Made by a program: the position numbers and the translations under genes | Shown here: one piece after another, positions 1 to 36,784 of the stretch | Layout: each line of letters opens with the position of its first letter | Position numbering within the stretch: the first letter of the stretch is position 1 | The notes under the pieces: generated by a model | Database searches by the model: none | Told to the model about the DNA's origin: nothing | What the model saw: the letters and a program-made list of their open reading frames with translations, nothing else | Virus record (IMG/VR): IMGVR_UViG_3300032309_002296 | Span: 1-36,784 of that record | DNA from: a virus | Reading direction: 5' to 3' (one strand) | DNA: 36,784 nucleotides

Positions 1-1
1 G

Positions 2-178
2 CAAGCTCCATATCAAGAAGTAGATAAGGCTGAATACGATGCACTTGTTGCAAAGATGCCTAAAGACATTCGTTGGGAAGATTTATCTTTTTATGAGACA
101 GAGGATGGCACATCTACCAATGCTACCCTTGCCTGCAGTTCAGATGGAAATTGTGAGCTTGTAGACATATCTGCTTAA
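2..178 (+). CDS. nrdJ: C-terminus of ribonucleoside-triphosphate reductase, probably class II (B12-dependent), partial
   Basis: The window opens inside this gene; only the last 58 residues are present, read from base 2 to the TAA at 176-178. The tail contains MPKDIRWEDL, then a cysteine pair in LACSSDGNCELVDI. From memory, actinophage class II ribonucleotide reductases end in very similar sequence. In this family the C-terminal cysteine pair (here C-x5-C) shuttles electrons from thioredoxin or glutaredoxin to the active site. The enzyme reduces ribonucleotides to deoxyribonucleotides for phage DNA synthesis in the cytoplasm. The catalytic and cobalamin-binding regions lie outside the window, so the class is inferred from the tail alone. 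A different reductase class or another redox protein with a CxnC tail cannot be excluded. Confidence 0.6.
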   Translation, partial: QAPYQEVDKAEYDALVAKMPKDIRWEDLSFYETEDGTSTNATLACSSDGNCELVDISA

Positions 179-180
179 TG

Positions 181-189
181 TGGTAGAAT
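181..189 (+). promoter_or_regulatory. Candidate extended -10 promoter element (TGGTAGAAT)
   Basis: TGG-TAGAAT lies just after the reductase stop codon and matches the extended -10 form TGn-TAnnnT. I see no good -35 at 17 bp. A start near 196 would give a leader of about 54 nt before the holin-like gene at 250. The same element shape recurs in other gaps of this window, which supports it. Confidence 0.4.
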
Positions 190-196
190 TATAGTA

Positions 197-233
197 TTGG
201 GGATATTCCCCAAAATTCTGGGCACCCCGCCCA
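197..233 (+). promoter_or_regulatory. Two small tandem hairpins in the leader of the holin-like gene
   Basis: TTGGGG (197-202) pairs with CCCCAA (208-213) across a 5-nt loop. TGGGC (219-223) then pairs with GCCCA (229-233), also across 5 nt. The ribosome binding site GGAG (238-241) follows directly, 8 nt before the ATG at 250. The hairpins could end upstream transcripts, protect the mRNA 5' end or modulate initiation; no U-tract follows either stem, so they are weak as terminators. Confidence 0.35.
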
Positions 234-249
234 AAATGGAGATGATAAC

Positions 250-486
250 ATGGCTAAATTCAATAAGTTGGATTTAAACAAAGACGGAAAGGTAACAATG
301 ACAGAACAAATTTTAGCAGCGCTTGGAACATATGCTCGTGCATTTCTTTCAGCAGCAATTGCTCTATATATGACTGGCAATACAAATCCAAGAGACCTTC
401 TTCTAGGTGGCGTAGCAGCAGTTGCACCAGTAATCCTTAAGGCTCTAAGCCCAAGTAACAAGGAATTCGGATTCGTAGCAAAGTAA
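250..486 (+). CDS. Holin-like two-segment membrane protein with N-terminal EF-hand loop
   Basis: This 78-residue protein has two hydrophobic segments, roughly residues 26-43 (ARAFLSAAIALYMTG) and 50-67 (LLLGGVAAVAPVILKAL). The pattern ARAFxxAxxALYxxG...GGVAAVxPVxLKALxPxN is typical of short actinophage membrane proteins annotated as holins, which permeabilise the cell membrane at lysis. Residues 8-19 (DLNKDGKVTMTE) form a textbook 12-residue EF-hand loop with D8, N10, D12, G13, V15 and E19, so the N-terminus may bind calcium. No endolysin is adjacent, which weakens the lysis assignment. The start is fixed by GGAG 8 nt upstream. A particle-linked or regulatory membrane protein is the alternative. 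Confidence 0.6.
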   Translation: MAKFNKLDLNKDGKVTMTEQILAALGTYARAFLSAAIALYMTGNTNPRDLLLGGVAAVAPVILKALSPSNKEFGFVAK

Positions 487-510
487 AAATTTAATATCGA
501 ATTAGGGACT

Positions 511-540
511 CTCCTGTGCTAAAATAAGTACAGGAGTTTT
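511..540 (+). terminator. Rho-independent terminator-like hairpin
   Basis: CTCCTGTGCT (511-520) pairs with AGTACAGGAG (527-536), a 10-bp stem with one G-U pair and a 6-nt AT loop, followed by TTTT (537-540) and a second T-rich stretch. It follows the holin-like gene by 24 nt and fits an intrinsic terminator. The loop and 5' arm also contain TGCTAAAAT, a -10-like element, so the structure may serve as both terminator and promoter. Confidence 0.55.
517..525 (+). promoter_or_regulatory. Candidate extended -10 element (TGCTAAAAT) inside a hairpin
   Basis: TGC-TAAAAT matches the extended -10 form seen elsewhere in the window. Transcription would begin near 532, giving a leader of about 26 nt with ribosome binding site AGGAG (about 549-553) before the ATG at 558. 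A weak -35-like TCGAAT sits 17 bp upstream. It overlaps the terminator-like stem, so either role may be the true one. Confidence 0.35.
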
Positions 541-557
541 CCTATTTTAGGAGAGAT

Positions 558-905
558 ATGTCAGCGCAGAAAAATTTTGAAATTGACCAAAACACTACAT
601 TTTCATTTATTGTCGAGTACAAAGACAATGCTGGACTTCCAATTGCGCTAACCTCAGCATCTGCAAAAATGCAGGTTAGAGACACAAAAGGCGGATCTAA
701 ATTAGCATTTACACTATCATCACCAACAAGCGGAATTGTTATAGATCAACCAGCAGGCAAATTGACAATAACAATGTCTCAAGCACAAACAAACAGTCTT
801 TTTTATCCAAAGTCTTCTTACGACATTATGGTCACAGATTCAAATGGAAATAGAACAAAGCTTCTTGAAGGATACATAACCTTAAGTAGGTCGGTGACAA
901 TATGA
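558..905 (+). CDS. Phage particle protein, small beta-sandwich type
   Basis: This is a 115-residue protein. It runs FEIDQNTTFSFIVEYKD, then ALTSASAKMQVRD, GIVIDQPAGKLTITMSQAQT and LLEGYITLSRSVTI. The order 'low-level forcing term, unusual-strain QVR strand, GxxTLxxS strand, D-x-x-VT-D, LLEG-x-V-x-x-S' is common in small phage structural proteins that sit near tail fibres or baseplates, resembling the N-terminal domain of upper-baseplate proteins. The exact role is unknown. It has a good ribosome binding site (AGGAG) and overlaps the next gene by 4 nt as ATGA, so the two are probably translationally coupled. It is likely the first gene of the fibre block. Confidence 0.6.
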   Translation: MSAQKNFEIDQNTTFSFIVEYKDNAGLPIALTSASAKMQVRDTKGGSKLAFTLSSPTSGIVIDQPAGKLTITMSQAQTNSLFYPKSSYDIMVTDSNGNRTKLLEGYITLSRSVTI

Positions 906-1345
906 ACAACGAAAGAGTAATAGTAACCGAAATTAAAAATGATGTAGTAATTTCTACATCTGGCCCACAAGGCCCAAGAGGAAAAACAATCCTCAATGGC
1001 ACTGGAGCCCCATCAAATTCACTTGGTCTTGAGGGTGATTTTTATTACGATAAAAACACAACAAGATTTTATGGCCCAAAAACAAACGACCTAACATGGG
1101 AGGGAGCTTCAAACTACCTTCTAAGCACAGGAACACTAACCTACCCATGGAATATTAATCAGGTAACGGGTCCTCAAAATGGAGTGTATTCTTTACAGAT
1201 AACTCATAATCTTGGGTACAACCCAAACGTAACCATAAAAAATAGCTCAGGTGACATATTAGAAACTGGAATAGACTATAATAGTATTAACCAAATTACA
1301 CTGACGATGGCACAACCATTTTCAGGGACAGCGTACCTGTCCTAA
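902..1345 (+). CDS. Small tail fibre module protein with short collagen-like start
   Basis: This is a 147-residue protein. Residues 20-27 are GPQGPRGK, a very short collagen-like Gly-x-y run. It is followed by a G-x-FYYDKNTTRFYGP...TWEG module (about residues 43-70) that recurs in other fibre proteins here. The C-terminal half contains ITHNLGYNPNVTIKNSSGD, a HNLG-x-x-x-V-x-V motif that the next protein also carries near its C-terminus (THNLGSDDVTVQVF), so the two share a distal domain. These features place it among fibre or adhesin subunits. The start overlaps the upstream stop (ATGA). Function beyond 'virion fibre component' cannot be read from the sequence. Confidence 0.55.
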   Translation: MNNERVIVTEIKNDVVISTSGPQGPRGKTILNGTGAPSNSLGLEGDFYYDKNTTRFYGPKTNDLTWEGASNYLLSTGTLTYPWNINQVTGPQNGVYSLQITHNLGYNPNVTIKNSSGDILETGIDYNSINQITLTMAQPFSGTAYLS

Positions 1346-1358
1346 AGGAGAGTAAAAA

Positions 1359-2747
1359 ATGGCAAGATTATTTGTAACCAACATTGACCTCAATAAGAAT
1401 GAGCTGCTCAATGCAAGAATTCAGAATTTAAGTTCAGCACCATCAAATCCAGCAGCTGGTCAGATTTACTATGACTCAACTAATAATACAATGTATTACT
1501 ACAATGGACTTGCCTCTCCAAACGGTCCATGGATGCCGATGTCTGGATCTACAGAAGTCATTCAAGACGTAATTGGTTCAGCAATCGTAGGTGGCGTAGG
1601 TTTAACATCAACATATAACGACACTGCAGGCACAACAACAATCGATTTAGACAACACCGCAGTAACTGCTGGCTCATACGGATCCACAACAAAGATTCCA
1701 ACATTTACAGTAGATGCACAAGGTCGTTTAACTGCTGCAAGCGAAGCAGACGTAGCAACAAACCTTTCAATAGCAGGAGACACTGGAACAGATACAGTTA
1801 ATCTACTAACTGACACGTTAACAGTTGCTGGTGGAGAAGGAATTGACGTAGCTGTAACAAATAATACAGTTACAGTATCAGCAGAAGATGCAACTTCAAC
1901 CAATAAGGGTGTTGCAAGCTTTAACGCAACAGACTTCACAGTAACATCAGGCGCAGTAACATTAAATGCTGAGCGTGTACAAGATATTGTTGGCGGACAA
2001 ATTGTTGCAGGCGAAGGCATCGATGTAACATACGATGATGCAGCAGGAACCCTAACAGTAGATGCAGAAATTGCAACAACTACAAACCGTGGTGTTGCTT
2101 CTTTTGCTACAGCAGATTTTACCGTAACAGACGGTGCAGTAAGTGTTAAAAATGTAAACCTTGGAACACAAACAACAGGTGATTACGTTGCTAATATTCA
2201 AGGTACAGCAAATGAAGTAACAGTAAGCCCAACATCTGGAGAAGGAACCACAGTAACAATTGGTTTGCCAGATGATGTAAGCATTACTAACAATTTAACA
2301 GTTGGCGGAAACTTAAATGTAACTGGAACAATTAATTCAGTAAATACTTCAGAAGTTAACATTGTAGATAACAAGGTAAACCTTAACTCTAATGCAACAG
2401 GAACACCAGTAGCAAATGCTGGAATTAGAGTAGAGCGTGGAGACGCTACAGACGTTGAAATTCTTTGGAATGAGACGGATGACCGCTGGACATTAACAAA
2501 CAACGGTACAAATTATCACGCCATCACAAGAAAATATGCTGCAGACCTTGCAAACCCAAGCTCTGAAACATTTATACTTGTAACTCACAATTTAGGATCA
2601 GATGATGTTACTGTACAAGTTTTTGAAACAGGTGGACTCAAGGCTTTAGTTGAAACAGACGTAGAACGCACATCAGCAAATACAGTTACACTAAGATTTG
2701 GCACAGCACCAGCAAGTGGAGCATACAGAGTCGTAATTACTGGTTAA
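1359..2747 (+). CDS. Tail fibre protein with YDD repeats
   Basis: This 462-residue protein opens with a G-x-IYYDSTNNTMYYYNG module (about residues 34-60). Two copies of a QD-(x)n-TYNDTAG / QD-(x)n-TYDDAAG repeat follow near 69 and 208. A stretch near 305-345 reads NLTVGGNLNVTGTINSVN...VNIVDNKVNLN, typical of beta-helical fibre shafts in T4-like aquatic phages. The C-terminus carries THNLGSDDVTVQVFETGG, shared with the preceding protein. The composition is rich in Thr, Val, Asn and Gly with no cysteine, as expected for trimeric fibres. AAAGGAGAG gives a strong ribosome binding site. It is likely an adhesin or fibre shaft; whether it is the main receptor binder is unknown. Confidence 0.7.
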   Translation: MARLFVTNIDLNKNELLNARIQNLSSAPSNPAAGQIYYDSTNNTMYYYNGLASPNGPWMPMSGSTEVIQDVIGSAIVGGVGLTSTYNDTAGTTTIDLDNTAVTAGSYGSTTKIPTFTVDAQGRLTAASEADVATNLSIAGDTGTDTVNLLTDTLTVAGGEGIDVAVTNNTVTVSAEDATSTNKGVASFNATDFTVTSGAVTLNAERVQDIVGGQIVAGEGIDVTYDDAAGTLTVDAEIATTTNRGVASFATADFTVTDGAVSVKNVNLGTQTTGDYVANIQGTANEVTVSPTSGEGTTVTIGLPDDVSITNNLTVGGNLNVTGTINSVNTSEVNIVDNKVNLNSNATGTPVANAGIRVERGDATDVEILWNETDDRWTLTNNGTNYHAITRKYAADLANPSSETFILVTHNLGSDDVTVQVFETGGLKALVETDVERTSANTVTLRFGTAPASGAYRVVITG

Positions 2748-2757
2748 GGAGATTTAA

Positions 2758-3063
2758 ATGTCTGTAAAAAGATTAGTTCCCCTTAATGCCGTAGAGTTAT
2801 CATCAGATCCATCAGTTGGTCGTCGTGGAGATATATATTACAATACAGTAGCACAAGAACTTAGAGTATATTCAGGAATAGAATGGTTACCTGTAGGCTC
2901 AAGTGGACCTCAATACTTATTAGAAAATCACATTCATACATATGATGGAGATATTCATACTGTATACGCAGGCGCATACAACCCAACCGTAACAATATTT
3001 GACGGTGGAACTTCACAATCTCAATATGATGAAACTAAAGACATTGATGCAGGTTCATTATGA
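2758..3063 (+). CDS. Small fibre-associated protein
   Basis: This 101-residue protein contains RRGDIYYNTVAQELRVYSGIEWLPV (residues about 22-46, quoted in parts: G-x-IYYN...RVYSG...W), the same short module found in several fibre proteins of this window. The rest is rich in His, Tyr and Asp (for example HIHTYDGDIHTVYAG) and ends DETKDIDAGSL. It has AAGGAGAT as ribosome binding site and overlaps the following fibre gene by 4 nt (ATGA), so it is probably made with it. It could be a connector or an attachment subunit. I do not recognise a specific family. Confidence 0.5.
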   Translation: MSVKRLVPLNAVELSSDPSVGRRGDIYYNTVAQELRVYSGIEWLPVGSSGPQYLLENHIHTYDGDIHTVYAGAYNPTVTIFDGGTSQSQYDETKDIDAGSL

Positions 3064-4442
3064 CATATAGCTCAGTAAAACATAAAAGAGGAACATCTGC
3101 ACAATGGGCTGCCGCCACATATGTATTAAAAGATGGCGAAATTGGAATCGATAAAACTTTAAATAAAATTAAGATTGGCAACGGATCTTCTTTATGGCCA
3201 GCTCTTGCTTTTGTTACTATTGAGGCCAGTGAAATAACAGAGCTTGCCCAGGATGCTATAGATTTAGCATTAGTTGCGGGTAATGGAATTACAAAGACAT
3301 ACAACGATGTTGCAAATACAATTACGCTTTCAGTAGACACTACTATTGCAAATAAAACATATGTTGACACAGCAATATCAGGATTACAAAGTGCAACTAC
3401 TCAAGTTTATATTCCCTTAAGTTTAATGGGACAGGTAGATGGAGTTGCAGAGCTTGATGCAAATGCTTTAATTCCTGATTCTCAAATCCCATCAGAAATT
3501 ACAAGAAATACAGTTGCTCAAACTTTAACAAACAAAACAATTGGTTTAGGAACTGGCATAACATCAATTTATGGGGTAGATAATATTGATGGGCTTGCTG
3601 GACAAAACAATATACCAATTTATCAAGCAGGTTTAGATAGAGGCGGAAGAATAAATATTAGCTCCCTAGGTGTTATATCAATAGCAAACTCTGGAGTCGG
3701 TTATGTTTCTGGCCTAGTAACAAATGCTGGCGGAACAAGATTTAATATAACAGTTGGCGGAAATACGCTTAGTGGAACGTTGGCTGAGTTTAATGCGGCA
3801 CTGACAGATGGAAATTTTGCAACAGAGTCTTATGTATCAACTGCAGTTTCTAATATACTAGATTCAGCTCCAGAAGCATTAAATACTTTAAACGAACTAG
3901 CAGCTGCAATAAATGACGATGCTTCTTATGCGTCTACTATTACTACAGCTTTAGGCACAAAGCTAGATTCTTCTACAGCGGCATCAACATATGCACCAAT
4001 TGCTTCCCCAACTTTTACTGGAACAGTTAGCGGAGTTACAAAGGCACACGTAGGTCTTTCAGATGTTGATAATACAACTGATCTAAATAAACCAATATCT
4101 ACAGCAACACAAAGTGCCTTAGATTTAAAACTTGATTCTACTGCCAGATTTATAACTCGGAGCACACAGTCTTCTACATATGCAGTTTTACCATCAGATT
4201 TAAATAAAATGATAGAAATGTCTGGAGGAGGGTTTATTGATGTTACAGACTCAGTTCAATTTGCCACTGGATTTTCTGTAGACATTCTGCAAACAACAGG
4301 TTCTCAAGTTACGGTAAGAGGTGTTGGAACAACAGTAATTAATGGAACCCCAGGGCTAAAATTAAGAACTCAATGGTCAAGTGCAACTTTAATTAAAAGA
4401 GCTACAGATCTATGGGTTTTAATTGGAGATCTTTCTCCATAA
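3060..4442 (+). CDS. Tail fibre protein with Mtd_N-type N-terminal domain
   Basis: This is a 460-residue protein. Residues about 8-50 (KHKRGTSAQWAA...LKDGEIGID...KIKIGNGSSLW) match the N-terminal domain of the Bordetella phage major tropism determinant (Mtd_N), which anchors many fibres. A YDD repeat follows (AQDAI...GITKTYNDVANTITLSV), then ANKTYVDTAISGL and VDGVAELD, the LNTLNELAAAIN...TALGTKLD segment (about 280-305) and SDVDNTTDLNKPIS, all frequent in phage fibres. The C-terminus (SVDILQTTGSQVTVRGVGTTV...QWSSATLIKRA) is a beta domain shared with the 5544-6740 protein. It overlaps the next gene by one base (TAATG). Host recognition is the likely role. Confidence 0.75.
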   Translation: MTYSSVKHKRGTSAQWAAATYVLKDGEIGIDKTLNKIKIGNGSSLWPALAFVTIEASEITELAQDAIDLALVAGNGITKTYNDVANTITLSVDTTIANKTYVDTAISGLQSATTQVYIPLSLMGQVDGVAELDANALIPDSQIPSEITRNTVAQTLTNKTIGLGTGITSIYGVDNIDGLAGQNNIPIYQAGLDRGGRINISSLGVISIANSGVGYVSGLVTNAGGTRFNITVGGNTLSGTLAEFNAALTDGNFATESYVSTAVSNILDSAPEALNTLNELAAAINDDASYASTITTALGTKLDSSTAASTYAPIASPTFTGTVSGVTKAHVGLSDVDNTTDLNKPISTATQSALDLKLDSTARFITRSTQSSTYAVLPSDLNKMIEMSGGGFIDVTDSVQFATGFSVDILQTTGSQVTVRGVGTTVINGTPGLKLRTQWSSATLIKRATDLWVLIGDLSP

Positions 4443-5533
4443 TGTTTAGTCGTGCCAGAAAGGCCTCCGCAGGTTCCTATGTTGGCCCAATTACAATAAA
4501 CTCTATAACATCTAACCTAGATGGAACATCAGCAACAATTTCTTTTACCCATAATTTAAAGGGCAAAAACTCTTTATCTTATCAAGCTAGTACAGCAGGA
4601 CTATCTTCCACTGGTTCTAGCCCGTTGACAATAAATGGACTAGCTTCAGGAACAAGTTATGTATTTAATATTGTTGCATCTTCTGCAGCTGGAGTAATAG
4701 GTACATCTAGCGTCAACTCTGGTTCAACTTTAATTCAGCAGCAATCATATTCTCTTTCTCAAACATTTACATCTGGTGGAAACTTTACTGTTCCCGTTGG
4801 AGTATCTCAAATAGCTGTAAAAGGTATAGGGGCAGGAGGAACAGGAGCAACGGGAGGAAACTCTGATGGAGGCAGCGGTGCTACTGGTGGTCGAGGCGGC
4901 GGAGGCGGAGGAGGATTTATTTTTAAAAACTATAACGTAACCCCTGGTCAAGTGTTTGCGGTGTCTATAGGATCTTCTGGACAAAATACAAGTTTTGGTT
5001 CTTTGGCTACAGCAACATCTGGAAGTTCCTCTGGTGGAGGCGGAGTTTCTGCTACTATTGGTTTAGAGGCTTCGTCTGGCGGCCCTGGTGGCGGATCTGG
5101 TGGCACAGGTGGAGGATACAGCTATAATTATGGAACCCCTTCTGGAGGTCAACAAGGAAACCCTGGTTCTGGCGGAGCAACTTTAAACTCTTCTGCACCT
5201 GGTGTCGGATCAATAACTTTGGGCGGAAGCGGTGGTGGCGGAGGCGGTGGCGCAGTAGGAAGTACAAACGGACCAGCTAATGGCGGGCAAGGCGGAAACC
5301 CTGGTTCAAATGCAGGAAGAGGTGGAGACGGTGGTCGTGGTGCACAGCCAGGTTCTGGAGGTACAACATCTTCTGGTTCGGTTGGTTCAGGAGCAACAGG
5401 TCGGGGGTCAGGCGGCGGTGGCGGTGGAGGCGGGGCTTTATCAAGAGATTCAGGAACAGGTGGAGGAATAGCAACACAAGGTGGCACAGGCGGAGCAGGA
5501 CAACCAGGTATAATTTATGTATATGTTAGATAA
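4442..5533 (+). CDS. Glycine-rich adhesin with fibronectin type III-like domain
   Basis: I take the ATG at 4442, which overlaps the previous stop as TAATG, giving 363 residues; an in-frame ATG at 4412 would overlap by 31 nt. Residues about 16-95 resemble a fibronectin III domain (TSNLDGTSATISF...PLTINGLASGTSYVFNIVASS). Residues 106-130 (SLSQTFTSGGNFTVPVGVSQIAVKGIG) begin a glycine-rich domain, and the rest is almost entirely Gly-rich runs (GGGGGGG blocks) to the C-terminal IIYVYVR strand. Glycine-rich domains of this form occur in phage receptor-recognition proteins, including T-even gp38, where loops between polyglycine helices contact the host receptor. It is a likely distal receptor binder. 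Confidence 0.75.
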   Translation: MFSRARKASAGSYVGPITINSITSNLDGTSATISFTHNLKGKNSLSYQASTAGLSSTGSSPLTINGLASGTSYVFNIVASSAAGVIGTSSVNSGSTLIQQQSYSLSQTFTSGGNFTVPVGVSQIAVKGIGAGGTGATGGNSDGGSGATGGRGGGGGGGFIFKNYNVTPGQVFAVSIGSSGQNTSFGSLATATSGSSSGGGGVSATIGLEASSGGPGGGSGGTGGGYSYNYGTPSGGQQGNPGSGGATLNSSAPGVGSITLGGSGGGGGGGAVGSTNGPANGGQGGNPGSNAGRGGDGGRGAQPGSGGTTSSGSVGSGATGRGSGGGGGGGGALSRDSGTGGGIATQGGTGGAGQPGIIYVYVR

Positions 5534-5543
5534 GGGGTAAAAA

Positions 5544-6740
5544 ATGGCAATTAGATTACAATTAAGAAGAGACAGTTCAACCAACTGGACTACAAATAAC
5601 CCTATCTTACAAATAGGAGAGTTTGGTTTTGACACAACTGTAAATCGTTTTAAAGTTGGAATTTCATCAGGAGAATCTTCTAGATGGAATGCCTTGCCAT
5701 ACTTAAATGTTATTCCTAGTGAATTATCAGAGCTTGCTCAAGATGCAGTTGAAGCTGCAATTTCGGCGGGAACTGGAATTGCTAAGGTTTATAATGATAA
5801 TGCTAATACTATTACTCTTTCAGTAGATAACACAATTGCTAACAAGACATACGTAGATACCGCTGTTTCAGGTTTAGGAAATACTGTATCTACAGGGTAT
5901 ATTTCAATATCTCTTAAAGGAAACGTAGATGGAGTAGCAGAACTTGATGAAGATGGCTATGTACCACAAACACAATTAACTAACACAATAACAGAGGTTA
6001 AAGGTTATACTGATACATCAATTTCTAATTTAGTTAATGCAGCTCCAACAACCTTAAATACTTTAAAAGAACTGTCAGACGCTTTAGGTGCAGATCCAAA
6101 TTTTGCTACAACAACAGCAACCGCCCTGGGTACAAAAATAACTGCTTCAACCACAGACACACTTACAAATAAAACAATTAATTTATCTTCAAACACTTTT
6201 ACTGGAACAAAGGCACAATTTAATACTGCAATGTTAGATGCAGATTTTGCAACGCTTACTGGTACTGAAGAGCTTACAAATAAAACATTAAACTCTCCAA
6301 GTATTAATCAGCCATTTGGTTTAGTAAAAGGCGATGTAGGGTTAGGAAATGTTGATAATACTTCTGATGCAAATAAGCCCATATCTTCAGCAACTCAAAC
6401 AGCTCTTAATGCAAAATCTAATAATCTTACAACATCAAATGTAATTGCAGCAGCATTTTATCAAATAGCTTTAGCTGATATTTATACAAGACTAGAGTTT
6501 ACTTCAGCATCACCAGTTACTGTCATAATTCCAGCAGATCTTACTTTAAATCTTCCAGTAGGGTCCAGCCTTGAATTGCTTCAAGCAGGCACAGGAAAAA
6601 TAACGGTTCAAGGTGAACAGATATCTGTATCAATATATGGACCAGATAGTCAATTTAAATCAAGAGTGCAATGGTCTTCAATATTCCTTGAAAAAAGAGC
6701 AGCAAACAGCTGGTTGGTAACTGGCGATACGGAAGCCTAA
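5544..6740 (+). CDS. Tail fibre protein with Mtd_N-type domain, paralogue of the 3060-4442 gene
   Basis: This is a 398-residue protein. The N-terminus (RLQLRRDSSTNWTTNN...IGEFGFDTTVNRFKVGIS) is an Mtd_N-type anchor. It is followed by AQDAV...GIAKVYNDNANTITLSV, ANKTYVDTAVSGLG, VDGVAELD, LNTLKELSDALG...TALGTKI, GNVDNTSDANKPIS and a C-terminal beta domain ending QWSSIFLEKRAANSWLVTGD. Order and wording parallel the 3060-4442 protein almost throughout, so the two arose by duplication. It lacks the central region around 190-260 of that protein. The gene starts 11 nt after the glycine-rich adhesin and overlaps the next by one base. It is likely an alternative or heteromeric fibre subunit. Confidence 0.75.
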   Translation: MAIRLQLRRDSSTNWTTNNPILQIGEFGFDTTVNRFKVGISSGESSRWNALPYLNVIPSELSELAQDAVEAAISAGTGIAKVYNDNANTITLSVDNTIANKTYVDTAVSGLGNTVSTGYISISLKGNVDGVAELDEDGYVPQTQLTNTITEVKGYTDTSISNLVNAAPTTLNTLKELSDALGADPNFATTTATALGTKITASTTDTLTNKTINLSSNTFTGTKAQFNTAMLDADFATLTGTEELTNKTLNSPSINQPFGLVKGDVGLGNVDNTSDANKPISSATQTALNAKSNNLTTSNVIAAAFYQIALADIYTRLEFTSASPVTVIIPADLTLNLPVGSSLELLQAGTGKITVQGEQISVSIYGPDSQFKSRVQWSSIFLEKRAANSWLVTGDTEA

Positions 6741-8125
6741 TGAGAACCGCTAAAAAGAAAAGAGTTATTAGCTCTAAGCTTAAAGCGTATCAGCAATTCT
6801 TGGATAGCTTTGGCGGCACAACATTAAAAGCTGGATGGAAATCCTATAAAGGATCTTGGGTGCTTGGAACTGGAGTTGCAATAAGCAGCTCAGACCCAAC
6901 TGTGTATGCAATATCTGGAGTTAAACTTTCGCTTCCAAACCTTACAGCATCTGCAGGTGTTACTGGCGGAACAGGACTAACATATTGGGTATCAGATGCC
7001 AATAGTTGGGTTGCTTCTGTTTCACATAATACTACATCTACAAGCTACCCATGTAATACTGGTTTAGTAACTAATACAAGCAACCCGCCATCTGCAAGTT
7101 GTTGCGGAGGTGTTTCAACAATAGCTGGATCGGCTGCATTTTCTTATGCAGCACAATTAAACCCAGCTTATTCTTTTTCTTACTCAGCTTCATATCAGAA
7201 TGCTTTTTCATATAGCTACTCTGCATATAATGCTCCATCGTATAGTTATACATACAGCGCATACACTCAACCAGCCTCTAGTTATACGTACAATGCTAGT
7301 AATTCTTTTACAGCAAGAACAAGATGTTGCGGTGCTACTAATATTGCTAAAGATTTTTATCAAAGAACAAACGGAATACCACTATGCTGGCAATGCGACG
7401 GGCCATGTGATGAAACATATTCTTTTAGCCAATGCTGCCCCAGCGGAACAGAAAAACAAGGATCTACTTGTTATTATCCAGGATCAAGTGTGTGGTCTTG
7501 CCCTTCAGGAGGAACACTATCTGGAACCACATGCACAGTAAGTACTCCAGCATCAACCACTTGCCCTTCAGGTGGGTCTTTGTCTGGAAACACCTGTACA
7601 GTTCCAGTTGCTGGAGGATATACTTGTCCATCAGGCGGTTACCTATCTGGAAGCAATTGCATAGTTGATGTAGGGGGATATTATTATTGCCCTTCAGGAG
7701 GAAACCTTAATGGATCTACTTGCAATGTTTCTGTAGCAGCTAGTTATAGCTGCCCTTCAGGAGGATCTTTATCTGGCACAACATGTTTTGTTGGCCCTGG
7801 ACCAACTCAATACAGCTGCTACACTCAGACAACAACACAAACAAATTATAATTATTATTTAAAGGTAATAAAGTCAATTGGAGGAGTAGTAAGCTCAGTC
7901 GGAACAGATGTTGCATTACCATCACAGCCTCTAGCAATAAAGGTTGTTATTTCAGGAACAAATGTACAGTCTATTGCATATTCTACAATAGGAATGACTA
8001 ATTCTATAGGAGAAAGATCAGATACAATTACTTCACCAGCACGTACAGGAGTAGTTGGAATAATAAAATCCCCATCTCCATATAATCAGGGCTCGACAGT
8101 TTCTAACTTTTCTGCTACAATATAA
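6740..8125 (+). CDS. Cysteine-rich repeat adhesin candidate
   Basis: This 461-residue protein has 22 cysteines, whereas neighbouring fibres have almost none. Residues 134-190 are a Tyr/Ser/Ala-rich stretch (SYSASYQ, FSYSYSAYN, SYTYSAYT). Residues 233-352 hold six repeats with an exact 21-residue spacing: C233, C254, C275, C296, C317 and C338 each start CPSG and pair with a Cys 11 residues later (CPSGGxLSGxTCxV). Each repeat therefore probably forms one small disulfide-linked or metal-linked unit. Residues about 370-461 form a beta-rich tail. The N-terminus is basic (MRTAKKKR) with no signal peptide. It follows a fibre gene with one-base overlap and precedes a small zinc-binding-type gene. I infer a virion surface role; the function is unknown. 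Confidence 0.55.
   Translation: MRTAKKKRVISSKLKAYQQFLDSFGGTTLKAGWKSYKGSWVLGTGVAISSSDPTVYAISGVKLSLPNLTASAGVTGGTGLTYWVSDANSWVASVSHNTTSTSYPCNTGLVTNTSNPPSASCCGGVSTIAGSAAFSYAAQLNPAYSFSYSASYQNAFSYSYSAYNAPSYSYTYSAYTQPASSYTYNASNSFTARTRCCGATNIAKDFYQRTNGIPLCWQCDGPCDETYSFSQCCPSGTEKQGSTCYYPGSSVWSCPSGGTLSGTTCTVSTPASTTCPSGGSLSGNTCTVPVAGGYTCPSGGYLSGSNCIVDVGGYYYCPSGGNLNGSTCNVSVAASYSCPSGGSLSGTTCFVGPGPTQYSCYTQTTTQTNYNYYLKVIKSIGGVVSSVGTDVALPSQPLAIKVVISGTNVQSIAYSTIGMTNSIGERSDTITSPARTGVVGIIKSPSPYNQGSTVSNFSATI
7436..7795 (+). repeat. Six tandem 63-bp coding repeats (CPSGG units)
   Basis: The repeat unit is 63 bp, encoding 21 residues that begin CPSGG and carry the second cysteine 11 residues after the first. Six units lie in register without indels; the first (from 7436) is the most diverged. 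The DNA has diverged while the cysteine frame is kept, which suggests selection on the protein fold, not a recent slippage array. Confidence 0.7.
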
Positions 8126-8147
8126 ATATAAATAGAAAGAGATAATA

Positions 8148-8396
8148 ATGAAAAACCCATATATGAGAGATGCCAGACCTTGGGATCTATTTAATAAAGA
8201 GCTTGGCAGGGTAGATGAAGATTTAGCCCAAGAGCGACTTGAAATATGCAAGGTTTGTCCAGAGTTTATTAAAGTAACTTCTCAATGTAAGCAGTGTGGA
8301 TGCATTATGAATTTAAAAACAAAATTACCAAACGCCAGCTGCCCTCTAGGCAAATGGTCCGCAGTTAATCCAGATGAAGATGAGGAAATTATATAA
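8148..8396 (+). CDS. Small zinc-ribbon-type protein
   Basis: This 82-residue protein has cysteines at C34 and C37 (CKVC), C47, C50 and C52 (CKQCGC) and C65 (SCPLGKW). The layout CxxC-x9-CxxCxC-x12-C with LKTKLPNASCPLGKW is a conserved pattern I associate with small proteins encoded in aquatic phage genomes. The cysteines probably bind zinc. The N-terminus (MRDARPWDLFNK) is also conserved in such proteins. It overlaps the next gene by one base (ATAATG). The role is unknown; position next to the cysteine-rich adhesin hints at a helper, but that is only proximity. Confidence 0.6.
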   Translation: MKNPYMRDARPWDLFNKELGRVDEDLAQERLEICKVCPEFIKVTSQCKQCGCIMNLKTKLPNASCPLGKWSAVNPDEDEEII

Positions 8397-8674
8397 TGGA
8401 AAATCCACCAATTAAAGTTGCTTTTGTTATTGACGGCAAAGTTGTAGACGTTTTACATACAGATGAGAGACTTGCTTCAATATTTTTAAGTGACCCAGTA
8501 GTTATAGATGTAACTGAAATTTATGCCAACGGAGGAGTTGGTATTAATATGACAAACTGGGATTGGGATGGAGAAAATTTTTCATACCCAGCATCATCAG
8601 CAAACGGCTCACGAACAGAAGCAGAAATCTTAGCAGAAGATTTAGCAATAGAAGAAGCAGACAAGCAGCTTTAA
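8396..8674 (+). CDS. Small acidic protein, possible fibre assembly helper
   Basis: This 92-residue acidic protein runs KVAFVIDGKVVDVLHTD...FLSDPVVIDVTE...NWDWDGENFSYPA. The pattern 'xVIDGxVVDVLxTD, acidic middle, WDxDGxxFxxP' is close to that of the 81-residue protein at 24685-24930 and the 92-residue protein at 24407-24685, both adjacent to glycine-rich adhesins. Small proteins of this type beside phage fibres often act as assembly chaperones or fibre caps. That role is inferred from form and position; I cannot name a family with confidence. Confidence 0.5.
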   Translation: MENPPIKVAFVIDGKVVDVLHTDERLASIFLSDPVVIDVTEIYANGGVGINMTNWDWDGENFSYPASSANGSRTEAEILAEDLAIEEADKQL

Positions 8675-8693
8675 TTAAGTAGAAGGGTCGGCT

Positions 8694-9377
8694 ATGAAGC
8701 AAAAAATTCTTAAGTTTGCTATGTACGATGAAGTCTTTAGTCCAATAGTTCCAATAAAATCTTTAATCCCTGACTGGTATAAGTCTATTGATAAGTTTAA
8801 AAATGGAGCAAAGCAATACAGCCTTAATCCACCAAATGTTACAGTAAAAGTTTGTGGTCCATATATGGATTCAATGCTTACTGGATATGCTTTAACAGCA
8901 CCTATAGATTTTTTAGTTGAAATAGAAGATGGGAAGCCAAAGATTAGACACAGGCTAGATGGGCATTTTATTGCAGAAAGATCTGCAAATCAAGAAGTAC
9001 CAGCCCCTCCAGGATTTTATAGTCAGCAGTTTGCGTGGGAATCAAAAGTGGCAATTGGAATACCAGAAGGATATAGTTTTTTATTTACTCATCCATTAAA
9101 CAGAGTTGACCTGCCATTCTACACGTTGTCTGGTGTAGTAGACGGACCATATGATATGCAACCAGGCAATTTTCCATTTTACATAAGAAAAGGGTTTTCT
9201 GGAGTAATTGAGGCTGGCACCCCAGTAGCTCAAATTATACCTATTAAAAGAGAGCCTTGGAAAGCTGTTTCAGATTTAGATATAATTAAAAATGCAGAGA
9301 TAAACCACAGGCTTTCAACCAAGTCTATGATTGGCTGGTATAAGCAAAACATATGGAAAAGAAAGAGTTACGAGTAA
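8694..9377 (+). CDS. Conserved phage protein of unknown function
   Basis: This 227-residue protein contains LIPDWYKS (24-31), VKVCGPYMDSMLTGYAL (about 51-67), GYSFLFTHPLNR (about 127-138), DLPFYTLSGVVDGPYD and GTPVAQIIPIKREPWK (about 176-191). I recall similar proteins in many aquatic and T4-like phages, listed as domains of unknown function. The ending 'GTPxxQIIPxKREPW' and the preceding beta pattern suggest a compact beta-barrel. It lies at the end of the first fibre block, just upstream of a promoter, with a weak AAGGG ribosome binding site. No catalytic motif is apparent to me. Confidence 0.5.
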   Translation: MKQKILKFAMYDEVFSPIVPIKSLIPDWYKSIDKFKNGAKQYSLNPPNVTVKVCGPYMDSMLTGYALTAPIDFLVEIEDGKPKIRHRLDGHFIAERSANQEVPAPPGFYSQQFAWESKVAIGIPEGYSFLFTHPLNRVDLPFYTLSGVVDGPYDMQPGNFPFYIRKGFSGVIEAGTPVAQIIPIKREPWKAVSDLDIIKNAEINHRLSTKSMIGWYKQNIWKRKSYE

Positions 9378-9404
9378 CATAAACGTTTTATAGTTTATTT
9401 GCGG

Positions 9405-9410
9405 TATAAT
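9405..9410 (+). promoter_or_regulatory. Promoter -10 box TATAAT, leaderless start at 9417
   Basis: A perfect TATAAT ends 6 nt before the A of the ATG at 9417, so the predicted transcription start (7 nt after the box) is the A of the start codon. No Shine-Dalgarno sequence lies before this ATG, which fits a leaderless mRNA. An 8-bp palindrome AAACGTTT (9381-9388) sits where a -35 or operator would be; no good -35 is seen. Confidence 0.6.
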
Positions 9411-9416
9411 TATGAT

Positions 9417-11975
9417 ATGGCAACCTCATTCCCAACCTCTAAAGATGATTTTGTAAATCCGCAATCTACGGATTCGGTACAAACTGTATCTCACGCTGCC
9501 CAACACGCAAATGCAAATGATGCCATTGAGGCCCTTGAAACCAAGGTTGGTGTTAACAACTCTACCGACCCAGCTTCTCTTGATTATAAAGTAAAACAGC
9601 TAGAGCTAAACTTTCTAGATAGCGAAGAGGTTCAAGATCTTGCGGCAGGTCTATTAAACCATATTGATCATTCTAATTTAACTGTTACTTATGATGACAT
9701 AGCAGATAAATTAATTTTATCGGTTTCAAATGCGCCATCAGCAAATTATACATCAGTTTTAAAACACACAGTAAAAGCAGCCGAAAACCTCACAATTGGA
9801 CAGCCAGTATATGTAACTTCAGCTAATGAACAAACTATGCTTGTGTCACGAGCAAGCAATGCAGCAGAATCTACATCATCAAAAACTTTAGGTCTTATTG
9901 CTCAAAATTTATCTTCAAATAATAGTGGATTTGTTATTACAGAAGGATTACTTTCTGGCCTGAATACATCTAACTCTACAGTTGGAGATCCCGTATGGTT
10001 AGGATCAACAGGAACATTAATATATGGTTTAACAAATAAACCAAAAGCCCCGCAACATTTAGTGTTTATTGGTATAGTCACACGAGCACATGCAAACCAA
10101 GGTACAATTTTTGTTAAAGTTCAAAATGGATTTGAGCTAGAAGAATTACATAATGTTTCAATTACAGCCCCTGCAACAGGCGAAGTTTTAATATATAACG
10201 CAACAACAGGCCTATGGACTAATACAAATACAATGGCTTCGAAGTCATATGTAGATACAGCAGTATCTGGACTTGGAAATACAGCAGCTAATACCTATGT
10301 TCCCCTAGCCCTACTTGGAAATGCGGATGGTGTAGCCGAACTTGACGAAAGCGGATTTGTTCCTGCTTCTCAATTAAATATAGACGAAAAAATTCAAGAC
10401 GTAGCGGCAAAGTTAATCACAGACGGAACCCACTATAACATAACTGTCTCATATAATGATACTAATGCTACATTAAGTTTAAGCGCAAATTATGACGATG
10501 AAGAGGTTATGGATGCAATTGCCACATCATTAACGGCGGGCAATGGAATAACAAAGACTTATGATGATGTTGCCAATACAATAACACTAGCAGTAAATAC
10601 ATCTGTAATTGCTGATCAGGCATATGTAAATCAAAAGATTGCTGACTTAGTTGCTTCTGCTCCAGCAGTTTTGAATACATTAAAAGAGATTGCAGATGCT
10701 TTAGGAAATGATGCTAGTTTTGCAACAACAATAACAACTGCCCTTGCTACTAAGTTAAATATAACCACTGCGGCAAGCACATATCTTGCAATAGCTGACG
10801 CCCCAGAAACCATAGCAGATACAGCTGGAGCAATGTTTGCACATGCGGGTCACACAAACGTAACTGCAACATATGACGATGCTACAAATAAAATTAACCT
10901 TGCTGTTACAGCACAGCTAACTCAAGAGCAAGCGCAAGATTATATAGCTCCATTATTTACACATGGATTAAATCCTAACATAACAGCAACATATGATGAT
11001 ACAAACAATCGGCTTATTCTTGAAACAATTATTCCACCTTCAAAAGCTATTATGTCTGCTTCTGCTCCATTGTCTCCAGCAGACGGAGCCTTCTGGTTTG
11101 ATACAGATGAATATAGAAGCGGCAACACGAGGGCATTAAAGGTTTGGCAAGCATCAACATCATCTTGGCAATATGTTTCTTCAGATCTTTCTTTGTCTAC
11201 AACAAATACATGGACATCCAAGAATACTTATACTAATGGTGTAATTATTGGATTAGACTCACCGCCTGAGTCTCCAGTACACGGACAAATTTATTACAAC
11301 AAGCCTCTAGATAAGTTAAAAGTATGGGACGGACTTCTTTGGCAAGATATTCAGGGCTCTGGCGGAGGCGGAGGCGGATTAACTTTAATTCCAACAGACG
11401 TAACTGCACCACCAAGCACATTTTTTGTTGGACTAATTGCCCCACCAACAGGAGCAACAGCAAACGGAGATCTTTGGATTGATGTTGATGATATTGACAC
11501 GCCGTTCAACCAATTCTTTACTGGCGGAGTTGCACCAGATCCATCTCAATATGAATTTTGGGTTGACAATGTTGAACCAATTCAAGAATTAATTTATAGC
11601 GCAAATGAACCAGGTACACCATCTTATCCAGGAGAGCTTTGGATTGATACAGATGATTATGATGGTGCAATTGTAGAATTTGGCGCTACTCCTCCAAATC
11701 CAAATAATGTTCAGCTCTGGGTAGATGTAAATGAAAATGAATCTCCAAGCTACTATAAAGATTTAACATTTACCAACTATGCAACAGTTGCAGATTTTCC
11801 AGTTAATGCTCCAAATGGTTACGTTGCCTCAGACGCATCAAGTGGGCTGGCATACGTAAGAAGCCAGGGCCAATGGTTAGCAATAGTAACTGCATCTAAT
11901 ATAAACAGTATTATTTCTTCAAACTCAACAGTATTTGAAGATTTAAAAGCTTTAGCCTGGATGGGATTTGAATAA
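9417..11975 (+). CDS. Large tail fibre protein with five YDD repeats
   Basis: I use the ATG at 9417 (852 residues); a TTG start six codons upstream is less likely because it overlaps the -10 box. The N-terminus MATSFPTSKDDFVNP...SHAAQHANANDAIEALETKVG is a widespread phage fibre start. Five copies of a ~32-residue repeat (xQDxxAxL...NITxTYDDxxNxLxLxV) occur near residues 70, 325, 365, 470 and 510. VDGVAELDESGFVPASQL and LNTLKEIADALG...TALATKLN match the two Mtd_N fibres. The C-terminal third repeats G-x-(L/F)W(I/F)D(T/V)D units near acidic loops (ADGAFWFDTDE, NGDLWIDVDD, PGELWIDTDD). It is probably a major trimeric fibre carrying receptor-binding tips. Confidence 0.75.
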   Translation: MATSFPTSKDDFVNPQSTDSVQTVSHAAQHANANDAIEALETKVGVNNSTDPASLDYKVKQLELNFLDSEEVQDLAAGLLNHIDHSNLTVTYDDIADKLILSVSNAPSANYTSVLKHTVKAAENLTIGQPVYVTSANEQTMLVSRASNAAESTSSKTLGLIAQNLSSNNSGFVITEGLLSGLNTSNSTVGDPVWLGSTGTLIYGLTNKPKAPQHLVFIGIVTRAHANQGTIFVKVQNGFELEELHNVSITAPATGEVLIYNATTGLWTNTNTMASKSYVDTAVSGLGNTAANTYVPLALLGNADGVAELDESGFVPASQLNIDEKIQDVAAKLITDGTHYNITVSYNDTNATLSLSANYDDEEVMDAIATSLTAGNGITKTYDDVANTITLAVNTSVIADQAYVNQKIADLVASAPAVLNTLKEIADALGNDASFATTITTALATKLNITTAASTYLAIADAPETIADTAGAMFAHAGHTNVTATYDDATNKINLAVTAQLTQEQAQDYIAPLFTHGLNPNITATYDDTNNRLILETIIPPSKAIMSASAPLSPADGAFWFDTDEYRSGNTRALKVWQASTSSWQYVSSDLSLSTTNTWTSKNTYTNGVIIGLDSPPESPVHGQIYYNKPLDKLKVWDGLLWQDIQGSGGGGGGLTLIPTDVTAPPSTFFVGLIAPPTGATANGDLWIDVDDIDTPFNQFFTGGVAPDPSQYEFWVDNVEPIQELIYSANEPGTPSYPGELWIDTDDYDGAIVEFGATPPNPNNVQLWVDVNENESPSYYKDLTFTNYATVADFPVNAPNGYVASDASSGLAYVRSQGQWLAIVTASNINSIISSNSTVFEDLKALAWMGFE

Positions 11976-11981
11976 GCATTC

Positions 11982-11990
11982 TGGTATACT
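11982..11990 (+). promoter_or_regulatory. Candidate extended -10 promoter element (TGGTATACT)
   Basis: TGG-TATACT lies 6 nt after the fibre stop codon. Transcription would begin near 11997, just before the strong ribosome binding site AGGAGGG (11998-12004), 7 nt from the ATG at 12012. The leader would be about 15 nt. No clear -35 is visible. Confidence 0.5.
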
Positions 11991-12011
11991 TTAGGATAGG
12001 AGGGTCATAAT

Positions 12012-12632
12012 ATGTCATTAAAAAGATGGAACGGCACAGCGTGGGTAACCGTCGCTGGTTCAAGACCAGGACCCCAAGGTGCAACAGGACCAACAGGTGC
12101 AGCGGCAACTATTTCTGTAGGAACAGTAACAACTGTTGCAGCAGGAACATCAGCAGCAATTACAAATGGTGGAACATCATCTGCTGCAATATTTAATTTT
12201 CAAATTCCAGCAGGACCAACAGGTGCGGCAGGAGCAGCAGGATCTCAAGGTGTGGCGGGACAAAGAGGTTCTTATACATTTACAGGAATTGCTAATCCAA
12301 CATCACAGAATCCAGCAAGCAAGTTAGGTTTAGATACATATCTAAATACAACCACTGGAGACTATTTCCAATATAATTCTACAAACTCTACATGGGTACT
12401 TCAAGGAAACTTAAAGGGCCCAGTGGGAACAGCTGGTACACAAGGTATCACTGGCCCAACTGGAGCAACTGGTCCAGCTGGAGAAACTGCAGTACAAAAT
12501 GTAATAACTGAGCTAGACAGCTGGAAAGCAGACCAAATATTAAATCTTGGTGTATACTATCCAAAGTACGAGTTCTTAACAAATATGTCACAAAACAATG
12601 CAACACTTTTAGCAACAAGCATGATATTCTAG
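12012..12632 (+). CDS. Collagen-like tail protein
   Basis: This 206-residue protein begins LKRWNGTAWVTVAGSRPGPQGATGPTG, a start common to actinophage collagen-like tail proteins. Gly-x-y repeats occupy about residues 20-32, 67-86 and 138-158. Between them is a beta segment, then a FTGIANPTS...YLNTTTGDYFQYNSTNSTWVLQGNLKGP module. The C-terminus (ITELDSWKADQILNLGVYYPKYEF) is likely helical and may be the trimer or attachment end. It has a strong ribosome binding site and its own promoter. It is probably a fibre or whisker that may help attachment. Confidence 0.65.
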   Translation: MSLKRWNGTAWVTVAGSRPGPQGATGPTGAAATISVGTVTTVAAGTSAAITNGGTSSAAIFNFQIPAGPTGAAGAAGSQGVAGQRGSYTFTGIANPTSQNPASKLGLDTYLNTTTGDYFQYNSTNSTWVLQGNLKGPVGTAGTQGITGPTGATGPAGETAVQNVITELDSWKADQILNLGVYYPKYEFLTNMSQNNATLLATSMIF

Positions 12633-12644
12633 GAGACAAAAACT

Positions 12645-15600
12645 ATGGCAAGAAAAATTTTAAACCTAACAGGAATTGAGTTCGCACCACTAACAGGAAC
12701 TCTAAAGCTTCCTCAACTCATTCGCAGAGAAAAGCTTCTATTAATTACTAACGCAACAGCGAATAAGATCGTTTATAATTTTGCAGACCCAGCACTTGGC
12801 CTATATAGTTTTACTTTAAATGAGGATGATGGAGAAGGAAATCACGGAACCACAACCCTTGTTTTAAAATATAATACAGCAAACATGTTGCCAACCGACA
12901 GTTTCCAGGTTGTTTATGATGAGAATAATGAAAGATTTGAGCCAGCAGACTATATGGTAGATGCTGTAGGAAAGCTTCGTACAGCCAGCCCAACATCTCT
13001 TATCGATACTGACTTTGAATACGGTATTCAGAACTCTAAGTGGGAAACACTTACAATGATTCAAAATTATCCAGGCTTTTTTGGAAGATCATCTGGAGGA
13101 AACGCTTTAGATCTATCACTAGTTGTAGGAGACAATGCAGCCCCACTTTCAACTGTTACAGTAACAACAAACTCACCTCACGGACTTAGCTCAGGAGATG
13201 TTATTTCTGTTCAAGAAACAACATCTGACACAGCAGACGGAACATTTTTAGTTACTCCACTTACTTCTACTACATTTTCATATATTGCAAAGGGTAGAGT
13301 TAATGGAAATATTCTAGATGGAACCCTAACATCTATCTACGGTGGAGGAATTTTTGACAATGCTCATATCATGGGCGGAATTACTGGAAACCTTGGATCG
13401 TTTGCTGCAGTATCAAACCAAGCAACTCCATCAAGAATTACAATTGTTTCACCAAAGCCACACGGACTTCTTCCAGGCACACCAATTCTTATTACACAAA
13501 AAGAAGGAAGCAATTTTTACGGAAGCTTCTTTATTGATACAGTAGATACACCAAACTCAATGTCATTTATGGCAAATGCACAAATTTCTAATCCAATCAA
13601 TACAAATGATCAGGGACTTTATGCTAAGCCAGAAGGTTATGTAAACCATAGACCACATGATGGTGGAGTTATTCTTTCAACAGGTAATAACGTATGCGGT
13701 ACTCAAACAATGCGTCAAACACGTAGATATTTTAGATATCAGTCAGGTAAGTCAATTCAATTTTCAACAGGAACAAAGTTTACACCAACATTCCAGGTAG
13801 AGTATATTGCTGCAACAGGTATTGTTCCAGGATCACAACAAATTACAGTAACAACAAATGCTTCTCACAACTTGCAGCCAGGAGCTTATGTAAAGATTGA
13901 TGGCGTTGAGGTTTCAGGTTCATATAATCCGTTTAACGGAGTTCACCTTGTAACATCAATTATTGACTCTACAACATTTAAGTATATTGTAGTATTCAAC
14001 CAAACATTGTCAGCAATTGATCAAATCCCAGGCGGAGTAAATGTATTCTGTACAGCATACATTTGGAAGGGTGCATCGACAAGAGCTGGCTTGTATTCAG
14101 AGCAAGACGGATTTTTCTTTGAATATGATGGACAAGGAATTTTTGCTTGCCGTCAATGGGCAACCAATACTCTTAGAGGAAATGTTTCCGTAACAAGATA
14201 TAATTCAACTGTTACAGGAACAGATACAATATTTAGAAAGCAGCTTGTTTCAGGAGACAAGATTGTAATTCGTGGTCAAACTTATAGAGTTCTACAAATT
14301 GCATCAGATACATCTATGACAATTGCTCCAGCATATCGTGGAGCATCTCAGCCAAACGTTAGAGTTCGTAAAGTTCAAATTGTTAAGGTTAAGCAGGCAG
14401 ACTGGAATCTTGATAAGTTTGACGGAACTGGTCCTTCAGGGCACAAGTTTGATCCATCAAAGATGCAAATGACATATATCGATTATTCATGGTATGGCGC
14501 TGGAACCATCAGATATGGATTTAGAGGTCAAGGTGGAAAAATTACCTGGTGCCATGAAATTTCAAACAATAATAATAACTATGCGGCGTATCAGAGATCA
14601 GGTAACCTACCTGCACGATACGAAGCAATTAATGAGCCTACTAAGTTCTCAAAGCTAGTTGCAGGTGGAACAGCAGTAAGAGGCTCAAACCTTCTTCCAC
14701 AAGATACAGTAATGTATGTCGACAACGTAGATTACTGGCCAGCAGATGGTTATATTAGAATCCAAGATGAAAACTATGTAGAAATTGCAAAGTACACATC
14801 AATTGGTGCTTATAGCCAGACAGCAAAGGGTTGGGCAATGAACCTTATTCGTAGACAGCCTTATGTAACATACTATTCTGGACAAGCTTACAATCTAAAT
14901 GGAACATATGTAGCAGCAACCTTTAGACCAGACGCAACGATCCCTGGTGGTTCAGGATCTGCTCAAGTATCAGTTCAAGTTATTTCTCAAGAATGTGCTC
15001 CAGTTATGAGCCACTGGGGATCTTCAGTAATTATGGACGGTGGTTTCGATGATGACGCTTCCTTCATCTTTACAGCTGGTATGCAGCGCTACTTGCAGGT
15101 TGGTGGTTCTGGATCTGTTTCAGCAACTATCGTTTCCAGAGTAAGAACATCAGGAGTTGCAACAATTACAACTTCAGCACCTCACTCTTTGCTTGCAGGA
15201 TACAATGCAACAATATCAGGCGTAAACGATGTATCTACAATTACATACAAGCAGCTAACCAACAACCAGGCAATACTTACAACATCTGTTGCACACAGAC
15301 ATAGATCTGGACAGACAATTACAGTTACAGGTGTAGATGGAGTATTCAATGGAACTTGGACAATTACTGGTGTAACTAGCACAACAGTTATATTTACTAG
15401 AACATCAAGCAATATTCCATTCCAGGCAGTTTCGCCAGGTGCTACGATAACTTCATCAAGTTTTTACAATGGAACATTTCTTATTGCAAATGTTACATCA
15501 AACACAATTTCATATGCAGTTGCACAAGCAGATGAAGCTTCTTCAGCGGTTAGCCCTAACGGAGCCGTGGTTCAGACGTTTGGAGCCACACAACAGGCAC

Positions 15601-16133
15601 GTCCTCTAATTTCGCTTAGAGTAGCACCTTCTGTTGATAACGGTACAGGACGTAACTTCGGCCTACGTGAACTTTCAAATAACATGCAGCTAAAGCTTTA
15701 CAGCATTAACTTGCTTGCACAGGGACAGTTCCTTGTAGAAGGAATTCTAAATGCACAGTCACTGAACGGAGTTAATATTCCAAGTGCTTGGGCAACAGAC
15801 CGAGTAGGATCAGGATCCCTTGCACAAATTATTTATCACGACGGTACAGGAACTCCTGGATCGCCAGTTCTTTCTCCTACAAATACAGTTTCTGGAGGAG
15901 ACCGTGTGTTCGCTTTCTATACAGATAACGGTGGAGGTACAAACTACTCTGTAACACGTATTGATTTGTCAAAAGCAAGAGACCTTGGAAACTCTATTCT
16001 AAATGGAGATGGCAGCACAGCTGCACCAGGTTTCCCTAATGCACCAGATATCCTTACAATTGTTGCTACAAATCTTGGTTCTTCAGCAGCCAACATTTCA
16101 GCAGTGCTTGCATGGACGGAAGCGCAGGCCTAA
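12645..16133 (+). CDS. Large virion structural protein with HGL-x-x-G beta repeats
   Basis: This 1162-residue protein has an N-terminal region (to about 140) including NNERFEPADYM and SLIDTDFEYGIQNSKWETL, wording I associate with large structural proteins of T4-like aquatic phages. Short beta repeats of the form HGLxxG(D/T)xxxV followed by a TSTTFxY strand occur near residues 175, 270, 405, 845 and 885 (PHGLSSGDVISV, PHGLLPGTPILI, SHNLQPGAYVKI, PHSLLAGYNATI, AHRHRSGQTITV). These resemble the FCCH-like beta barrels often found in phage baseplate or tail proteins. A central region (about 560-800) with WYGAGTIRYGFRGQ may be the functional core. It is the largest gene here; I infer a baseplate, tail spike or fibre-base component. 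Confidence 0.65.
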   Translation: MARKILNLTGIEFAPLTGTLKLPQLIRREKLLLITNATANKIVYNFADPALGLYSFTLNEDDGEGNHGTTTLVLKYNTANMLPTDSFQVVYDENNERFEPADYMVDAVGKLRTASPTSLIDTDFEYGIQNSKWETLTMIQNYPGFFGRSSGGNALDLSLVVGDNAAPLSTVTVTTNSPHGLSSGDVISVQETTSDTADGTFLVTPLTSTTFSYIAKGRVNGNILDGTLTSIYGGGIFDNAHIMGGITGNLGSFAAVSNQATPSRITIVSPKPHGLLPGTPILITQKEGSNFYGSFFIDTVDTPNSMSFMANAQISNPINTNDQGLYAKPEGYVNHRPHDGGVILSTGNNVCGTQTMRQTRRYFRYQSGKSIQFSTGTKFTPTFQVEYIAATGIVPGSQQITVTTNASHNLQPGAYVKIDGVEVSGSYNPFNGVHLVTSIIDSTTFKYIVVFNQTLSAIDQIPGGVNVFCTAYIWKGASTRAGLYSEQDGFFFEYDGQGIFACRQWATNTLRGNVSVTRYNSTVTGTDTIFRKQLVSGDKIVIRGQTYRVLQIASDTSMTIAPAYRGASQPNVRVRKVQIVKVKQADWNLDKFDGTGPSGHKFDPSKMQMTYIDYSWYGAGTIRYGFRGQGGKITWCHEISNNNNNYAAYQRSGNLPARYEAINEPTKFSKLVAGGTAVRGSNLLPQDTVMYVDNVDYWPADGYIRIQDENYVEIAKYTSIGAYSQTAKGWAMNLIRRQPYVTYYSGQAYNLNGTYVAATFRPDATIPGGSGSAQVSVQVISQECAPVMSHWGSSVIMDGGFDDDASFIFTAGMQRYLQVGGSGSVSATIVSRVRTSGVATITTSAPHSLLAGYNATISGVNDVSTITYKQLTNNQAILTTSVAHRHRSGQTITVTGVDGVFNGTWTITGVTSTTVIFTRTSSNIPFQAVSPGATITSSSFYNGTFLIANVTSNTISYAVAQADEASSAVSPNGAVVQTFGATQQARPLISLRVAPSVDNGTGRNFGLRELSNNMQLKLYSINLLAQGQFLVEGILNAQSLNGVNIPSAWATDRVGSGSLAQIIYHDGTGTPGSPVLSPTNTVSGGDRVFAFYTDNGGGTNYSVTRIDLSKARDLGNSILNGDGSTAAPGFPNAPDILTIVATNLGSSAANISAVLAWTEAQA

Positions 16134-16136
16134 AAA

Positions 16137-16805
16137 ATGCCAGACTACTCATCATTATCCACGCAAATAGGTCAATTTAAAACAGCAGCTTCTGCTTTAA
16201 TGACAAGCGATGCGCTTAATGCCAATGAACTACAATTAGTTGGTGCGGCATTAAATCAAATGGCTAACACTTTGGGTGTTGCTGATATTAATAACTCTGT
16301 TGTTGATGGAGTTACAACAATTAATGCAGCAAAAGATGCAGCAATTACAGCATTTAATGGCGGCACTAATGGAACAAGATTAACTACAGCAGAAGGAAAA
16401 GTTTCAACTCTTGAAGGCAAAGTTACAAACATTGAAGGTTTTGTTTCTACAAATACAAATCAATATACAACTCTTCAGTCTACAGTAAGTGCTCTTCAGT
16501 CATCTTTATCTACAGTTCCATCAACTTGGAAGATTATAACATCTAACTATACTGCTACAAATAATGATAGACTTTTAGTTCAAGCTGCAGCACCAGGACT
16601 TGTAATTACACTTCCATTAAATCCAGCAGCTGGATTTACAGTTGAGTTTGTAGATACACTTGGAACAGCTGCATCAGTACCATTTACAATTGCAAGAAAC
16701 TCACAAAACATACAAAGAGTTGCAGAAAATTTAGTATATAATGTTAACGGTGGAATACTTAGATTGATCTACGTAGACGCAACAAGAGGGTGGGTAAGAG
16801 CATAA
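16137..16805 (+). CDS. Fibre-module protein with helical N-terminus
   Basis: This is a 222-residue protein. Residues 1-55 (MPDYSSLSTQIGQFKTAASAL...ELQLVGAALNQMANTLGVADI) are helical and closely match the N-terminus of the 22737-23069 protein. Residues about 85-130 form a coiled coil (EGKVSTLEGKVTNIEGFVS...LQSTVSALQSSLS). The C-terminal part (WKIITSNYTATNNDRLLVQAA...) is a beta domain like those at the tips of phage fibres. The arrangement anchor, coiled-coil stalk, beta tip suits a short trimeric fibre. It overlaps the next gene by one base (TAATG). Confidence 0.6.
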   Translation: MPDYSSLSTQIGQFKTAASALMTSDALNANELQLVGAALNQMANTLGVADINNSVVDGVTTINAAKDAAITAFNGGTNGTRLTTAEGKVSTLEGKVTNIEGFVSTNTNQYTTLQSTVSALQSSLSTVPSTWKIITSNYTATNNDRLLVQAAAPGLVITLPLNPAAGFTVEFVDTLGTAASVPFTIARNSQNIQRVAENLVYNVNGGILRLIYVDATRGWVRA

Positions 16806-17182
16806 TGGCAAACCTAAGCGATGTTTTTATAGAGACAAGCGCAAAAACAAATCTTGAATTTCAGACCTACAAGACTGGAAGACGAGATCTTGGAACCGTA
16901 AGCGGCGCACAGACTTTAGACCTTGCTCTTTCAAATGATTTTACAGCAACAGTAAATGGAAATACAACATTTACAATTACAAACACCCCAGCAACTGGAG
17001 TCGTAGGATTTTCACTACAGCTGGTTGGTGGAGGAGCTTATACAATAACATTTGCAAATGCAAAATATCCAGCCGCAACTGCACCAGCTTTGACAACTGG
17101 TGGAATTGACGTTATAACATTTATTACTTACGACAACGGTGTAAACTGGCGTGGAACTCTAGCAATGAAGGACTCAAGATAA
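16805..17182 (+). CDS. Small beta-sandwich virion protein
   Basis: I use the ATG at 16805 (125 residues), overlapping the upstream stop; a GTG at 16790 is possible but less likely. The core reads TLDLALSNDFTATVNGNTTFTITNTPATGVVGFSLQLVGGGAYTITFANAKYPAA...GGIDVITFITYDNGVNWRGTLA. This beta pattern is common in phage tail proteins. The 25893-26330 protein shares the domain (FTGIPATNKAAFWQVEIKAGGSYTITWPGAIRW...LLNFYTRDGGTTIYGG) and also precedes a tail-assembly-chaperone-like gene, so the pair is duplicated. The role is probably structural. Confidence 0.55.
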   Translation: MANLSDVFIETSAKTNLEFQTYKTGRRDLGTVSGAQTLDLALSNDFTATVNGNTTFTITNTPATGVVGFSLQLVGGGAYTITFANAKYPAATAPALTTGGIDVITFITYDNGVNWRGTLAMKDSR

Positions 17183-17682
17183 TGTACGCACAAGTTATAG
17201 ATGAAGAAATTACAACAGTTGTTAACGAACAATCATTAAGAGAAATGTATCCTTCTACACATTTCCCATCACCATTGACCCAGGAAGCCTTAGAGGGCTT
17301 TGACGGATGGTATGTGGTAAATGATGCAGTAGAGGTTCCAGCATATGATAAAGCCTCTGAAAAATTAGAATTTACAAGAGAGTTTAATGGAACATCCGTT
17401 GTAGGTAAATACTCTGTTACTAAACTTTCAAATGCAGAAAAGGCGGCAGCAAAAGAAGCAAGAAAGCAAGAAGTAAGATACCACAGAGATAACACTTTGG
17501 CATCAACAGACTATTTAATGACATCAGATGTCCTTAATTCATTTTCTGCATCAGATCAAGAAAAGATAACTGAATACAGACAGGCTCTAAGAGACTTAAC
17601 AGATCAAGCCGATCCATTTAATATTACTTGGCCAGTACTTGGAGTAGAGTCAATTCAATTAAGATACAAAGTAGAGATCTAA
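17182..17682 (+). CDS. Tail assembly chaperone-like protein
   Basis: This is a 166-residue protein. The N-terminal half is an acidic domain (YAQVIDEEITTVVNEQSLREMYPSTHFPSPL). Residues about 105-155 (RHRDNTLASTDY...YRQALRDLTDQ...ITWPVLG) match the phage tail assembly chaperone domain (Phage_tail_APC-like), with the RDNxLxxTD and YRQALRDxT signatures. Such proteins help fibres fold or assemble. The gene overlaps its upstream beta-sandwich neighbour by one base and abuts the downstream gene. The 26348-26791 protein is a paralogue with the same N-terminal form. Confidence 0.7.
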   Translation: MYAQVIDEEITTVVNEQSLREMYPSTHFPSPLTQEALEGFDGWYVVNDAVEVPAYDKASEKLEFTREFNGTSVVGKYSVTKLSNAEKAAAKEARKQEVRYHRDNTLASTDYLMTSDVLNSFSASDQEKITEYRQALRDLTDQADPFNITWPVLGVESIQLRYKVEI

Positions 17683-18612
17683 ATGCCATTTCCGCCAGCC
17701 AGATATGCTACAGCAACAGGAAGAACTTCATTTCTTCTTAGACAGATAATCACAACTGGCTACGTCATATGCGGATATAGAAACAGTCAACCTTGGACTA
17801 GCGTAAACCAGGTAACACATTCAACAGACACAACATTAGATTATGGTAGCCCAATGCCAAATTCTACCGCTTATCCTGCAGGAATGGCTGACGATAATTT
17901 TGCTTATGTATTAAAAGCAAACAATGGAGTTGGTGGCTCAAGTACAGCTAACAATAGATACAGTATGAGAACAAATACTGGAACATCATTTACAGGTTCC
18001 CCTACCAACGTAGGAAACGGTGGAACAGCGCTTCACAAAGAACAGGCTCGTGCATGGGTTAATCCTCACACAAACGCTGGAATTTTAATAAGATTTGATT
18101 TTCCTACTGCTACATTTATAAGCAATATCGGACAATCTTTTGGTCAGCAAGGCGCTTCAGGCGGATCTTCTTTTTATGGAGAAAACCATGGATACCAATA
18201 TGGAGACGGCAATAGCAGCATCTGCGGGTTTAGATTTAATTTTGCAACAGAAACCCAGCAGTCAACAAATGTTTATGGAGCACACGGACAACAAAAAGCT
18301 ATTTCTACAAAACTAGAAAAGGGGTATGCTCCCAATGAAGGAGATTATGCTGGAGGCAATAACTTAAGAAGATTTAACATGACCACTGAAACAAATATAG
18401 GAAACGTTTCAAAGCCTATTACAAATTGCGGAGAAGAAGATCACGATATGGGGCAGGCGCACCAGTATATGCTTGGAAACTATAACGGAGAACAAAACAA
18501 CAGGTCTTGGAGATTTAATTACGCAACAGACAGTGGATTTGAAGGCGGCGGAACAATGCAATCAAAAGGAGTGCCTGGAAGAAGTTCAGCGTACTCTGCT
18601 CAACGATCATAG
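17683..18612 (+). CDS. Virion protein with FxFxxATE repeats, possible beta-propeller
   Basis: This 309-residue protein begins MPFPPARYATATGRTSFLLRQIITTGYVICGYRNSQPW. I recall similar starts in structural proteins of T4-like aquatic phages. A short repeat, (I/F/W)RF(D/N)(F/Y/M)xTxT, recurs near residues 130 (IRFDFPTATF), 184 (FRFNFATETQ), 229 (RRFNMTTETN) and 271 (WRFNYATDSG), about 45-55 residues apart. Repeating short beta units with His/Gly/Asn-rich loops suggest a beta-propeller. It is likely displayed on the tail. The start directly follows the chaperone stop codon. Confidence 0.55.
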   Translation: MPFPPARYATATGRTSFLLRQIITTGYVICGYRNSQPWTSVNQVTHSTDTTLDYGSPMPNSTAYPAGMADDNFAYVLKANNGVGGSSTANNRYSMRTNTGTSFTGSPTNVGNGGTALHKEQARAWVNPHTNAGILIRFDFPTATFISNIGQSFGQQGASGGSSFYGENHGYQYGDGNSSICGFRFNFATETQQSTNVYGAHGQQKAISTKLEKGYAPNEGDYAGGNNLRRFNMTTETNIGNVSKPITNCGEEDHDMGQAHQYMLGNYNGEQNNRSWRFNYATDSGFEGGGTMQSKGVPGRSSAYSAQRS

Positions 18613-18627
18613 TAGATAGGTTCTAAA

Positions 18628-19359
18628 ATGCGTTACATAAACGATATTATATCGGATACTTCTAATTATACAAAAAGTCAAAAAGACATACTGCTCTATG
18701 CCGTAAACAGGCAATGGGGAACTCCAGTTTTTAAGATAGATAATTTTGTTGGCGGTTCACAATTCACACCATTTGGAAAGCTTCGTCAGCTACTATTAGA
18801 ACTAGGATCAAGAGAAACATTAATTTCAGAGCAAGAGCTAAAACTAGAGAGAGTAAAACTAGAAATTGAATTAGAAAAAGAGCTTATTGACTTAACGTCT
18901 TCCCCAGCACAAAAAAAGATTCATCAATTAAACATACTTGAAAAAGAACGTACTTACAATCAAAATAAAGTTTATTTAACAATGACATACGATGAGCGTG
19001 ATAAATATATGATGCTTATTGAAAGATTTAATGAGTCAGAAGAAGGCAAGCTTCCAGACGGCAGACTGGTAATGGACATTATCGGAAACCATGAAGAGGA
19101 AGAAAGATTAGAAGCAGAGCTTTGGGCAGTTAGATTAGGCGCTCAAGCAGGGTATGACCTAATGTTCTATGGAAGAGTAAATAACGGGAACATGGAGGCC
19201 ATAGATCAGTTGCCAACAGAAATTAGAAAATTAGCAATTGAAAATGCGGTAGAAAAAGCAATAGTAACTAATCAAACTATTGTAGATCTAGAGAATCAAG
19301 TAAAAGAAAGATTGCAGATTGAAAATTCTGTCACAGAAGATTGGACACAGTTGGACTAA
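18628..19359 (+). CDS. Unknown protein with long coiled coil
   Basis: This 243-residue highly charged protein runs MRYINDIISDTSNYTKSQKDILLYAVNRQWGTPVFKIDNF. It then carries a strong helical region, about residues 52-115 (KLRQLLLELGSRETLISEQELKLERVKLEIELEKELIDL), likely a coiled coil. The rest is also mainly helical (EEEERLEAELWAVRLGAQAGYDLMFYGRV). I recall similar proteins in large T4-like aquatic phages but no known function. It overlaps the next gene by one base, so both are probably co-translated. Absence of Gly/Thr-rich beta repeats sets it apart from the fibres. Confidence 0.5.
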   Translation: MRYINDIISDTSNYTKSQKDILLYAVNRQWGTPVFKIDNFVGGSQFTPFGKLRQLLLELGSRETLISEQELKLERVKLEIELEKELIDLTSSPAQKKIHQLNILEKERTYNQNKVYLTMTYDERDKYMMLIERFNESEEGKLPDGRLVMDIIGNHEEEERLEAELWAVRLGAQAGYDLMFYGRVNNGNMEAIDQLPTEIRKLAIENAVEKAIVTNQTIVDLENQVKERLQIENSVTEDWTQLD

Positions 19360-19916
19360 TGCTTTATTTTTTGTTTGACCCCGTAGATAAAACGGAGAAA
19401 AATAATTACATCCAACATATTGGTGAATGGAACAATTTGCTCATAGGGGCAATAGATGAAAGCCAGATGCTATATCTGGACCTTCCAAGAATGACGGTGG
19501 TAACAAAAGAAGTTGCTCTTGCGTATCAGTTTGTTGGAAAATATAAAGGCTATATAAAGCTTAGGCCAAACACTTTACATTTATCACAACTAGAGGGCAA
19601 GCCATTTGAGCAGGTAGAGGGTAAGTTTAAATATACATTAACTGAAGAAGATAAACAAAATGCATGCCTTTTCCAAAAATCTGCAATGATCTTTATGCTA
19701 GAAAAATACTATTCAAATAAACTTTTGTTGTCAAGAAATACTCCTGACTTTTTAAAAGAAGATGGGTTTGAGTCTGAAGAATACCTTTTAAACAAAAAGA
19801 ATGAGATATATCAAAAGATTATCTCTTGCCAAGACTGGGTAGAAGCTGGTATACTATTAAATAATCATTTTGGCGTTCATTATGATGCGGATACTTTATC
19901 AAAAATAGATTTGTAG
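19359..19916 (+). CDS. Unknown protein
   Basis: I choose the ATG at 19359, overlapping the upstream stop (TAATG), which gives 185 residues; a TTG 18 nt upstream is possible. The protein has mixed beta and helical segments (MLYFLFDPVDKTEKNNYIQHIGEWNNLL; RMTVVTKEVALAYQFVGKYKGYIKL; YQKIISCQDWVEAGILLNNHFGVHYD). I recognise no family. Together with the coiled-coil gene before it and the barrel-methyltransferase after it, it may form one operon. Confidence 0.45.
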   Translation: MLYFLFDPVDKTEKNNYIQHIGEWNNLLIGAIDESQMLYLDLPRMTVVTKEVALAYQFVGKYKGYIKLRPNTLHLSQLEGKPFEQVEGKFKYTLTEEDKQNACLFQKSAMIFMLEKYYSNKLLLSRNTPDFLKEDGFESEEYLLNKKNEIYQKIISCQDWVEAGILLNNHFGVHYDADTLSKIDL

Positions 19917-19921
19917 GATAA

Positions 19922-21571
19922 ATGTTTAGCGTACCATTAAACCCAAAGCTAAATGAGAATCAGCTAAATGAATTTATTTCTTTCTTAAAAGACTATAAAG
20001 ACTACATATATGATTTTTATTTTACCTGTAGGGTTGCCCCATTTAATCAAGACGCCATGGGCGATATTTTTCAGGGTGGAAAAGAAGACCACGATTATCT
20101 AATTGATCTTGCATTGTATATTCAGAAAGAGACAGGCGTTCTTGCCTCCGCTGTATTTAATAATACGGAAGTTAGGCCAGACCAACAAAACCTGGACCTG
20201 TTTATTAAAAGCTTTCTGCCAGTATATGAAATGGGAATTAGGTCTGCCACAATACCTCACACCCACTGGATGGCAACAGGCCAAATTAAAAAAGCGTTTC
20301 CAGAGCTATTTGTAAAGAATACTATTCTTAGAAATGTTTCAGAGCCAAGGGATATAGAAAAACTAGCCAAGGCTGGATTTGATTATGTCAACCTGGACCG
20401 TGACCTAATGCGTGATCATGCAAAGCTAAAGCTTTTTAAAAAGGCAAAGACTCAGTTTGGTGTAAAATTATCACTGCTTGCTAATGAGGGTTGCTACGGC
20501 GGATGCATAATGATGGATGAACATTATCAGTTTAATAATACACGCACAGACGGACCTCAATATTTTAATGACCCAATAAGCAGGGTTTCTTGCCCGAAGT
20601 GGGATCATGAAGATTTTGCGGTATCTTTAAAAACAGCTAATTTCCCACCATGGCGTGAGGATTGGCAGGAGTTCCTAGATAATCTAGGTATCGATGTTAT
20701 TAAGATGCATGGTAGAGAGTCTCATACAAGGCTTAAGGAGACCATGGATATAATCAGGAGGTATGCCAATAATGAAGAAATTCTATTTGACAGCTTTAAT
20801 GATTTTATTGAAGAAACTAATATGGTTGACAAACCAATTACCATCTGGCGCAATAAGATCAAAAATTGTAAATTTGATTGCTGGGATTGTGGCTATTGTG
20901 ACAAAATAATGGCTGCCAAATATGGCAACCACATAAGCCCAAAGGTTGCTATTGTTGCACAGCAATTAGTTGACTCAGTAAATAATCCAATTAAAATTAA
21001 TATACCAGGATTAACATCTACAAGAGTTCAGTCTTTAATTAATGGTCTAGCTAAGTCGTCCTCTAAATACCTCGAAATTGGTTCTTATCAGGGCGCTACA
21101 GCCGCAGCTGCGTTAATCGGCAACAAGATACATGCATACTTTGTAGACACATGGCAGGAAGCCCCACAAGCCGTTAGAGAAGGGTGGGAAACTCCAAAAA
21201 CTAATTCTCTTGAAGAGTTCAAAAAGAATATTGATCCATATAAAGGAGACAATAAGGTATTTATATCTAACTCAGATATGTTTAGGGTTAACATAAAGAA
21301 TATTTCAGATATTGATCTTTTCTTTTATGATGGTCCACATGATGCTGAGTCCACAAGAAAAGCTGTTAAATATTATTCAGCAGCATTTGCTGATGAGTCT
21401 GTTTTAATATTTGACGACGCAAATTGGACTGAAGTGGTACAGGGTGCCCATAAGGGCATAGTTGAGTCTGGATTAAAAATATTGTATAGTAAAAAAATAT
21501 TAAATTCATTAGAGTCCGAATCAGAATGGTGGAACGGATTATACGTAGTAGTAGTAAAAAAAATAAAATAA
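19922..21571 (+). CDS. U32-like TIM barrel fused to a SAM-dependent methyltransferase
   Basis: This 549-residue protein has two parts. Residues 1-330 look like a TIM barrel resembling peptidase U32/UbiU-type proteins, with LANEGCYGGC (C191, C195), C224 and a C316-x3-C320-x2-C323-x2-C326 cluster, enough cysteines for an iron-sulfur or zinc site. Residues about 375-549 are a class I methyltransferase of the Methyltransf_24 type: motif I YLEIGSYQGATAA (383-395), D409 after strand 2, FFYDGPHD (467-474) and IFDDANW (496-502). Family knowledge predicts methyl transfer from S-adenosylmethionine. The substrate is unknown; glycan, fibre protein or a host metabolite are all possible. The CX3CX2C is at the end of the barrel, unlike radical SAM enzymes. 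Confidence 0.65.
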   Translation: MFSVPLNPKLNENQLNEFISFLKDYKDYIYDFYFTCRVAPFNQDAMGDIFQGGKEDHDYLIDLALYIQKETGVLASAVFNNTEVRPDQQNLDLFIKSFLPVYEMGIRSATIPHTHWMATGQIKKAFPELFVKNTILRNVSEPRDIEKLAKAGFDYVNLDRDLMRDHAKLKLFKKAKTQFGVKLSLLANEGCYGGCIMMDEHYQFNNTRTDGPQYFNDPISRVSCPKWDHEDFAVSLKTANFPPWREDWQEFLDNLGIDVIKMHGRESHTRLKETMDIIRRYANNEEILFDSFNDFIEETNMVDKPITIWRNKIKNCKFDCWDCGYCDKIMAAKYGNHISPKVAIVAQQLVDSVNNPIKINIPGLTSTRVQSLINGLAKSSSKYLEIGSYQGATAAAALIGNKIHAYFVDTWQEAPQAVREGWETPKTNSLEEFKKNIDPYKGDNKVFISNSDMFRVNIKNISDIDLFFYDGPHDAESTRKAVKYYSAAFADESVLIFDDANWTEVVQGAHKGIVESGLKILYSKKILNSLESESEWWNGLYVVVVKKIK

Positions 21572-21663
21572 ATTTGCGCCAGCATAGATACGAGCATATA
21601 TAAGACTATGTTGTGTGGAAAGGGCCTCAAGTCCCACACTTGAAATTACAGAAAGAGATATTG

Positions 21664-22614
21664 ATGAAATTTACATCATCCCTATTGTTAGCAAATCAGC
21701 AGTTCTTGATATTGCTAGCGTCAGTAATGGCATTGTCCTTTGCTGCAAAGAAAACCCAGGTATTCCTGCCATTTTATAGTTGGATTGCCAAAACTGTTAA
21801 ATCTAAAAGAGCAGTAGTTGCTCTTATCTCCCTTTTCTCTGGTGTGCTACCAATTTCAGGACGTGTCGCTATTTCGGCTGGTGCTCTAGATACAATTGCC
21901 CCAGAAGATCAAAAGAAGCGTAAGAATTATGGAATCATTGATTACCTGTCTACGCACCATTTCTATTTTTGGTCACCACTAGAAGCAACAGTCCTTCTAC
22001 CAATGGCTGCGCTAAATATTAGCTACTGGGCCCTTATTGGAAAAATTTGGCCTTTGCTTGCTACAGCAGTAATCGTAATTTTATTTTACATTTTTAGGAT
22101 TTTAAAAGAAGAGGATATTGATATTAATATTCCAGACAAGCCTTTAAAGAAAAAGGATAAGCAGCCTTGGCAAATTGAAGCAGATGCAAAGCGTGACCGC
22201 AAGCAATTAGTTGATTATGCAAGAGTGCTTTTGTTTACTGGTATTGTTATTATCCTAAGTAATATTGTTAAGGCTAATTTTGACACTATTAATTCATGGG
22301 TAGAAGAAGCACATCGAAATAATCTAATACTCCTAGTTGCCGTTGCTGGATTCCTGGCTAGTTTTGCCCTTGGAAGCAGCAGCAAATTTGCTGGATTTGT
22401 AGTTATCTCAGTAGGGGTTTTTGGCATTGAGACATTGCCATTATTCTTTGCTGTTGACTATGCTGGATATATGTTGTCTCCAGCACATAAATGTCTGGTT
22501 GTAGGGAAGAGCTATTTTAGAACCCCTCTTAAGGATTACTACAAGGCAATTTTTGCCCTAGTTGTCCCAGTGGTTCTAATGGGTATAACTTTGTACTACG
22601 GCGGGATCCTCTAA
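21664..22614 (+). CDS. DUF401-like multi-pass membrane protein, probable transporter
   Basis: I choose the ATG at 21664 (316 residues), because the upstream 17 codons look non-coding. The protein has about seven to nine hydrophobic segments, with a cytoplasmic charged loop near 147-182 (KPLKKKDKQPWQIEADAKRDRK). Motifs include FSGVLPISGRVAISAGALD (58-76), STHHFYFWSPLEATVLLPMA (96-115) and AGYMLSPAHKCLVVGKSYF (267-285). The GYMLSPxHxCLxxxxxYF form matches the C-terminal signature of DUF401 permease-like proteins as I remember them. Substrate unknown. The paired Pro/Gly-rich motifs in the two halves suggest an inverted-repeat transporter. A transporter inside a phage fibre block is unusual and may be an auxiliary gene. 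Confidence 0.6.
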   Translation: MKFTSSLLLANQQFLILLASVMALSFAAKKTQVFLPFYSWIAKTVKSKRAVVALISLFSGVLPISGRVAISAGALDTIAPEDQKKRKNYGIIDYLSTHHFYFWSPLEATVLLPMAALNISYWALIGKIWPLLATAVIVILFYIFRILKEEDIDINIPDKPLKKKDKQPWQIEADAKRDRKQLVDYARVLLFTGIVIILSNIVKANFDTINSWVEEAHRNNLILLVAVAGFLASFALGSSSKFAGFVVISVGVFGIETLPLFFAVDYAGYMLSPAHKCLVVGKSYFRTPLKDYYKAIFALVVPVVLMGITLYYGGIL

Positions 22615-22625
22615 AAACCTATTGT

Positions 22626-22654
22626 CCCCACTGGCTTCTAGAAGGCCAGTGGGG
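22626..22654 (+). terminator. Strong GC-rich hairpin after the transporter gene
   Basis: CCCCACTGGC (22626-22635) pairs perfectly with GCCAGTGGGG (22645-22654), a 10-bp stem around a 9-nt loop. It lies 12 nt past the transporter stop. No T-tract follows; instead TATAAT follows at once. It may end the upstream transcript or separate two transcription units. Confidence 0.5.
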
Positions 22655-22660
22655 TATAAT
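22655..22660 (+). promoter_or_regulatory. Candidate -10 box TATAAT after the hairpin
   Basis: A perfect TATAAT abuts the hairpin. Transcription would start near 22667 and place the second hairpin (22669-22692) at the 5' end of the mRNA. A -35 at 17 bp (TGGCTT) is weak, and it lies inside the hairpin's DNA. Confidence 0.4.
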
Positions 22661-22668
22661 AAGTTAAG

Positions 22669-22692
22669 CAAAGGTAGATAATACTACCTTTG
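22669..22692 (+). repeat. Perfect 9-bp inverted repeat, possible operator or 5' hairpin
   Basis: CAAAGGTAG (22669-22677) pairs perfectly with CTACCTTTG (22684-22692) around the 6-nt loop ATAATA. It sits between two candidate promoters (22655-22660 and 22707-22715). As DNA it could bind a dimeric repressor; as RNA it could form a stable hairpin near the transcript start. Confidence 0.5.
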
Positions 22693-22706
22693 ATAATAAA
22701 GATTTA

Positions 22707-22715
22707 TGATATACT
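22707..22715 (+). promoter_or_regulatory. Candidate extended -10 promoter element (TGATATACT)
   Basis: TGA-TATACT gives a start near 22722, followed by ribosome binding site AGGAGA and the ATG at 22737, a leader of about 15 nt. The layout matches the promoter at 11982-11990 closely (TATACT, TTTAGG, AGGAG). Confidence 0.55.
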
Positions 22716-22736
22716 TTTAGGTATAGGAGATACAAC

Positions 22737-23069
22737 ATGCCAGATTATGCAAGTTTAACAACCCAAGTAGAATTATTCAAGACCAAGGTAGGAGCCCTTA
22801 GCGGATCGACACTTGGAGCACAAGAATTGGTTTATCTAGCCAAAGCTATTGAATCAATGGGAAATCTTTTGGGAGTCAACGACGTTTTGGCAGCTACAAA
22901 TACAAAGCTAAATGATATCTCAACTGCAGTAACAGGTGCCGTAACAACTGTTTCAAGCGCAGGAAGCACACAAGTAGCAGCAGTAGCTGCAGCAGGAGCA
23001 ACACAGGTAGCAGCTGTTGCTAATGAATTAAATAACTTTACAATCTATCAGAATATGGGAGTAATATAA
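22737..23069 (+). CDS. Short helical fibre-base protein, paralogue of the 16137 gene N-terminus
   Basis: This is a 110-residue protein. Residues 1-50 (MPDYASLTTQVELFKTKVGAL...ELVYLAKAIESMGNLLGVNDV) align well with the start of the 16137-16805 protein. The rest is a helical Ala/Thr-rich coiled-coil-like segment (STAVTGAVTTVSSAGSTQVAAVAAAGATQVAAVANEL) without the C-terminal beta tip, so it is a shortened paralogue. It opens the third fibre block after a promoter. It may connect a fibre to the particle. Confidence 0.55.
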   Translation: MPDYASLTTQVELFKTKVGALSGSTLGAQELVYLAKAIESMGNLLGVNDVLAATNTKLNDISTAVTGAVTTVSSAGSTQVAAVAAAGATQVAAVANELNNFTIYQNMGVI

Positions 23070-23070
23070 A

Positions 23071-23391
23071 ATGCCAACAACAGTCAGTTTACCAGCACGT
23101 TTTTATGCAGGAACAGTAACAAACGTTGAAACAGGAGTTTGGACAGTACCAGCAGCAGAGACAGATGTTATCACATCTATCACAGTTCAGAACATCACAC
23201 AAATAGCACAAACATTTAACGTAAAGATGGCAGGAACATTCTTGGCTTATCAGCTAAGCCTTCCACCACAAACCTTTATGACATTAGATATTAAGCAAGT
23301 TCTTAACACAGCAGAGAGCATTCTAGTAACAGCATCAAATAACAACGCAGTTACAATGTTTATCTCTGGCGTAAAAATAACATCATCGTAA
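23071..23391 (+). CDS. Small beta-rich virion protein
   Basis: This 106-residue protein starts one base after the previous stop. The core (RFYAGTVTNVETGVWTVPAAETDVITSITVQNITQIAQTFNVKMAGTFLAYQLSLPPQTFMTLDIKQVL) resembles the N-terminal beta domain of the 790-residue collagen-like protein at 27523 ([31 protein letters not shown]...[12 protein letters not shown]). Phage proteins of this form are common near fibres. It may be a fibre anchor or cap; no specific function is visible. Confidence 0.5.
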   Translation: MPTTVSLPARFYAGTVTNVETGVWTVPAAETDVITSITVQNITQIAQTFNVKMAGTFLAYQLSLPPQTFMTLDIKQVLNTAESILVTASNNNAVTMFISGVKITSS

Positions 23392-23408
23392 TTTAAAGGA
23401 GTAATAAT

Positions 23409-24404
23409 ATGTCAGAAGTTTCCAGCACCTCGCAGTCCACTTATTTACCAGGACTTACAACAACAATAAATGAGGCTGTAACAAGAGGTCTACAAACAGG
23501 TATTACAGCACAAGCTATCGCAGCAGGTGGAGTAAGCTCAATGTTCATGCCTCTTGAAGATCGAGTATACTCTTCAGGTAACTGGACACGTCCAGCTAAT
23601 ACAGGACCAGTTATTAAAATGATTCTTGTTGGTGGAGGCGGTTCAGGCGGATGTGGAGTAAGCTGGTCACACTCTGGCTCAGGTGGCGGAGGAGCGGGAC
23701 AACTTGTTGAAAGATGGCTAGATATTTCTACAATTCCAATCGGAGGAACAATTCCAGTTAGCATTGGAGCAGGTGGTCCAGCTGTAGGAGGAAATTCAAA
23801 CGGAAATAACGGATCTAACTCTTCATTTGGTGTAAACGGACAACCGTTTTATTTAATTGCATACGGTGGCGGAGGCGGAGGATATCCAGAAAGTAACGGA
23901 AACAATGGAAACTCTGGAAGTATGGGACCAGGTTATGGAAATCAAAACGGAGGCGGATCTGGCGGTGGCGGTGGATCTAACTACGGACAGTCTTATGGCG
24001 CAGGCGGAGGCGGCGGCGGAGCAGGAAACGCAGGCGTTAATGCAAGATGTACAACAACTCAAAATGGAGTTGGATCATCTGCTCGTCAAGGAGGATTTGG
24101 TTGGGGCCCTGGAGCTTCAGGTGGTGGATGCGGTGCATCACATAGCTGGACTTCATGGATTGGAACTGGTGGTGGAGGCGGAGATGGTATGTATGGAATT
24201 GCAGGCGGTGGCGGAGGCGGAGGATCAGCAGGTGGAGGAGGATCTTGTGGCGGTGGCGCAGGAGGATCACAGACAACTGATAACTCAGGTGGTCAAGGCA
24301 TGGACGGAACAGGTTCAGGCGGCGGAGGAAATAACCACTCAGGTGGAAATGGACAAAAGGGAGGTTCTGGCGTAGCTATTATTACATACTACGTTAAGGC
24401 ATAA
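23409..24404 (+). CDS. Glycine-rich adhesin
   Basis: This is a 331-residue protein. The N-terminus (YLPGLTTTINEAVTRGLQTGITAQAI) is probably an attachment helix. From about residue 58 (SSGNWTRPANTGPVIKMILVGGGGSGG) it becomes glycine-rich to the C-terminal IITYYVKA strand. Blocks such as GGGGGG alternate with short polar loops (GQPFYLIAYGGG, HSWTSWIGTGGG). It is paralogous in order and wording to the 24930-25865 protein and related to the 4442-5533 protein. Glycine-rich phage receptor-recognition domains use such loops for host contact. AAAGGAG is the ribosome binding site. Confidence 0.75.
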   Translation: MSEVSSTSQSTYLPGLTTTINEAVTRGLQTGITAQAIAAGGVSSMFMPLEDRVYSSGNWTRPANTGPVIKMILVGGGGSGGCGVSWSHSGSGGGGAGQLVERWLDISTIPIGGTIPVSIGAGGPAVGGNSNGNNGSNSSFGVNGQPFYLIAYGGGGGGYPESNGNNGNSGSMGPGYGNQNGGGSGGGGGSNYGQSYGAGGGGGGAGNAGVNARCTTTQNGVGSSARQGGFGWGPGASGGGCGASHSWTSWIGTGGGGGDGMYGIAGGGGGGGSAGGGGSCGGGAGGSQTTDNSGGQGMDGTGSGGGGNNHSGGNGQKGGSGVAIITYYVKA

Positions 24405-24406
24405 TT

Positions 24407-24685
24407 ATGAGAGATTACGTATTTATTAATGAAGACGGAACAGTACATAATTTACTGAATCTAGTCTCACCTGAAGCAATTGCAGAAAATGAAGATTTAA
24501 AAGATCTTTTATATTTTGATTATACTGACTGGGCCTATGATGACAAGCCAGGTCCTCAATGGACTTACAACAGAGAAACAGAAGTGTGGACTAAGCCTAC
24601 ACCATTTATTTCAGATGTTGTTGTAGAGCACATTGTTCCACTTACAGATCCAGTAGAAGCTGAGCCAATTGGGGGGCAAGAATAA
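24407..24685 (+). CDS. Small acidic protein, possible adhesin assembly helper
   Basis: This 92-residue acidic protein runs RDYVFINEDGTVHNLLNLVS...YFDYTDWAYDDKPGPQWTYNRETEVWTKPTPF. The 'VFINEDGTVxNLL... W-x-Y-x-x-E-x-x-x-W-x-x-P' pattern recalls small proteins encoded beside phage fibres. It begins 2 nt after the glycine-rich adhesin stop and overlaps the next small gene by one base. A role in adhesin folding or capping is inferred from position only. Its end has a run of six G bases (24671-24676); see the findings. Confidence 0.5.
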   Translation: MRDYVFINEDGTVHNLLNLVSPEAIAENEDLKDLLYFDYTDWAYDDKPGPQWTYNRETEVWTKPTPFISDVVVEHIVPLTDPVEAEPIGGQE

Positions 24686-24930
24686 TGTCAAGAACTTGGG
24701 CACTATTAGTAGACAACACTATAGGAAATGTTATTATTGCGGAAGAAGATTTTATTGAATCTCATCCAGATTTCTCTGGCTTAGATCGGATAGATATTAC
24801 AGATTATGATCCACAACCAGGCATCATGTGGACTCTAGAAGAGAATAAGTTTAAAGCACCAGAATCAGTAAGACCAAAACCAGAGCACGTTGTACCAGAA
24901 ACTGTTCTTGAAATCGAGGTAAAGTCATAA
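24685..24930 (+). CDS. Small acidic protein, possible adhesin assembly helper
   Basis: This is an 81-residue protein. The pattern SRTWALLVDNTIGNVIIAEEDFIESHPDFSGLDRIDITDYDPQPGIMWTLEENKFKAP resembles the 8396-8674 protein (VIDGKVVDVL...VIDVTE...WDWDGENFSYP), and form and position link both to a family of short fibre-linked proteins. It overlaps both neighbours by one base (TAATG each side), so it is coupled to the glycine-rich adhesin that follows. Function unproven. Confidence 0.5.
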   Translation: MSRTWALLVDNTIGNVIIAEEDFIESHPDFSGLDRIDITDYDPQPGIMWTLEENKFKAPESVRPKPEHVVPETVLEIEVKS

Positions 24931-25865
24931 TGGCAACATACGGAACAATTAATCAAATTTATGTACCAGGATTAGATGAACAAATTTTAGCATCAACAAC
25001 AGCTCTTTCAACATCTATTGCAATCCCGTTGATTGCACAAAATCTTTCAGGTTTTTATAATGCTTACGAATCAACAATTTTAAGCGGTGGCTCATGGACA
25101 CGTCCAGCAAACAGCGCACCACAGATTGAAGTCATCTTAGTTGGCGGTGGCGGAGGAGGCGGATGTACTTGCGGTTCAGCCGATCACGGTGGCGGTGGAG
25201 CAGGACAGCTTCTAAAAAGAACTCTTGATATTTCATCAGTTCCAATAGGACAGGGAATTTCAATTGGTATTGCAAACGGTGGAACATGTAATTCACAGGG
25301 TGGAAACTCAACATTTGGAACTTCAGGACAGCCATTTTACATGGTTGCATACGGTGGAGGTTCAACTCAAGGTAATGGACAATCAGGTTCAAATGGTCCA
25401 GGAGCTAATAATAGAACAGGAATTGGCTCAGGCGGTGGCGGACAAGGTGAATGGCAAAATTCATGGGGAGGCGGCGGAGGCGGCGGTGGAGCAGGAGGAG
25501 CTGGAGATCAAGCTAATGTGCAGTTCCCTAACTCAGGAGGATACGCAGGTTATTTTGGTGGAAGCAGAAACTCATCAGAAGGTTCATCAGGTGGAGGACC
25601 AGGTGCAGCTAACTCAAATGACTCAGCATACAGATCACACGGTGGTCGTGGAGGCTCAGGACTTTACGGACTAGCTGGAGGAGGCGGAGGTTGTGGAAGA
25701 GGATCAGGTGGCGGAGGATCAGCAGGTGGAGGCTCAGGACAAGGAGATCACTCTGGATCTCCAAGACATAGCGCTCAGCCAAACTCAGGCAGCGGTGGAG
25801 GCGGCGGAGCAGCAAACACAGGTGGTTCAGGAATCTGCAAGATTACCTATTGGGTAAAAGCTTAA
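24930..25865 (+). CDS. Glycine-rich adhesin, tandem paralogue
   Basis: This is a 311-residue protein. The N-terminus (TYGTINQIYVPGLDEQILASTTALSTSIAIPLIAQNL) parallels the 23409 protein. SGGSWTRPANSAPQIEVILVGGGGGGGCTCGSADHGGGGAGQLLKRTLDISSVPIG follows the same order as its paralogue, then glycine-rich blocks run to the C-terminal KITYWVKA. Differences fall in the loops between glycine runs, where receptor contacts are expected. Two such genes in tandem suggest duplicated adhesins with different specificity, or partners in one complex. Confidence 0.75.
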   Translation: MATYGTINQIYVPGLDEQILASTTALSTSIAIPLIAQNLSGFYNAYESTILSGGSWTRPANSAPQIEVILVGGGGGGGCTCGSADHGGGGAGQLLKRTLDISSVPIGQGISIGIANGGTCNSQGGNSTFGTSGQPFYMVAYGGGSTQGNGQSGSNGPGANNRTGIGSGGGGQGEWQNSWGGGGGGGGAGGAGDQANVQFPNSGGYAGYFGGSRNSSEGSSGGGPGAANSNDSAYRSHGGRGGSGLYGLAGGGGGCGRGSGGGGSAGGGSGQGDHSGSPRHSAQPNSGSGGGGGAANTGGSGICKITYWVKA

Positions 25866-25892
25866 TAATTAAAGAAATAAAAGGAGAATAAA

Positions 25893-26330
25893 ATGCCAGT
25901 ATCAATGACCCCACAAGCTGTTACACCATCTTTGTGGACATATACATACCTTCAAGCCCCAATTAATGGCCAAGGTTTTACATACTTTAATATTCCAGTT
26001 GAATTTAACAACAGAGGAACAATTAATGCAGGAGGAACAGCAACATGTGATGTGTCAGCAGCAGGAGTTTTTAGAATGCTTGCTAACGGAAACATGACAG
26101 TGGCTTTTACAGGAATTCCAGCTACTAACAAAGCAGCATTTTGGCAAGTAGAAATTAAAGCTGGTGGATCTTACACGATCACATGGCCAGGAGCAATTAG
26201 ATGGGACGGCGGTGGAGCTGCAAACGTAGCACCATTACTATCAACTAATACAACGCTATTGAATTTCTACACAAGAGATGGCGGAACAACTATATACGGC
26301 GGATATGCATTCGCTGATCTATTCGTTTAA
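25893..26330 (+). CDS. Small beta-sandwich virion protein, paralogue of the 16805 gene
   Basis: This is a 145-residue protein. The core (RGTINAGGTATCDVSAAGVFRMLANGNMTVAFTGIPATNKAAFWQVEIKAGGSYTITWPGAIRWDGG...LLNFYTRDGGTTIYGG) matches the domain in the 16805-17182 protein. Both genes sit just upstream of a tail-assembly-chaperone-like gene, so the two-gene unit is duplicated. The ribosome binding site is AAAGGAGA. It is probably a structural fibre component. Confidence 0.55.
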   Translation: MPVSMTPQAVTPSLWTYTYLQAPINGQGFTYFNIPVEFNNRGTINAGGTATCDVSAAGVFRMLANGNMTVAFTGIPATNKAAFWQVEIKAGGSYTITWPGAIRWDGGGAANVAPLLSTNTTLLNFYTRDGGTTIYGGYAFADLFV

Positions 26331-26347
26331 CATTAAAAGGAGAATTC

Positions 26348-26791
26348 ATGTACGCAGTAGTTAAGGATAAAGAAATCATCAATGTTGGTGAAATAACAGT
26401 ATTGTTTCCAAATACTTCATTTCCCGCTACTGGCGACTATGGAGATTTTCTAAAGGACAACGATGTATATCCAGTCATCACAGATTTAGAATATGATTCA
26501 AACACCGAAAAGTTAGTTTCATGTGACCCATACATTAAAAACAAAAAAGTATACAATGTAAAGGTAGAGCCAATTTCTGTAAATGATCAAAAAGATATTT
26601 TGCTGGCGCATATCAATTTTGAACTTATGTCTACAGAAGGACTCGAAACTAAATCAGATTTGTCTGCAAAAGATAAGCAGGCCTGGGTTAAGTATAGAGA
26701 AAAGCTAAACCTATTAAAAGAATATTCAAATGTATCAGAGATTACCTGGCCAGAGAAGCCTGTAGTTTATGGTGGAACAGAGGAAAACTAA
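26348..26791 (+). CDS. Tail assembly chaperone-like protein, paralogue of the 17182 gene
   Basis: This is a 147-residue protein. The N-terminus (YAVVKDKEIINVGEITVLFPNTSFPATGDYGDFLKDNDVYPV) has the same form as the 17182-17682 protein (VIDEEI...YPSTHFPS). The C-terminal half (HINFELMSTEGLETKSDLSAKDKQAWVKYREKLNLLKEYSNVSEITWPEKP) keeps the spacing of the Phage_tail_APC-like domain, YRxxLxxL...ITWP, with the RDNxLxxTD signature degenerate. It probably assists fibre assembly. The ribosome binding site is AAAAGGAG. Confidence 0.6.
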   Translation: MYAVVKDKEIINVGEITVLFPNTSFPATGDYGDFLKDNDVYPVITDLEYDSNTEKLVSCDPYIKNKKVYNVKVEPISVNDQKDILLAHINFELMSTEGLETKSDLSAKDKQAWVKYREKLNLLKEYSNVSEITWPEKPVVYGGTEEN

Positions 26792-27508
26792 TTGCTACCT
26801 AATCAACGTTCAAATTTTCGTAGAGCTAGATTTACTACAGTAGGACTAAGACTACATCTAGACGCCTCTCTTCCAGCTACAGTGATTAGAGATGGAAGCA
26901 ATTTTGCTTCCGCTTGGAACGATAAGTCTGGTGCAGGTCGGCACATGGTTCAAGCAACACAGGCAAATAAACCACTATTTCAAGCAACAGGGTTGGGTGG
27001 ACTTGGAGCACTTCAGTTTGATGGAGTAGATGACTTCATGACGTTTTCAGATCAAACACTTGCGTATATTGCAGGAAGATCATTTACAGTAATTTATGTT
27101 GCATCAAACCCAGCAAATCCTAACACATGGATTTTTGGCGGAACAAATACAGGAACAAGAACAAATTTTTATGCAGGAGACTTAACATCAAATACACATA
27201 GAACTGGATTCTATAATGATGATCAAGGATCTATTATAACAGTTACTCCAGCAGGTACAACAGAAATTTTTACAATTGTTTATGACTCATCAAATAATCA
27301 AAGAACTGTAAGACGAAATAGAGCAGAAGTTTCACGTGCCGTAACAGGTGGGCCAGTAGCTTCAATGACTGGGCAAGCAATTGGAAGATATATTTCGACT
27401 TTTGGAAACTTTAAAATTGGAGAATTTTTAATTTACGATAGAGCTTTACAATTTTCAGAATATGAAACTGTTGAAAAAGATCTAATATCTAAGTGGTCTA
27501 TAGTCTAA
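26792..27508 (+). CDS. LamG/concanavalin A-like lectin domain protein
   Basis: This is a 238-residue protein with a TTG start directly after the upstream TAA; GAGG about 8 nt before supports it. The order GLRLHLDASLP...ASAWNDKSGAGRHMVQATQANKPLFQ...LGALQFDGVDDFMTF...AGRSFTVIYVAS...NFKIGEFLIYDRAL is typical of LamG/concanavalin A-like jelly-roll domains, which commonly bind sugars. Single-domain length (about 30-235) fits one complete fold. On a phage such a protein could contact host surface glycans. Confidence 0.7.
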   Translation: MLPNQRSNFRRARFTTVGLRLHLDASLPATVIRDGSNFASAWNDKSGAGRHMVQATQANKPLFQATGLGGLGALQFDGVDDFMTFSDQTLAYIAGRSFTVIYVASNPANPNTWIFGGTNTGTRTNFYAGDLTSNTHRTGFYNDDQGSIITVTPAGTTEIFTIVYDSSNNQRTVRRNRAEVSRAVTGGPVASMTGQAIGRYISTFGNFKIGEFLIYDRALQFSEYETVEKDLISKWSIV

Positions 27509-27522
27509 GGGGGAATTAAAGT

Positions 27523-29895
27523 ATGTCATATGCTCCAATTAGATTTGCAGGACCTTCTTTAATTCCAGCATCTCCAACTAAGATTTATACAGCTGTATCT
27601 ACAATAATTATTAAAGAGTTTACTGTAACAAACTTCAGTGGCTCAACACTTCCATTTAGCATATTCCTTTTAGGAGAAAATGGCGATCAAGTAATAAATC
27701 TATACAATGTAAATAGATCAAGCCTAGACCCTTATACCTTGTATGGGAATGTCACTGTTGGAAATAACACAACTCTTAAACTAGAGCATTCATTAATTTT
27801 AAATGCTGGAGAATCTATTGCAGCAGTTACAACAACACCAAACTGTTACTCACTAACAATATCAGGTGTAGATTTATCAGGAACACTTTCAGGCGGAGGC
27901 ACAGGCGGAGGCACCACTGGAGCATCTGGAGCTGGATATTCAGATATAACTTCAATAACAACAAACCAAGTAACACTAGGTGGAAAAGTATTTTATGTAA
28001 ACAATAGCGGTGCATACACAGCAGGACAACGTGTTCGTGTTATAAACCCATTAGCTTTAACTACATACGTTGAAGGCGTTATTACACAGGTTGTAAAAAA
28101 TGTAAGTATATCTGTAGATGTAGATGCTAGAAGCGGAACAGGAACATATTCAGATTGGGTATTTGCTGTTGCAGGAAACCCAGGAGTTAATGGAACAGTT
28201 GGTGTTAATGGCGCAGCGGGTCCTACGGGCCCAACAGGCCCAACAGGAACAACAGGTGCGACAGGAAGCACTGGCGCAACAGGAACTGGATTAAGACTTG
28301 AAAGTGTTGTTGCTACAGTAGGAGATCTTCCATCACTTGCACCACTTGGGTCAGCATATATTGTTTCTTCAACACAAGAGATTTACATTTATAATGGAGT
28401 TGCATGGCAAAACGGTGGGACTTATAAGGGCCCAACAGGATCGACAGGGTCAACAGGTCCAACAGGGTCAACAGGGTCAACAGGCCCAACTGGCGCCGCT
28501 GGAAGATCTATTAACATTAAAGGAACAAAAGCAAATGTTGCTGCATTACCATCTTCTGGCAATACTGCAGGAGATTCTTGGATTGTATTAACTGATTTAC
28601 ATTTATATGTTTGGGACGGAACTGCTTGGCTTGATGCTGGACAATTCCAAGGCCCAACTGGCGCAACTGGCCCAGCTACAATTGCAGTAGGTACAGTTTC
28701 ATCAACAGGCCCTACTGGAACACCATCTATTACAAATTCTGGAACAGGATCCGCTGGAGTTTTTGATTTTGTTCTACAACAAGGACCAGTTGGATTAACT
28801 GGACCAACTGGATCTGCCGCCACTGTCGGTGTTGGAACAGTAACATCTACAGGGCCAACTGGAATCCCTTCTGTTATAAATTCTGGAACATCAACTGCAG
28901 CATTACTTGATTTTATTTTAAAACAAGGACCAACAGGCCCAACAGGTCCAGCTGGACCAACAACAATAGCTTTAGGTCTTGTTACACCAACAGGGCCAAC
29001 AGGCACTCCACAGGTTACAAATTCAGGTACATCAACTGATCTTATTTTAAACTTTACATTGGTTCAAGGACCAACTGGAGTAGCAGGTGCAACTGGAGCA
29101 ACTGGAGCGGCAAGCACAGTAGCTGGACCTACAGGTCCTGCAGGAGCAACTGGCCCAACTGGCCCAACAGGAACTGCAGGAGCAGACGGAAGCTCAGTTA
29201 GAATTTTAGGATCATATGCAACAGAAGCTGCTCTTATTGCAGCACGTCCATCAGGAACATTGGGAGACGGTTACCTAGTTGTTGGAGACTTATACGTCTG
29301 GACTGGTAGTGCTTGGACTAACGTTGGAAGCGTTAAAGGACCCACAGGAGCAACTGGACAAACAGGCGTAGCTGGACCTACAGGACCCACAGGAGCAACT
29401 GGTTCAACTGGCGCAACTGGCGCAAACGGATCAAGTATTCAAGGCCCAACAGGCCCAACAGGAACCGCTGGAGCAACTGGAGCAACTGGATCTACAGGAC
29501 CTACAGGCGCAGGACTAACAGGGCCAACAGGGCCAACTGGCGCAACAGGCCCATCAGGCGGACCTACAGGACCAACAGGAATAAGTATTGTTCAAAACTT
29601 TCAAATAGTTAACTCTGGTTCAGGAGCATATTCTGTTGATGGAATAAATAACAAAGCTTTAACTCTTGTAAGAGGACAGACATATTTCTTTACTGTAAAT
29701 GCTCAAGGTCACCCGTTTTGGATTAAAACTGCTGCAACTACAGGAACTGGAGATCAGTACAATACTGGTGTAACAAATAATGGAGACGATGTAGGCGGAA
29801 TTACATTTACTGTTGACGCATTAGCACCATCTACGCTATACTATATTTGTCAATTCCATTCCCCAATGCAAGGCACTATAAACATCATTGGCTAA
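27523..29895 (+). CDS. Long collagen-like fibre with C-terminal cupredoxin-like domain
   Basis: This is a 790-residue protein. Residues 1-125 are a beta anchor related to the 23071 protein. About 225-690 alternate GPTGPTG collagen-like runs with short beta modules, three of them of the form (A/G)xxPSxxxxGxxxxVxxLYVWxGxxW (near 265-305, 330-370, 560-605). The C-terminus (about 690-790) looks like a cupredoxin: H730 in GHPFW and C776, H779, M782 in CQFHSPM, the C-x2-H-x2-M loop known from amicyanin. Type 1 copper binding would be expected if it folds that way. It is probably a trimeric fibre with the copper-like domain at its tip. Confidence 0.7.
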
Positions 29896-29912
29896 CTAAA
29901 GTCGGAGACTTA

Positions 29913-30974
29913 ATGAAAATAGCAGTATATACAATTGCTTTGAATGAAGAGCAATTTGTTAAACGTTGGTACGAGTCTGCAAAACATGCAGATTATTTAT
30001 TGATTGCTGACACTGGGTCAACTGATAAAACAAAAGAAATAGCATCAGAGTTGGGTATAGAAGTTTATTCTATATCCGTGGCCCCCTGGCGATTTGACGA
30101 TGCTAGAAATGCAGCCCTTGCATTAATTCCTTCCGATATAGACTATTGCATATCTTTAGATATGGATGAAGTGTTATCAGAAGGCTGGAGAGAAGAGTTA
30201 GAAAAACTTCCTTCTTCAGTAACAAGACCGATACATAGACTAGTTACTTCATTTGATGAAGATGGAAAACCAGGTGTTGAATTTGATGCATTAAGAATGC
30301 ACTCAAGACACGGACATAGATGGAAATACCCCATTCACGAATCTGTTGCATTTTATGGCATAGATGAAATAAGACAAGATGTTGATATTAAAATATATCA
30401 TTATCCAGATGACAGCAAGTCAAGAGGGCAATATCTTCCATTGTTAGCAATGGCGGCACAAGAAGACCCTACAAGCGATAGGTGTGCCCATTATTATGCA
30501 AGAGAGCTTTTTTATTATGCCAGATATGAAGAAGCAGCAATTGAGTTTAAAAGACATCTAGAATTACCTTCTGCTTTTTGGAAGCCAGAAAGATGTGAAT
30601 CTATGAGGTATATTGCAAGGTGTGAGCCAAACAATAAAGAGTATTGGCTCAGACTGGCTATTGCAGAATGCCCAGAAAGAAGAGAGCCTTTTGTAGATCT
30701 TGCTCAATATTTTTATGAGCTTCAAGAATGGGATAGGGTAAAAGAATATTCAGAGCTTGCCTTAAATATAAAAGAAAAATTCTTAGGCTATTTCTGCGAA
30801 GCAGATGCTTGGGGCTGGAAGCCTCATGACCTACTGGCTTTAGCTAATTACAATTTAGGGCTAGACGAAGAGGCACTACTTCATGGTAAAATTGCATTAG
30901 ATCTTAATAATGATGACAGGCTAAAAAAGAATGTAGAGTTCTACGAGTCAGCCTTGTCAAATATTGGAGGATAA
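29913..30974 (+). CDS. Family 2-like glycosyltransferase with C-terminal TPR-like region
   Basis: I use the ATG at 29913 (353 residues), with GGAG at 29904-29907. Residues 1-110 are a GT-A fold: MKIAVYTIALNEE (1-13), IADTGSTDKT (31-40), DARNAAL (63-69) and a metal-binding LDMDE (82-86). Residues about 185-345 are repeated helices resembling TPRs (YYARELFYYARYEEAAIEFKRHLELP; NYNLGLDEEALLHGKIALDLN). Such proteins transfer sugars from nucleotide donors. In a fibre block it could glycosylate fibres or capsid, or modify host glycans. It overlaps the next LamG-like gene by one base (ATAATG). Confidence 0.7.
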   Translation: MKIAVYTIALNEEQFVKRWYESAKHADYLLIADTGSTDKTKEIASELGIEVYSISVAPWRFDDARNAALALIPSDIDYCISLDMDEVLSEGWREELEKLPSSVTRPIHRLVTSFDEDGKPGVEFDALRMHSRHGHRWKYPIHESVAFYGIDEIRQDVDIKIYHYPDDSKSRGQYLPLLAMAAQEDPTSDRCAHYYARELFYYARYEEAAIEFKRHLELPSAFWKPERCESMRYIARCEPNNKEYWLRLAIAECPERREPFVDLAQYFYELQEWDRVKEYSELALNIKEKFLGYFCEADAWGWKPHDLLALANYNLGLDEEALLHGKIALDLNNDDRLKKNVEFYESALSNIGG

Positions 30975-32734
30975 TGTCATATAGGCTAAAGGTTATAAAA
31001 GACAGCCCGATAGGATTCTGGATGCTTGATGAGTCTTCAAGCAGTTCAGTGGCTATGGACTATTCAGGCTGCAATAACAATGGTGCCTATACTGGATCTC
31101 CTGCTACAAATATTTTGCCACTTGTTCCAGGCGGTGGATCAGGAACAAAGATTACAAACTTAGCATATATAACTTTCCCTATAACTAATAACTATTACAC
31201 AACAAATTCAACTCCAGGTATGGCAACAAAGTATTCTTCAGATAATGATTTTACTATTGAGTGTTGGATTAATCAATCAATTGAGTCTGCCTCAAAAACA
31301 ACATTATTTGCAGACAATACTAGCAAGATTGGCCTTTACTGGGACAGAGGAGATATTGTATTTAATGTATCTCAAAACGATGAAATCAGATACCCAGTAA
31401 CTTATTCAAAAAGATCAATGCACATAGTTGGAGTGTATTCAATTTCTTCAATTTCTTTGTATGTAGACGCAAGGCTTGTAGCAACAAAATCTTTATCCCT
31501 TGACTTTAAATTTACAAATACAGCAATTGCATTTACAGCAGGGCCAACATCGAATGTATCAGATTCATTTATAGTCGATGCTCCAGCAATATATAGATAT
31601 TCTCTTTCTCCACAATCAATATTGAGCCATTTTAATGCAGGAAGCGTTTCATCTTCTGCAATACAAATTGTTGCTCCAGATCAAGGTATATTGTTTTCAG
31701 GCACAGACGCATCTATTAGAGCTCAATTCCAATACTCATATCCTATCAATAGAAGATGGACGGAATTCCTAGACGAAAATACATACTATGATGAAGCGGC
31801 AGGATATATTTCATTTTATAAGACTGATACCCCTGTAGCTAAAACATTTATCATGGAAGACTTCTTTATGGTTCCAAGCGGGATCCCGTATGTAACCTCA
31901 AAGGTTGAATGGAGAAATGATTTAAATATATCTGTCGAGTCAAGCATAGATGGGATATCATGGCAAAATTGCACAAATGGAATGCCATTGCCTCAATACA
32001 CAAAAGATGGGTTTAGCTCAACAGGATTAGTTTATTTAAAGATAACTATGACAACTTCAGATGCTAGTAAATATCTTCCAAGACTTGCATATTTTGCAGT
32101 AAGCTTTTATACAAATAAGGATGTCTATGCAGACAACTTTGGATATAAAATATCATCTCCAACTGAATACTATATTGGATCAATAAATTATCCAGTTCTT
32201 TCAAGGCATTATGACAATGGAATAAGAACAAAAGCAGGGCATGGATTTAATTTGTCCGCCTCCTTACCTGTTAACTCTACAGAGATGCTCTTCACGCCCT
32301 CTACAAGCGCCGCTAACACCCTAATCTATTTGCCTGCGGCTGCAGGTGTACCAGAAACAAAGTATGCCTGGAACGGCTCTGGGACGGTCTCAAAGGCAAA
32401 CATCCTATCAATATTTATAAACGGAGTTGACAGAACATCAGCAACAAATATAAGTTCGTTTTTAGTAGAAGAAGAACTTCATCATATAGTAATTAACTTT
32501 ACTGCACCAATTTCAGGTGATATACAGTTTAACTATTTAGTATCTGGTGGGCCAACATCCCTATATAATAATATTGCCGTATACCCAAATAGCTTTACTC
32601 AGCAACTTGTAAACACCCACTACGGTTTATATATAGGAAAGGCTTCTGTATCTGTTTCAGATCCGTCCATATCTGTGACAGAAAAACCATTTAGGGCATA
32701 CAATAACGACTGGATTGTGTTACAAAGTATATAA
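30974..32734 (+). CDS. Virion protein with LamG-like lectin domain
   Basis: This is a 586-residue protein. Residues 1-220 form a LamG-type domain: SPIGFWMLDESSSSSVAMDYSG...NNNGAYTGSP (11-43), DFTIECWIN (about 91-99), YSISSISLYVDARLV and DAPAIYRYSLSPQSILSHFNAG near 205-225. The rest has several beta domains without a clear family, including RWTEFLDENTYYDEAAGYISFYKT. LamG domains often bind carbohydrates, and the start WxLDE is standard. It is likely a large adhesin or tail spike. It closes the third fibre block and is followed by a promoter gap. Confidence 0.65.
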   Translation: MSYRLKVIKDSPIGFWMLDESSSSSVAMDYSGCNNNGAYTGSPATNILPLVPGGGSGTKITNLAYITFPITNNYYTTNSTPGMATKYSSDNDFTIECWINQSIESASKTTLFADNTSKIGLYWDRGDIVFNVSQNDEIRYPVTYSKRSMHIVGVYSISSISLYVDARLVATKSLSLDFKFTNTAIAFTAGPTSNVSDSFIVDAPAIYRYSLSPQSILSHFNAGSVSSSAIQIVAPDQGILFSGTDASIRAQFQYSYPINRRWTEFLDENTYYDEAAGYISFYKTDTPVAKTFIMEDFFMVPSGIPYVTSKVEWRNDLNISVESSIDGISWQNCTNGMPLPQYTKDGFSSTGLVYLKITMTTSDASKYLPRLAYFAVSFYTNKDVYADNFGYKISSPTEYYIGSINYPVLSRHYDNGIRTKAGHGFNLSASLPVNSTEMLFTPSTSAANTLIYLPAAAGVPETKYAWNGSGTVSKANILSIFINGVDRTSATNISSFLVEEELHHIVINFTAPISGDIQFNYLVSGGPTSLYNNIAVYPNSFTQQLVNTHYGLYIGKASVSVSDPSISVTEKPFRAYNNDWIVLQSI

Positions 32735-32780
32735 TTCTGTCACACCAGTTGACAAAAAGCTGGACTTGAGTAGACAATAA

Positions 32781-32789
32781 TGGTAAAAT
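32781..32789 (+). promoter_or_regulatory. Promoter -10 box (TGGTAAAAT), near-leaderless start
   Basis: TGG-TAAAAT ends 8 nt before the ATG at 32798, so transcription should start at or within a base of the start codon. No ribosome binding site lies in the gap. A perfect TTGACA (32749-32754) is 29 bp upstream of this box, too far; with an alternative -10 GACAAT (32773-32778) its spacing is 18 bp, so two overlapping promoters are possible. Confidence 0.55.
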
Positions 32790-32797
32790 AAAGTCCT

Positions 32798-33139
32798 ATG
32801 GATATCAATAATACTAAATACAAGGTTCTTGATGAAGAGAGCACACTAGGCATATATGTCTGGGAGATGCCTGACGGCAGGTGGATTGGAGACGACGATG
32901 GGAACTTTCTTTCAGTCACGTCAAAAAAAGGCAATAGATCCAGAATCGATGCTTTGGCTAGAGAAGTTCGCACATTCGGTATATATGAAGGCGGGCCTAA
33001 ATTTCTTTCTGCAAGAAGAAAAATTGATGACGAAGAATTTGAATACCAAAAACAAAGACTTAACTGGGGATTAATTCCAGACCCTATGGATATTGGTAAC
33101 TATAAAGATGAAATGAAAAAGATGGGTGGCATGAAATGA
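32798..33139 (+). CDS. Small conserved protein upstream of portal
   Basis: This is a 113-residue protein. It contains YVWEMPDGRWIGDDDGNFLSV (20-40), REVRTFGIYEGGPKFLSARRKIDDEEFEYQKQRLNWGLIPDPMDIGNYKDEM (57-108). Proteins with the EGGPxFLxGxRxIxDxExxxQxxRxxxGLxPDPxD form precede portal genes in many actinophages, as I remember them. The function is unknown; packaging or portal assembly is plausible by position. It overlaps the portal by 4 nt (ATGA) and has its own promoter, so it opens the head module. Confidence 0.6.
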   Translation: MDINNTKYKVLDEESTLGIYVWEMPDGRWIGDDDGNFLSVTSKKGNRSRIDALAREVRTFGIYEGGPKFLSARRKIDDEEFEYQKQRLNWGLIPDPMDIGNYKDEMKKMGGMK

Positions 33140-34707
33140 TTGAGGTTCAAGAAGAAGACGGAAATACAATTGATATATCTAACACAGCCGACTGGTTTTC
33201 CTTTAAAAAAGAGCAGCCAACAAGTGACCCATTTGCAATAAGCGGGGATGACCTAAGAAAAGTAAGAGGCTTAGGAACAGCATTTAAAAGAAAAATTAAC
33301 CGAGAGTTTTCAAAAGCCTTTACAGGAATTGAAGGAGTAGGCACACAACAAAATCTTCTTGCACAGGCTATTAGTGGCTATGCAATGTTTGACCTTATTG
33401 AGCCACCATACAACCAAGAATATCTATCTAAAATTTATGAAGTGTCAACATATAACTATGCAGCAATTAATGCAAAGGTTGCAAACATTGTTGGGCTAGG
33501 ATACGATTTTGTTGAAACAAAAAAGACAAATGATGCATTTGATTCAATAACAGATGAGAAGCAATTAGAAAGAGCCCGCAAAAAGCTTAACAAGTTGCGC
33601 CAAGACCTACACGGATGGCTGGACACAACAAATGAAGAAGATACCTTTACTCAAACATTAATTAAGGTGTACACAGATTTAGAAGCAACAGGAAACGGCT
33701 ATATTGAAATAGGCAGAACTACAGGCGGAAACATCGGATACATTGGGCATATTCCTGCAAAGACAATGCGTGTCCGTAGACTAAGAGATGGCTTTGTTCA
33801 ATTGCTTTACGGCAAGGCAGTGTTCTTTAATAATTTTGGAGACACAGAAACAGAAAATCCGATTGCTGGACAAGAAGATCGACCAAATGAAATTATACAT
33901 TTAAAGAAGTACACACCAATGAACAACTACTACGGCATACCAGATATTGTGGCTGCCCAGGTTGCGCTAACGGGTAATGAATTTTCTGGAAGATATAACC
34001 TAGACTACTTTGAAAATAAGGCGGTCCCAAGATATATTATTACAGTAAAGGGAGCAAAGCTTTCACCAGAGTCAGAAAGAAAGCTGCTTGAATTTTTCCA
34101 GGTGGGGTTAAAGGGCAAGAACCATAGATCCCTATATGTCCCACTTCCATCAGATACCCCTGACTCAAAGGTTGAATTTAAGATGGAGCCAATCGAAGCT
34201 GGAAACCAAGAAGGCTCATTTGAAAAATATCGTAAATCAAATAGAGATGAAATTTTGCTAGCCCACCGTGTTCCAATTAATAAAATAGGAACACCAGAAG
34301 GAGTTAATTTAGCAGTTGCTCGTGACGCAGATAAGACATTTAAAGAGCAAGTCTGTAGACCCGCCCAGATGATTCTAGAAAAGAAAATTAATAATATCTT
34401 TGGCGAGAAGACAGACGCATTGCTTTTAAAGTTTAATGAGTTAACATTGACTGACGAAGATACCCAGTCTAAAATTGACGAAAGATATTTAAGAATGCAG
34501 GTCATTACCCCTAATGAAGTTAGAATTAGAAAGGGCATGATTCCAATTGATGGCGGAGATAAGGTTGTAGACCTTCAAGCCCAAGCAGCAGAAATTAGAG
34601 CCCAAGCTGGGAACACCAGACAAAGGTCTCAAGATCGCCAAGCAAATTCCCCAGATGTTTCTGGAGAAGGAAGAAATGCTAAAGGCGACGGCAGACAAGT
34701 TGACTAA
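33136..34707 (+). CDS. Portal protein
   Basis: This is a 523-residue protein with the form of PBSX-family phage portal proteins. It includes an early YNYAAINAKVANIVGLGYDFVE (about 110-130), a helical segment, DLEATGNGYIEIGRTTGGNIGYIGHIPAKTMRV (about 176-210), EIIHLKKYTPMNNYYGIPDIVAAQVALTGNEFSGRYNLDYFENKAVPRYIITVKG (about 253-307) and VPINKIGTPEGVNLAVARDADKTFKEQVCRP (about 377-407). A dodecameric portal forms the entry for DNA packaging and binds the terminase. The last 40 residues are hydrophilic and disordered-looking. The first start (33136) overlaps the upstream gene as ATGA. Confidence 0.85.
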   Translation: MIEVQEEDGNTIDISNTADWFSFKKEQPTSDPFAISGDDLRKVRGLGTAFKRKINREFSKAFTGIEGVGTQQNLLAQAISGYAMFDLIEPPYNQEYLSKIYEVSTYNYAAINAKVANIVGLGYDFVETKKTNDAFDSITDEKQLERARKKLNKLRQDLHGWLDTTNEEDTFTQTLIKVYTDLEATGNGYIEIGRTTGGNIGYIGHIPAKTMRVRRLRDGFVQLLYGKAVFFNNFGDTETENPIAGQEDRPNEIIHLKKYTPMNNYYGIPDIVAAQVALTGNEFSGRYNLDYFENKAVPRYIITVKGAKLSPESERKLLEFFQVGLKGKNHRSLYVPLPSDTPDSKVEFKMEPIEAGNQEGSFEKYRKSNRDEILLAHRVPINKIGTPEGVNLAVARDADKTFKEQVCRPAQMILEKKINNIFGEKTDALLLKFNELTLTDEDTQSKIDERYLRMQVITPNEVRIRKGMIPIDGGDKVVDLQAQAAEIRAQAGNTRQRSQDRQANSPDVSGEGRNAKGDGRQVD

Positions 34708-34724
34708 CCCCACTCAACTGTTAT

Positions 34725-34753
34725 TTGCCTTTTTATCTATAAGTCGCTAAAAT
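34725..34753 (+). promoter_or_regulatory. Promoter, leaderless start of the protease-scaffold gene
   Basis: TTGCCT (34725-34730) and TAAAAT (34748-34753) are spaced by 17 bp. The start would fall 7 nt beyond at 34760-34761, the A of the ATG. No Shine-Dalgarno sequence is present before that ATG. A weak hairpin AGTTGA/TCAACT (34699-34720) lies just upstream and could be a poor terminator. Confidence 0.65.
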
Positions 34754-34760
34754 TAAGCAT

Positions 34761-36101
34761 ATGAATATTGAAAAGTCTTTGTGGTCCAGTCATGGCGACA
34801 ACATCAGTCTATCGGTTCCCTTTACAAAGGTTAACCGTGAAAAAAGAACGGTGTCAGGATTCGCTACATTAGATAATGTTGATCAGACAGGCGACGTTGT
34901 CACAGCAGAAGCAAGCCTAAAAGCTTTTGAAGGCTTTAGAGGAAATCTTCGTGAGATGCATAACTCAACAGCAGTCGGCAAGGTTGTTTCATTTAAGCCA
35001 GAAACATACTACGATCCAAAATCAAAAGAATTTTATAACGGTGTATATGTAGATGCATATATTTCAAAAGGCGCACAAGATACTTGGGAAAAGGTTTTAG
35101 ACGGAACTCTATCTGGATTCTCAATCGGCGGTAAGATCAATGAGTCAGACAATGAAGTCAACAAAGCAAATGGTAAGACAGTAAGATTTATTAAGGATTA
35201 TGATTTGATTGAATTGTCAATTGTAGATTCTCCAGCAAATGAACTTTGCAATGTTCTATCTATTCAAAAGGTAAACGGCCAATTGGTATTTAAGGGAATT
35301 GCAACTGAAGTATTAACAGAAAATATTTTTTATTGTGAAGAAAGCAATTCTGTTTTTATCTCAACAGAAAAAACATATGACTCTCCAGTATCTGGAAAGC
35401 CAGCACAACTAATTGGTTGGGTTGAGAGCTCAGATGTTAACAAGTCAAAAGAGATTGATAAGATTCTTGATGCATATAAGCATTCAAGATTTACGTTGCC
35501 TGATACACAAATAGCAAAACAGGCAAACGCAGAAGGAGGTAATGAAGTGTCAGAAAATACAGAAAACGTAGTTGTTGAAGATGCAGCTGTTGAAGCAGCA
35601 CCAGAAGCAACCGTAGAAGAGACAACAGAAGTTGCAGTAGATGCAGCGCCTGCAGTCGAAGATGCTCCTGCAGAAGATGCAGTAGCGGAAGACACAGCTG
35701 CCGAGACTCTGGAAAAAGTAGCCAACGTATCAGAAGATAAGGTTGAAGAACCTGATTTTGCAAAGATGTTAGGCGACCTAAAGGGCTTTTTCTCAGAAAC
35801 TCTAAATAAGGCATCAGAAGTTAATGCAGCACAAGTAACAACAATCCAAGAGACTGTTGAAGCTTTCAGCAAGAGCGTAGACGCTAGAATTTCAGAGTTG
35901 GCAGAACAACACACAGTACTATCAAGTGCTGTAAAAGATATCAAGAGCACGATTGATGGTGTACAAAAGCGTGTCGATGCAGTAGAGTCCGAGACTGCAA
36001 TTAAGAAGTCTTCTGATCTTGGCCGATCAGAGGAAGTAACAATCAAGAAATCTAAATGGAACGGTTCTTTCCTCGGTTCCGTGAACGAAATATTTAACTA
36101 A
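34761..36101 (+). CDS. Prohead protease (XkdF/S78-like) fused to scaffold
   Basis: This is a 446-residue protein. Residues about 15-170 are a phage serine protease of the XkdF/S78 type: VPFTKVNREKRTVSGFATLDNVDQTGD (19-45), REMHNS with candidate catalytic His67, GTLSGFSIGGK with candidate Ser118 or Ser121, and YDLIELSIVDSPAN (147-160) with the conserved acidic/SPAN end. Residues about 263-316 are an Ala/Glu-rich linker, and 330-446 are helical coiled coil typical of scaffolds. The protease trims scaffold and capsid during head maturation. A strong internal ribosome binding site and GTG at residue 263 imply a second product, the free scaffold. Confidence 0.8.
   Translation: MNIEKSLWSSHGDNISLSVPFTKVNREKRTVSGFATLDNVDQTGDVVTAEASLKAFEGFRGNLREMHNSTAVGKVVSFKPETYYDPKSKEFYNGVYVDAYISKGAQDTWEKVLDGTLSGFSIGGKINESDNEVNKANGKTVRFIKDYDLIELSIVDSPANELCNVLSIQKVNGQLVFKGIATEVLTENIFYCEESNSVFISTEKTYDSPVSGKPAQLIGWVESSDVNKSKEIDKILDAYKHSRFTLPDTQIAKQANAEGGNEVSENTENVVVEDAAVEAAPEATVEETTEVAVDAAPAVEDAPAEDAVAEDTAAETLEKVANVSEDKVEEPDFAKMLGDLKGFFSETLNKASEVNAAQVTTIQETVEAFSKSVDARISELAEQHTVLSSAVKDIKSTIDGVQKRVDAVESETAIKKSSDLGRSEEVTIKKSKWNGSFLGSVNEIFN
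35533..35540 (+). promoter_or_regulatory. Internal Shine-Dalgarno sequence AAGGAGGT
   Basis: This perfect AAGGAGGT lies inside the protease gene, 6 nt before an in-frame GTG at 35547. It is stronger than most gene-start sites in the window and sits exactly at the end of the protease part. Confidence 0.75.
35547..36101 (+). CDS. Nested scaffold protein, alternative in-frame start
   Basis: The GTG at 35547 is codon 263 of the protease gene, in the same frame. From it a 184-residue protein (MSENTENVVVEDAAVEAAPE...) would be made: an acidic Ala/Glu-rich start, FAKMLGDLKGFFSETLNK, and a C-terminal coiled coil (ARISELAEQHTVLSSAVKDIKSTIDGVQKRVDAVES). This parallels lambda, where scaffold Nu3 is made from an internal start in protease gene C. 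The evidence is the perfect SD, correct spacing and position between domains. An ATG overlapping the SD is out of frame and too close. Confidence 0.65.
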   Translation: MSENTENVVVEDAAVEAAPEATVEETTEVAVDAAPAVEDAPAEDAVAEDTAAETLEKVANVSEDKVEEPDFAKMLGDLKGFFSETLNKASEVNAAQVTTIQETVEAFSKSVDARISELAEQHTVLSSAVKDIKSTIDGVQKRVDAVESETAIKKSSDLGRSEEVTIKKSKWNGSFLGSVNEIFN

Positions 36102-36116
36102 GGTAGGTATAATAAT

Positions 36117-36784
36117 ATGAGCAATGAACTATTAGAAAAAGCAGCCGCAGCTGGTGCAACAGTATCAACTGGATTTGGCTCAACAACTGGTGGAACAGGA
36201 GTACACAGAGCTTCCGAAAACGGAAACGGTGGACTACTTAACCCAGAACAATCTGCTCGCTTCCTAGACTATATGTTCGACGCAACCGTAATCGGTAAGG
36301 TTGCCCGCACAGTTAGACTTAAGGCAGACACAGCAGAGATTGACCGTATGTCAATCGGCGAGAAGCTTATGCGTCTCGCATCAGAAGGAGAAAACACTGG
36401 AGAAAACAGTGCAGTAACTTTCTCAAAGATCTCTTTGACAACAAAGAAGCTTCGTATGGACTGGGAGCTTTCAACAGAGTCTCTAGAAGACAACATTGAA
36501 GGTGCAGACCTAGAAGATCACATTGCCCGCTTGATGGCAACACAAGCAGGAAATGACATCGAAGATGTTATCCTTAACGGAAACACATCCCTAACAGGAG
36601 ACGCACTTTACAAGTCATTTGATGGCGTTGTAAAGAAGGCAAAGGCATCAGGACGTGTCGTAGACGCAAACGGTGCTGGAGTTTCTCGTGAAGTATTCAA
36701 CAAGGCACTTAAGGCTATGCCACGTAAGTACAAGCAACGTCGTGGAGACCTTCGCTTCCTTGCTGGATCAAACTTGATTCAGGA
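36117..36784 (+). CDS. HK97-fold major capsid protein, partial
   Basis: The first 222 residues are present; the window ends within the gene. The sequence NGGLLNPEQSARFLDYMFDATVIGKVARTVRLKADTAEIDRMSIGEKLMRLASEGENTGENSAVTFSKISLTTKKLRMDWELSTESLEDNIEGADLEDHIARLMATQ (from about residue 40) is highly typical of actinophage HK97-type capsid proteins. Codon choice is more C/G-rich at third positions than in the fibres (for example CGT, ATC, AAG), as expected for the most abundant phage protein. AAGGTAGG serves as ribosome binding site, 9 nt before the ATG. Confidence 0.85.
   Translation, partial: MSNELLEKAAAAGATVSTGFGSTTGGTGVHRASENGNGGLLNPEQSARFLDYMFDATVIGKVARTVRLKADTAEIDRMSIGEKLMRLASEGENTGENSAVTFSKISLTTKKLRMDWELSTESLEDNIEGADLEDHIARLMATQAGNDIEDVILNGNTSLTGDALYKSFDGVVKKAKASGRVVDANGAGVSREVFNKALKAMPRKYKQRRGDLRFLAGSNLIQ

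Follow-up and report, generated by a model that had tools for sequence, protein, structure and literature searches.

The closest described relatives of the protein reported here are the cellular DUF401 proteins (PF04165, TIGR00529), with which it shares the motif frame LP-x-PG/SG, NYWFRH/DYLxxHH and SPxHxC..YF. In contrast to these, the viral form lacks the N-terminal ~40 residues, in the window type as well as in the cyanophage type, and the window type additionally lacks the middle segment of the cellular forms. Databases already contain phage DUF401 proteins, annotated as hypothetical or as DUF401. PHROG 14035, annotated as function unknown, holds proteins of the cyanophages S-H25, metaG-MbCM1, S-CAM4 and ACG-2014j, which are 46-48% identical to the window protein in the aligned pieces but are longer (340-346 aa), contain a further membrane segment in the middle, which is absent from the window type, and are recorded as hypothetical. 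The S-H25 gene has the accession QIN97195.1. The Ralstonia phage RP12 protein A0A1L7N0V7, a DUF401 family protein, superimposes with a TM-score of 0.84 at 33% identity, though RP12 is a jumbo phage of a proteobacterium; the main text of its genome paper names no DUF401 gene (PMC5468394). More distantly, VcINDY (DASS), ArsB and CitMHS share the overall fold and repeat design at only ~11-12% identity, the window protein having fewer helices and other binding-site residues. Members of this ion transporter (IT) superfamily hold their substrate at four places where helices are broken. In the full-text literature, in which few subscription papers are covered, we found neither a paper on phage DUF401 nor a description of the transporter-barrel pair outlined below.

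The window analyzed here is the whole stretch of 36,784 nt, positions 1 to 36,784 of the IMG/VR record IMGVR_UViG_3300032309_002296. The gene in question and its immediate borders are:

21650..21658, plus strand: RBS-like purine-rich sequence AGAAAGAGA, by direct sequence reading
21664..22614, plus strand: CDS of the DUF401-like inner-membrane transporter, 316 aa, PHROG 14035 (Pfam, PHROG, AlphaFold2 model, dN/dS)
22612..22665, plus strand: strong hairpin directly 3' of the transporter stop (RNA fold -28.3 kcal/mol, z -6.9)

The open reading frame comprises 316 codons from the ATG at 21664 to the TAA at 22612-22614. An alternative GTG start at 21613 (333 aa) is possible; the start at 21664 is preferred because it is common to the homologs. 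Copies at 84-91% identity were found on 16 IMG/VR contigs, and a comparison of the window with eight of its closest relatives gave dN values of 0.06-0.09 versus dS values of 0.7-3.4 (dN/dS ~0.02-0.09), i.e. the frame is under strong purifying selection. Together with the match to PHROG 14035 (E=2.8e-74), the close relatives and the low dN relative to dS show that it is no chance ORF. The 316-residue multi-pass membrane protein described in an earlier note on this DNA is therefore real, as the codon count, the RBS-like sequence and the selection indicate. The downstream hairpin has a weak T-tail and is absent from the terminator scan list; it probably marks either the end of a transcription unit or an RNA structure between genes.

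Against Pfam DUF401 (PF04165) the window protein scored 38.4 bits, above the cut-off of 24. The match is partial, the best stretch covering profile positions 297-387 and the second 42-186 of 393, leaving out the middle of the profile and ~40 N-terminal positions. The score against TIGR00529, a hypothetical equivalog, was 46.8 bits (E=2.6e-12), far below the cut-off of 378.4, and by this measure the protein is no TIGR00529 equivalog. With a partial Pfam match and a TIGR00529 score below cut-off, we consider it a divergent, shortened DUF401 relative. CitMHS (PF03600) gave 15.2 bits, below the cut-off of 31.9; L168, a relative from a bacterial contig, exceeded both cut-offs (CitMHS 44.0 versus 31.9, DUF401 24.6 versus 24). 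Among 60 family members, matches at E<=0.01 were obtained by 59 for DUF401 and by 17 for CitMHS. Querying solved structures by sequence with the family profile yielded no useful match.

The AlphaFold2 model of the window protein, computed from an alignment of 60 rows (58 viral and two from bacterial contigs), reached a pLDDT of 84.1 and a pTM of 0.81. Searched with Foldseek against the PDB, it matched VcINDY (probability 1.00, TMq 0.66) and ArsB (probability 1.00, TMq 0.61), and furthermore NaS1 and the TRAP transporter SiaQM (TMq 0.49 for the latter). Matches to the IT superfamily had probabilities of 0.99-1.00 and TMq values of 0.44-0.66, yet their E-values were weak (0.02-0.15); some unrelated membrane proteins gave similar E-values, but at low probability and TM-score. 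Consequently, the support for the fold comes from probability, TM-score and the agreement with the CitMHS sequence matches, and on these the predicted model has the fold of the IT superfamily. Among viral structures the sole strong match was the RP12 protein (E=1.7e-17). Profile score, fold resemblance and the predicted presence of six spanning helices all agree with the phage-encoded DUF401/ion-transporter-superfamily membrane protein that the earlier note had put forward, and which it would have given up for a protein of fewer than six helices with no permease profile match.

According to the model, the spanning helices number six, including two discontinuous ones; with two re-entrant hairpins they would form two repeats, each consisting of a helix, a re-entrant hairpin, a discontinuous helix and a further helix. 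The predicted helix breaks are encoded at:

21838..21867, plus strand: predicted tip of hairpin 1, codons 59-68, SGVLPISGRV (helix break in the model; P63, G66 and R67 invariant)
21949..21990, plus strand: first discontinuous helix, codons 96-109, STHHFYFWSPLEAT (H98, H99, W103, S104, P105 and E107 invariant)
22366..22389, plus strand: predicted tip of hairpin 2, codons 235-242, ALGSSSKF (from the model; G237, S238 and S239 invariant)
22471..22500, plus strand: second discontinuous helix, codons 270-279, MLSPAHKCLV (from the model; P273, H275, K276 and C277 invariant)

The four breaks, located at LPISGR, THHFYFWSPLE, GSSSK and SPAHKC, make up 42 of the 316 residues and hold 18 of the 33 positions conserved at >=97% (hypergeometric p ~1e-9, with break limits chosen by the analyst from the model). 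All three motifs quoted in the earlier note were found and belong to the best-conserved parts of the family. A profile alignment with a pair of cellular DUF401 proteins spanned the greater part of the protein (hhalign probability 97.5%, E=5e-12); in it the viral R67, H98, E107 and K276 correspond to Gly, Arg, Tyr and Ala or Leu, respectively. Since the residues of the site differ in this way, the viral transporter probably accepts another substrate than its cellular relatives. The substrate would be bound in the space flanked by the hairpin tips and the unwound helices, two of each; at this predicted site R67, H98, H99, W103, E107, S238, S239, H275, K276 and C277 are invariant. This set suggests a small anionic, carboxylate-like or metal-complexed solute.

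A single motif scan retrieved 458 relatives in IMG/VR versus two in 84,980 cellular species genomes. Both cellular carriers are short MAG contigs holding ordinary bacterial genes; in L168, 16 nt separate the gene from an MFS-like gene upstream of it. Profile searches in 240 and 237 genomes of the two carriers' phyla detected no other strong viral-type match. Neither the transporter nor the barrel described below was found on plasmids. In the tree, a very long branch with 100/100 support divides the viral family, together with the two rows from cellular contigs, from the two ordinary cellular DUF401 proteins included, so that the phylogeny called for in the earlier note does place the phage copies apart from the ordinary cellular genes. 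The window falls within a set of nine rows (94/98), of which the inner five are supported at 100/99; the order of the deep viral branches is left without resolution. Recent capture of the gene from a host had been considered and was dropped, as the motif occurs on the two cellular contigs alone and the searches of their phyla were empty. The transporter family is thus large and, in the collections searched, almost exclusively viral. The earlier description of such transporters as rare in phages has to be corrected: the gene was found on hundreds of viral contigs and in nine cyanophage records, and both PHROG 14035 and the UniProt entry of RP12 already existed. In S-CAM4 (L021 11694-11897) the transporter is found outside the fibre module, downstream of PhD/YefM antitoxin-like and transaldolase genes.

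In the window the transporter follows a conserved gene module, whose neighbour counts refer to 27 sequence groups from the first 165 loci:

17683..18612, plus strand: fibre-like module CDS, 309 aa, phrog_1417 (E=1.6e-42; 22/27 groups)
18628..19359, plus strand: module CDS, 243 aa, phrog_1409 (E=5.9e-27; 24/27 groups)
19341..19916, plus strand: module CDS, 191 aa (21/27 groups)
19922..21571, plus strand: CDS of 549 aa with a Cys-rich N-terminal region and a C-terminal Methyltransf_24 domain (PF13578 E=7.5e-10; phrog_1458 E=3.1e-162)

Fibre-like ORFs occupy 16137-18612 and resume from 22737 on, which agrees with the position between fibre blocks stated earlier. Paralogous fibre-type ORFs and genes of glycine-rich repeat proteins flank the module (16137-16805 and 22737-23069; 23409-24404 and 24930-25865). 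The 549-aa protein contains seven invariant cysteines, including NEGCxxxC and CX3CX2CX2C, and is possibly a metal or Fe-S enzyme; in two loci (L084 and L086) its Cys-rich and Methyltransf_24 halves are separate genes. Its reading as a U32 peptidase is not claimed here, as Pfam returned only Methyltransf_24 and a weak AP_endonuc_2 match (best 0.014), and a sequence search of solved structures with the profile of the Cys-rich neighbour gave nothing useful. A further family, phrog_7084, is found near the transporter in 14 of the 27 groups and in the window 12 kb upstream (8694-9377; also L026 5551-6255 and L062 114-824, listed alongside L069 7267-7992); its member in L026 is DUF6065-like (E=1.3e-7). 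No periplasmic binding protein or regulator was found near the transporter.

The 549-aa gene lies upstream of the transporter in 24 of the 27 groups, often with overlapping or abutting stop and start codons, and in several groups these codons do overlap. The transporter could accordingly serve the module by providing the Cys-rich methyltransferase-like enzyme with a cofactor or substrate; the enzyme would in turn modify fibres or the host surface during virion assembly. We regard this as distinctly improbable. Of the 123 phage (cyanophage) records in which the enzyme appears, as a hypothetical protein, the transporter is present in nine only; conversely, the transporter occurs together with its barrel partner in different surroundings, with no enzyme module nearby, for example in L188-L190. 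As each is found in the absence of the other, enzyme and transporter can live independently, and the module indicates a frequent landing site, not a required partner.

A second association is found in related viruses. In two of them a transporter is fused to a barrel-like domain within a single protein of 540 aa. The fusions and examples of separate barrel genes are:

L077 920-2551: transporter-barrel fusion
L079 6236-7855: transporter-barrel fusion
L069 8879-9682: barrel gene
L086 7126-8007: barrel gene
L186 5992-6786: barrel gene

A search with the fused barrel domain yielded 79 viral contigs, which include near-copies and represent 12 transporter groups at 70% identity. The transporter is present in 73 of them: adjacent to the barrel in 68, fused in three (L077, L197, which is the same contig as L079, and L198) and ~2.3 kb away in two. 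Four of the six contigs lacking it end <200 nt from the barrel on a possible side. Adjacent pairs are encoded on the same strand in either gene order, and in 52 contigs the barrel overlaps the following transporter by 13 nt. In the fusions the last transporter helix continues into AVNA/EE or AKA/D, which are typical signal-peptidase sites; the fusions may therefore be polyproteins that are cleaved, in which case the C-terminus of the transporter would face the periplasm. The barrel itself was not found in the phage records searched and is known here from viral contigs only.

The predicted barrel (265 aa, pLDDT 88.5) has 12 strands. Its best fold match is FapF (E=4e-10, TM 0.68), followed by COG4313, NanC and KdgM, channels of the same strand number and shape, and weak HMM matches to Phenol_MetA_deg (COG4313-type) were obtained for 20 of 44 members; a sequence search of solved structures with the barrel profile returned nothing useful. 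Different from these channels is the N-terminal TonB-box-like segment of the barrel: in most of 43 sequences the part following the signal peptide reads L-x-E-[VI]-[VI]-V-[TS]-A-K, a short motif, with a V kept in 42 of the 43. A classical TonB-dependent transporter is built from 22 strands with a large plug; the barrel has 12 strands, and no plug domain was found in it. It would be an unusually small TonB-coupled channel. A phage-encoded TonB-dependent outer-membrane protein is also reported for the marine megaphage Mar_Mega_1, whose SusC-like TonB receptor is annotated as SusC; the accessible portion of that report mentions no paired inner-membrane transporter (PMC9723777). One related locus (L084 6253-8007) encodes a 585-aa protein with a signal peptide, a TonB-box-like start and a weak TonB-plug match (E=0.014), which ends at the start of the transporter; this locus does not have the 12-strand barrel.

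Two alternatives to uptake were considered. Phage inner- and outer-membrane proteins such as SieA and Llp are classical exclusion factors, and a membrane protein encoded beside fibre genes and linked to a barrel with a TonB-box-like start could likewise block the DNA entry of other phages, while the barrel would mask or mimic the TonB-dependent receptor of competitors in diderm hosts. We consider superinfection exclusion unlikely, because the invariant residues cluster at the helix breaks of the transport site, where an occluding plug has no need of them, and are preserved in several types of phage with several likely hosts, although exclusion proteins usually vary fast. Moreover, the whole fold is that of a transporter. 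Of the roles weighed in the earlier note, auxiliary metabolism and a block of superinfection, the consistent occurrence of an outer-membrane channel with the transporter in related phages speaks for transport. As to direction, export of a toxic or signalling metabolite in the manner of ArsB, with the barrel as outer-membrane exit in diderms, would fit the rank of ArsB among the best fold matches (TMq 0.61) and the role of FapF, the nearest structural match of the barrel, as a secretion channel. Efflux is nevertheless quite unlikely in our view: the TonB-box-like segment behind the signal peptide suggests inward, energy-coupled movement, an adapter protein is absent, and to our knowledge no simple two-protein efflux system of this design exists.

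The portal protein of the window (33136-34707) is 57-59% identical to portals of Streptomyces phages, among them Yaboi, which is filed under Stanwilliamsviridae. Furthermore, whiB was detected in 12 of 29 related contigs tested, including three of six tested in the window's own cluster; WhiB has likewise been used as a marker for freshwater actinophages (PMC10914622). From the portal identity and whiB in related contigs, the phage probably infects an actinobacterium of lakes, i.e. a host with no outer membrane. A cyanobacterial host, our first guess from a neighbour gene 44% identical to a cyanophage gene, was replaced after the portal and whiB results. The barrel is absent from all 12 whiB-bearing contigs, close relatives of the window included. 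It was also not found in the three cyanophage genomes tested, although their hosts have an outer membrane; cyanophages do not fit a simple two-membrane rule. A Streptomyces-phage-like portal beside a module shared with T4-like cyanophages was unexpected, and points to exchange of the module between unrelated phages.

Uptake of a solute is indicated by the strict linkage to a channel in probable diderm hosts, its absence with monoderm hosts and the conserved transporter site, and import in particular by the TonB-box-like segment. We therefore consider it reasonably probable that the window gene encodes a compact, secondary-active transporter of the IT superfamily, belonging to a viral DUF401 branch, which would import a small solute; the gene, its family, the predicted fold, the conservation and the linkage are shown, while membrane site, mechanism, direction, substrate class and benefit to the phage are deductions. 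The protein would be inserted into the inner (cytoplasmic) membrane of the host during infection and, keeping the minimal IT core of two repeats, may operate by elevator-type alternating access in analogy to VcINDY and ArsB. An organic anion or metal complex is our guess at the class of substrate, based on the invariant Arg, His, Lys and Glu residues, on the kinship with CitMHS, DASS and sialic-acid TRAP transporters and on the NanC/KdgM-like channels. Where the host is diderm, the solute would cross the outer membrane through the barrel, probably with TonB coupling, and then be carried into the cytoplasm by the DUF401-like protein; for the window phage the inner-membrane part alone should suffice, given its probable monoderm actinobacterial host. 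More tentatively, and with rather less confidence than we place in the transporter itself, many aquatic phages might carry a complete mobile two-membrane uptake unit, composed of a TonB-coupled 12-strand channel and an IT transporter and sometimes synthesized as a single polyprotein, with the last transporter helix acting as signal peptide of the channel, the inner half only being kept by phages of monoderm hosts such as that of the window.

Discussions of viral transport proteins usually treat them as individual genes borrowed from hosts. The family described here is large and viral, has a binding-site signature of its own and, in many relatives, is tied to a dedicated outer-membrane channel. 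This pairing suggests that the viruses concerned come equipped with an uptake route for a small solute. If the unit imports a nutrient, phages would remodel both envelope layers of their hosts, a solute limiting infection in lakes and sea would be indicated, and a handle on the function of DUF401 in bacteria would be gained. As to the latter, a cellular DUF401 gene (L182 1476-3766, genome G062) starts 4 nt inside the end of the preceding gene, which looks like a type II isopentenyl-diphosphate isomerase; this arrangement is a possible clue to cellular DUF401 function.
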